Notes under the pieces: generated by a model
The model's database searches: none
Seen by the model: the letters and a program-made list of their open reading frames with translations, nothing else
Told to the model about the DNA's origin: nothing
Source of the DNA: Verrucomicrobia bacterium ADurb.Bin070
GTDB lineage: Bacteria; Verrucomicrobiota; Kiritimatiellia; RFP12; UBA1067
Direction: 5' to 3'
Assembly (NCBI GenBank): GCA_002071025.1
Contig: MWEJ01000005.1
Coordinates: forward strand, 1 to 36,197
DNA: 36,197 bases
Translations under genes and position numbers: made by a program
Part shown: positions 1 to 36,197 of the stretch, one piece after another
Numbering within the stretch: position 1 is the stretch's first letter
How the letters are laid out: each line of letters begins with the position of its first letter

Positions 1-75
1 GCGGATGGGGGGGCGGCACACATTCGTCTTGCAAAGCCGGAGGGTTCGTAAAGCATGTGACAAGGTCTGTTTCAT
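1..75 (-). CDS. 5' end of an unidentified protein (partial)
   Basis: Only the first 25 codons of this minus-strand gene lie in the window. The start is the ATG whose complement is at 73-75. It is preceded on the minus strand by an AGGAGA Shine-Dalgarno-like sequence (complement 81-86) at a spacing of 6 nt, and the frame stays open to the window edge. The visible N-terminus is basic (MKQTLSHALRTLRLCKTN) and has no clear hydrophobic core, so no signal peptide or family can be named. It is divergent from the gene starting at 273. The call rests on the start signal alone. Confidence 0.45.
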   Translation of the reverse strand, partial: MKQTLSHALRTLRLCKTNVCRPPIR

Positions 76-142
76 GGCTGTCTCCTCATGTTCTGTCAAG
101 CAGGGGCGGAATGCGATCTTCACCAAGTGTTTCAACTGTAAC

Positions 143-155
143 ATCTTCTGAAGAT
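143..155. promoter_or_regulatory. Palindrome in divergent intergenic region
   Basis: ATCTTC-T-GAAGAT is a perfect 6+1+6 palindrome. It lies between the divergent partial gene at 1-75 and the membrane protein starting at 273. It could be a dimeric regulator site, but no factor can be assigned from sequence. Confidence 0.25.
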
Positions 156-196
156 ATGAGCGTTCAAAATTTCGTCATTGGTGTTTTTTAACCATG

Positions 197-235
197 CATG
201 CCCGGCGATTCGCTTGAGCCGTTCCGCCGGGCATG
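197..235. repeat. 11-bp inverted repeat upstream of the membrane protein gene
   Basis: CATGCCCGGCG (197-207) pairs perfectly with CGCCGGGCATG (225-235) across a 17-nt loop. A TATAAC hexamer at 242-247, a plausible -10, follows directly, and the GTG start is at 273. There is no T-tract on either side in the right orientation, so a terminator is unlikely. An operator or regulatory hairpin at the promoter is the better reading. Confidence 0.4.
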
Positions 236-272
236 GTACGGTATAACTCGAGACGAATGTGGAGGGATCGCT

Positions 273-1526
273 GTGACGAATCTTTGGCTGTTGGGCTTCA
301 CGCCGCTGTTGCTGCTGGCGACGGCTGTCGCGATCATGCGGGGCGGCCGGCCGTGCCGGCCGTATGGGTTGGCGTGGTGCGGGTTGGCGGCCACGATGAT
401 CGGTGATTATTTTCTGGCGGTGCGCGGGGCGCCGCTTCACTCCGACGGCTTTTTGTACGGCGTGGCGGGCTTTTCGCTGGCGCATCTCTGCTGGATCGTC
501 TTCCTGCGACGGCATGCGGCGTGGAACCCGCGCCTCGCCTTTGCCCTGGCGTTCAGCTTCGGCGTGCTCTTCGCGGCGCGCGTGATACCGGCATTGCCGT
601 CGCACCGCCTGGCCTGGGCGCTGAGCGCGTATGCGCTGCTCTCGATCCTCAGCGTCTCCTTCGCGTGCGGTGTCCACCGGCTCTCCCGGGCCTGGCGTTA
701 CGGCCTGTGCGCGCTGCTTTTTTCGGACGCCATGATCGTCTTCGGGCAAATCCTGTGCGTGCCGCACCTGTCGAAGGCGGTGGGCGTCTCCTATCTCGCC
801 AGCCTGGTGCTGATCGCGGTGGCGATTCTGCGTTGCGGGTGCGGACCGCGTCCCTCCGAACGCCTGCGTCAGCTCCGCGCGGCGCCCCACGCCGTGCTCT
901 GGGGCGGCACCGCCGCGATGCTGCTCTTTCTGGCCGCGATGGCGTTTTATCCCGGCGGGGGATACAATCCCTGCATGCGCATGCTGAGCGTTCTCGGGCG
1001 CACGCGCCTGAACGGCATCGACTATCCGGTTTGCCATTATCTGTTTGCCGCCGGGTTGGCGCTCAGCGCCTGGGCGGCAGCCCGCTTCTATCCCGCACTG
1101 GCCTGTTTCGTCAAAGGCACGCATAAAAAGACCGCCCTGCTCTGGGGCGGCGCGCTCAACGCGGCGGGCCTGCTGGCCATCGCGTTCGTGCCCGAGAACG
1201 TCAACGGGTTCTATCACAATGTCGGCTGTTTCGCAGCGGTGGGCGGCGGCGCCCTGGTGCTGATCCCGCTGACCCTCAACCAGCCCCGCCCGCGCGTCGG
1301 CGCCGCCGCGCGCTGGAGCTGGCTGGTCTGGTGCTGCGTGCTGGTCGCGGTTTTCGAGGCTTTCCTGCTGGCGCACCGCTTCAAGCTGCTGCCGTTCAAG
1401 CCGTATGTGCCGACCTGCCAGAAGCTGCTGATCCTGACCTTCAGCGCCTGGTTGGGGTTTTATGCCGTCGTGCTCCACCGCCTGCTGCGCAAGCGGATGG
1501 CGGCCTCGCGTTGTCTTCATACTTAG
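273..1526 (+). CDS. YhhN-like / DUF998-like integral membrane protein
   Basis: The protein is polytopic, about 417 aa, and almost entirely made of hydrophobic helices. The first half resembles the YhhN (lysoplasmalogenase-like) family: a GDYFLAV segment after the second helix, an AHLCWIVFL segment and an FSDAMI segment occupy the places of conserved polar residues in that family. The second half (about residue 215 on) carries YNPCMRMLSVLGRT, which resembles the start of DUF998-type membrane proteins. The arrangement therefore looks like two membrane domains fused. I chose GTG at 273 because GGAGGG (261-266) lies 6 nt upstream. The in-frame ATG at 198 falls inside an inverted repeat and has no ribosome site. 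It precedes the AraC regulator by 38 nt. The family calls are by eye, and the enzymatic function is inferred only weakly. Confidence 0.7.
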   Translation: MTNLWLLGFTPLLLLATAVAIMRGGRPCRPYGLAWCGLAATMIGDYFLAVRGAPLHSDGFLYGVAGFSLAHLCWIVFLRRHAAWNPRLAFALAFSFGVLFAARVIPALPSHRLAWALSAYALLSILSVSFACGVHRLSRAWRYGLCALLFSDAMIVFGQILCVPHLSKAVGVSYLASLVLIAVAILRCGCGPRPSERLRQLRAAPHAVLWGGTAAMLLFLAAMAFYPGGGYNPCMRMLSVLGRTRLNGIDYPVCHYLFAAGLALSAWAAARFYPALACFVKGTHKKTALLWGGALNAAGLLAIAFVPENVNGFYHNVGCFAAVGGGALVLIPLTLNQPRPRVGAAARWSWLVWCCVLVAVFEAFLLAHRFKLLPFKPYVPTCQKLLILTFSAWLGFYAVVLHRLLRKRMAASRCLHT

Positions 1527-1539
1527 GCTGTGCTACCTT
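1511..1539 (+). promoter_or_regulatory. Candidate sigma70-type promoter for the AraC gene
   Basis: TTGTCT (1511-1516) and TACCTT (1534-1539) are separated by 17 nt. They overlap the 3' end of the membrane protein gene, and transcription would start about 20 nt before the regulator's ATG. The match is moderate and could be chance. Confidence 0.3.
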
Positions 1540-1564
1540 GTTCCCGTGAAAGTGGGCACCCGCT

Positions 1565-2479
1565 ATGAGTAAACCCGTCTGTACCTTGCCGTTCAGCTAT
1601 GACGACACGCCGGAGCGGCGCGTGCTGAATCTCGAGGAGGATGCCATCGCCTGCGTGCCTGCGCTGGGGTACAGCCACTATACGCGAAGCCGCCCCAGCG
1701 TCTCGGAGCATCTCCACCCCGGATGTCTGGAGCTGACGCTCTGCATGCGCGGCTCGCTGGTTTTCGAATGCGGTCAAATTTCATACCGGCTGCTCCCCGG
1801 CAACGTGTTCGTCACGCAGCCGGACGAATGGCACCGGCTCTCCACCAACCCCAAGGGACTGGTCATGTACTGGATGTTCTTCCGGCTGGAGGGCGGCGCT
1901 CGTCCGCTGCTGCACCTGCCCGCGACGGAGTCGGACGCGCTCAAAGAGAGCCTGCGCGGTCTGCCGCGGCGGCTCTTCCCGGGCAGCGACCGCATGCGCC
2001 TCGCCTTCCAGAGGCTGTTCAGGCTGCGCGACGAGCTGTCGGCCGGTTCGTTCCGCACGCTCTCCATGCGCGGCACGGTGCTGGAGCTGCTGCTGGCGCT
2101 GGTCGAGGCGGCACAGGCGGTGCCAGCCTGTCCGGAGGACGGTCGGGTCGAACGGCTGATCGACGCGATGCGCGCGCACCCGGAGCGCGACTATCCGGCC
2201 GACCACCTGATACGTGAAGCCGCGCTCTCGGAAAGCCGTCTGAACACCCGCTTCAAACAGCTTACGGGGCTGCCGCCTTACACCTTTTTGCTGGCGTGCC
2301 GTCTGCGCGCCGCGCAGCAGCGCCTGCGAGACAGCGACGAACCGGTCACCGCCATCGCTCAGGCGCTGGGCTTTTCGACCTCGCAGCACTTCGCCATGCA
2401 GTTCAAACGAGAGTTCGGCGTCACCCCCAGTGCGTGGCGCTGCTCGGCGTGCGCCGGCGCCGATGCCCTTCAACACTAA
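1565..2479 (+). CDS. AraC-family transcriptional regulator
   Basis: This is a 304-aa DNA-binding regulator with the usual two-part layout. Residues about 35-110 form a cupin-type sensor domain: HPGCLELTLCMRG, then LLPGNVFVTQPDEWH. Residues about 195-300 form the double helix-turn-helix AraC domain, ending in the family signature region with ITAIAQALGF-like VTAIAQALGFSTSQHFAMQF followed by KREFGVTPSAWR. Such proteins usually sense a sugar or related ligand and switch on nearby catabolic genes. That role fits the secreted glycosidases in this window, but no target site is proven. The ATG at 1565 has only a weak ribosome site. The TPR protein gene follows 70 nt downstream. Confidence 0.93.
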   Translation: MSKPVCTLPFSYDDTPERRVLNLEEDAIACVPALGYSHYTRSRPSVSEHLHPGCLELTLCMRGSLVFECGQISYRLLPGNVFVTQPDEWHRLSTNPKGLVMYWMFFRLEGGARPLLHLPATESDALKESLRGLPRRLFPGSDRMRLAFQRLFRLRDELSAGSFRTLSMRGTVLELLLALVEAAQAVPACPEDGRVERLIDAMRAHPERDYPADHLIREAALSESRLNTRFKQLTGLPPYTFLLACRLRAAQQRLRDSDEPVTAIAQALGFSTSQHFAMQFKREFGVTPSAWRCSACAGADALQH

Positions 2480-2551
2480 AAACGACAGGTCTTTTAACCA
2501 CAGGGATCGTGGCGCGCACAGAATTATTTTCAACGTGTTTACGGAATCGTG

Positions 2552-3604
2552 ATGAACATACAGAACAAGAGCATCTTTCGTGCGGCACCTCTCGCGGCCC
2601 TGCTTTGCGGCGTGTCAGCGGGCACGCCGCTGGCGGCGGACGAACCGGCGGCGGACGCGGCGTACCGTGCCGCGCGCGCACACCTGCAGGCGCGCCGTTT
2701 CGCGGAGGCGGCCGACGGTTTCGCGCGCGCCGCGGCGTCGACCAATGCCACATTCGCGGCGGCGGCTTGGCTGGGGCGCGGCGAGGCGTTGTTCGGCCTT
2801 GGCGACTGGGACAAAGCCGATGCGGCATACGCGGAGTTGCTGGCGCGCTATCCCGACTCACCGCTCGCGCCGCGAGCCCTTTATGCGCGCGGCCACGCCG
2901 CCCAGCGCGCCAACCGACTCGACCGCGCGCATGCGCACTTCGCCGCGTTTATTGATCGCTACCCGACAAACACCTTGCGCGAGGCATGCACGGCTGCCCT
3001 GGCGACGGTCATGGCGGCGCAGCAGGCCCGCGAACGGCAGGCTGCGCGCGCCGCCATCACTGCCGAACTGGCCGCCATCACTGCCGCGCTCCGCGCGGAG
3101 CGGTGGGAGGAGGCGCACACGGCCGCAGACCGCTTCCTGACTGCGCATCCGGATCATGACCAGGTGCCCGAACTGCATCTTGTGGTTGCCGCCTGCGCCT
3201 ACCGGACCGGCGATTATGCCGGCGCCGCCGAGGCCTATCGCAGGCTGCTGGAGCGCGCACCGCAGCATGCGCGCGCGGCAGAGGCGCGTGCACGGCGGGC
3301 CGAGTGCCTGTTCAAAACCGGCGATTTCGAGGAGGCCCGGGCGCTCTATGTGGAGCTGGCCGAGGCAGACGATGAGCCTGAGGCAAGGGCACGCGCGACG
3401 CTGGCCATCGCCGACTGCGACGCGGCGCTCAAACGCTGGGCAGAGGCGGAACGCGCCTACCTGAGCGTGGAGGTGCTGCTCGGCTGCGAGGCGCTGCGGC
3501 CTGTGGCGCTCCAGCGCCTCGCGGCGCTGTATGACGCGATGGGGCAGCCGGAGAAGGCGAGCCGCACGCGTGACGCGCTGCGGCGCCGGTACCCGGACCG
3601 GTAA
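2552..3604 (+). CDS. Secreted tetratricopeptide (TPR) repeat protein
   Basis: The protein is about 350 aa, alanine- and arginine-rich and almost wholly helical. A short signal peptide ends near AGTPLAADEPA. The rest is helix-turn-helix repeats with TPR-type spacing: ARRFAEAADGFARAA, GDWDKADAAYAELLARYP, GDYAGAAEAYRRLLERAP, GDFEEARALYVELAE, and a final unit near WAEAERAYLSVEVLL. YbgF/BamD-like periplasmic scaffolds have this form and mediate protein-protein contacts. No catalytic motif is visible. The start could be GTG 2549 or ATG 2552, which are adjacent and in frame. Neither has a strong ribosome site. The gene ends 4 nt from the convergent Nudix gene with no terminator between them. Confidence 0.8.
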   Translation: MNIQNKSIFRAAPLAALLCGVSAGTPLAADEPAADAAYRAARAHLQARRFAEAADGFARAAASTNATFAAAAWLGRGEALFGLGDWDKADAAYAELLARYPDSPLAPRALYARGHAAQRANRLDRAHAHFAAFIDRYPTNTLREACTAALATVMAAQQARERQAARAAITAELAAITAALRAERWEEAHTAADRFLTAHPDHDQVPELHLVVAACAYRTGDYAGAAEAYRRLLERAPQHARAAEARARRAECLFKTGDFEEARALYVELAEADDEPEARARATLAIADCDAALKRWAEAERAYLSVEVLLGCEALRPVALQRLAALYDAMGQPEKASRTRDALRRRYPDR

Positions 3605-3608
3605 CCCC

Positions 3609-4358
3609 TCAAGCCAGCGTGAAAAAGGCGTCGATCAGACGGCGCGCGATGCTGACGCGTGAGGGGAGCGGCGGCAGGTCGCCGCGGCCGAACCAGCCGG
3701 CCTCGGCGATCTCGACGCCGTCGGGCGTGATCTCGCCGCTTTCATACTCCGCCGTGAAGCCGAACATCAGGTTGTTGGGAAACGGCCAGGGCTGGCTTGC
3801 GGCATACCGGATGTTAGTGACGCGCAGGCCGACCTCCTCCGCGATCTCGCGCGCCACGGCCTGTTCGAGGGTTTCGTGCGCCTCGACAAACCCGGCCACC
3901 AGACTCCAGAACGGCAGCAGCCCCCCGGCTTTGCGGGTCAGCAGAATCCGGTCACCGCGCGCGACCAGCGTGATCACCACCGGATTGATGCGCGGATAGG
4001 CGGTGTGGCCGCAGGCCGGGCAGACCATCGCGCGTTCGGTGGCATGGCGCTGCAGCGGCGCGCCGCAGGCGCCGCAAAAACGGTGGGCACGACGCCAGTG
4101 CAAGAGCTGTCGCGCCAAGCCGGCCTGGGCATAACGCTGCGGTGTGACGAGGTCAAACAGCGCGCGCAGACTGACTCGTTCCGCGCCGGGCGCAGGGGGT
4201 TCTGCGGATTCGGCGGCGAACACCTCCTCAGCCGCGTAAGCGGGGAGCGGCTCCGTGAGGGCGAAGGCGGCAGGGTCCGCGTCGAACAGGCAGGACGGCC
4301 CTTCGGGCGTGTGCCTGACCCAGAGCTGGTCGTCCGAAAACAGCAGCAGGCGTTTCAC
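3609..4358 (-). CDS. nudC: NADH pyrophosphatase-type Nudix hydrolase (NudC-like)
   Basis: This 249-aa enzyme has the full NudC layout. An N-terminal domain is followed by a four-cysteine zinc ribbon (CGACG, then CPACG). Next comes a Nudix box with the pattern GX5EX7REUXEEXGU (GFVEAHE then AREIAEEVGL). The NudC-specific SQPWPFPNNLMFGF segment lies downstream. Family members hydrolyse NADH/NAD+, and some act as RNA deNADding enzymes. I chose GTG at 4358 because GGAGGTG lies about 8-10 nt upstream and because its GTGA overlaps the stop of the preceding gene by 4 nt, so translation is probably coupled. It is the last gene of the folD > unknown > nudC operon. The longer ATG start at 4445 would overlap the upstream gene by 91 nt and is unlikely. 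Confidence 0.93.
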   Translation of the reverse strand: MKRLLLFSDDQLWVRHTPEGPSCLFDADPAAFALTEPLPAYAAEEVFAAESAEPPAPGAERVSLRALFDLVTPQRYAQAGLARQLLHWRRAHRFCGACGAPLQRHATERAMVCPACGHTAYPRINPVVITLVARGDRILLTRKAGGLLPFWSLVAGFVEAHETLEQAVAREIAEEVGLRVTNIRYAASQPWPFPNNLMFGFTAEYESGEITPDGVEIAEAGWFGRGDLPPLPSRVSIARRLIDAFFTLA

Positions 4359-6310
4359 GGAACAGGCACCTCCATGTGGGAGCGGATGGCCGCGCACAGC
4401 GCGGCGGCGTCGGTCGTGTCGAGCCGCGCCAGCACGCACTGCCAACGGTAGGCGATGCTTCCTTTTCGATCAAGAGGACGATGTTTGAAGAGTGCGTCGA
4501 AGGCGGTTCTGCGCCGGCGGTACTCCTGCTGCACCTGCTCGAAACGTTGCTGGAACGCCTCGAGATAGAGCGCGGCGAACGCATCGGCGTTCGGCATGTG
4601 TCGGGCGCGGCGGTTCACCGGCCCCGCGTAGGCTGCGGCGTCACGCTCAAGCCGAATGTCATACTGCGTGAACGAGCCGGTGTGGTCGGAAATGATCAGA
4701 TGTTCGGGCAGGCCGTCGGCGTCCAGCACGATCACCTCGTCACCGTCATCAAACATCACCTGAAGCTCAAGATTTGCGCGCCCCACAATGCAGTTGACGG
4801 CGGCGGCCTCGCCCAGCAGGCGCGCCAGGCGGCAGTTGAACGCCGTGTCTGCGTAACGGGCGGACATGATCTTGTCGGTGGCGCAGCCGCTGACATAGGC
4901 ACGTTCGAAATAGACCGACCAAAAACGCGCGCCGCGGTAGGCCTCGTTATGGCCGTTATAGGTCTCGGCGATGCGCCCGGTGGCGAGGCGCGGCGGCAGA
5001 TTCATGCCGAGCTGCTGGCAGCCGAGGCGGCGATCGAGAATGTAATCCGTGTAATCCATCGCTTCCATCACCGCACGCAGCAGGTCCTTGCCGTCGTCGA
5101 GGTGCTCTTTGACGCCCCACTTCTGAAAGCGCAGGATGCGTAAATCCGGTTTCGTTTTGCCGGCCTCTTTAACCTGCACGATATAGACCGGCGCCCGGTG
5201 CGACACGGGGGCGCGCGTCGAGAGAGAGTGGCCGATGCGGCCGATGTTGATGTATTCGATCGTGTTGTATTCGCGCAGGTAATTGAAGATCACCGCCTTG
5301 GCGCGCGGGTCACAGAGAGCCTTCAGGTCAATATCTTCGGAGAACACGTCGCTTTCATCACAAACCGGATCGAAAATCAGCTCGCCCTTCACAATGCGGC
5401 AGCCGGGCAGCCATTCAATCTGACGATAGAACTCAGGCGAAATGTCCTGAATCAACTCTTCGGCATCGACGGCGTTGGGCTGTTGGGTCAGCGCCGAGCA
5501 CATCCGGTTACGCCACTCGATATTAGCGTCAGACTCGTCGCGCAGCTCTGCGGGCAGTGCCGCGCGAAAAGTATCAAGCAGCTTTCGATAGGCGGCTCTC
5601 AACGCACTGATCGGCAGGTTTGCGGCGTTCAAAGCTTCGAAAGCCTGTCGGGTGAACGCGCAACCCGTCGGAAAGATGTCGATCTCCGGGTACCAGAAGC
5701 GGTTCCGTCGCGCGGCATACTCCACAATCTCTTCGAGTTGCTGCCGGAAGAGGTCATCCGGCTGGTTCCCTAGATTGGCAAATTGGGCGAGCGTGAGAAA
5801 CCGGGTGCCGGTGGACCGGTTGTAGTAGAAGATCGGCAGCGTCTCGATGGCTGCGAGTGAGGAGGAGATCAGGATGCGCATCTCTTCTACAGACACCGGC
5901 AGGCGGCTCATGCGCCAGTTCTCGCCGTGCGCGCGCAGGGCGTCGCGCACCTGCGCGTCGTGCGTGTTGAGATAACGGATGCACCTTTTGGAGACCAGCT
6001 TCTGTAGCATCTCGTCGGCTTCGAACGCAAGCTCCATCGCGTCGGGGTCAGGGCGGATCAGAACCGTGCGCTCATCAAAAAGCAGGTCCACCGAACTCGC
6101 CATTTCTTCGTCAATTTCGAAATCGCTCAACGGCGCCAAGCCTGCTTGCTGCCGCTCCCGGTTCAGCTCCTTGATCCAGGCGAGACGCTGCGTCGCATGG
6201 ACACCCTTCAGCGTGACCAGACCGTCCGACTTCACGAAGATCGTGCCGATCCGTGAGGCGAGTTGCCCTTTTGCATCGCGGGCAAAGAGCGGCTCTCCAA
6301 GAAGTTTCAT
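4355..6310 (-). CDS. Unrecognised 651-aa cytosolic protein in folD-nudC operon
   Basis: I do not recognise a family. The protein has no signal peptide or membrane helix. It opens with a basic region (RIGTIFVKSDG) followed by an acidic helical segment with a DFEIDEEMA stretch. A central alpha/beta part contains YIVQVKEAGKTKPDLRILRF, which looks like a beta-hairpin with a lysine. Near the C-terminus EVIVLDADGLPEHLIISD is a beta-rich acidic segment, followed by a strongly charged coiled helix (QQRFEQVQQEYRRRR). The VQVKE lysine and the later DADG/ISDHTG acids loosely recall an atypical kinase fold, but I cannot support that. It overlaps folD by ATGA and nudC by GTGA, so it is translated as one unit with a one-carbon enzyme and a dinucleotide hydrolase. 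Codon use matches its neighbours. Confidence 0.85.
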   Translation of the reverse strand: MKLLGEPLFARDAKGQLASRIGTIFVKSDGLVTLKGVHATQRLAWIKELNRERQQAGLAPLSDFEIDEEMASSVDLLFDERTVLIRPDPDAMELAFEADEMLQKLVSKRCIRYLNTHDAQVRDALRAHGENWRMSRLPVSVEEMRILISSSLAAIETLPIFYYNRSTGTRFLTLAQFANLGNQPDDLFRQQLEEIVEYAARRNRFWYPEIDIFPTGCAFTRQAFEALNAANLPISALRAAYRKLLDTFRAALPAELRDESDANIEWRNRMCSALTQQPNAVDAEELIQDISPEFYRQIEWLPGCRIVKGELIFDPVCDESDVFSEDIDLKALCDPRAKAVIFNYLREYNTIEYINIGRIGHSLSTRAPVSHRAPVYIVQVKEAGKTKPDLRILRFQKWGVKEHLDDGKDLLRAVMEAMDYTDYILDRRLGCQQLGMNLPPRLATGRIAETYNGHNEAYRGARFWSVYFERAYVSGCATDKIMSARYADTAFNCRLARLLGEAAAVNCIVGRANLELQVMFDDGDEVIVLDADGLPEHLIISDHTGSFTQYDIRLERDAAAYAGPVNRRARHMPNADAFAALYLEAFQQRFEQVQQEYRRRRTAFDALFKHRPLDRKGSIAYRWQCVLARLDTTDAAALCAAIRSHMEVPVP

Positions 6311-7185
6311 AGGCGGCGAGCGGCCTCAAGCGTGTTGACAAGCAGCATCGTGATTGTCATCGGTCCCACCCCGCCGGGCACGGGGGTGAGCAGCGAGGCG
6401 ACCTCGCTTGCCGAATCGGCATCGACATCGCCGACGAGACGGAAACCGTTTTTTCTGGAGGCGTCGGGAATGCGGTTCACCCCCACGTCGACCACGACCG
6501 CGCCTGGCTTGATCATGCTTCCCGTGACTGTGCCCGGACGTCCGGCCGCGACCACCAGGATGTCCGCCTGCCGCGTGAAGGCCGCGAGGTCATGCGTGCC
6601 GGTGTGGCAGACCGTGACCGTGGCGTTGCCGCCCTCGGCCTTGCGCATCAGCAGATGCGCGACCGGCTTGCCGACGATGTTGCTGCGCCCGACCACGACC
6701 GCATGCCGTCCGGAGACCTGCACGCCGGCCTGCAGCAGCATCTGGATGATGCCGTGCGGCGTGCAGGGCAGGAAGCAGGATTCGCCGATCATCATGCGGC
6801 CGACGTTCACCGGCGTGAATCCGTCCACATCTTTTTCCGGTGCGATCGCGTTGATCACTGCGGCCTCGTTGATGTGGCGCGGCAGCGGGAGCTGCACCAG
6901 AATGCCGTGGACGCGCGGATCATCGTTCATGCGGCGCACCAGGGCCAGCGCCTCCTCCTGCGTGGTCTCGGCCGGTACGCGCACGTCCAGTGAAAACATG
7001 CCGGCCTCTTCGCAGGCGCGTTCTTTGGCAGTGACATACGAGGTGGAGGCCGGGTCGGCACCGATTAAGATCACGCCCAATCCGGGCGTAACGCCGCGGC
7101 TGGCTTTGAGGTCGGCGACTTGGCGTGCGATGTCCGCGCGCATGTCGGCCGCAAGTTGCTTTCCGTCAAGGAGGGTTGCGCTCAT
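6307..7185 (-). CDS. folD: Methylenetetrahydrofolate dehydrogenase / cyclohydrolase FolD
   Basis: This is the bifunctional enzyme that oxidises 5,10-methylene-THF to methenyl-THF with NADP+ and hydrolyses that to 10-formyl-THF, supplying purine and formyl-Met synthesis in the cytosol. Its length (292 aa) is typical. SYVTAKERACEEAG carries the catalytic lysine (K54), VQLPLPRH carries Q98 and EKDVDGF carries D121, the three active-site residues at their usual numbers. GRSNIVGKPVAHLL is the dinucleotide-binding loop and TPVPGGVGPMT the C-terminal signature. It is first in a three-gene operon, and its TGA overlaps the next ATG. No strong ribosome site precedes ATG 7185; a C/T-rich stretch lies there instead. 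Confidence 0.97.
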   Translation of the reverse strand: MSATLLDGKQLAADMRADIARQVADLKASRGVTPGLGVILIGADPASTSYVTAKERACEEAGMFSLDVRVPAETTQEEALALVRRMNDDPRVHGILVQLPLPRHINEAAVINAIAPEKDVDGFTPVNVGRMMIGESCFLPCTPHGIIQMLLQAGVQVSGRHAVVVGRSNIVGKPVAHLLMRKAEGGNATVTVCHTGTHDLAAFTRQADILVVAAGRPGTVTGSMIKPGAVVVDVGVNRIPDASRKNGFRLVGDVDADSASEVASLLTPVPGGVGPMTITMLLVNTLEAARRL

Positions 7186-7305
7186 TATGTCAAAAAAGGG
7201 GGTTGAAGGTTTGTGGGAGATCTGCGCGGATGCGCCGCCGGCTTGGGCGGCTCAGCCGAACAGGACTAAACAATGACAACATGCCGGAACTGTAGCAAAG
7301 AAAGG

Positions 7306-7326
7306 CTCAACGCTCAACGTTCAACG
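7306..7326. repeat. 7-nt tandem repeat (CTCAACG x2, TTCAACG)
   Basis: CTCAACG, CTCAACG and TTCAACG follow each other directly and overlap the stop codon of the GH42-like gene. A related CTCAACGTTCAA copy lies at 20477-20488, also just past a stop codon. Confidence 0.6.
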
Positions 7327-9938
7327 CGCAGCACGCGGACCTCGCCCGGCTGCATGTCGAGCGTGATCACCGGTCCTTGGCCGAGCGCGGTGCCGTCCAG
7401 CGCATCGGTGACGTGCGCGCGCCGCCCGGTGTCGATGCGCACCGCGCCGTTGGTGTGGGCTTGGATGGCGAGGTGGCCGTTCGCCGCCCACAGCGCCGGA
7501 CCCGGCACGGTGGTGCAGTGGACGCCCGCCAGTCGCGCGAGCGCATGCACCAGCTCCGGCGTGAGCTGCGGGACACCGATGAACACGTCGTGACCGTTGC
7601 CGGCGCGGCGCACCGCCACGGCGGGTGAACCGTCGGCATAGGTGGCCCAGACCTCCTCGTCCGCCGCCTCGACCGTGAACAGCGGCGCGATCTTGACGGC
7701 CGGCCCCCACGCCTGCGTCAAACCGTGCCGCCGCCCGAGCGCGGTGGGGGTCGCCTGCGCGGTCGCCGCATCCGCCGGGTGCGCCGCGAACCCGGTCACC
7801 TCCGCGATGCCGCCGAGGTCGGCGCGCTCCGGTCGCAGATATCCCGGCGCCCAGCACCAGACGCGCACCGGAGCCCTTGCGCCGAACCAGCCGGCGAGCG
7901 TCGTCCAGAGACCGCGGCGGCGCTGCGCCGCGAGCGCCTGCCGCTGCGCGTCGTCCAGACGCCAGGCGGACAGGTAGACCAGCAGGCGCGCCGGCACCTT
8001 GCCGGCGAGCGCGTCCGCCAGCAGATACTGACCGTACGGCGCGCCGCTGCGGCCGAGTGCGGCACGACCTTCGTAGATCAGCGGACGTGCCGCCGCCGCC
8101 GAGCCGCCGGTGAGGTGGCACATACTCGCCTCGTCGATGATCGCGGCGATCTCCGGCGTGAACGGCTGCGGCCGGCGGCACATGGCCGCGTCGACCGGCC
8201 GCAGCCGCACGATCTCGCGCCAGATGGCCGCATCGTTGAACCAGCCCTGCCCGGGCAGATCCATCCACCAGGTGCCGAAGCCGCGCAGCGCGGCCTGCGC
8301 GGTGTTGCGCAGCATCACCTGCTGAGTCTGCTGCAAATTGACGAGCCCGCCTTCCTGCACATGCTCCTGTTTACGCGGATCAAGATACGTGCGCGAGTCA
8401 TCCTCGTTGAGCCACAGGATGCCGCTGCGCATCACACTCTCGGCGGCGCTCATCGCCGGCGCGGTGCCCAGCCATCGGCGGTCGGTATAGGAGATCGGCG
8501 AGCAGAGGATGTCGATGTCCGCCGCGCCGCGCCGCAGGACCTTCTCCAGCGCGTAATGGCCACTGGTCGGCGCGCCGTTGCCCAGCGGCGCGAATTCGAA
8601 GCCGTATCCGTAAAAGAAAAGCGTCAGCGCCTGCCCGCCGGAGCCGCGGCGGCAGGCGGCCGCGAGGGCGAGCACGTGGTCGGCCATCTCCTCCTGCTGA
8701 AACAGGGTGAAGTCGATCAGGCGGCGCTCGCGCGCGGGATCGCGCAGCAGGCCGTGGGGGTGCGCCCGCCGCGCCGCGTGCGGCGGCGGCTCGGCTGTTG
8801 CCGCGTCGGGGACGCCGCGCGCCGCGAGCCAGGCGCGGAAGGCGGCGCGTGTTGCGGCATCGTAGCCGCTAAGCGGACGTTCCCAGGAGTCATAATAAAA
8901 CCATTCGCCGGTGTTTTGCCCGCAGGGATGCACGCCTGCAAAATGGCCGGGAAAGGCTTCACGCAGGTGCCGCGTCAGTTTTTCCAGATGCGCGCAGACG
9001 GCGGCGCGGTAAGCGCGGTCTGACACGCATGAGACCGGGTACGGGTCCTTGCCGTCGTAGACCATGCGCGCGTCGGGATGGCGTTCCAGCCACCAGCCGG
9101 GGGCGTTGGCGCTGACGCGGGGCACCAGCAGGACGGCGGGGTTGACCGCGATGATGCGGCGGCAGAGGGCGTCGAGCGGCGACCAGACCTGCGCCTGTTC
9201 CGGCGGTGCCCAGCAGGCCGGGGCCGAGAATGAGACCAGATGGACGCCGGCGTCGCGCGCCAGCGCGATCTGCGTGTAGAACGAGCCGAGCGGTCCGCCG
9301 ATGCGCGAATGGTGTCCGTTGTCGACACGGTACACGCAAGGCAGCACGCTTTGCTCCGGCGCGGCTTTCAGCGTGAAGGAACACCTGTAGGTGCGGGCCT
9401 TAACGAGGGTCAAGCGTTGGCTGTGCAGGTGAAAGTCCGGCGGCTTAACGCCGTCAGCAGGTGCGCGGAGCGTCACGCGCAACGCGCCGTCTGCGAACGC
9501 CAGCGTGCCCACGGTGTTTTCGTCACCGTGGGGCCAGGCGTTCCAGCAGCGTTTGAACGACGCCTCCGAGGTGAAGCTGCCCGGTGGCAGCACGTCGGCG
9601 CCGGTTGCCGTGTCGACGATTCTTAATTCTTTGAGCCAGACATCGCCTGCGGTGTCGTCGAAGCGGAAGTGAAGGGTGGCATTGCCGGGCGCGTCCAGTT
9701 CAGGCGTGACATCGAACTGGCATGCCGTCCAGGCGGTGCCGGCCCGAATGCGTCCGCTGTTCTCCGAACCCCAGAAGAATCGCGGCGGCACGGGCGCACC
9801 GTTCACGTGGATCTGCGGTCCGCCCGGCGTCGTCGCGACCCGGACCGACAACGGTTCGCCGCTGAACGCGGTGGCAGCCAGCACCGCCACGGCCATCCCG
9901 ATCCCGCACCCTGTCCACCACCCGTTTAAACCCTTCAT
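7314..9938 (-). CDS. Secreted GH42-like glycoside hydrolase
   Basis: The mature enzyme is about 874 aa, starting from the ATG at 9938. That start is chosen for GGGGAGG 5 nt upstream and the signal peptide that follows (a hydrophobic run ending near LAATAFSGEP). The longer start at 10043 has neither. Residues about 25-200 look like a beta-sandwich carbohydrate-binding domain (FRFDDTAGDVWLKELRIVD). A (beta/alpha)8-type region follows, with QNTGEWFYYDSW supplying a candidate acid/base Glu (about residue 345) and GILWLNEDDSRTYLD a later acidic patch. The C-terminal third resembles the GATase-like trimerisation and beta domains of GH42 beta-galactosidases (GHDVFIGVPQLTPELVHALA). Substrate is unknown, probably a beta-galactoside or related plant or algal glycan. 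The clan is fairly sure; the family number is not. Confidence 0.72.
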   Translation of the reverse strand: MKGLNGWWTGCGIGMAVAVLAATAFSGEPLSVRVATTPGGPQIHVNGAPVPPRFFWGSENSGRIRAGTAWTACQFDVTPELDAPGNATLHFRFDDTAGDVWLKELRIVDTATGADVLPPGSFTSEASFKRCWNAWPHGDENTVGTLAFADGALRVTLRAPADGVKPPDFHLHSQRLTLVKARTYRCSFTLKAAPEQSVLPCVYRVDNGHHSRIGGPLGSFYTQIALARDAGVHLVSFSAPACWAPPEQAQVWSPLDALCRRIIAVNPAVLLVPRVSANAPGWWLERHPDARMVYDGKDPYPVSCVSDRAYRAAVCAHLEKLTRHLREAFPGHFAGVHPCGQNTGEWFYYDSWERPLSGYDAATRAAFRAWLAARGVPDAATAEPPPHAARRAHPHGLLRDPARERRLIDFTLFQQEEMADHVLALAAACRRGSGGQALTLFFYGYGFEFAPLGNGAPTSGHYALEKVLRRGAADIDILCSPISYTDRRWLGTAPAMSAAESVMRSGILWLNEDDSRTYLDPRKQEHVQEGGLVNLQQTQQVMLRNTAQAALRGFGTWWMDLPGQGWFNDAAIWREIVRLRPVDAAMCRRPQPFTPEIAAIIDEASMCHLTGGSAAAARPLIYEGRAALGRSGAPYGQYLLADALAGKVPARLLVYLSAWRLDDAQRQALAAQRRRGLWTTLAGWFGARAPVRVWCWAPGYLRPERADLGGIAEVTGFAAHPADAATAQATPTALGRRHGLTQAWGPAVKIAPLFTVEAADEEVWATYADGSPAVAVRRAGNGHDVFIGVPQLTPELVHALARLAGVHCTTVPGPALWAANGHLAIQAHTNGAVRIDTGRRAHVTDALDGTALGQGPVITLDMQPGEVRVLRVER

Positions 9939-9980
9939 CGCACCTCCCCGCTTTTCATGTCTCGCATGATTCCGAGACAG

Positions 9981-10009
9981 AGCGTATCCAGAACGACGCG
10001 CCGCGGCAA
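9981..10009 (-). promoter_or_regulatory. Candidate promoter for the GH42-like gene
   Basis: On the minus strand, TTGCCG (complement of 10004-10009) and TACGCT (complement of 9981-9986) are 17 nt apart. They lie about 43 nt upstream of the ATG at 9938, in the short divergent gap to the next gene. The match is moderate. Confidence 0.3.
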
Positions 10010-10036
10010 GCGGGAAAAGGGCGGAACAAGGCTCTT

Positions 10037-11140
10037 TTGACACTGTCTGTCGATGAGAGCCGCATCTGGGGGACGCTCGAAGGCGGCACGCTCGAAGAGC
10101 CGTTGTTGATCGACGGGGCGCGAAACGTTTACGCGGGGACGGCCTCCACGAATGCGCCGCAGGCGCTCGCCGCGATCGAGGCGATCAAAGGGTATTATAC
10201 GGTGGCCCTGCCGGTGGCGGGCTCGCATTCAACGGGAGCGGCTGAGGCCGCGCCGCAGGGGATCGGTTATCTGACGATGACGGTGGGGAGTCGCGGCAGC
10301 GCCAAGATCGCCGGTAAGCTGGCCGACGGTACCAGTGTGAGTCTGTCGAGCAAGGTCATTTGCTTTGCTCAACAGACCGCGGTCCAAGAGGGGGTGGCGG
10401 AGAGCGGAACGGAGTCCAACGGCACGTACGTCGTTTGCGTGCCGGTCTTCAAGTCGTTGCGGAAAAAGGGGTGGTTTGGCGGGTTGCTTTGGCTGCGTGC
10501 TGGCGAGACGACGTTGATTCAGACGGATCGTGATTTGGGCTGGTATCTGCGGTGGGAGTATGCCGGACGCAAGAGCAACGGCAAATCGAAGAACGTGAAA
10601 AACGGCGCCGATGGATTCGAAATGCTGTTGGACGCGTGCGGAGGGTACTTCAGTTCTTTGGATGCGATCGCGTCGAATTACCTGTTCAGCGCGGATGCGC
10701 CGGTCGGCGTGACCTATACCTCGGGTTCCAGCTCCGGCGAGTTTGTGGCGGCCGCGATTCCCGTGGCGCTTGAAGTGACAGCGGCATCGGGCGGCCTGAG
10801 TATTCCCGCTGGCGTGCGGCCGACGCTTGTCGACGGGGCGTATGACTATTCAGGGCCTAATGCGGCGCTTGTCAAGATTTCGGGCTCCGCTCGCACGGGT
10901 GTGTTCAAAGGCGCGTTCAATGTCTATTTCGACTATGATCGCAAAGGGAAACCGGCACATTATCAAAGCCGGGTTCAATATTCGGGAGTCTTGGTGCCGG
11001 CGCGGGCTGAAGCCTTTGCCGATCTGCCTGTTGGTATGGGCGCGTATCTGATTCGCGACAACACGCCCGCCTTCCGTTCCTACAATCTCAAGCGCTCTTT
11101 CCCGGTTGTGCTTGAGACGCCTGCCGAGCCAACCGAATAA
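10037..11140 (+). pseudogene. Decapitated C-terminal fragment of a large surface protein
   Basis: The open frame encodes about 367 aa of beta-rich, Gly/Ser/Ala-rich sequence without a signal peptide. It begins on a bare TTG with no convincing ribosome site, and the frame stays open upstream, so translation start is undefined. The content (KGYYTVALP, then GYLTMTVGSRGSAKIAGKL, FGGLLWLRAG, CGGYFSSLDA, ARTGVFKGAFNVYFDYD, LKRSFPVVLE) resembles, from memory, a module found at the C-termini of very long secreted proteins in Kiritimatiellota-like genomes. The piece starts in the middle of that module. Base composition is visibly less GC-rich than the flanking hydrolase genes. The simplest reading is the tail of a lost giant gene. 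An expressed short protein using TTG or a missed start cannot be excluded. Confidence 0.6.
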
Positions 11141-11171
11141 CGGCTTACGTTTAACAGGAAACAACAGGAAG

Positions 11172-11212
11172 AATCTGGTGCAGGCCTTTGCTGCACCAGA
11201 TTTTCTCATTTT
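11172..11212 (+). terminator. Rho-independent terminator
   Basis: AATCTGGTGCAG (11172-11183) and CTGCACCAGATT (11191-11202) form a perfect 12-bp stem with a 7-nt loop. A T-rich run (TTCTCATTTT) follows. It lies 32 nt past the stop of the fragment at 10037-11140. Confidence 0.85.
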
Positions 11213-11229
11213 CGCGTCGCAAAAATGAG
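11205..11229. repeat. Second hairpin overlapping the terminator tail
   Basis: CTCATTTT (11205-11212) pairs with AAAATGAG (11222-11229) across a 9-nt GC-rich loop. The T-tract of the first hairpin is also the left arm of the second, so the two structures compete or act in series. Confidence 0.55.
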
Positions 11230-11302
11230 AACGCTGGACGGGGCAGGCGCTCTCTTGCCAGAAGGCCCGCATCAAGTTGGGACATATTCCACAACCGCTG
11301 TG

Positions 11303-11334
11303 GCCCGCAACTTCTTCTGCCCGCAACTTCTGCT
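11303..11334 (+). repeat. 16-bp tandem duplication upstream of LamG-hydrolase
   Basis: GCCCGCAACTTCTTCT is followed at once by GCCCGCAACTTCTGCT, a two-copy repeat with one mismatch, 59 nt before the start of the large hydrolase gene. It may be simple slippage or paired regulator sites. Confidence 0.5.
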
Positions 11335-11392
11335 TGCATCCTCCGCGCGTTCTCCTCACAATGGGCACACTAGCACTTGAAGAGGGGGGAAT

Positions 11393-14300
11393 ATGCGTAA
11401 TTGTTTTGTTGCGGCGCTGCTGTACGGATGGCTCGTCGGATGGGGGCAAGCCGCGGAGCCGGTGGATCCGTCGCTGCTGCTCTGGATGCCGTTTGACGAA
11501 GGGCGCGGCACCTTTGCCGCCGACCGCTCGAACAACATTTTGGAAGCCGACCTTTCGCAGCTCCGCTGGGCAACCGGCGCGTTCGGAACCGCTCTCCATT
11601 TCAGCGGCACCAACGCTTTCGCCGAGTTGCCGGCCGTGCCGGGACTCAACGGCGCCACGCAATTCACCCTTTCGGTCTGGGCCACGTGGGAAGATCCCGC
11701 GCCGCGCCGCTATCCGAACCTGCTGACCTCGCACACCTGGAGCCCGGGCGGCCTGATGCTCTTTGTCTCCGACACCGCCTGCTCGTTCCGGCTCGGTCGG
11801 CCCGGCGCGCGCGCCGGTGGCACGGGACCGCAATGGACTGAGACCGGCGCGCATCTGGTCGGTCCGTTGCCGCAGCGGACGTGGACGCATCTCTGCGTGA
11901 CCTTCGCGCTGCCGCATCTCGTCGCCTACGTGAACGGCAAGCCTGTCAGCAGCACGACCTGGCCCTATCCGGTCGAGGCCGATGCGCTGCGCCTGGGCGG
12001 CTGGCACGGGGCGGTCTCTCACCACGGCCTGATCGATGATCTACGCATCTATGGGCGCGCCCTCTCCGGCGTGGAGGTGGCGTCGCTCGCATCGCAGGCG
12101 GGCCGGTCCAGCGCCGCATATGCGCTGGTTGACGAAATGGCGACTACGGAGTCGCCGGCGGCCCGCTTTCGCACCCGATATGCCGAGCTGGCGATCGACG
12201 CCGCCGGGCAGGCGGTCTCCTTGCGCAACCGGGCGTCGGGCCGCGAACTGCTCGCGCGCCCCGCGCCGCTGGTGAGCGCGCGGCTGGCGGACGGCCGCCG
12301 GCTGGTGGCGCGTCGCGTCGTCGTGCAGGGCAACCGGCTCACCTTCTCCTTCCCGCGCAGCCTGGGCGATGCCGAGCTGGAGGTCGACGCCCGCCGCGAT
12401 TTCCTAACCTTCAAGGTGCGCGCGCTGACGCTCTCGAACGCGGTCGCGCTGACCTTCTGCGAGCTGCCGGCCGCGCCCGCCGTTCATCGCGGCGGTATGG
12501 CCAACATGCTTTCGGACGACACTGACGCCGTCTGCCTGCGCGGCTACGAGCTGCCGGTCGAGACCGAGATCCGGGGCGACGCGCTTCAGGTCTCCACCAC
12601 CGCGAAGCACGGGCTCACCGGCTGGCGCGCCGGACTCGCCGCCGGCCCCAAGGAGCGGATGCCGGCGATGCTGCGGGAGATGGCCGTGTACGCGGGCGTG
12701 CCGTTCTCGCGCAGCGGCGGACCCTGGGCGCTGGAGGCTGAGTCCGTGCGCGGCTCCTATCTCTTTGCCGACCTCGCGCACGCCGCGACCGACGACTGGA
12801 TCGAGATCGCGCGGCGCGGCGGCTTCTCGACGATCCACCTGCACGGCTGGTGGCAGACGCTCGGCCACTATGCGGTGCGCACCAACTATTTCCCGCGCGG
12901 CCTGCCTGACATGCAGGACGCGGCCGCCCGCATCCACGACGCCGGACTGCGCGTCGGCATCCACACCCTGACCGCGTGCATCGATCCGCGCGACCCGTGG
13001 ATCACACCGGAGGCGAGTCCGCATCTGATCCCCTTCGACAGCTACACGCTGGCCCGCGCGCTTTCGCCGACCGATACCGTGCTGTACGTCAACGAGCCAC
13101 CCTCGGCGCGCCACGACACGGTGTTCACCTACTCCGGCAACGGCAATGCGATCCGCATCGGCAGCGAGATCATCCAGTATGCCGAACTCGCGCGCGAACC
13201 GCCGTACGCCTTCAAAGCCTGCACGCGCGGAGCCTTCAAGACGCGGCCCGCCGCCCATGCCGCAGGTACGCAGGCCGACTATCTTCAGCAACGGTATATT
13301 TCATTCTACCCGCAGCCCGATTCGCCGCTGGCCGACGAACTCTCCGCGTGCATCGCGCGCGTGTTCAACACCTGCAAGCTGGACCAGCTCTACTTCGACG
13401 GTTCCGAAGGCATGATGAGCCGGTACGGGATCGATGCCATGCGCCACAACATCATGCGCCGTCTGGACGGCGACCCGGTGATCGAGGCGAGCTGTTATGG
13501 CGCACACAACTGGTGGTTCCATTCGCGGCTGGGTACCTGGGATCATCCGGTCTGGGCGGCGAAGCGCTTTCAGGACGACCATGTCAAGGTGTGCGAGCGG
13601 TATCGCAACACCGATCTGCTCGGGCCGCAGATGGGATGGTGGGCGCCGCGCATGGCGGCGCCGTATGCGCGCGGTCACCATCTGGACGAGATGGAGTATT
13701 TCGCCTGCAAGAATCTGGCGCTTGACGCCGCGATGTCCATTCAGGGGGTCAATGTCAATCACGCGCCGCTGCCGGTTCATTTGGAGCGCCAGTTTACGCT
13801 GCTGGGCTGGTACGAACACCTGCGCTTGGCGCGGTACTTCGACGATGCCACCGTGGCGCGCCTCGCCGGCCCCGGCGCCGAGTTCCGCCTGCGGCAGGAC
13901 GCCGACGGCGCGTGGCGCTTTACGCCGGCCGCGATGCATACGCAGCGCGTCACCGGACCGAATGACGGTTCCGCCGCGTGGCAGGTTTTGAATGCCGCCG
14001 CGCGGCAGCCGCTCTGCGTGCGCGTGGAGGCGCTCTACGCCGCCGCGCCGGCCGATGCGCCCGGCGCCAAGCCGCTGGTGCGCGCCGATGAATTTGCATC
14101 TCTCAAGACCGCCACGGCCTCGTCTGCCGTGCGGCTCGGCGTGTCGGAGGTGACCGACGACACGCGCGGCGGACCGCGCAACCTGCGGCTGCGCGCGGAA
14201 AACAGCGGTGCGACATCGACCGGAGCTTGGGCGCGCGCGACGCTGGCCTTCCCCGCGCCCTACCGCAACCTCGGCGGCACCGGGGCCTTCGGCCTGTGGG

Positions 14301-15292
14301 TCAAGGGCGACGGCTCGGGCGCGCTGCTCAACCTCCAGCTCGGATGCCCGCGCGAATTCATGGGTGCGCTGTCGGATCACTACGTCACGCTCGATTTCAC
14401 CGGCTGGCGCTATGTGGCGCTGTTGGCGCGCGAGCGCGACACCGCACGTATGGACGAGTTTGTCTGGCCCTACAGGGGCACCGGCTCGCACGCGCTGTTC
14501 CGCACGAATCTGGACATGGCGCATATCGCGCAGGTCAGCCTCTACCTCAACGCGGTGCCGCCGCGCGGCTGCGTGGACGTGACGGTGAGCCCGGTGCAGG
14601 CGCTGCCGGTGCTGCCGGTCAAGCTGGAGCGTCCGGCGCTGACCGTCAACGGCCAGCGCTTGACGGTGCCGTTCACGCTGGCCTCCGGCGAGTTCGCCGA
14701 ACTGGAGCCTGACGGGATCTTCACGCATTACAGCGCGCGGGGCGATCCGTTGGTGCGCGCGGTGTGCGCGGCGGACGCGCGGCCGGACGTGCGGACGGGA
14801 TCCAACGCGCTGGCCTGCGACGGCGGCCGCGCCGAGGTCTCGGTAACGACCTTCGGTGCGCCGTTCGGGACGCGGCGGCCGCGGCGTGCGGTCGACTGGA
14901 CGCATTTGGCGCGCGAGTACGAGATGCCGCGCGTGGCGCTGGCGTCGAACGATATCGGGCGCGCCGGGTGGGACGTGGCTGTACGGCCCGGCGAGCGCGC
15001 CGCGCTGGAGATCGAGCTGTGCGGCGCAATGTCCGAACCGCAACTGAGCATTGGCGGGCAGGCGGTGCGTTTTCCCGTGACGCTCAAAGCCGGCGAGCGC
15101 CTGATCTGCCGAGATCGCCGGTCGTGGCGGGTCCTGGACGCGAAGCGTGCGGTGCTGGCCGAGGGGCGTCTGGCGCACAAGGTGCCGCTGCTCCGCGCCG
15201 GCGCTACCCGTGTCGAATTCACCTGCGCGGGACATGACCGCGCGCAGATCAAACTGGTCAAGGTGTACGGGCAGCTCTCGCTCTGGCCGTGA
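11393..15292 (+). CDS. Very large secreted LamG-domain glycoside hydrolase
   Basis: The protein is 1299 aa. Residues 1-21 form a signal peptide (cleavage near GWGQA-AE). Residues about 22-235 are a LamG/concanavalin-like jelly roll (LLLWMPFDEGRGTFAADRS, RTWTHLCVTFALPHLVAYVNG, LIDDLRIYGRALS). Residues about 240-430 look like a beta-sandwich. Residues about 450-870 look like a (beta/alpha)8 barrel of the alpha-galactosidase type: FSTIHLHGWW, LRVGIHTLTACIDP, and LDQLYFDGSEGM, with D669 as a candidate nucleophile at the barrel strand end. The last 400 residues are beta-rich, probably carbohydrate-binding. The start ATG 11393 has AGAGGGGGGAA just upstream. I cannot place it in a numbered GH family. 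Secretion and the lectin domain suggest it binds and cleaves a polysaccharide outside the cell or in the periplasm. Confidence 0.75.
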   Translation: MRNCFVAALLYGWLVGWGQAAEPVDPSLLLWMPFDEGRGTFAADRSNNILEADLSQLRWATGAFGTALHFSGTNAFAELPAVPGLNGATQFTLSVWATWEDPAPRRYPNLLTSHTWSPGGLMLFVSDTACSFRLGRPGARAGGTGPQWTETGAHLVGPLPQRTWTHLCVTFALPHLVAYVNGKPVSSTTWPYPVEADALRLGGWHGAVSHHGLIDDLRIYGRALSGVEVASLASQAGRSSAAYALVDEMATTESPAARFRTRYAELAIDAAGQAVSLRNRASGRELLARPAPLVSARLADGRRLVARRVVVQGNRLTFSFPRSLGDAELEVDARRDFLTFKVRALTLSNAVALTFCELPAAPAVHRGGMANMLSDDTDAVCLRGYELPVETEIRGDALQVSTTAKHGLTGWRAGLAAGPKERMPAMLREMAVYAGVPFSRSGGPWALEAESVRGSYLFADLAHAATDDWIEIARRGGFSTIHLHGWWQTLGHYAVRTNYFPRGLPDMQDAAARIHDAGLRVGIHTLTACIDPRDPWITPEASPHLIPFDSYTLARALSPTDTVLYVNEPPSARHDTVFTYSGNGNAIRIGSEIIQYAELAREPPYAFKACTRGAFKTRPAAHAAGTQADYLQQRYISFYPQPDSPLADELSACIARVFNTCKLDQLYFDGSEGMMSRYGIDAMRHNIMRRLDGDPVIEASCYGAHNWWFHSRLGTWDHPVWAAKRFQDDHVKVCERYRNTDLLGPQMGWWAPRMAAPYARGHHLDEMEYFACKNLALDAAMSIQGVNVNHAPLPVHLERQFTLLGWYEHLRLARYFDDATVARLAGPGAEFRLRQDADGAWRFTPAAMHTQRVTGPNDGSAAWQVLNAAARQPLCVRVEALYAAAPADAPGAKPLVRADEFASLKTATASSAVRLGVSEVTDDTRGGPRNLRLRAENSGATSTGAWARATLAFPAPYRNLGGTGAFGLWVKGDGSGALLNLQLGCPREFMGALSDHYVTLDFTGWRYVALLARERDTARMDEFVWPYRGTGSHALFRTNLDMAHIAQVSLYLNAVPPRGCVDVTVSPVQALPVLPVKLERPALTVNGQRLTVPFTLASGEFAELEPDGIFTHYSARGDPLVRAVCAADARPDVRTGSNALACDGGRAEVSVTTFGAPFGTRRPRRAVDWTHLAREYEMPRVALASNDIGRAGWDVAVRPGERAALEIELCGAMSEPQLSIGGQAVRFPVTLKAGERLICRDRRSWRVLDAKRAVLAEGRLAHKVPLLRAGATRVEFTCAGHDRAQIKLVKVYGQLSLWP

Positions 15293-15435
15293 TTTCCTAC
15301 AGATTGAGCGCGAAACGGACCGCATGCGAAACGGCCGTTAGTTTTGCAGCCGACAGCGTGGTGATCAGGGTGCCCAACCTTCCTCTCGCGACCGTCTGCA
15401 GATGATCACAATTCACTGCACAAATAAGTAGGCGC

Positions 15436-15464
15436 TTGACCCGATTTTTAAGGGTGACTACCAT
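15436..15464 (+). promoter_or_regulatory. Candidate promoter of the primase-helicase-nuclease gene
   Basis: TTGACC (15436-15441) and TACCAT (15459-15464) are 17 nt apart in an AT-richer stretch, giving a leader of about 60 nt before ATG 15531. GGGTGACT at 15452-15459 and GGGTCACT at 15481-15488 lie on or just after the -10. Their TGAC/GTCA cores could form an operator pair. Confidence 0.45.
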
Positions 15465-15530
15465 CTTGAACGTTAATTGAGGGTCACTCCTTTCGCGAGG
15501 TAGGCTCAATAACACCGCAAGGCCGAATTG

Positions 15531-18404
15531 ATGATACAATGGAATCTCGCGCAAGCATACGAGATGGCCATGAATCAGCAAAACACAAGCGCTCTGCCGG
15601 TGACCGGGGCGTCGCCGCCCGAGGCCAAGGTCGCCCTGTTCCGGTCGTTGTTCCGCGGCCGTGAGGATGTGTATGCGTACCGCTTTGAAAGCGCGCTGTC
15701 GGGACGTTCCGGATACCAGCCCGCCTGCGCGCATGAATGGGTGCGCGGACTTTGTGAAAAACCCAAGGTCCGTTGCGCCCAGTGCGGGCACCGACGGTTC
15801 CTGCCTGTGACCGACGCTGTGGTGCGCGCGCATCTCTCGGGGATCGACGAGCGGGGGCGGCCGTTTGTCATGGGCCTGTATCCGCTGCTGACGGACGAGC
15901 ACTGCTGGTGGGTGGCGGCGGATTTTGATAAAGCCGCCTGGCGCGAGGATGTCCGAGCGCTGGCCGAGACCTGCGCGGCCCTCGGCGTGCCGTGTCTGGT
16001 GGAGCGGTCACGTTCCGGGAACGGCGCGCATGTCTGGTGGTTTTTTGCGGAGCCGGTGCCGGCCCGTCTCGCGCGCGACTTCGCGTCATGGCTGCTCACG
16101 GAAACGTTGGACCGCCGGCCGGAGGTGGGGCTTGATTCGTATGACCGTCTCTTCCCGAATCAGGATACGATGCCCAAGGGCGGCTTCGGGAATTTGATCG
16201 CACTGCCGCTGCAAAAGCAGGCGAGAGCCCGGGGCAACAGCCTGTTTGTTGACGGCGAGGGCGAGCCGTACGCGGATCCGTGGGCTGTCCTCAGCCGTGT
16301 GAAGCGGTTCCGTCGTGCCGAGATCGAGGCCCGCGTGGCGGTCGCCCACCAATGTCAGCGCATCGTGGCCGCGCTGCCGGTGAGCCAAGACGAGGATGAG
16401 GCGGAACGGCTGTGGGAACGGTATGTGGCGCCGCAGCCGGAACACGCGGACGCCCCGGCGCCCATGCCGGCGGAGATCCGTGTGGTGTTCAGTGATCGGC
16501 TGTATCTTGACAGACGCGGCTTGACCGCGAGCGCGCTGAGCAGTATCCGCAAGCTGGCCGCCTTTCAGAATCCCGAGTTCTATCGGGCGCAAAGAATGCG
16601 GCTTTCGACATACGGCAAACCGCGCGTTATCGCTTGCGCCGAAGAAACGCCCGGCATGCTGGCGTTGCCGCGCGGGTGTTTCGACGCTCTGCGCGCGTGG
16701 AGCGACGCGCAAGGTGCCCGGCTGAATGTGCATGACCGGCGTGAACCGGGGTGCCCGCTGGAGGTCTCTTTTCACGGTGAACTGCGGCCGGAGCAAGTGC
16801 CGGCGAGCAAGGCGCTGCTGGCGCACGACACCGGGGTGTTGTCCGCCGGCACGGCGTTCGGGAAAACAGTCCTGGCGGCTTGGCTGATCGCTCAGCGGCG
16901 CGTGAATACGCTGGTGCTGGTGAACCGGCAGCATCTGCAAGCACAATGGGTGGCCCGTCTCGCGCTGTTTCTGGACCTGCCTGAAAAAGAGATCGGCAGG
17001 ATCGGCGGCGGACGCCGGACGTGGACCGGACGTCTGGATGTCGCGTTGATGCAGAGTGTCGGCCGGAAAGACGCCGTGGATGACCGCATTGCCACATACG
17101 GACAGGTGATCGTCGATGAATGTCACGCGGTATCGGCGCCCACATTCGAGCGTGTGGTCAGCAAGGCGAAAGCGCGTTACGTGGTCGGCCTCTCCGCGAC
17201 ACCCGTCCGCAAGGACGGCCACCAGCCCATCATTTTCATGCAGTGCGGACCGGTGAGGCACCGGGTTCACTGCCGCCAGTTGTCGCGCGTCGAGCCCTTT
17301 GCGCATATTGTGCAGGTGCGGCCCACGTGTTTTCACGCTTCGGTCAGTCTGATGGAGCAGAACGGGGCGCTGGCCTTCCATGCGGTGTGCGATGAACTCT
17401 GCGTGGACGCGGGTCGGAATCGCCTGATTCTGGAAGATGTGGTTCGGGCGGTGGCGGAGGGGCGTTCGCCGGTGGTGCTGACCGAGCGCCGCGAACATCT
17501 CGCGTTTTTCGCCGAGGCGCTGAAAGAGCGGGTCCGTCATGTCGTGGTGCTCTGCGGCGGGCTCGGGCGGCGGCAGGTGGCCGCGCTGCAAGAGCGGCTC
17601 GCCGCCATTCCGGATTCAGAGGCGCGCGTGCTGCTCGCCACCGGTTCGTATTTGGGCGAGGGCTTCGATGACGCGCGCCTCGACACCCTGCTGCTGGCCA
17701 TGCCGATTTCATGGCGCGGACGGATCGCCCAGTATGCCGGACGGCTTCACCGCCGTCACGACGGCAAGCATGAGGTGCGGGTGATCGATTACGCGGATCT
17801 CCATGTGCCGATGCTGGCACGGATGTTTGACAGGCGCTGCCGCGGTTATGAAGCGATCGGCTACCGGCTCGTGCTGCCGCTCAGCGCGACGCCCGGCTGG
17901 CCGGCGGAGATCGCGGTGCCGGTAGAGCCGACGTGGCAGGAGACCTATGCGTCCAGCGTGCGGCGCCTGTGCCGCGATGGCGTGGACGCCCCGCTGGCCG
18001 ATCTGTTCGTGCATGCCGCCTGGCGGGCGATTCCCGACGATGCGCGGGGTGCCGCGAGGGCGCGCAGCGCGACGGAGGCTTTCCTTTTCAGACGGTTGGA
18101 GACGCTGGAGGCGACCAGCAGTCTGTTTGCGCTCAACGCGCGCCTGCCGATCCCGTGGCAGGGGGGAGACGAGATGGAGGTGGATCTCTGCGCGGCACGC
18201 CTGCGCCTGGTCATCGAGTTGGACGGCGCGCAGCATCTCGGCGACTGCGAGGCGTACCGTCGGGACCGGGCCAAAGACCTGCGCATGCAGGAATACGGAT
18301 TCAGAGTGATGCGCGTGCTGGCTGAAGACGTGTGCGAACGGCTTGATGACGTGCTGGACGCCGTACTTCGGGTGGTTGCCCATTGCCGGGGAATGCGTGG
18401 GTGA
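15531..18404 (+). CDS. TOTE-type primase-helicase-nuclease fusion
   Basis: This 957-aa single protein joins three enzymes. Residues about 30-260 form an archaeo-eukaryotic primase (AEP) domain. It has a Cys cluster (C66, C75, C82, C85, in a CAQCGH ribbon), the metal-binding DFD pair (D131, D133), the SGNGAH motif (H167) and the DSYDRLFPNQD motif. Residues about 420-780 are a superfamily 2 helicase: Walker A GTAFGKT (440-446), DECH box (529-532), SAT (555-557), motif V GEGFDD and motif VI QYAGRLHR. Residues about 845-950 are a DUF559/Vsr-like nuclease (EVDLC, LVIELDG, QHLG; D885, E896, H902). Such AEP-helicase proteins belong to TOTE-type biological conflict systems, thought to act against invading nucleic acid. 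All key motifs are intact. AAGG lies about 8 nt before ATG 15531; TTG 15528 is an in-frame alternative. It has its own promoter and terminator. Confidence 0.9.
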   Translation: MIQWNLAQAYEMAMNQQNTSALPVTGASPPEAKVALFRSLFRGREDVYAYRFESALSGRSGYQPACAHEWVRGLCEKPKVRCAQCGHRRFLPVTDAVVRAHLSGIDERGRPFVMGLYPLLTDEHCWWVAADFDKAAWREDVRALAETCAALGVPCLVERSRSGNGAHVWWFFAEPVPARLARDFASWLLTETLDRRPEVGLDSYDRLFPNQDTMPKGGFGNLIALPLQKQARARGNSLFVDGEGEPYADPWAVLSRVKRFRRAEIEARVAVAHQCQRIVAALPVSQDEDEAERLWERYVAPQPEHADAPAPMPAEIRVVFSDRLYLDRRGLTASALSSIRKLAAFQNPEFYRAQRMRLSTYGKPRVIACAEETPGMLALPRGCFDALRAWSDAQGARLNVHDRREPGCPLEVSFHGELRPEQVPASKALLAHDTGVLSAGTAFGKTVLAAWLIAQRRVNTLVLVNRQHLQAQWVARLALFLDLPEKEIGRIGGGRRTWTGRLDVALMQSVGRKDAVDDRIATYGQVIVDECHAVSAPTFERVVSKAKARYVVGLSATPVRKDGHQPIIFMQCGPVRHRVHCRQLSRVEPFAHIVQVRPTCFHASVSLMEQNGALAFHAVCDELCVDAGRNRLILEDVVRAVAEGRSPVVLTERREHLAFFAEALKERVRHVVVLCGGLGRRQVAALQERLAAIPDSEARVLLATGSYLGEGFDDARLDTLLLAMPISWRGRIAQYAGRLHRRHDGKHEVRVIDYADLHVPMLARMFDRRCRGYEAIGYRLVLPLSATPGWPAEIAVPVEPTWQETYASSVRRLCRDGVDAPLADLFVHAAWRAIPDDARGAARARSATEAFLFRRLETLEATSSLFALNARLPIPWQGGDEMEVDLCAARLRLVIELDGAQHLGDCEAYRRDRAKDLRMQEYGFRVMRVLAEDVCERLDDVLDAVLRVVAHCRGMRG

Positions 18405-18461
18405 TTCCGCCGGGCGCGTCAAACCGCGTCCTGCGTTCCCGCTCCCCGCCGGGCCGGACAC

Positions 18462-18491
18462 AAATCCACTTATCATGACAAGTGGATTTTA
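18462..18491 (+). terminator. Rho-independent terminator after the primase-helicase-nuclease gene
   Basis: AAATCCACTT (18462-18471) and AAGTGGATTT (18480-18489) form a perfect 10-bp stem with an 8-nt loop, ending in TTTTA. Both arms have A/T ends, so it may work in both directions. It lies 57 nt past the stop codon. Confidence 0.75.
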
Positions 18492-18563
18492 GGCTTGCGC
18501 TTGACGCTGCTTTCCGGCCACCCGCCGATTAAGGCCGCGATGACGACTGAAACGCGGTGAAGG

Positions 18564-18593
18564 TTGACGCGCGCGGAGAAGAGCGGGTATTCT
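18564..18593 (+). promoter_or_regulatory. Candidate promoter of the Fe-S module
   Basis: TTGACG (18564-18569) and TATTCT (18588-18593) are separated by 18 nt. Transcription would start near 18600 and leave about 40 nt of leader before the ATG at 18643, which carries a strong GGGAGGAGGGG ribosome site. Confidence 0.5.
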
Positions 18594-18642
18594 TGTGGGC
18601 GAAGGTGGATCGCCAATGCGGACAACGCGGGAGGAGGGGGGC

Positions 18643-19203
18643 ATGCTCGAACGGGAACAGGAGACGACGCGGCGGCATGCGCTGGCGTGGCTGCTGCGCG
18701 CCGGTGCGGGCGCGGCGGTGGCGGCGTTCGCAGCCAAAGCGGCGCAGCGGCCGGCCGCGGACCGCACGGTGTGGCAGATCGATCCGCGCAGATGCATTCA
18801 GTGCGGTCGCTGCGAGACCGAGTGCGTGATGCATCCTTCGGCCGTCAAATGCGTGCACGGCTATGCGATGTGTGGGTACTGCAAGCTCTGCTTCGGGTAT
18901 TTCAGGTCCGATGCCGCTCGCCTCGACGAGGCGGCTGAGAACCAGATCTGCCCGACCGGCGCGATCATCCGCACCTTCATCGAAGATCCTTATTTCGAGT
19001 ATCACATCGATGAGCCGCTCTGCACGGGATGCGGACTTTGCGTCAAGGGCTGCACCAATTTCGGCAATGGATCGCTCTATCTTCAGATCCGCCATGACCG
19101 GTGTGTCAACTGCAACACCTGCCGCATTGCGGAGGTCTGTCCCGCGCAGGCCATCTCCCGTGTGCCTGCCGCCCATCCCTATTTGCTGAAAGAGAGACTC
19201 TAA
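18643..19203 (+). CDS. Tat-type exported polyferredoxin (4Fe-4S protein)
   Basis: The protein is 186 aa with several ferredoxin-type clusters. Cys groups are CIQCGRCETEC, CGYCKLCFGYF with a later CPTGA, CTGCGLCVKGC, and CVNCNTC with CPAQA, enough for about four [4Fe-4S] centres. The N-terminus has TTRRHALAWLL followed by an Ala-rich hydrophobic run, a plausible twin-arginine signal, so it probably acts as a periplasmic or membrane-bound electron carrier. I chose ATG 18643 for its strong ribosome site; upstream starts lack one. It is 2 nt from the next gene, a polytopic Fe-S protein, and the two surely form one electron-transfer unit resembling NapG/NapH-type pairs. The electron donor and acceptor are unknown, since no reductase lies next to them. 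Confidence 0.85.
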   Translation: MLEREQETTRRHALAWLLRAGAGAAVAAFAAKAAQRPAADRTVWQIDPRRCIQCGRCETECVMHPSAVKCVHGYAMCGYCKLCFGYFRSDAARLDEAAENQICPTGAIIRTFIEDPYFEYHIDEPLCTGCGLCVKGCTNFGNGSLYLQIRHDRCVNCNTCRIAEVCPAQAISRVPAAHPYLLKERL

Positions 19204-19205
19204 CC

Positions 19206-20474
19206 ATGTCAGCCGCTGTGTGGGTTCCTGTTGTCACGGCCGCGGCGTCGCGTTTCCCGCAGCCCCAGTTCGACTCGGGGCATGCCGTGCCGCAGGCGGT
19301 GCACCCGCCCTTTGCAGTGCTGCTCCCCGCCTGGGCGGATGTGCTGATTCTGGCGTTCGCGCTGGCGATGACGGCGTGGCTGGTGCGCCGGGTGCGCTCG
19401 CGCCGCTGGCTGCTGATCTTTTCTGTGGTCTGTCTGACCTGGTTCGGGTTTGTCAGGCAGGGGTGCATCTGCCCGGTCGGCGCGGTTCAAAATGTCGCGG
19501 TGGCGGCGTGGTCGGGCGGCGGACTGCCGTGGACCGTGGCGGCGCTTTTCGCTTTGCCGCTGCTGGCGGCGCTGCTGTTCGGACGTGTCTTCTGCGGCGC
19601 GGTGTGTCCGCTGGGTGCGATCCAGGAACTGTTCATCATCAAACCGCAGCGCGTGCCGCGCACCGTGGATGCCGTGCTGCGGCTGGTGCCGCCCGCCGTT
19701 CTTGCGGTCGGGCTGGTCTACGCGGTCAACGGCGCCGGCTACCTGATCTGTCGCACCGACCCGTTTGTCGGTCTCTTCCGGCGCAGCGCGCCGACGCCGA
19801 TGTTTCTGACCGGCATGGCCGTGCTGCTGGTGGGCATGACGGTAGCGCGGCCCTACTGCCGGTACTTCTGTCCGTACGGGGTGCTGCTGGAGTGGTGTTC
19901 GCGCCTCGCATGGCGCCCGTTCGACATCACCGCGCGCGAATGTATCAACTGCCGGCTGTGCGTGGGGACCTGCCCGGTCGACGCCATCGTGGCCCCGCGC
20001 GCGACACCCAGCGACGCGGCTCGGCGCGGGCTCTTCCGGCGTTTCGTCCTGATGCTGGCGCTGGTGCCCTTGGTTGTGGCGGGGTGCGCCGCCGCTGGCT
20101 GGCTGGCCGGGGCGGAGGCGGCGCGTGCGCATCCGGCCGTGATCGTTGCGGAGCGGCTGGCGCGAACGCCTGAGGCCGAGATGGAGCTGCAACCCGAGAT
20201 CGAGGCGTTCAAGCGGACGGGACGCACGCCGGAGCAGGCGGCGGCCGAGGCCGCCGTGACGGTTGCGCGTTTCAGGAAAGGCTGCGCGTGGGCGGGCGCG
20301 TTCGTGGGCGTGATCATGGCGCTGCGCCTGCTGGGCATGACGCGCCTGCAGCGCCGTGCGCTGCACGCGGCTGACCGCGAGCGCTGCATCGCGTGCGGAC
20401 GCTGTTTCGCGGCCTGTCCGAAGAACATGAAAAGCAAGGGTGATGCGGCTGCGCCGCGAATAATCGGCGGGTAA
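19206..20474 (+). CDS. NapH/NosR-like polytopic membrane 4Fe-4S protein
   Basis: The protein is 422 aa with about six membrane helices. It carries the CxxxCP motifs of NapH/NosR/CcoG-type quinol dehydrogenases: QGCICPVGAVQN, FCGAVCPLGAIQEL and YCRYFCPYGVLLEW. A ferredoxin site follows (CINCRLCVGTCPVDAI). After two more helices a second, C-terminal site appears (CIACGRCFAACPKN). Family members pass electrons between the quinone pool and periplasmic acceptors through such clusters. The upstream polyferredoxin is its obvious partner, ending 2 nt before this start. A charged 55-residue loop (about residues 310-365, ending TPEQAAAEAAVTVARF) between the helices is unusual and may face the periplasm. 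The function is inferred from fold only. Confidence 0.85.
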   Translation: MSAAVWVPVVTAAASRFPQPQFDSGHAVPQAVHPPFAVLLPAWADVLILAFALAMTAWLVRRVRSRRWLLIFSVVCLTWFGFVRQGCICPVGAVQNVAVAAWSGGGLPWTVAALFALPLLAALLFGRVFCGAVCPLGAIQELFIIKPQRVPRTVDAVLRLVPPAVLAVGLVYAVNGAGYLICRTDPFVGLFRRSAPTPMFLTGMAVLLVGMTVARPYCRYFCPYGVLLEWCSRLAWRPFDITARECINCRLCVGTCPVDAIVAPRATPSDAARRGLFRRFVLMLALVPLVVAGCAAAGWLAGAEAARAHPAVIVAERLARTPEAEMELQPEIEAFKRTGRTPEQAAAEAAVTVARFRKGCAWAGAFVGVIMALRLLGMTRLQRRALHAADRERCIACGRCFAACPKNMKSKGDAAAPRIIGG

Positions 20475-20476
20475 CG

Positions 20477-20490
20477 CTCAACGTTCAAGG
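20477..20490. repeat. Copy of the CTCAACG/TTCAA repeat
   Basis: CTCAACG then TTCAAGG lies 2 nt past the stop of the membrane Fe-S gene. It matches the array at 7306-7326. Confidence 0.45.
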
Positions 20491-20514
20491 AATAGGACAG
20501 AAGGGGGAAACACG

Positions 20515-23352
20515 ATGAGACAGATATGCGGAGTGGGGGTGGTTTTGCTGGCGGGGGCCATAACGGCGGCCGGCGCGGAGCTGACGGCGCTGCCGACCGG
20601 CGGCGAAGGCTGGTTCGGGAATCCGCTGGTGTGGCGTTTCCGGCCGGAACAGGTCGAGTGCGCTACCACCAACGGACACGGCATCGCCGTGTACGAGGCG
20701 GCGCCGCTCGCCGCCCATGTCACGGTTGAGGCGCTCTTCACGCCGCAAAAGGCGCAGAGCCTCGGCTGGGATGTCGCCGCCGTGGCGATCGTCGCGGACC
20801 CCGACAATTTCTGGCATCTGGCACTGGTGCAGATGCCGCCGGAAAACGGCTTGCGTCCGATGGTGGAGCTGTGCGAGATGCGCGACGGCGAGTGGCTGGC
20901 GCAGCACAACCTGAAGATGGAGATCAACGAGGTGCCGGCGGTGCCGTGGACGTTCGGGCAGCCGCACCGTTTGACGCTCAGCATGGATGCGGATGGGGTC
21001 ACCGGCACGATCCTCGCGCCGGACGGACGATTGATCCTGCGCCGGCGCTTTGCCTTCACGGCGGACGCAGTCCGATCCGGACGCCCCGCGCTGCGCGTGG
21101 CAGGCATCACCGGGGCCTACAGCGCCGTGCGCGCGGCGTGGTCACGACCCGCGACGGAACAGGCCGCGTCGCAACGGCGCGTGCCGGCGTTTGACGTGGC
21201 GAAAGGCGTGTCGGACGTGCGGGATGAGGCGACCGGCTTTTTCCGTGTGGTCAAGAAGCCGGATGGACGCTGGTGGACGGTCGACCCGCTGGGGCGCGGT
21301 CTGGTGCTGCTGGGCGTGGATCACGTTTCCTTTCATGGCCATTGGTGCGAGAAGCTGGGCTATGCGCCCTATGGCCGTAAAAACAAAGAGAAGTATGCCG
21401 ATCCGGCCGAGTGGGAGCGCGAGACGCTGGGCCGCCTGAAACAGTGGGGCTTCAATATGCTCGGAGCGGGTTGTTCGCCGGGGCTCAAACACCGCGGGCT
21501 GGTGCACACCGAGTTTCTTAACATCGGTTCGCATCTGGCGACGCTGGGCGACGAGTACGAGATCACGCCGAATGAACGGCGGCCGTGCTCGGCCTTCCCG
21601 AATGTCTTTCATCCGGATTTCGAGGCCTACTGCCGGTATGTGGCGCGGACCCGCTGTCTGCCGAACCGCGACGATCCCTGGCTGTTCGGCTATTTCATCG
21701 ATAACGAGCTGGCGTGGTGGGGACGAGGCGCGCCGGACACCGGTCTCTTTGACGCCGTGATGAAAAAAAGTTCCGAGCACACGGCCAAGCGCGCGTTGAC
21801 AGCCTTGATGTCCGCGCGTTTCGGAGGAAAGATCGCGGCCTTCAACGCGGCGTTCGGCACGCAGGTGAAAAACTTTGACGAGCTGCTTGGCGTTGAGCGG
21901 CTGGCTCACGCGACCGATGAGGCGCGCGCGGCGAAGCTGGCGTTTCTGGTGCACACGGCCGAGCGCTATTTCTCCGTCACGGCGCGCGCGATTCGCGCGG
22001 TCGATCCGAACCATCTGGTGCTGGGCGCGCGCTTCGCCGGCACGGGCGGCGCGCACCCGGAGGTGTGGAAGGTGTCAGGCACGTTCTGCGATGTCGTGAC
22101 CTTCAACGTCTACCCGATGGCGGATCTCGATGAAGGACGCGTCTACACGCATCTGGGCCAGGGGGGCGAGCCGGTGCCCGAGCATTTTCAACGGTTTTAC
22201 GACTACGTCCGGCGGCCGATGCTGATCACCGAGTGGTCGTTCCCCGCGCTCGATGCCGGCGTGCCGAGCGTGCACGGCGCGGGGCAGCGTTTCCGCACGC
22301 AGGCCGAGCGCACGCAGGCGACAAGCCTCTTCGCGCGCACGATGCTGAGCCAGCCGTTCCTGCTGGGCTATGATTATTTCATGTGGGTGGACCAGCCCGC
22401 GCTGGGCATCAGCACGCCGTTCCCGGAGGATTCCAATTACGGGCTCGTGACCGAGGAGGGCGTGCCTCATCCGCTGATTACCGCCATGTTCGAGGCGCTG
22501 CACCGCGAGGCGGCGGCATGGCGCTTCCGCCCCGTGCCCGCACCCAAGGCGGTTACGCGCACGCCGCCGCAGCCGCCGCTGCAGGTGGCGCGCCGTGGCC
22601 GCGCCGGTGAGACACCGGCGGCGTTCACGCGCGAGGGCGATGCGTTTCGCGCGACGAACGGGCGCATCATGCTGAGCGGCCGCGTGGGAGGTCGGCGGAT
22701 GGTGGAGCGCGTGACGCTGGACGGCAGCGAGACATCGCTCGGCAACTACACGGCCATGCTGCTGACGCTTGATGCGGGCGGACAGTCCTGCTGGACCGAC
22801 ATCCACACCGTGCGTGCGGTGGAAGGCCGGGTCGAAGAGGGCATCGCCGTGATCGACATCACTGGCGAGGGATCGCACGGCGACGACCGCATGGCAGTCA
22901 CGCACCGGCTCTATCTGCCGCCGGGCGTGCCGTGGTTTGTCGCGGAGGCGGTCAGCGCGAGCAACACGGGAGCGCGCCCGTTGCAGGTGAAGGGCTTCTA
23001 TTTCCGCCTCTACAACGAGTTCCGCAAGACGCCGGAAAAGCTGCCGCCCAATCTGTGGGGCGTGCCGCCTTCGGGCTGCTGGATGGAGGCAGAGAGCGGT
23101 CGGTTTTTCGGTGCGGTCGCGCCGATGAACGCGGGTATGGGCGTCTATTTCTGGCTCAACCCGCAGGGCGGGCAGCATCCAGACGCACGGCTGGAACTGA
23201 CAGAAGCGGTAACGGTCGCGCCGGGCGAGCGTTACGCGCTGCGCCAGCCGGCCTACGTCGTCGCGCTGACCGGCCAAGGCGACAGCCGGACGTGGCTGGA
23301 GGCCGCCACGCGGCTGGGAGAGCTGATGCAGGAGAACGGTCAGAATCCGTAG
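20515..23352 (+). CDS. Secreted agarase-like glycoside hydrolase (GH50-like)
   Basis: The protein is 945 aa with a signal peptide ending near ITAAGA-EL. Residues about 22-200 form a jelly-roll domain of the DUF1080/LamG kind (DNFWHLALVQMPPENG). A (beta/alpha)8 barrel follows from about residue 235 (RWWTVDPLGRGLVLLGVDH, as in GH50 beta-agarases). Candidate catalytic residues are E398 in FIDNELAWW (acid/base) and E573 in LITEWSFPA (nucleophile), placed as in clan GH-A enzymes. A C-terminal beta-rich domain starts at about residue 690. The ribosome site AGGGGG lies 7 nt before ATG 20515. The substrate is probably an agar- or galactan-type polysaccharide, but related families act on other beta-glycans. 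Its last 13 nt overlap the convergent beta-barrel gene. Confidence 0.8.
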   Translation: MRQICGVGVVLLAGAITAAGAELTALPTGGEGWFGNPLVWRFRPEQVECATTNGHGIAVYEAAPLAAHVTVEALFTPQKAQSLGWDVAAVAIVADPDNFWHLALVQMPPENGLRPMVELCEMRDGEWLAQHNLKMEINEVPAVPWTFGQPHRLTLSMDADGVTGTILAPDGRLILRRRFAFTADAVRSGRPALRVAGITGAYSAVRAAWSRPATEQAASQRRVPAFDVAKGVSDVRDEATGFFRVVKKPDGRWWTVDPLGRGLVLLGVDHVSFHGHWCEKLGYAPYGRKNKEKYADPAEWERETLGRLKQWGFNMLGAGCSPGLKHRGLVHTEFLNIGSHLATLGDEYEITPNERRPCSAFPNVFHPDFEAYCRYVARTRCLPNRDDPWLFGYFIDNELAWWGRGAPDTGLFDAVMKKSSEHTAKRALTALMSARFGGKIAAFNAAFGTQVKNFDELLGVERLAHATDEARAAKLAFLVHTAERYFSVTARAIRAVDPNHLVLGARFAGTGGAHPEVWKVSGTFCDVVTFNVYPMADLDEGRVYTHLGQGGEPVPEHFQRFYDYVRRPMLITEWSFPALDAGVPSVHGAGQRFRTQAERTQATSLFARTMLSQPFLLGYDYFMWVDQPALGISTPFPEDSNYGLVTEEGVPHPLITAMFEALHREAAAWRFRPVPAPKAVTRTPPQPPLQVARRGRAGETPAAFTREGDAFRATNGRIMLSGRVGGRRMVERVTLDGSETSLGNYTAMLLTLDAGGQSCWTDIHTVRAVEGRVEEGIAVIDITGEGSHGDDRMAVTHRLYLPPGVPWFVAEAVSASNTGARPLQVKGFYFRLYNEFRKTPEKLPPNLWGVPPSGCWMEAESGRFFGAVAPMNAGMGVYFWLNPQGGQHPDARLELTEAVTVAPGERYALRQPAYVVALTGQGDSRTWLEAATRLGELMQENGQNP

Positions 23353-24824
23353 CGCAGGCTGGCGTAGAGATTGTTGTTACGCTCAAACTGGCCGAAAAAA
23401 GTGTGGTCATCCTCGCCGAAGAAGAGATTGCCGCCGAGTTCTACGATCCAGTGGTCGTCGATCTTGTAACTGGCTTTGGGGCGCAGGTAGGCGTCGTGAT
23501 CAGTGGGCGAGAGGTAGAGAAAAACGCCGAGCTGAAGGTTCTGGCTCAGCAGCAGCTTGGTCAGACGCAGCGTGACGACCTGCCGGATTTCATCTGCCGC
23601 GCGCAGGCCATCGGGCAGGGTGCGCAGGTAGGCGTCGTGATCCAGCATCTGCTCGACGTAATACTGGATGCCGCCGGTGAGGTCGTGCGCCAACTCCTGC
23701 TCGTAGCCGATCAGGTAGCGCAACTCGCTGTTGCGGATGAAGGGGTCGTCGCCGGCGAGGTCGTCGGCTGAACGATACCAACCGGTCTCTAGGCTCAGGA
23801 TGCCCTTGGCGAAGGGACCGCGCCCGCTGGCGCCGAAGGCCTGCAGGCGCGGGAAGGCCGCGCGGCCGCTCTGCGGGTCGCTGCCGGCGGGGCTTTTCCA
23901 GAATCCGTCATAGGCGTAGGCCGCGATTTCGTAAGAGCCAAGGGTGCGGTAAAGGCGCGCCGCCCACTCGTCGTCGCGGAAGGTGTCGTCCGGCTTGTCG
24001 GCATGGACCGGGGCGTCGCGGCCCGCGCGGCGGCCGAGAGCGCCGTTCCAGTAGGAGATGCGGCGTCCGTCGATGAAGCGGTCGCTGTCGAAGCGCGGCG
24101 AGTAGATCAGGTCGAGATTGGCCCAGTCGCTGAAGAGCGAGGCCTTGAGCGAATCGGAGGGTGCCTTCAGGTATTCGTCGTCGCGCCCGATGAAATAGGA
24201 GTTCCAGTCTTTCGGGAAGAGGTCGTTGATGAAGAGCATGTCGCCCGTGCCCCAAGTGTTGACCTGGCGGCCGAGTTTCAGATCCAGGAAGTCGGCGGGG
24301 CGCAGAAGCAGATTCGCCTGGCGCAGATCGAGCCAACCGTCGCCGTCCTCCAGATCGATGTCGTGCTCATTGAGCACGGGGTCGTAAATGAAATCGCCGA
24401 CCACCTTGAGCGCCGCGCGTTCGCTTGCGCGGTCGAGCTGCATCTGCATGCGCGTCTCGCCGAGAGAGGCGGCCTTTTCATAAGGGTCGTCTTGCAAACG
24501 CGCGCCGCCGCGCACTTCCCAGAAGCCGCTCACGCCTGCGGGCAGAAGGCGCTCGCGCGGGGCCGCGAGCCGGGGCTCCGCGTCAGGCGCACCGAGGCCT
24601 GCCGGCAGAACCGGTTCGGACAGGGCGGCCGGCGCGTCCAAACCTGCGGGCAACACGGGTTCCCTCGGCTTGGGCGTGTCCAATCCAGCGGGCAGGGCGG
24701 GTTCCGGGCTGGCAGGCACGGCCGGCGCGAGACCGGCAGGCAGGGCGGGTTCTTGCGCCATTGAGGCCGACCCTACAAGCATGACACACAGAGATCCGGT
24801 CACATATCTCACAAAGCCGCTCAT
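23340..24824 (-). CDS. Outer-membrane beta-barrel protein (DUF1302-like)
   Basis: The protein is 494 aa with a signal peptide (cut near SASMA-QEP). It has a Pro-rich N-terminal linker with five copies of an EPxLPAGL unit (residues 25-98). The rest is alternating aromatic/polar strands typical of an outer-membrane barrel, ending in a C-terminal Phe (YASLRYGF), the BamA recognition end. The GRQVNTWGTGDMLFINDLFPKDW stretch is characteristic of barrels encoded next to MMPL-type exporters. It follows the LolA-like gene by 13 nt and is last in the RND > LolA-like > barrel operon. It may be the outer-membrane exit or acceptor of that system. The transported substrate is not evident. Confidence 0.82.
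   Translation of the reverse strand: MSGFVRYVTGSLCVMLVGSASMAQEPALPAGLAPAVPASPEPALPAGLDTPKPREPVLPAGLDAPAALSEPVLPAGLGAPDAEPRLAAPRERLLPAGVSGFWEVRGGARLQDDPYEKAASLGETRMQMQLDRASERAALKVVGDFIYDPVLNEHDIDLEDGDGWLDLRQANLLLRPADFLDLKLGRQVNTWGTGDMLFINDLFPKDWNSYFIGRDDEYLKAPSDSLKASLFSDWANLDLIYSPRFDSDRFIDGRRISYWNGALGRRAGRDAPVHADKPDDTFRDDEWAARLYRTLGSYEIAAYAYDGFWKSPAGSDPQSGRAAFPRLQAFGASGRGPFAKGILSLETGWYRSADDLAGDDPFIRNSELRYLIGYEQELAHDLTGGIQYYVEQMLDHDAYLRTLPDGLRAADEIRQVVTLRLTKLLLSQNLQLGVFLYLSPTDHDAYLRPKASYKIDDHWIVELGGNLFFGEDDHTFFGQFERNNNLYASLRYGF
24531..24752 (-). repeat. Five-copy EPxLPAGL-encoding repeat
   Basis: Five degenerate copies of an EPALPAGL/EPVLPAGL unit, spaced 14-21 residues apart, encode the Pro-rich linker just after the signal peptide of the barrel protein. 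Confidence 0.8.
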
Positions 24825-24837
24825 GTTCCTCCCTGGG

Positions 24838-25644
24838 TCACCGCAGTTTCGCGCGGGGCGGGTTACGCAGGTAGCGTTCGGTGAAAAGGTCTTCCTCCAG
24901 GCCGATGTTGTACTCGACCTTGACGTAGGAGATGGTCGTGCTGCTGCCGGAGCGCAGGTCTTTCATCGAGGACTTGGTGACCGTCGGAAAATCCTGAATC
25001 TGCTGCACCTCGAGCGCCTGGCCCTCGCGGATCTTCTGGCCCGTCGCGTCGTAGTATTCGACTTTGACCGGGATGAAGCTGCTTTTGTGCACCCAGATCT
25101 TGTAGGAGGCGAACTCCACGCTCTTGGGATCTTTGGGCGTGTTCTTCAGGACGTAGTAGGTGTCGGTGGTCTCGGCCAGCTCGTGGTTGTCATCGTCGGG
25201 GTTGCGCCCCGAGACATCCTCGTAGAAAAAGTCGGAACCCACGAAGCTGGTGCGTTTGTCGGAGGCCGCGATGCGCTTGACCAGGTTGAGGCCGGGCAGG
25301 TAGAGCCAGCGGTCGTCATCCTTGCCCACACGCTTGTGGACCAGGTAGGCGGTCTTGTGCACGTCCGCGGGACGTTCGAAATAGACGTACATCTTCTGGT
25401 CGCCGGTGAAGGTGTCGGTGGTGTCGCCCGCGGGTTCGAGGTCGAGCCGCAGGATCGTGAACTCGCGCGTGCGCTGGCGTCCCTGCGCGTCCACGATCAC
25501 CATCGAGACTTTGGCGCGTCCGCTGCGGCCCTGATAATGGGCGGCGCGGTTAGCCTTGGCGACAATCTCGTCGACAGAGGGGGCGCCTTGCGCCAGCGCG
25601 AAACCGGCGGACAGGGCGAGCAGGGCGGTTACGGTGCGCGTCAT
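24838..25644 (-). CDS. LolA-like outer-membrane lipoprotein-sorting protein
   Basis: The protein is 268 aa with a signal peptide (ends near GFALA-QGA). The mature part is the open beta-barrel LolA-like fold: SVDEIVAKANRAAHYQGRSG, then KMYVYFERPADVHKTAYLVHK, DDRWLYLPGLNLVKRIAA, SFVGSDFFYEDVSGRN and WVHKSSFIPVKVEYYD, all typical of the family found beside HAE3/MMPL exporters. It probably carries a lipid or lipidated substrate across the periplasm between the RND transporter and the barrel. Its ATG overlaps the stop of the transporter gene by 4 nt (ATGA), with AAAGGAGA as ribosome site inside the upstream gene, so the two are translationally coupled. Confidence 0.9.
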   Translation of the reverse strand: MTRTVTALLALSAGFALAQGAPSVDEIVAKANRAAHYQGRSGRAKVSMVIVDAQGRQRTREFTILRLDLEPAGDTTDTFTGDQKMYVYFERPADVHKTAYLVHKRVGKDDDRWLYLPGLNLVKRIAASDKRTSFVGSDFFYEDVSGRNPDDDNHELAETTDTYYVLKNTPKDPKSVEFASYKIWVHKSSFIPVKVEYYDATGQKIREGQALEVQQIQDFPTVTKSSMKDLRSGSSTTISYVKVEYNIGLEEDLFTERYLRNPPRAKLR

Positions 25645-28574
25645 GGGGTCTCCTTTGTTTTGTCAGACAGGTCGGACGGGTCAGACAGGTTGGACGGTTT
25701 CATAAGGCAAGCTTTGCGCCGGCCGTTGAGGACGCAGAGGAGCGCGACCAGGGCGATGCAGGCCAGGCTCGCGTAAGACACCGTAGTCCAAGCGACATCG
25801 GCGAAGAGCTGGACGTTGAGCGCCACGGTCAGCACGCCGGCGGCCGCTGCGAAGAAGCAGGTGCCACAGCGGCACATGAAGGCCGCGCCGTCTTTCGGGA
25901 AGAGGCGGCTCTCCAGCAGGCGGATCAGCGCGGGCAGCAGGAAGAGCGTGGTGACGCCCGCGAAGAGAAGAATCGCGGCGATAAAGGTCCCGACCGTTTT
26001 GTAAGGGACCAGCGGTGCGGCCAGAAGCGGCAGGAAACCCATGCCGATGACGATAACGTTGCGGGTAATGGCGCGCGCCGGCTCGCCGAACATCGGGCCG
26101 GACGCCGCCTGCCATGATCCGTAGCGGGCCTGCATCTCTTTCGCGCGCGAGATGAAATGGATCGCGTAGTCCACGGCCATGCCGAGACTCAGCGCAGAGA
26201 GCACCGCCACCGGCATGTCGTAATCCTTGCCCACGATACCGATCAGGCCGTAGATCAGGCCGATCGTCACGGTCAGCGGCAACATGGAGAGGAACCCCCA
26301 GAGCGCCGAGCGGAAGAGGATGATCATCATGAACCAGACCGCAGCGAAACTGCCGAGGAAGGAGATCAGCATGCCGTTGACCATCTTGGCCTGCCAAATC
26401 ACATTGATGTAGGTGAGGCCGAACCACTCGGCTTCGATACCCAGCGGCGGCGGGTTGTCCGCCATGTAGGCCTCGACCGCCGCGACGATCACCTTCATGT
26501 CGCGGTTGTCGCCGCTCTTCTGCTGGACCCAGAGGCTGGCGTCGCGCCACGTGTCGGTGCGCACGAAGTGCGCGAGGTCATGCGGGCGGTGCGAGCTTTC
26601 GTACTGCATGACCGTTTGCGCGACACCTTCGCGGGTGTCGGGGATGCGGTAGTACTCGGGCTTGCCCGCCATGAGTTCACGATAGACGGTGCGCACGAGG
26701 TCGGCGATCGAGTTGCTCTTGCCCACGAGCAGCCGGCCGTCGGGGCTGCGCACGGTCAGCAGGTGATCTTGCAAGGCGGCTATCCAGCGCAGCGCGGCGG
26801 GGTCCTTGAATGTCTGACCGCTCTGCGCTTGCGCACTGACAAAGAGGCCGGCGGCGTCCCAGGCATCAAACAACGCGTCCGGTGCGGCTTCGGTCTGCTG
26901 CGCGACGAAAGTCTGAAGCTGATTGAAGAAAGCATCGCGGTCCGCCGCGCTCCGGTCCAGCGCCTCAGCTTTGCCTTTGAGCGCGGCGAAGATCGTTTCC
27001 GCGCCGTTCACGCCTTCGGCCTTCAGTCCGATCAGGCGGCGCCGCATCGGCTCGGCGAACGCGGCGCTCATGTGAGGCGGCACAGGCAGTTGCGCGGCCG
27101 GACGCAGCGCGAGGTAACCCATGTAGGTGCCGCCGAAATGGTCGTTGAGCACCTTGTCGGCCACGCGGATTGGATGGGCCGGCTTGAACCATTTGACCGG
27201 GTTGTCGTTGATGACGATACGGCTGATGCCCCAGACGGCGAGCAGGATCAACAGCAGCGTGCCGGCCAGAATCGGCTTGGCAGAGCGGAAGGTGCCGTGT
27301 CCCACACGGCGCAGCACGCGGGTCATGAGCGAGTGCGACTCCGCTTCGGCGTTGTGCTCAGTGAGGCCGAAATTCTCCAGCGCCTCCGGCTTGATGAACA
27401 TCACTGAAGCGGGGATAAAGGTGATGGTCCATATCCACGCCACCATCACGCCGATGGCGATGAAGATGCCGAAGACCTGTACCGGCGGGATCGGGGTCAG
27501 GGCCAGCGAGAGGAATCCGACCGCCGTGGTGAGGCTGGTGTACAGCATGGGCGTGAACAGGGTATCCATGACATGTCGGATGGCTGTCGCGCGGTCTTTG
27601 CTCTCCTGGTAGCGGTCGAAGAATTCAGAGAGGATGTGGATCGCGTCCAGCACGGCGATCGGCATGATGAAGATCGGGATCATGCTGCTCATGATGTGGA
27701 TCGTGTGGCCTGTGGCGACCAGCAGCGCCATGGTTACGATGCAGCTCACGACCGCGACGATCAGTGGCGCGATGATCAGGGCCAGCTTGCGGAAAAAAAG
27801 CAGCAGCAGCAGGAAGATGATCAGCATGGCGGTTGGCGCAGAGATCGCCATCTGCTTGAACATCTCCACGCCGAACGTGTCCTCGGCCACCGGCAATCCG
27901 GTGATGTGGTAGTCGTCGCCGGAGACGAAGGTCGCGATCTTATCTCTGAGCCGACGGGCGACCGCGTACGAGAGGTGCTTGTCGGTGAGCGGAATGTAGA
28001 GGGCCAGCGCTTGACCGTCTTCCGAGACGAGCGTGCCTTTCATGAAGGGCAGGTTCATGGCCTTGTCGCGCACCGCGCGCGCAGCCTCCGGGGTGGCGGG
28101 CGGCTCGGGCATCAGCCACTCGAAGCTGACGCTGCCGAGTCCGCCCTGCTCGACATTATCCACCGTGGACGGCGCGATGATGTCGATCTCGATGACCCCG
28201 GCCTGGGGATCTTCCGGCTTGCCGATCGCCGCGCCGTGCAAGGTCTTGGCGTATTCGGTCAGCGTGTGAACGTCGCGCAACGTGGCGGGATTGAAAACAT
28301 AGTCGGGCGCGCGGGTGTTGACCACGCCCACGACCAGCATGTCGGAGAGCGCGAACTCCTTTTTCTTCGCATTGTGAAAAACGCGCACGTGCTCCTCGGG
28401 GGAGAGCATGTTCTCCGGGTCGGTATCGATTTTCGCGCCGTGCAGGAAAGGGAAGACCGAGGGCGCGACGGTGGGCAACGCCGCAAGCAGCAGCATGGCC
28501 ACTGTCGAGCCGGCCATCAGCCACGTCACGGCGGCAGGACGCCTGACGCAGAAAGCCATCATTTTTCGCATCAT
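25641..28574 (-). CDS. HAE3/MMPL-type RND transporter
   Basis: This large inner-membrane exporter (977 aa) has the duplicated RND layout: one N-terminal helix, a large periplasmic loop, a helix bundle (TAMLIIFLLLLLFFRKLALI, then SSMIPIFIMPIAVLDAIHIL), a second loop and a second bundle (ALSLGMAVDYAIHFISRAKEM). The conserved acidic positions are in VLDAIH and MAVDYAIH. HAE3 members such as HpnN move hopanoids or other lipids using proton motive force. I chose ATG 28574 because GGAGGAGG lies 8 nt upstream; the start at 28607 lacks a site. It overlaps the LolA-like gene by ATGA. It starts 43 nt after the CoA-disulfide reductase-like gene and may share its transcript. Its last codons lie in an 18-bp tandem repeat. 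Confidence 0.92.
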   Translation of the reverse strand: MMRKMMAFCVRRPAAVTWLMAGSTVAMLLLAALPTVAPSVFPFLHGAKIDTDPENMLSPEEHVRVFHNAKKKEFALSDMLVVGVVNTRAPDYVFNPATLRDVHTLTEYAKTLHGAAIGKPEDPQAGVIEIDIIAPSTVDNVEQGGLGSVSFEWLMPEPPATPEAARAVRDKAMNLPFMKGTLVSEDGQALALYIPLTDKHLSYAVARRLRDKIATFVSGDDYHITGLPVAEDTFGVEMFKQMAISAPTAMLIIFLLLLLFFRKLALIIAPLIVAVVSCIVTMALLVATGHTIHIMSSMIPIFIMPIAVLDAIHILSEFFDRYQESKDRATAIRHVMDTLFTPMLYTSLTTAVGFLSLALTPIPPVQVFGIFIAIGVMVAWIWTITFIPASVMFIKPEALENFGLTEHNAEAESHSLMTRVLRRVGHGTFRSAKPILAGTLLLILLAVWGISRIVINDNPVKWFKPAHPIRVADKVLNDHFGGTYMGYLALRPAAQLPVPPHMSAAFAEPMRRRLIGLKAEGVNGAETIFAALKGKAEALDRSAADRDAFFNQLQTFVAQQTEAAPDALFDAWDAAGLFVSAQAQSGQTFKDPAALRWIAALQDHLLTVRSPDGRLLVGKSNSIADLVRTVYRELMAGKPEYYRIPDTREGVAQTVMQYESSHRPHDLAHFVRTDTWRDASLWVQQKSGDNRDMKVIVAAVEAYMADNPPPLGIEAEWFGLTYINVIWQAKMVNGMLISFLGSFAAVWFMMIILFRSALWGFLSMLPLTVTIGLIYGLIGIVGKDYDMPVAVLSALSLGMAVDYAIHFISRAKEMQARYGSWQAASGPMFGEPARAITRNVIVIGMGFLPLLAAPLVPYKTVGTFIAAILLFAGVTTLFLLPALIRLLESRLFPKDGAAFMCRCGTCFFAAAAGVLTVALNVQLFADVAWTTVSYASLACIALVALLCVLNGRRKACLMKPSNLSDPSDLSDKTKETP
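25662..25697. repeat. 18-bp tandem repeat at the end of the RND gene
   Basis: GTCAGACAGGTCGGACGG (25662-25679) is followed directly by GTCAGACAGGTTGGACGG (25680-25697), one mismatch. It encodes the Ser/Asp-rich tail (NLSDPSDLSD) of the transporter. Confidence 0.75.
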
Positions 28575-28617
28575 CTTCGGAGCCTCCTCCGGTATGTGTT
28601 GTCCCATCGTCAGCCCG

Positions 28618-30318
28618 TTATTTCTCCAGATCGTAGGGCCATGTGACCAAGCCGCCGTCGAGCACGCGGACGTCGGAGTAACCGGCGCCGCACAAAATGC
28701 GCGCGGCCTCGTAGCCGCGCAGCGAGATCTTGCAGAACGCGACTACCGGACGGTCGCGCGGCACCTCGTTTAGCCGTGCGCGTAGCGCGCCGAGCGGGAT
28801 GAAGAGCGAACCGGGCAGGCGCATGGTCTTGAACTCGTCCGGGGTACGCACGTCAAGCAGGGCCGGGGGATTTTCTGAACGCAGCTCGGCATGCAACTCG
28901 GCAGCAGAAACGCCCTTGAGCATGCCGTCCAGCTTGTTGCGCATCACATCCGCCGCAGTCAGGATATTGTCCACCGCAGGAGAAAAGGGCGGTGCGTAGC
29001 AGAGGTCGGCGTGCGCGAGCTGGTCGACCGTCATGCCGGCGGTGAGCGCCATCGCGGCGACGTCGATCCGCTTGTCGCCCGCGCCGGGGCCGACTGCCTG
29101 CGCGCCGAGCAGCCGGCGCGTCGCGCGGTCGGCGATCAGCTTCAGGATCAGCAGCCGCGCATCCGGCATGAAGTGCGCCTTGTCCGGGGCGGGGGTGAGC
29201 GTCACGGCGACATCGTAGCCGGCCGCGCGTGCCTCGCGCTCGGTCAGGCCGGTGCACGCCACGCAGAAATCGAAGACCTTGCAGACCGCGCTGCCCAGCA
29301 CGCCGGGGAATTCATCCGCGATGCCGCAGATATGGTTGGCGGCCACGCGCCCCTGCTTGTTGGCGGTCGATCCCAGCGGGATGAAGGCGGGTTGGCCGGT
29401 CATCAGGTGGTTGACCGCCACGCAGTCGCCTGCCGCGTAAATGTCGGGGTCGGAGGTTTGCATGTGGCGGTTGACGGCGATGGCGCGCGTGCGCTCGCAG
29501 ATCGCCAGGCCGGCGTCGCGCGCCAGATCGGTGTTGGGGCGCACGCCGATCGAGAGGATCACCATATCGGCGGGCAGGGTGCCGGCCGTGGTCTGCACCG
29601 CGCCCACGCGGCGGTCGTCGCCCGGCCTGCCGAGGATCGCCTCCACGCCGGAGCCGGTCATCACGCGCACGCCCTTGGCCTCCATGTGCTTTTCGACGAG
29701 GCGCGCCATGTGCGCGTCGAGCATCGTGAGGATCTGGTCCAGTTTTTCAACGACGGTCACGCGGCAGCCGTGCTCGGCCAGCGCCTCGGTCATCTCCACG
29801 CCGATCAGGCCGCCGCCGACAACCACAACGTCTTTGGCCCGCGTTTCGGCGAGCGCCGCCTTGATCCCTTCGGCGTCTTCCACCTCGTGCAGGGTGTACA
29901 CGCCGAGCTTGTCCACGCCGGGCAGCGGCGGCTTGACCGGCCGCGCGCCGGTGCAGAGCACCAGTTTGTCGTAGGCGAGCCATTCGGTCGGCTCGGTGCC
30001 GCCGGCCGGAGCCACGCCGACACGCTTCTTTGCGCGGTCGATGCGCAGCGCCACGGTCGCGTTGCGGACCTTCACGTTTTTGACTTTGCCGAAGAAAACA
30101 GGGTCGCGCACCACGCCGACCGGCGTGCTCATCAGCTCCCTCTGCTCCTTGACCACGCCCGAGACGTAGTAAGGAAGCCCGCAGCCCGCATATGAAAGCA
30201 GATGCCCTTGCTCGATGACTGTGACGTCGGCCTGAGGGGTCATGCGGATGACACGCGACGCGACTTTCGGCCCGGCGGCCACGCCGCCGATGACAATGAT
30301 TTTCAATTCTGGCTTCAT
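28618..30318 (-). CDS. CoA-disulfide reductase-like oxidoreductase fused to rhodanese
   Basis: The protein is 566 aa. The N-terminal FAD site is VIGGVAAGPKVASR. The active-site cysteine is C46 in SYAGCGLPYY, the CoADR/Nox-type single-Cys redox centre. A second Rossmann site binds NAD(P)H (VVVVGGGLIGVEM), and YAAGDCVAV is the third FAD contact. The C-terminal 110 residues are a rhodanese domain with loop CKISLR and catalytic C529. Such fusions (CoADR-Rhd/Npsr type) reduce CoA disulfide, persulfides or polysulfide with NADH and pass sulfane sulfur to the rhodanese. The ribosome site GGAGGGGA lies just before ATG 30318. It is downstream of prfC by 137 nt and probably upstream of the RND operon. 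A role in sulfur or thiol redox balance is inferred from the fusion. Confidence 0.92.
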   Translation of the reverse strand: MKPELKIIVIGGVAAGPKVASRVIRMTPQADVTVIEQGHLLSYAGCGLPYYVSGVVKEQRELMSTPVGVVRDPVFFGKVKNVKVRNATVALRIDRAKKRVGVAPAGGTEPTEWLAYDKLVLCTGARPVKPPLPGVDKLGVYTLHEVEDAEGIKAALAETRAKDVVVVGGGLIGVEMTEALAEHGCRVTVVEKLDQILTMLDAHMARLVEKHMEAKGVRVMTGSGVEAILGRPGDDRRVGAVQTTAGTLPADMVILSIGVRPNTDLARDAGLAICERTRAIAVNRHMQTSDPDIYAAGDCVAVNHLMTGQPAFIPLGSTANKQGRVAANHICGIADEFPGVLGSAVCKVFDFCVACTGLTEREARAAGYDVAVTLTPAPDKAHFMPDARLLILKLIADRATRRLLGAQAVGPGAGDKRIDVAAMALTAGMTVDQLAHADLCYAPPFSPAVDNILTAADVMRNKLDGMLKGVSAAELHAELRSENPPALLDVRTPDEFKTMRLPGSLFIPLGALRARLNEVPRDRPVVAFCKISLRGYEAARILCGAGYSDVRVLDGGLVTWPYDLEK

Positions 30319-30329
30319 TATACTCCCCT

Positions 30330-30394
30330 CCTCTTTATCCCCATTCTATCAGGCTCTGTGTCAGACGGGAATGAGATCTTTGACCTCTTTATCC
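30330..30394 (-). promoter_or_regulatory. Promoter region with paired 11-bp direct repeats
   Basis: On the minus strand GGATAAAGAGG occurs twice (complements of 30330-30340 and 30384-30394), 54 nt apart. A TAGAAT -10-like hexamer (complement of 30343-30348) lies between them, upstream of the CoADR-rhodanese gene. No good -35 is seen, which fits a promoter needing an activator bound at the outer repeat. Confidence 0.35.
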
Positions 30395-30406
30395 ACAAGA
30401 AGAGGT
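30383..30406. repeat. Weak hairpin downstream of prfC
   Basis: ACCTCTT (30383-30389) and AAGAGGT (30400-30406) form a 7-bp stem with a 10-nt loop, 50 nt past the prfC stop. No T-run follows on the minus strand, so termination is doubtful. Confidence 0.3.
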
Positions 30407-30433
30407 GGCGGTCATTCAATCAGGAGGTGGCGC

Positions 30434-30490
30434 ATGAACGTGATGGAGCGTGTGGTCATGCGTCGCTGTCGGCGCTGTCTCGACGGATGA
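30434..30490 (+). CDS. Possible 18-aa small ORF
   Basis: ATG 30434 is preceded by a perfect AGGAGG at 30422-30427 (spacing 6). The frame reads MNVMERVVMRRCRRCLDG and stops at 30490, overlapping the 3' end of prfC on the other strand. Only the strong ribosome site supports it. No promoter is evident and chance is likely. Confidence 0.2.
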   Translation: MNVMERVVMRRCRRCLDG

Positions 30491-32072
30491 CGGCAGGCAG
30501 CCGGGACAGGCGCACGTCCGGGTTCTTTTCGGAGAAGTAGTTCAATTCCCAGTCGGACGTGAAGAGCGCGGCGGTCCGGCCTGCGGAATCCGTTGCGAGG
30601 CGGCATCCGGTCGGCAGTTTGCGTTCGCGGATGGCCGCGTGGCCGACATCCTCGGGGTTGACCCAGCGGATGATGCGCCAAGGCATGGGTTCGAGGCGCG
30701 ACGCCGCGCCGTATTCACTTTCCAGACGGTATTGGAGCACATCGAACTGCAAGACGCCGACCGCGCCGAGGAGGGGGACATTCTGCACCGAGTCCGCGAG
30801 CGCAAAGGCCTGAACCGCGCCCTCCTGCAGCAGGTGTTCCAGCCCGGTCCGGAACCGCTTGTACGCGGAGCTGGCCGGATTGTGCAGCAGGGCGAAACAT
30901 TCGGGCGGGAACTGCGGCAGCGGGTCAAAGGTCAAGCCCTCCTCTTCCGACAGCGTGTCTCCGATGCCGAACACGCCGTGTCCAACCAGACCGATCACGT
31001 CGCCGGGATAGGCGGTGTCCACGGTCTCGCGGTCGCGTCCGAACACGCGGTGCGAACTGGCGAGCCGCAGCGACTTGCCGGAACGCGGATGGAAGACTTT
31101 CATGTCGCGCGTGAAGACGCCGGAACAGACGCGCAAAAAGGCGATCTGGTCGCGGTGCTTCGGATCCATGTTCGACTGGATCTTGAAAATGAAACCGGAA
31201 AAAGCCGGGTGCCGGGGCGCGATCAGGCCTTTGCTGGAGCGGCGCGGGCGGGGCGGAGGGGCATAGTCCAGAAAGGCATCGAGCAGCAGGTGCACGCCAA
31301 AATTGTTGATCGCGCTGCCGAAAAAGACCGGCGTCATGTCGCCGGACGCAACCAGTGCCGGATCGAGCCGCTCGCCGGCCGCGTCGAGCATCTCAAGCTG
31401 CTCCAGCAGCGCGGCATAGGTCGTTTGCGAGAGACGTTCGCGAACCTGCGTGTCGCTGACGTCATGCACGGCGACGGGCGAACGGTAGGCGCCGCCTGGC
31501 GTGCGTTCGAAAAAATGCGCCTGGCGCCGCTGCCGGTCATAGACGCCGCGGAATTCGGGGCCGTCGCCCAGCGGCCAGTTCATGGCGCAGACGTGGATCT
31601 GGAGCGTCTGCTCGAGCTCGTCGATGATGGCGAGCGGATCGCGCGCCGGGCGGTCGAACTTGTTGACAAAGGTGAAGATCGGAATGCCCCGCAGCCGGCA
31701 CATTTCGAAGAGCTTGAGGGTCTGGCTCTCGATGCCCTTGGCGGCGTCGATGACCATGACCACGGCGTCAACGGCCATGAGCACGCGGTAGGTGTCTTCG
31801 GAGAAATCCCGGTGGCCGGGCGTGTCGAGCAGGTTGATGCAAAAGTCGCGGTACTCGAACTGAAGGACCGTGGAGCTGACCGAGATGCCTCGCTGTTTCT
31901 CCAGTTCCATCCAGTCTGACGTGGTGGCGCTTTGCGCCTTGCGCGCCGTGACGGATCCCGCCAGTTGAACCGCACCCCCGTAAAGCAGAAATTTTTCGGT
32001 CAAGGTGGTCTTGCCCGCGTCCGGGTGCGAAATGATGGCGAATGTCCGTCGCCGCGCGATCTCGTGTTCCAT
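30456..32072 (-). CDS. prfC: Peptide chain release factor 3 (RF3)
   Basis: This translational GTPase (538 aa) removes RF1/RF2 from the ribosome after peptide release. G-domain motifs are all present: G1 SHPDAGKTT, G3 DTPGHRDF, G4 NKFD and G5-like SAINN. The RF3-specific ARRRTFAIISHPDAGKTT start and the C-terminal FALADSVQNVPLLGAVG and GVLQFDVLQYRLE segments match the family. I chose ATG 32072 by fit to the family N-terminus. No ribosome site precedes it. Instead a consensus promoter ends about 10 nt upstream, so the mRNA may be nearly leaderless. The upstream TTG at 32111 lies inside the -35 box. Confidence 0.95.
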   Translation of the reverse strand: MEHEIARRRTFAIISHPDAGKTTLTEKFLLYGGAVQLAGSVTARKAQSATTSDWMELEKQRGISVSSTVLQFEYRDFCINLLDTPGHRDFSEDTYRVLMAVDAVVMVIDAAKGIESQTLKLFEMCRLRGIPIFTFVNKFDRPARDPLAIIDELEQTLQIHVCAMNWPLGDGPEFRGVYDRQRRQAHFFERTPGGAYRSPVAVHDVSDTQVRERLSQTTYAALLEQLEMLDAAGERLDPALVASGDMTPVFFGSAINNFGVHLLLDAFLDYAPPPRPRRSSKGLIAPRHPAFSGFIFKIQSNMDPKHRDQIAFLRVCSGVFTRDMKVFHPRSGKSLRLASSHRVFGRDRETVDTAYPGDVIGLVGHGVFGIGDTLSEEEGLTFDPLPQFPPECFALLHNPASSAYKRFRTGLEHLLQEGAVQAFALADSVQNVPLLGAVGVLQFDVLQYRLESEYGAASRLEPMPWRIIRWVNPEDVGHAAIRERKLPTGCRLATDSAGRTAALFTSDWELNYFSEKNPDVRLSRLPAVIRRDSADSDA

Positions 32073-32082
32073 GAGGGGGCGT

Positions 32083-32111
32083 ACTATGGAAAAAATGCCA
32101 CGGCGTGTCAA
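32083..32111 (-). promoter_or_regulatory. Promoter of prfC with perfect -35
   Basis: On the minus strand TTGACA (complement of 32106-32111) and CATAGT (complement of 32083-32088) are 17 nt apart. Only 10 nt separate the -10 from ATG 32072, implying a leader of just a few nucleotides. Confidence 0.55.
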
Positions 32112-32282
32112 GTGTGCGGGCGGGCACGTTCAGGATCGCGCCTTGCGGGGATGTCCGGCCTGGTGCCGGCTCAGAAAAACAAATGGAAAGAGCCGAGAAA
32201 ACGATCTGGGAGCGTCATGTGCGGATGTGATAAGGTAAAGACGATTTTTTCAAGCCGGGTTACGGACGAAGGAGGAAAGCGG

Positions 32283-32777
32283 ATGAGTGACAAAACCACT
32301 GTGTCTGACGGAAAGCGCGCCGCGAGCGATCCGCTGGCCGGGCAGGCGGCGGACGCGCGCTATAAGAGTTTCAATGAGACGGCCGATCCGTGGAAGGTGA
32401 TCGGCACGCTCGGGTACGGCGATGACCGCACCATGGTCTCGACGGTCGAGCGTGTGATTTTGGATGCCGATCCGTCGCAGTATCCGGGTTTCGAGGACAA
32501 GCTGCTGAAGTGCGCGGCCGATCCGGCCTGCACCGAAGCGGGATACGGCTTTATCTGCCGCCTGCTGGCGCTGATCGCCTCGCCGAAAAGCGTGGCCGCC
32601 CTGAAGGAAAAGCTGGCGAGTGGCAACGAAGTGGTTGCTTTCCTGACGCGCATGGCCATCGAGCAGGTGCCGGGCGACGAGGCGACGGCGGCGCTGCGCG
32701 CGGCGGCCGGTGTCCTCAAGGGACGTGAAGCGGACGGTTGTGCCGGCGCGGTTGCGGCGCGGACCCGGGCGCGGTGA
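32283..32777 (+). pseudogene. Truncated HEAT-type repeat protein gene
   Basis: The start is well formed (AAGGAGGAAA before ATG 32283). The first 140 codons encode helical repeats of HEAT/armadillo type (LLALIASPKSVAALKEKLAS, then EVVAFLTRMAIEQV, DEATAALRAAAGVLKG). After GKGRE-like GRE the frame turns into low-complexity Ala/Arg/Gly and stops at 32777. In the +1-shifted frame the same bases read GADPGAVKPARSLT, which is what the next HEAT unit should look like (RGDPGAVKPL...). So the gene seems frameshifted near 32730-32750 and then cut off by the Gfo/Idh gene that follows. Intact relatives, as I recall, are several hundred residues longer. It may still be translated as a 164-aa stub. Confidence 0.6.
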
Positions 32778-32832
32778 AACCGGCTCGGTCGTTGACGATT
32801 CAGCCATCAAACCCATTTTCGAGGAGAGAAGC

Positions 32833-34125
32833 ATGAGCGTGTCCAGACGTGGTTTCATCAAGCAGGCGGGCGTGGCGGCCGGAGCGGTCGCCGCGTTCCC
32901 GACAATCATTCCGGCCTCGGTGCTGGGACAAAATGCGCCGTCTAAGGTGCTGACCGTAGCCTGCGTGGGCGTGGGCGGGATGGGGCTTTCGCATATCACG
33001 CAGATGCTCGGGCGCGAGACCGTGCGGATTGTGGCCGTGGCCGATGTCGATGCCTTTCATCAAAAGCGCGCGGCGCAGATGATCAACAAGAAATACGGTC
33101 GTGCCGACTGCCGCATGACCGGCGATTTCCGCGAGGTCACGCGCGCTCCGGACGTGGATCTGGTCACCGTGGCCACGCCGGACAGTTGGCATGCGATCCC
33201 GGCGATCGATGCTATCCGCCACGGCAAGGATGTCTTTGTGGAGAAGCCGCTGACGCTGACGATCCGGGAAGGACAGGTGCTGGTCGAGGAGCTGCGCAAG
33301 CACCGGCGCGTGGGCCAGACCGGTACGATGCAGCGCTCGTCCGAGGGCTTTCACCGCGCGGCGGAACTGATCCGCAACGGACGCCTCGGCACGGTCCGGC
33401 ACATCGATGTGCTGATTCCCGCAAACAACCGTTATGTCGGCGCGACGTGGAAGCCCGAACCCGTCCCAGCCGGTCTTGATTATGATTTCTGGCTGGGGCC
33501 CGCGCCCTATGCGCCGTACACGTCGCAGCGCACCCATTACCAGTTCCGCTACATCCTCGACTATGCGGGCGGACAGACCACCAACTGGGGCGCGCACTAT
33601 CTTGATATCGCGCAGTGGGCGCTGGGCATGGATGAGTCCGGGCCGGTCGAGGTGGACGGACACGGCGTTTATCCCGGCAGCGGACTGTTCACCGCGCCCA
33701 CGCGCGTGGACGTGCGCTATGCCTACGCCAGCGGCGTGACGATGCGCATGCGCACCCGCACGGACGGCGTCTACGACGGCAACATCATCTTTCATGGCGA
33801 CAAAGGCACGCTGGATGTTTCGCGCAGCAAATTGCGGTCCGATCCTGCGGGCATCCTCACCGAGAAGATCGGCGACGACGAGGTCCGCCTCTACAAAAGT
33901 CGCGACCACTTCGGCAACTGGATCGAGTGCGTCAAGACGCGCGAGCGCCCGGTGTCGGATCTGGCGGTCGGCCACAAGACCACCAACCTCTGCAACATCG
34001 GCAACATCGTGATGCAACTCCAGCGCAAGCTGAAGTGGGACCCGGTCAATGAGCGCTTTGACGGCGACGAGATGGCGAACCGGCTGTTGACGCGCGCGAT
34101 GCGCGGTCCGTGGTCGCTTGCCTGA
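32833..34125 (+). CDS. Tat-exported Gfo/Idh/MocA-family oxidoreductase
   Basis: The protein is 430 aa. A twin-arginine signal (SRRGFIKQ, then AAGAVAAFPTIIPASVLG) sends the folded enzyme to the periplasm. The NAD(P)-binding Rossmann site is VACVGVGGMGLSH, the family motif EKPLT carries the catalytic lysine, and GGQTTNWGAHYLDIAQWALG carries the active-site His in the C-terminal alpha/beta domain. It ends in the usual MRGPWSL tail, so it is full length. Members oxidise or epimerise sugars and sugar derivatives; secreted ones are common in PVC bacteria, where they accompany polysaccharide breakdown. GAGGAGAG lies 5 nt before ATG 32833. The substrate cannot be read from sequence. It lies between two gene remnants. 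Confidence 0.92.
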   Translation: MSVSRRGFIKQAGVAAGAVAAFPTIIPASVLGQNAPSKVLTVACVGVGGMGLSHITQMLGRETVRIVAVADVDAFHQKRAAQMINKKYGRADCRMTGDFREVTRAPDVDLVTVATPDSWHAIPAIDAIRHGKDVFVEKPLTLTIREGQVLVEELRKHRRVGQTGTMQRSSEGFHRAAELIRNGRLGTVRHIDVLIPANNRYVGATWKPEPVPAGLDYDFWLGPAPYAPYTSQRTHYQFRYILDYAGGQTTNWGAHYLDIAQWALGMDESGPVEVDGHGVYPGSGLFTAPTRVDVRYAYASGVTMRMRTRTDGVYDGNIIFHGDKGTLDVSRSKLRSDPAGILTEKIGDDEVRLYKSRDHFGNWIECVKTRERPVSDLAVGHKTTNLCNIGNIVMQLQRKLKWDPVNERFDGDEMANRLLTRAMRGPWSLA

Positions 34126-34134
34126 AGAGACTAG

Positions 34135-34869
34135 CCGGTTGATCATGAGTTGCTGCATCTGGACCGGGTCAATCTTGACAGGTCACACGTTTTCCCCAGG
34201 CTCCCAAATCAACTCAATCGACGCTCCGAGCAGCTTCCGCACCATCGGCATCATGCCGCCCACCAGTTCGTTTAAATCCACCACTGCGGGGGTTGCCGGC
34301 TGTTGGCGAGCGAAGGTCAGGAGCTGCCGAGTCAGCACCTTTGAACGGTCGGCCGCCTACCGGATCATACGCAAGTCCGCACAGACCGGGTGCTCCGTGC
34401 CAAGTTCTTCCTGTGCCAGCTCGGCGTGCCCCAAGATGACTTGTAACAGATTGTTGAAATCGTGGGCAACCCCACCCGCAAGCCTGCCCACCGATTCCAT
34501 TTTCTGAACGCGCATCAACTGCTCGGATACCGCCACATGCTCCGTGATATCGCGTTCGACCGAAACATAATTGACAATGCGCCCGCCCGTATCGCGAACA
34601 GGCGCAATGGACGCTTCCGAAATCCGACAAGAGCCGTCGGCCCGTTTGCTTTTAAATCGTCCGCGCCATTGCTTGCCGACGGCAATCGTGTGCCAAAGAT
34701 TCTGGTACAGCGCCTGATCAGGCGCTTGGTCTTTGAGCATGTCAACGCTTTGCCCGACAACCGCCTCGCGCGACAGGCCAGCCGACACCTCAAATCCCGG
34801 ATTCACGAATTGAATGACGCCATCGGCCGTCGTGATAATGACGCCCCGCATGGCATTAATCCCCCGCAT
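34135..34869 (-). pseudogene. Broken PAS-sensor histidine kinase
   Basis: Translation shows a PAS domain (VIITTADGVIQFVNPGFE, then RISEASIAPVRDTGGRIVNY) joined by ITEHV to a HisKA H-box (GRLAGGVAHDFNNLLQVILG). The frame then meets TAG at 34357-34359, continues in frame with good homology (AADRSKVLTRQLLTFARQQP, VVDLNELVGGM) and meets TGA at 34183-34185. It then reads PVKIDPVQMQQLMIN and breaks off exactly where the ATPase N-box should start. The 5' end is cut inside the PAS domain at the stop of the GH2 gene. So the kinase has lost its front, its ATPase domain and two sense codons. AT content is visibly higher than in neighbours. It is nonfunctional as a kinase. The 170-aa PAS/H-box piece could in principle still be made. 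Confidence 0.85.
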
Positions 34870-36197
34870 ACGTCTGGCGCAGGTGCTTGACGGTCAGCGC
34901 CCGCGAAAAATCGTCGAACGACACGCCGGCACCTTTGGGCGTAAACGTCAGGGTGATCGGGCGCCCAGGAAAGAGCGCGAAACTGTTGTCGCTGAACTCC
35001 CCGCGAATCCCCTCCACGTCAACCCAGACAAAAAAAGCCGGCTTGTCGGTCGTCAGCGTGACCGTCCATCGGCCCTGCCGGTCGGCCGGGATCGCATCCA
35101 CCCGAGCGTCCCCCAGGGCATGGCGCTTATAGGCGTGGAAGAACCACTCGTTTCTGTGCGTCACCGCGCGGCCCGCGGCCTCGCCGCGCATTACCACCTC
35201 GAGGAACCGGTCGGTCCGCTCCGCGTCATCGCCAAAACGCGCCAGCGGATATTTGCCGAGCAGTTTGGCAGAACGCGGAGCCAATTCAGCCGGCAGCGCC
35301 ACTGCGTCAAGCCGTTTCCCGTCGAAGCCCCACACCTCGACTGACGCCTCGGCCGCGACCGGCTCGGCGAAATCGTTGACGGCCCAGAACTCCAGGTTTG
35401 TGCCTTGATCAACCGGAATGGTCATCACGGCCAACGGCGCGTAAAAGCGCCGGGCGTGATAGTGCAGGTGTTTCCACTTGCCGCCGTATTCGACGCTTGA
35501 CCAGGAAGCCACCGGCCAGTTGTCGTTGAGCTGCCAGTAGAGCGTGCCCATGCAGCGCGGCTGCAACCGGCGCCAAGCCTCGACAGCCGTCTTGATCGCC
35601 AGCGCCTGCTGCACCTGCGAGAGATACAGGACGTTATCAAAACCCTCCGGGAAGCGGAAGTAACGCGCCATGGTCTCCAGCATGCGGGCATTGCCGCCGC
35701 GGTTTTTCTGGTGATGTTCAAAATCCGGCGCCGTCGGATTCATTTGGCCCGGCGCGACAAAGGTCTTCGCCACTTCCGGCGAAGAAAAAGATTGATAGCC
35801 GAACTCCGAGCAGAAACGCGGCTTATAGGTATAGTACGCGGAGAAATCCTTGTTCTCGTGCCACACCGTCCAGTTGTGCATGTCGCCGCGGTTGTCATCG
35901 TGCCACGCATCCCCGAAATCTCCGGGACCCGCGCAGGGCGAAGAGGGCCAGAAGGTGCGGACGGGATCATACGCCTCCACCGTCTCGGCCAGCACGCGGC
36001 TGAGACGGTCGTAGTTGATCAGATAGCGGTCGCGGTTCTTGCGGCTCGCCTCAAACCAGGTGAGCGCGCCGATGCACTCGTTATCGCCGCACCAGAGCGC
36101 GATGCTGGCGTGATCGCGCAACCGGCGCAACTGATGGGACAATTCCGCGCGCACCTCCTCCAGAAACGCGCGGTCAGAGGGATACAGCGCGCACGAA
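34856..36197 (-). CDS. GH2 beta-mannosidase-like enzyme (C-terminal part)
   Basis: The open frame runs off the right edge, so the N-terminal domains and signal are missing. What remains is the end of a GH2 barrel and the following Ig-like domains. IALWCGDNECIG carries the acid/base Glu after Asn, and KPRFCSEFGYQSFSSP carries the nucleophile Glu in the SEFG motif of beta-mannosidases. GTLYWQLNDNWPVASWSSV is the conserved Trp-rich substrate loop. The C-terminal beta-sandwich ends at RQTYAGD, just 11 nt from the kinase remnant. Beta-mannosidases release mannose from the non-reducing end of beta-mannosides. Related GH2 enzymes have other specificities, so the exact sugar is open. Confidence 0.9.
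   Translation of the reverse strand, partial: SCALYPSDRAFLEEVRAELSHQLRRLRDHASIALWCGDNECIGALTWFEASRKNRDRYLINYDRLSRVLAETVEAYDPVRTFWPSSPCAGPGDFGDAWHDDNRGDMHNWTVWHENKDFSAYYTYKPRFCSEFGYQSFSSPEVAKTFVAPGQMNPTAPDFEHHQKNRGGNARMLETMARYFRFPEGFDNVLYLSQVQQALAIKTAVEAWRRLQPRCMGTLYWQLNDNWPVASWSSVEYGGKWKHLHYHARRFYAPLAVMTIPVDQGTNLEFWAVNDFAEPVAAEASVEVWGFDGKRLDAVALPAELAPRSAKLLGKYPLARFGDDAERTDRFLEVVMRGEAAGRAVTHRNEWFFHAYKRHALGDARVDAIPADRQGRWTVTLTTDKPAFFVWVDVEGIRGEFSDNSFALFPGRPITLTFTPKGAGVSFDDFSRALTVKHLRQTYAGD

Follow-up and report, generated by a model that had tools for sequence, protein, structure and literature searches.

What is the role of a gene that joins a primase, a helicase and a nuclease in a single chain and has no evident partner beside it? 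Such a gene, P0001, lies in the window, by which we mean the whole stretch of 36,197 nucleotides of Verrucomicrobia bacterium ADurb.Bin070 that was analysed. It is placed between a gene for a 1299-aa laminin-G-domain protein and a 4Fe-4S ferredoxin operon. The frame runs uninterrupted on the + strand from the ATG at 15531 to the stop codon at 18402-18404 and encodes 957 aa; an in-frame TTG at 15528 or a later ATG could also be the start. The gene and its domains are the following.

15531..18404, + strand: coding sequence of P0001, a 957-aa fusion of AEP primase, SF2 helicase and DUF559 nuclease (from the open reading frame, the motifs and Pfam).
15627..16328, + strand: AEP domain (PF22548), aa 33-266 (from Pfam and the homologue alignment).
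15726..15785, + strand: probable zinc site of four cysteines (C66, C75, C82 and C85) within the AEP region, each kept in 99-101 of 101 homologues.
16779..17864, + strand: XPB/RadD-like SF2 helicase, aa 417 to about 778 (from Pfam, structure-sequence searches, alignment and fold search).
18051..18404, + strand: DUF559/Vsr-like PD-(D/E)xK nuclease, aa 841-957 (from Pfam, alignment, predicted fold and a match to 3hrl).

All the motifs that an earlier note on this DNA had quoted are intact, and each was located by residue in the translated frame. In the AEP these are DFD (131-133), which holds the metal ligands D131 and D133, SGNGAH (162-167), with the nucleotide motif S162-G163-G165-H167, and DSYDR (202-206), with the metal ligand D205. 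The helicase has GTAFGKT (440-446), with the Walker A GKT at 444-446, DECH (529-532) and QYAGRLHR (734-741), i.e., motif VI from Q734 to R741. The nuclease has LVIELDG (893-899), and its conserved residues are E849, E883, D885, E896 and D898. The four conserved cysteines of the AEP were absent from the motif list of that note.

The note's claim of three domains in one 957-aa chain was borne out by Pfam, structure searches and predicted folds, which agree with each other. The Pfam AEP-TOTE profile (PF22548) matched aa 33-266 (E 1.2e-93, 313 bits for a cut-off of 27), ResIII matched aa 417-560 above its curated cut-off (E 1.9e-16), and DUF559 matched aa 884-949 (E 5.3e-10, 39.6 bits for a cut-off of 20.6). 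Sequence searches of solved structures returned XPB/RAD25 and the CAPP Prim-Pol, and for the C-terminus the endonuclease-like 3hrl. The AlphaFold2 model, built with 87 homologues, had a mean pLDDT of 85.8 and was locally confident in the nuclease region; it showed both the AEP and the nuclease folds, as had been claimed. In a fold search of the PDB this model matched XPB/TFIIH and XPB-Bax1 best, and also UvsW; the CAPP Prim-Pol domain ranked 49th (TM-score by target 0.78). XPB and UvsW, like RadD, belong to the DNA helicases or translocases, and DUF559/Vsr-like domains have the PD-(D/E)xK nuclease fold. By its hhhDhD metal motif, its sxH nucleotide motif and its third acidic motif, P0001 is a member of the AEP superfamily and of the AEP-TOTE domain family, and its C-terminus is a DUF559/Vsr-like nuclease by acidic residues and predicted fold.

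Homologues are numerous. A scan of genome contigs gave at least 577 confirmed relatives, from Kiritimatiellae, Lentisphaerota, Verrucomicrobiota, Planctomycetota, Acidobacteriota, Pseudomonadota, Riflebacteria and others; the best 80 of these at least 577 were kept, and nearly all of them match from about aa 24 to 950. We gathered more than 100 full-length three-domain homologues, in PVC bacteria, Acidobacteria and Proteobacteria. The earlier note could be read as making the C-terminal nuclease special to this locus, but it is not, since more than 100 homologues have the same fusion. The AEP residues D131, D133, S162, G163, G165, H167 and D205 are present in 101 of the 101 nuclease-bearing homologues. 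The Walker A GKT is also invariant in the 101, and DECH is found in all except one gapped row. In the nuclease, E883 is kept in 99, D885 in 98, E896 in 96 and D898 in 100 of the 101 homologues, and E849 is invariant in the eight rows aligned at that residue (8/8). Because long open homologues with the same residues span phyla, the frame is not a product of chance. Diverged pairs are far more similar in amino acids than at third codon positions (identities of 0.88 vs 0.58, and of 0.86 vs 0.61), which together with the near-invariant active sites argues for purifying selection. To judge from these sequences, the P0001-type protein is functional and under such selection.

Several known systems resemble parts of this protein. 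One E. coli protein has the same order of AEP and SF2 helicase and about 43% identity over aa 31-781, but it has only about 790 aa, lacks the nuclease, and its gene adjoins one for an inovirus-type Gp2 in an island that has an integrase. On this resemblance, the two proteins belong to one AEP-SF2 helicase group. The RefSeq name of the E. coli protein is "TOTE conflict system AEP domain-containing", and the protein is probably of the Z1568-like AEP family. The Z1568-like family is listed in PMC5862659.

The assignment of P0001 to a TOTE-type system in the earlier note did not hold. TOTE stands for TPR, OB, TBP and Effector, a definition quoted in PMC12458937. The Pfam AEP domain family of P0001 bears this name, but the TPR, OB/CSD and TBP parts are absent at the locus: there is no TPR, CSD or TBP gene among the ten main proteins of the window, and no such family recurs in the neighbourhoods of homologues. 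The identity with a TOTE system is thus ruled out, and the name applies to the AEP domain family only. The nearest solved AEP structures are those of CAPP (7nqd/7nqf), and the PADLOC PrimPol model matches P0001 at aa 24-344. CAPP-type AEPs are primase-polymerases, and a helicase-fused type exists (PMC8211822). Yet P0001 scores 71 with the NCBIfam CAPP model, for a cut-off of 200. Furthermore, the window has no CRISPR-like array, and no cas genes were found among its ten main proteins or the listed neighbour families, which rules out a CRISPR-linked CAPP. The archaeal XPB-Bax1 also pairs an XPB-type motor with a nuclease, but in two proteins, with another nuclease, no primase and an NER-like role. 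ARMADA helicases (PMC12458937) are SF2 defence helicases with a C-terminal Vsr-type PD-(D/E)xK nuclease; they differ in having a YprA-family helicase, multi-gene operons and no AEP.

The nuclease separates two branches of the family. On the tree, the nuclease-less rows form one clade (11 rows, SH-aLRT 97), when leaving out L079 (at a contig edge), L104 (a piece of a gene whose sequence is divided between contigs) and L162 (misassigned, its row being most likely the neighbouring Tn3 transposase ORF). This clade includes one plasmid copy and the E. coli copy. The nuclease region had zero matches among the 72,556 plasmids of PLSDB, whereas the whole protein matched 208 records, the long ones ending before aa 820; this contrast between chromosomes and plasmids may arise in part from the scarcity of PVC and Acidobacteria plasmids, which are probably few in PLSDB. 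Among 19 viral loci of IMG/VR only one covers the nuclease (aa 24-953); ten others are long but end at about aa 780. The nuclease-less relatives sit on plasmids, in integrase islands of E. coli and on viral contigs. Resolvases and integrases were found near their loci, in a count biased by the 10 of the 18 loci that come from viral contigs. Of 5426 complete E. coli genomes, 2117 contained DNA related to the query, and 681 of these had most of it. Since the nuclease-bearing copies are chromosomal and the nuclease-less copies are on plasmids, islands and viral contigs, these data suggest that one fusion event turned a primase-helicase of mobile elements into a weapon of the host.

Two nuclease-less homologues were also seen in particular settings: L162, on an Escherichia albertii plasmid, is beside a Tn3 transposase and a resolvase, and L325, in Dinoroseobacter, is beside three tandem tyrosine recombinases.

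The earlier note had reported no flanking partner genes, and we found likewise. When the neighbouring proteins of 133 loci were clustered, no family was common to more than five loci; hence, the gene has no dedicated partner. Immediate neighbours included AAA_14/DUF4143 proteins (4), Y1 transposases (4), AbiEii (3), Schlafen (2) and ParE (2), whereas the distant control (genes at least 5.5 kb away) was mostly housekeeping, plus two type I specificity subunits. PADLOC gave similar numbers of families for the surroundings of the gene and for the distant control (143 vs 162), so that an enrichment in defence islands is not demonstrated, and the association of the gene with them is suggestive only. 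Housekeeping replication operons, a context that the note had listed as contrary to its view, are not where the homologues are found.

The distribution of the gene is patchy. A census of the class gave matches in 72 of 238 genomes, long ones in about 54 (rows with E < 1e-100), and in one genus only 3 of 58 genomes have a full copy. There is mostly one copy per genome in the class, and a single one in the genome of P0001. Phylum labels require 16 changes on the tree, where, for example, Accumulibacter falls within a group of Kiritimatiellae and Lentisphaerota, and Legionellales within a group of Acidobacteriota. In G221 and G233 the ORF is 93.6% identical at unrelated loci, with no homology across 4 kb of the upstream flank. 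It was probably transferred, because the SNF2 gene adjoining the G221 copy is far less similar to its best match in G233 (about 79% DNA identity). Syntenic pairs also exist (L102/L197 and L213/L214). The gene is accessory, patchily distributed and moved between lineages, its mobility being by transfer.

From these observations we infer a defence role for P0001. In the explanation that we favour, and to which we give an even chance, it is a stand-alone, chromosome-borne and horizontally exchanged one-gene effector against foreign DNA, and represents the nuclease-armed branch of a mobile-element family of AEP-SF2 helicase proteins. The helicase would load on and open invading or replicating DNA at forks, bubbles or junctions of single- and double-stranded DNA, as XPB, RadD and UvsW do, and the nuclease would cut the DNA thus opened. 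The AEP would prime or extend on the exposed single strand, and this synthesis might render the strand double-stranded and cleavable, or bar it from recombination and replication. In this way, a single gene could restrict plasmid, phage or transforming DNA. The intact and conserved active sites argue for such an effector, as do the lack of a partner, the patchiness, the horizontal transfer and the contrast between chromosomes and mobile elements. A functional precedent is the AEP of ICETh2 in Thermus thermophilus, whose loss raises foreign DNA uptake or transformation 100- to 1000-fold (PMC7693054), but which has another helicase partner and no nuclease. This difference counts against the effector, and so do the PADLOC counts, which are similar to those of the distant control, the probable paucity of PVC and Acidobacteria plasmids in PLSDB, and the roles in repair or replication of the nearest helicases, XPB, RadD and UvsW. 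If true, this explanation would describe a compact immune device that is encoded by a single gene and is unusual in having a priming step, in a protein that is common in environmental bacteria and near-invariant at its three active sites. The earlier note stated that the direct function had not been worked out; indeed, we found no functional study of the fusion protein in the open-access literature, which was the scope of our search (closed-access work was outside it).

The same resemblance to repair helicases might instead indicate an accessory enzyme of DNA repair or fork restart, with no role against mobile elements. Its XPB-like motor would open damage, its nuclease would incise in the manner of Bax1, and its AEP would fill in or reprime. 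The closest structures (XPB-Bax1, TFIIH-XPB, RadD and UvsW) are consistent with this role, as are the solitary position of the gene, apart from known defence operons, and the primase-polymerase nature of CAPP-like AEPs (PMC8211822). Against it count the sporadic occurrence, even inside a genus (a full copy in 3 of 58 genomes), the transfer across phyla, the decay to internally deleted remnants in relatives, and the nuclease-less sister clade carried by mobile elements. We regard this role as unlikely, though as the most probable of the alternatives.

Integrated elements use AEP-helicase fusions as replication modules (PMC5862659), and such elements also contain the nuclease-less relatives. P0001 might therefore belong to an integrated element that has lost its other genes to decay, as its replication initiator or primase-helicase. 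However, the ten main window proteins that were scanned include no integrase, relaxase, phage or partition gene, no element gene recurs around the homologues, and an initiator would not be expected to conserve a fused nuclease over a long time. This makes an initiator improbable.

Highly improbable is that the gene itself is selfish, as a one-ORF mobile element in which the nuclease would open a target and the primase-helicase would copy the element into it. Such an element could be solitary, as this gene is, and could leave remnants that retain both ends without the middle, as in some relatives. It could also account for the limits of the DNA shared by G221 and G233, which begins at the start codon and ends a few codons short of the stop. 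Against it, the flanks rearrange around the gene too, there is no second copy in its own genome and mostly one per genome elsewhere, and no clean empty site was found around the G221 and G233 copies, where flanks are also shuffled. Similarity is equally confined to the ORF in the syntenic pair L213/L214, and the sharp edges may thus partly reflect selection on the coding sequence. The copy in G003, also of the window's own genus, whose 3' end adjoins a uroporphyrinogen-decarboxylase-like gene (annotated by eye), was dropped as proof of relocation because the contig breaks off within the gene, leaving the 5' flank unassembled. The stricter form, a self-mobilising single-gene element with ends at the start and C-terminal codons of its own frame, is more improbable still, and we do not claim a self-mobile element because the search around the gene copies turned up neither terminal repeats nor target duplications, nor any clean empty site.

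Remnants with both gene ends and a deleted middle were observed in L094 (11564-11838), L095 (1614-1863), L190 and L189; that of L190 is an open frame of 398 aa with the AEP part and the nuclease tail. A MITE-like element, which the both-end remnants in G004, G012 and G067 (and G103, at a contig edge) might evoke, is unsupported given the one copy in the genome of P0001. It is further countered by the remnant of G004, from the genus of the window, which is an internally deleted gene downstream of the same neighbour as the intact gene.

The region upstream of the gene has two further features.

15436..15464, + strand: sigma70-like promoter, TTGACC-17-TACCAT, upstream of the coding sequence (from the sequence, and from the repetition of the promoter-leader unit at other loci).
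15492..15515, + strand: leader TTCGCGAGGTAGGCTCAATAACAC, with identical copies upstream of unrelated genes in the genus.

The unit of promoter and leader (15425-15515 of the window) recurs before unrelated genes in the genus, at L159 (about 2996-3019, - strand), L158 (3778-3801) and L157 (2944-3026, - strand), and the leader is identical at 24 of 24 positions in three loci. The unit has no Rfam match, nor does any other part of the window; it is possibly a regulatory leader. Just 3' of the gene, at 18462-18489, lies the palindrome AAATCCACTTATCATGACAAGTGGATTT, a candidate terminator or regulator site, of which the same genome has at least seven other close copies. Other repeats were seen around relatives. 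In L215, a gene-sized unit adjoining the gene (3749-4624), two frames of which were scanned without a Pfam match, has short flanking repeats, and many genomes of the genus contain similar copies of it. In L216 (about 4960-5100), a dispersed repeat of some 80-140 bp has many copies across the genomes of one genus of Kiritimatiellae.
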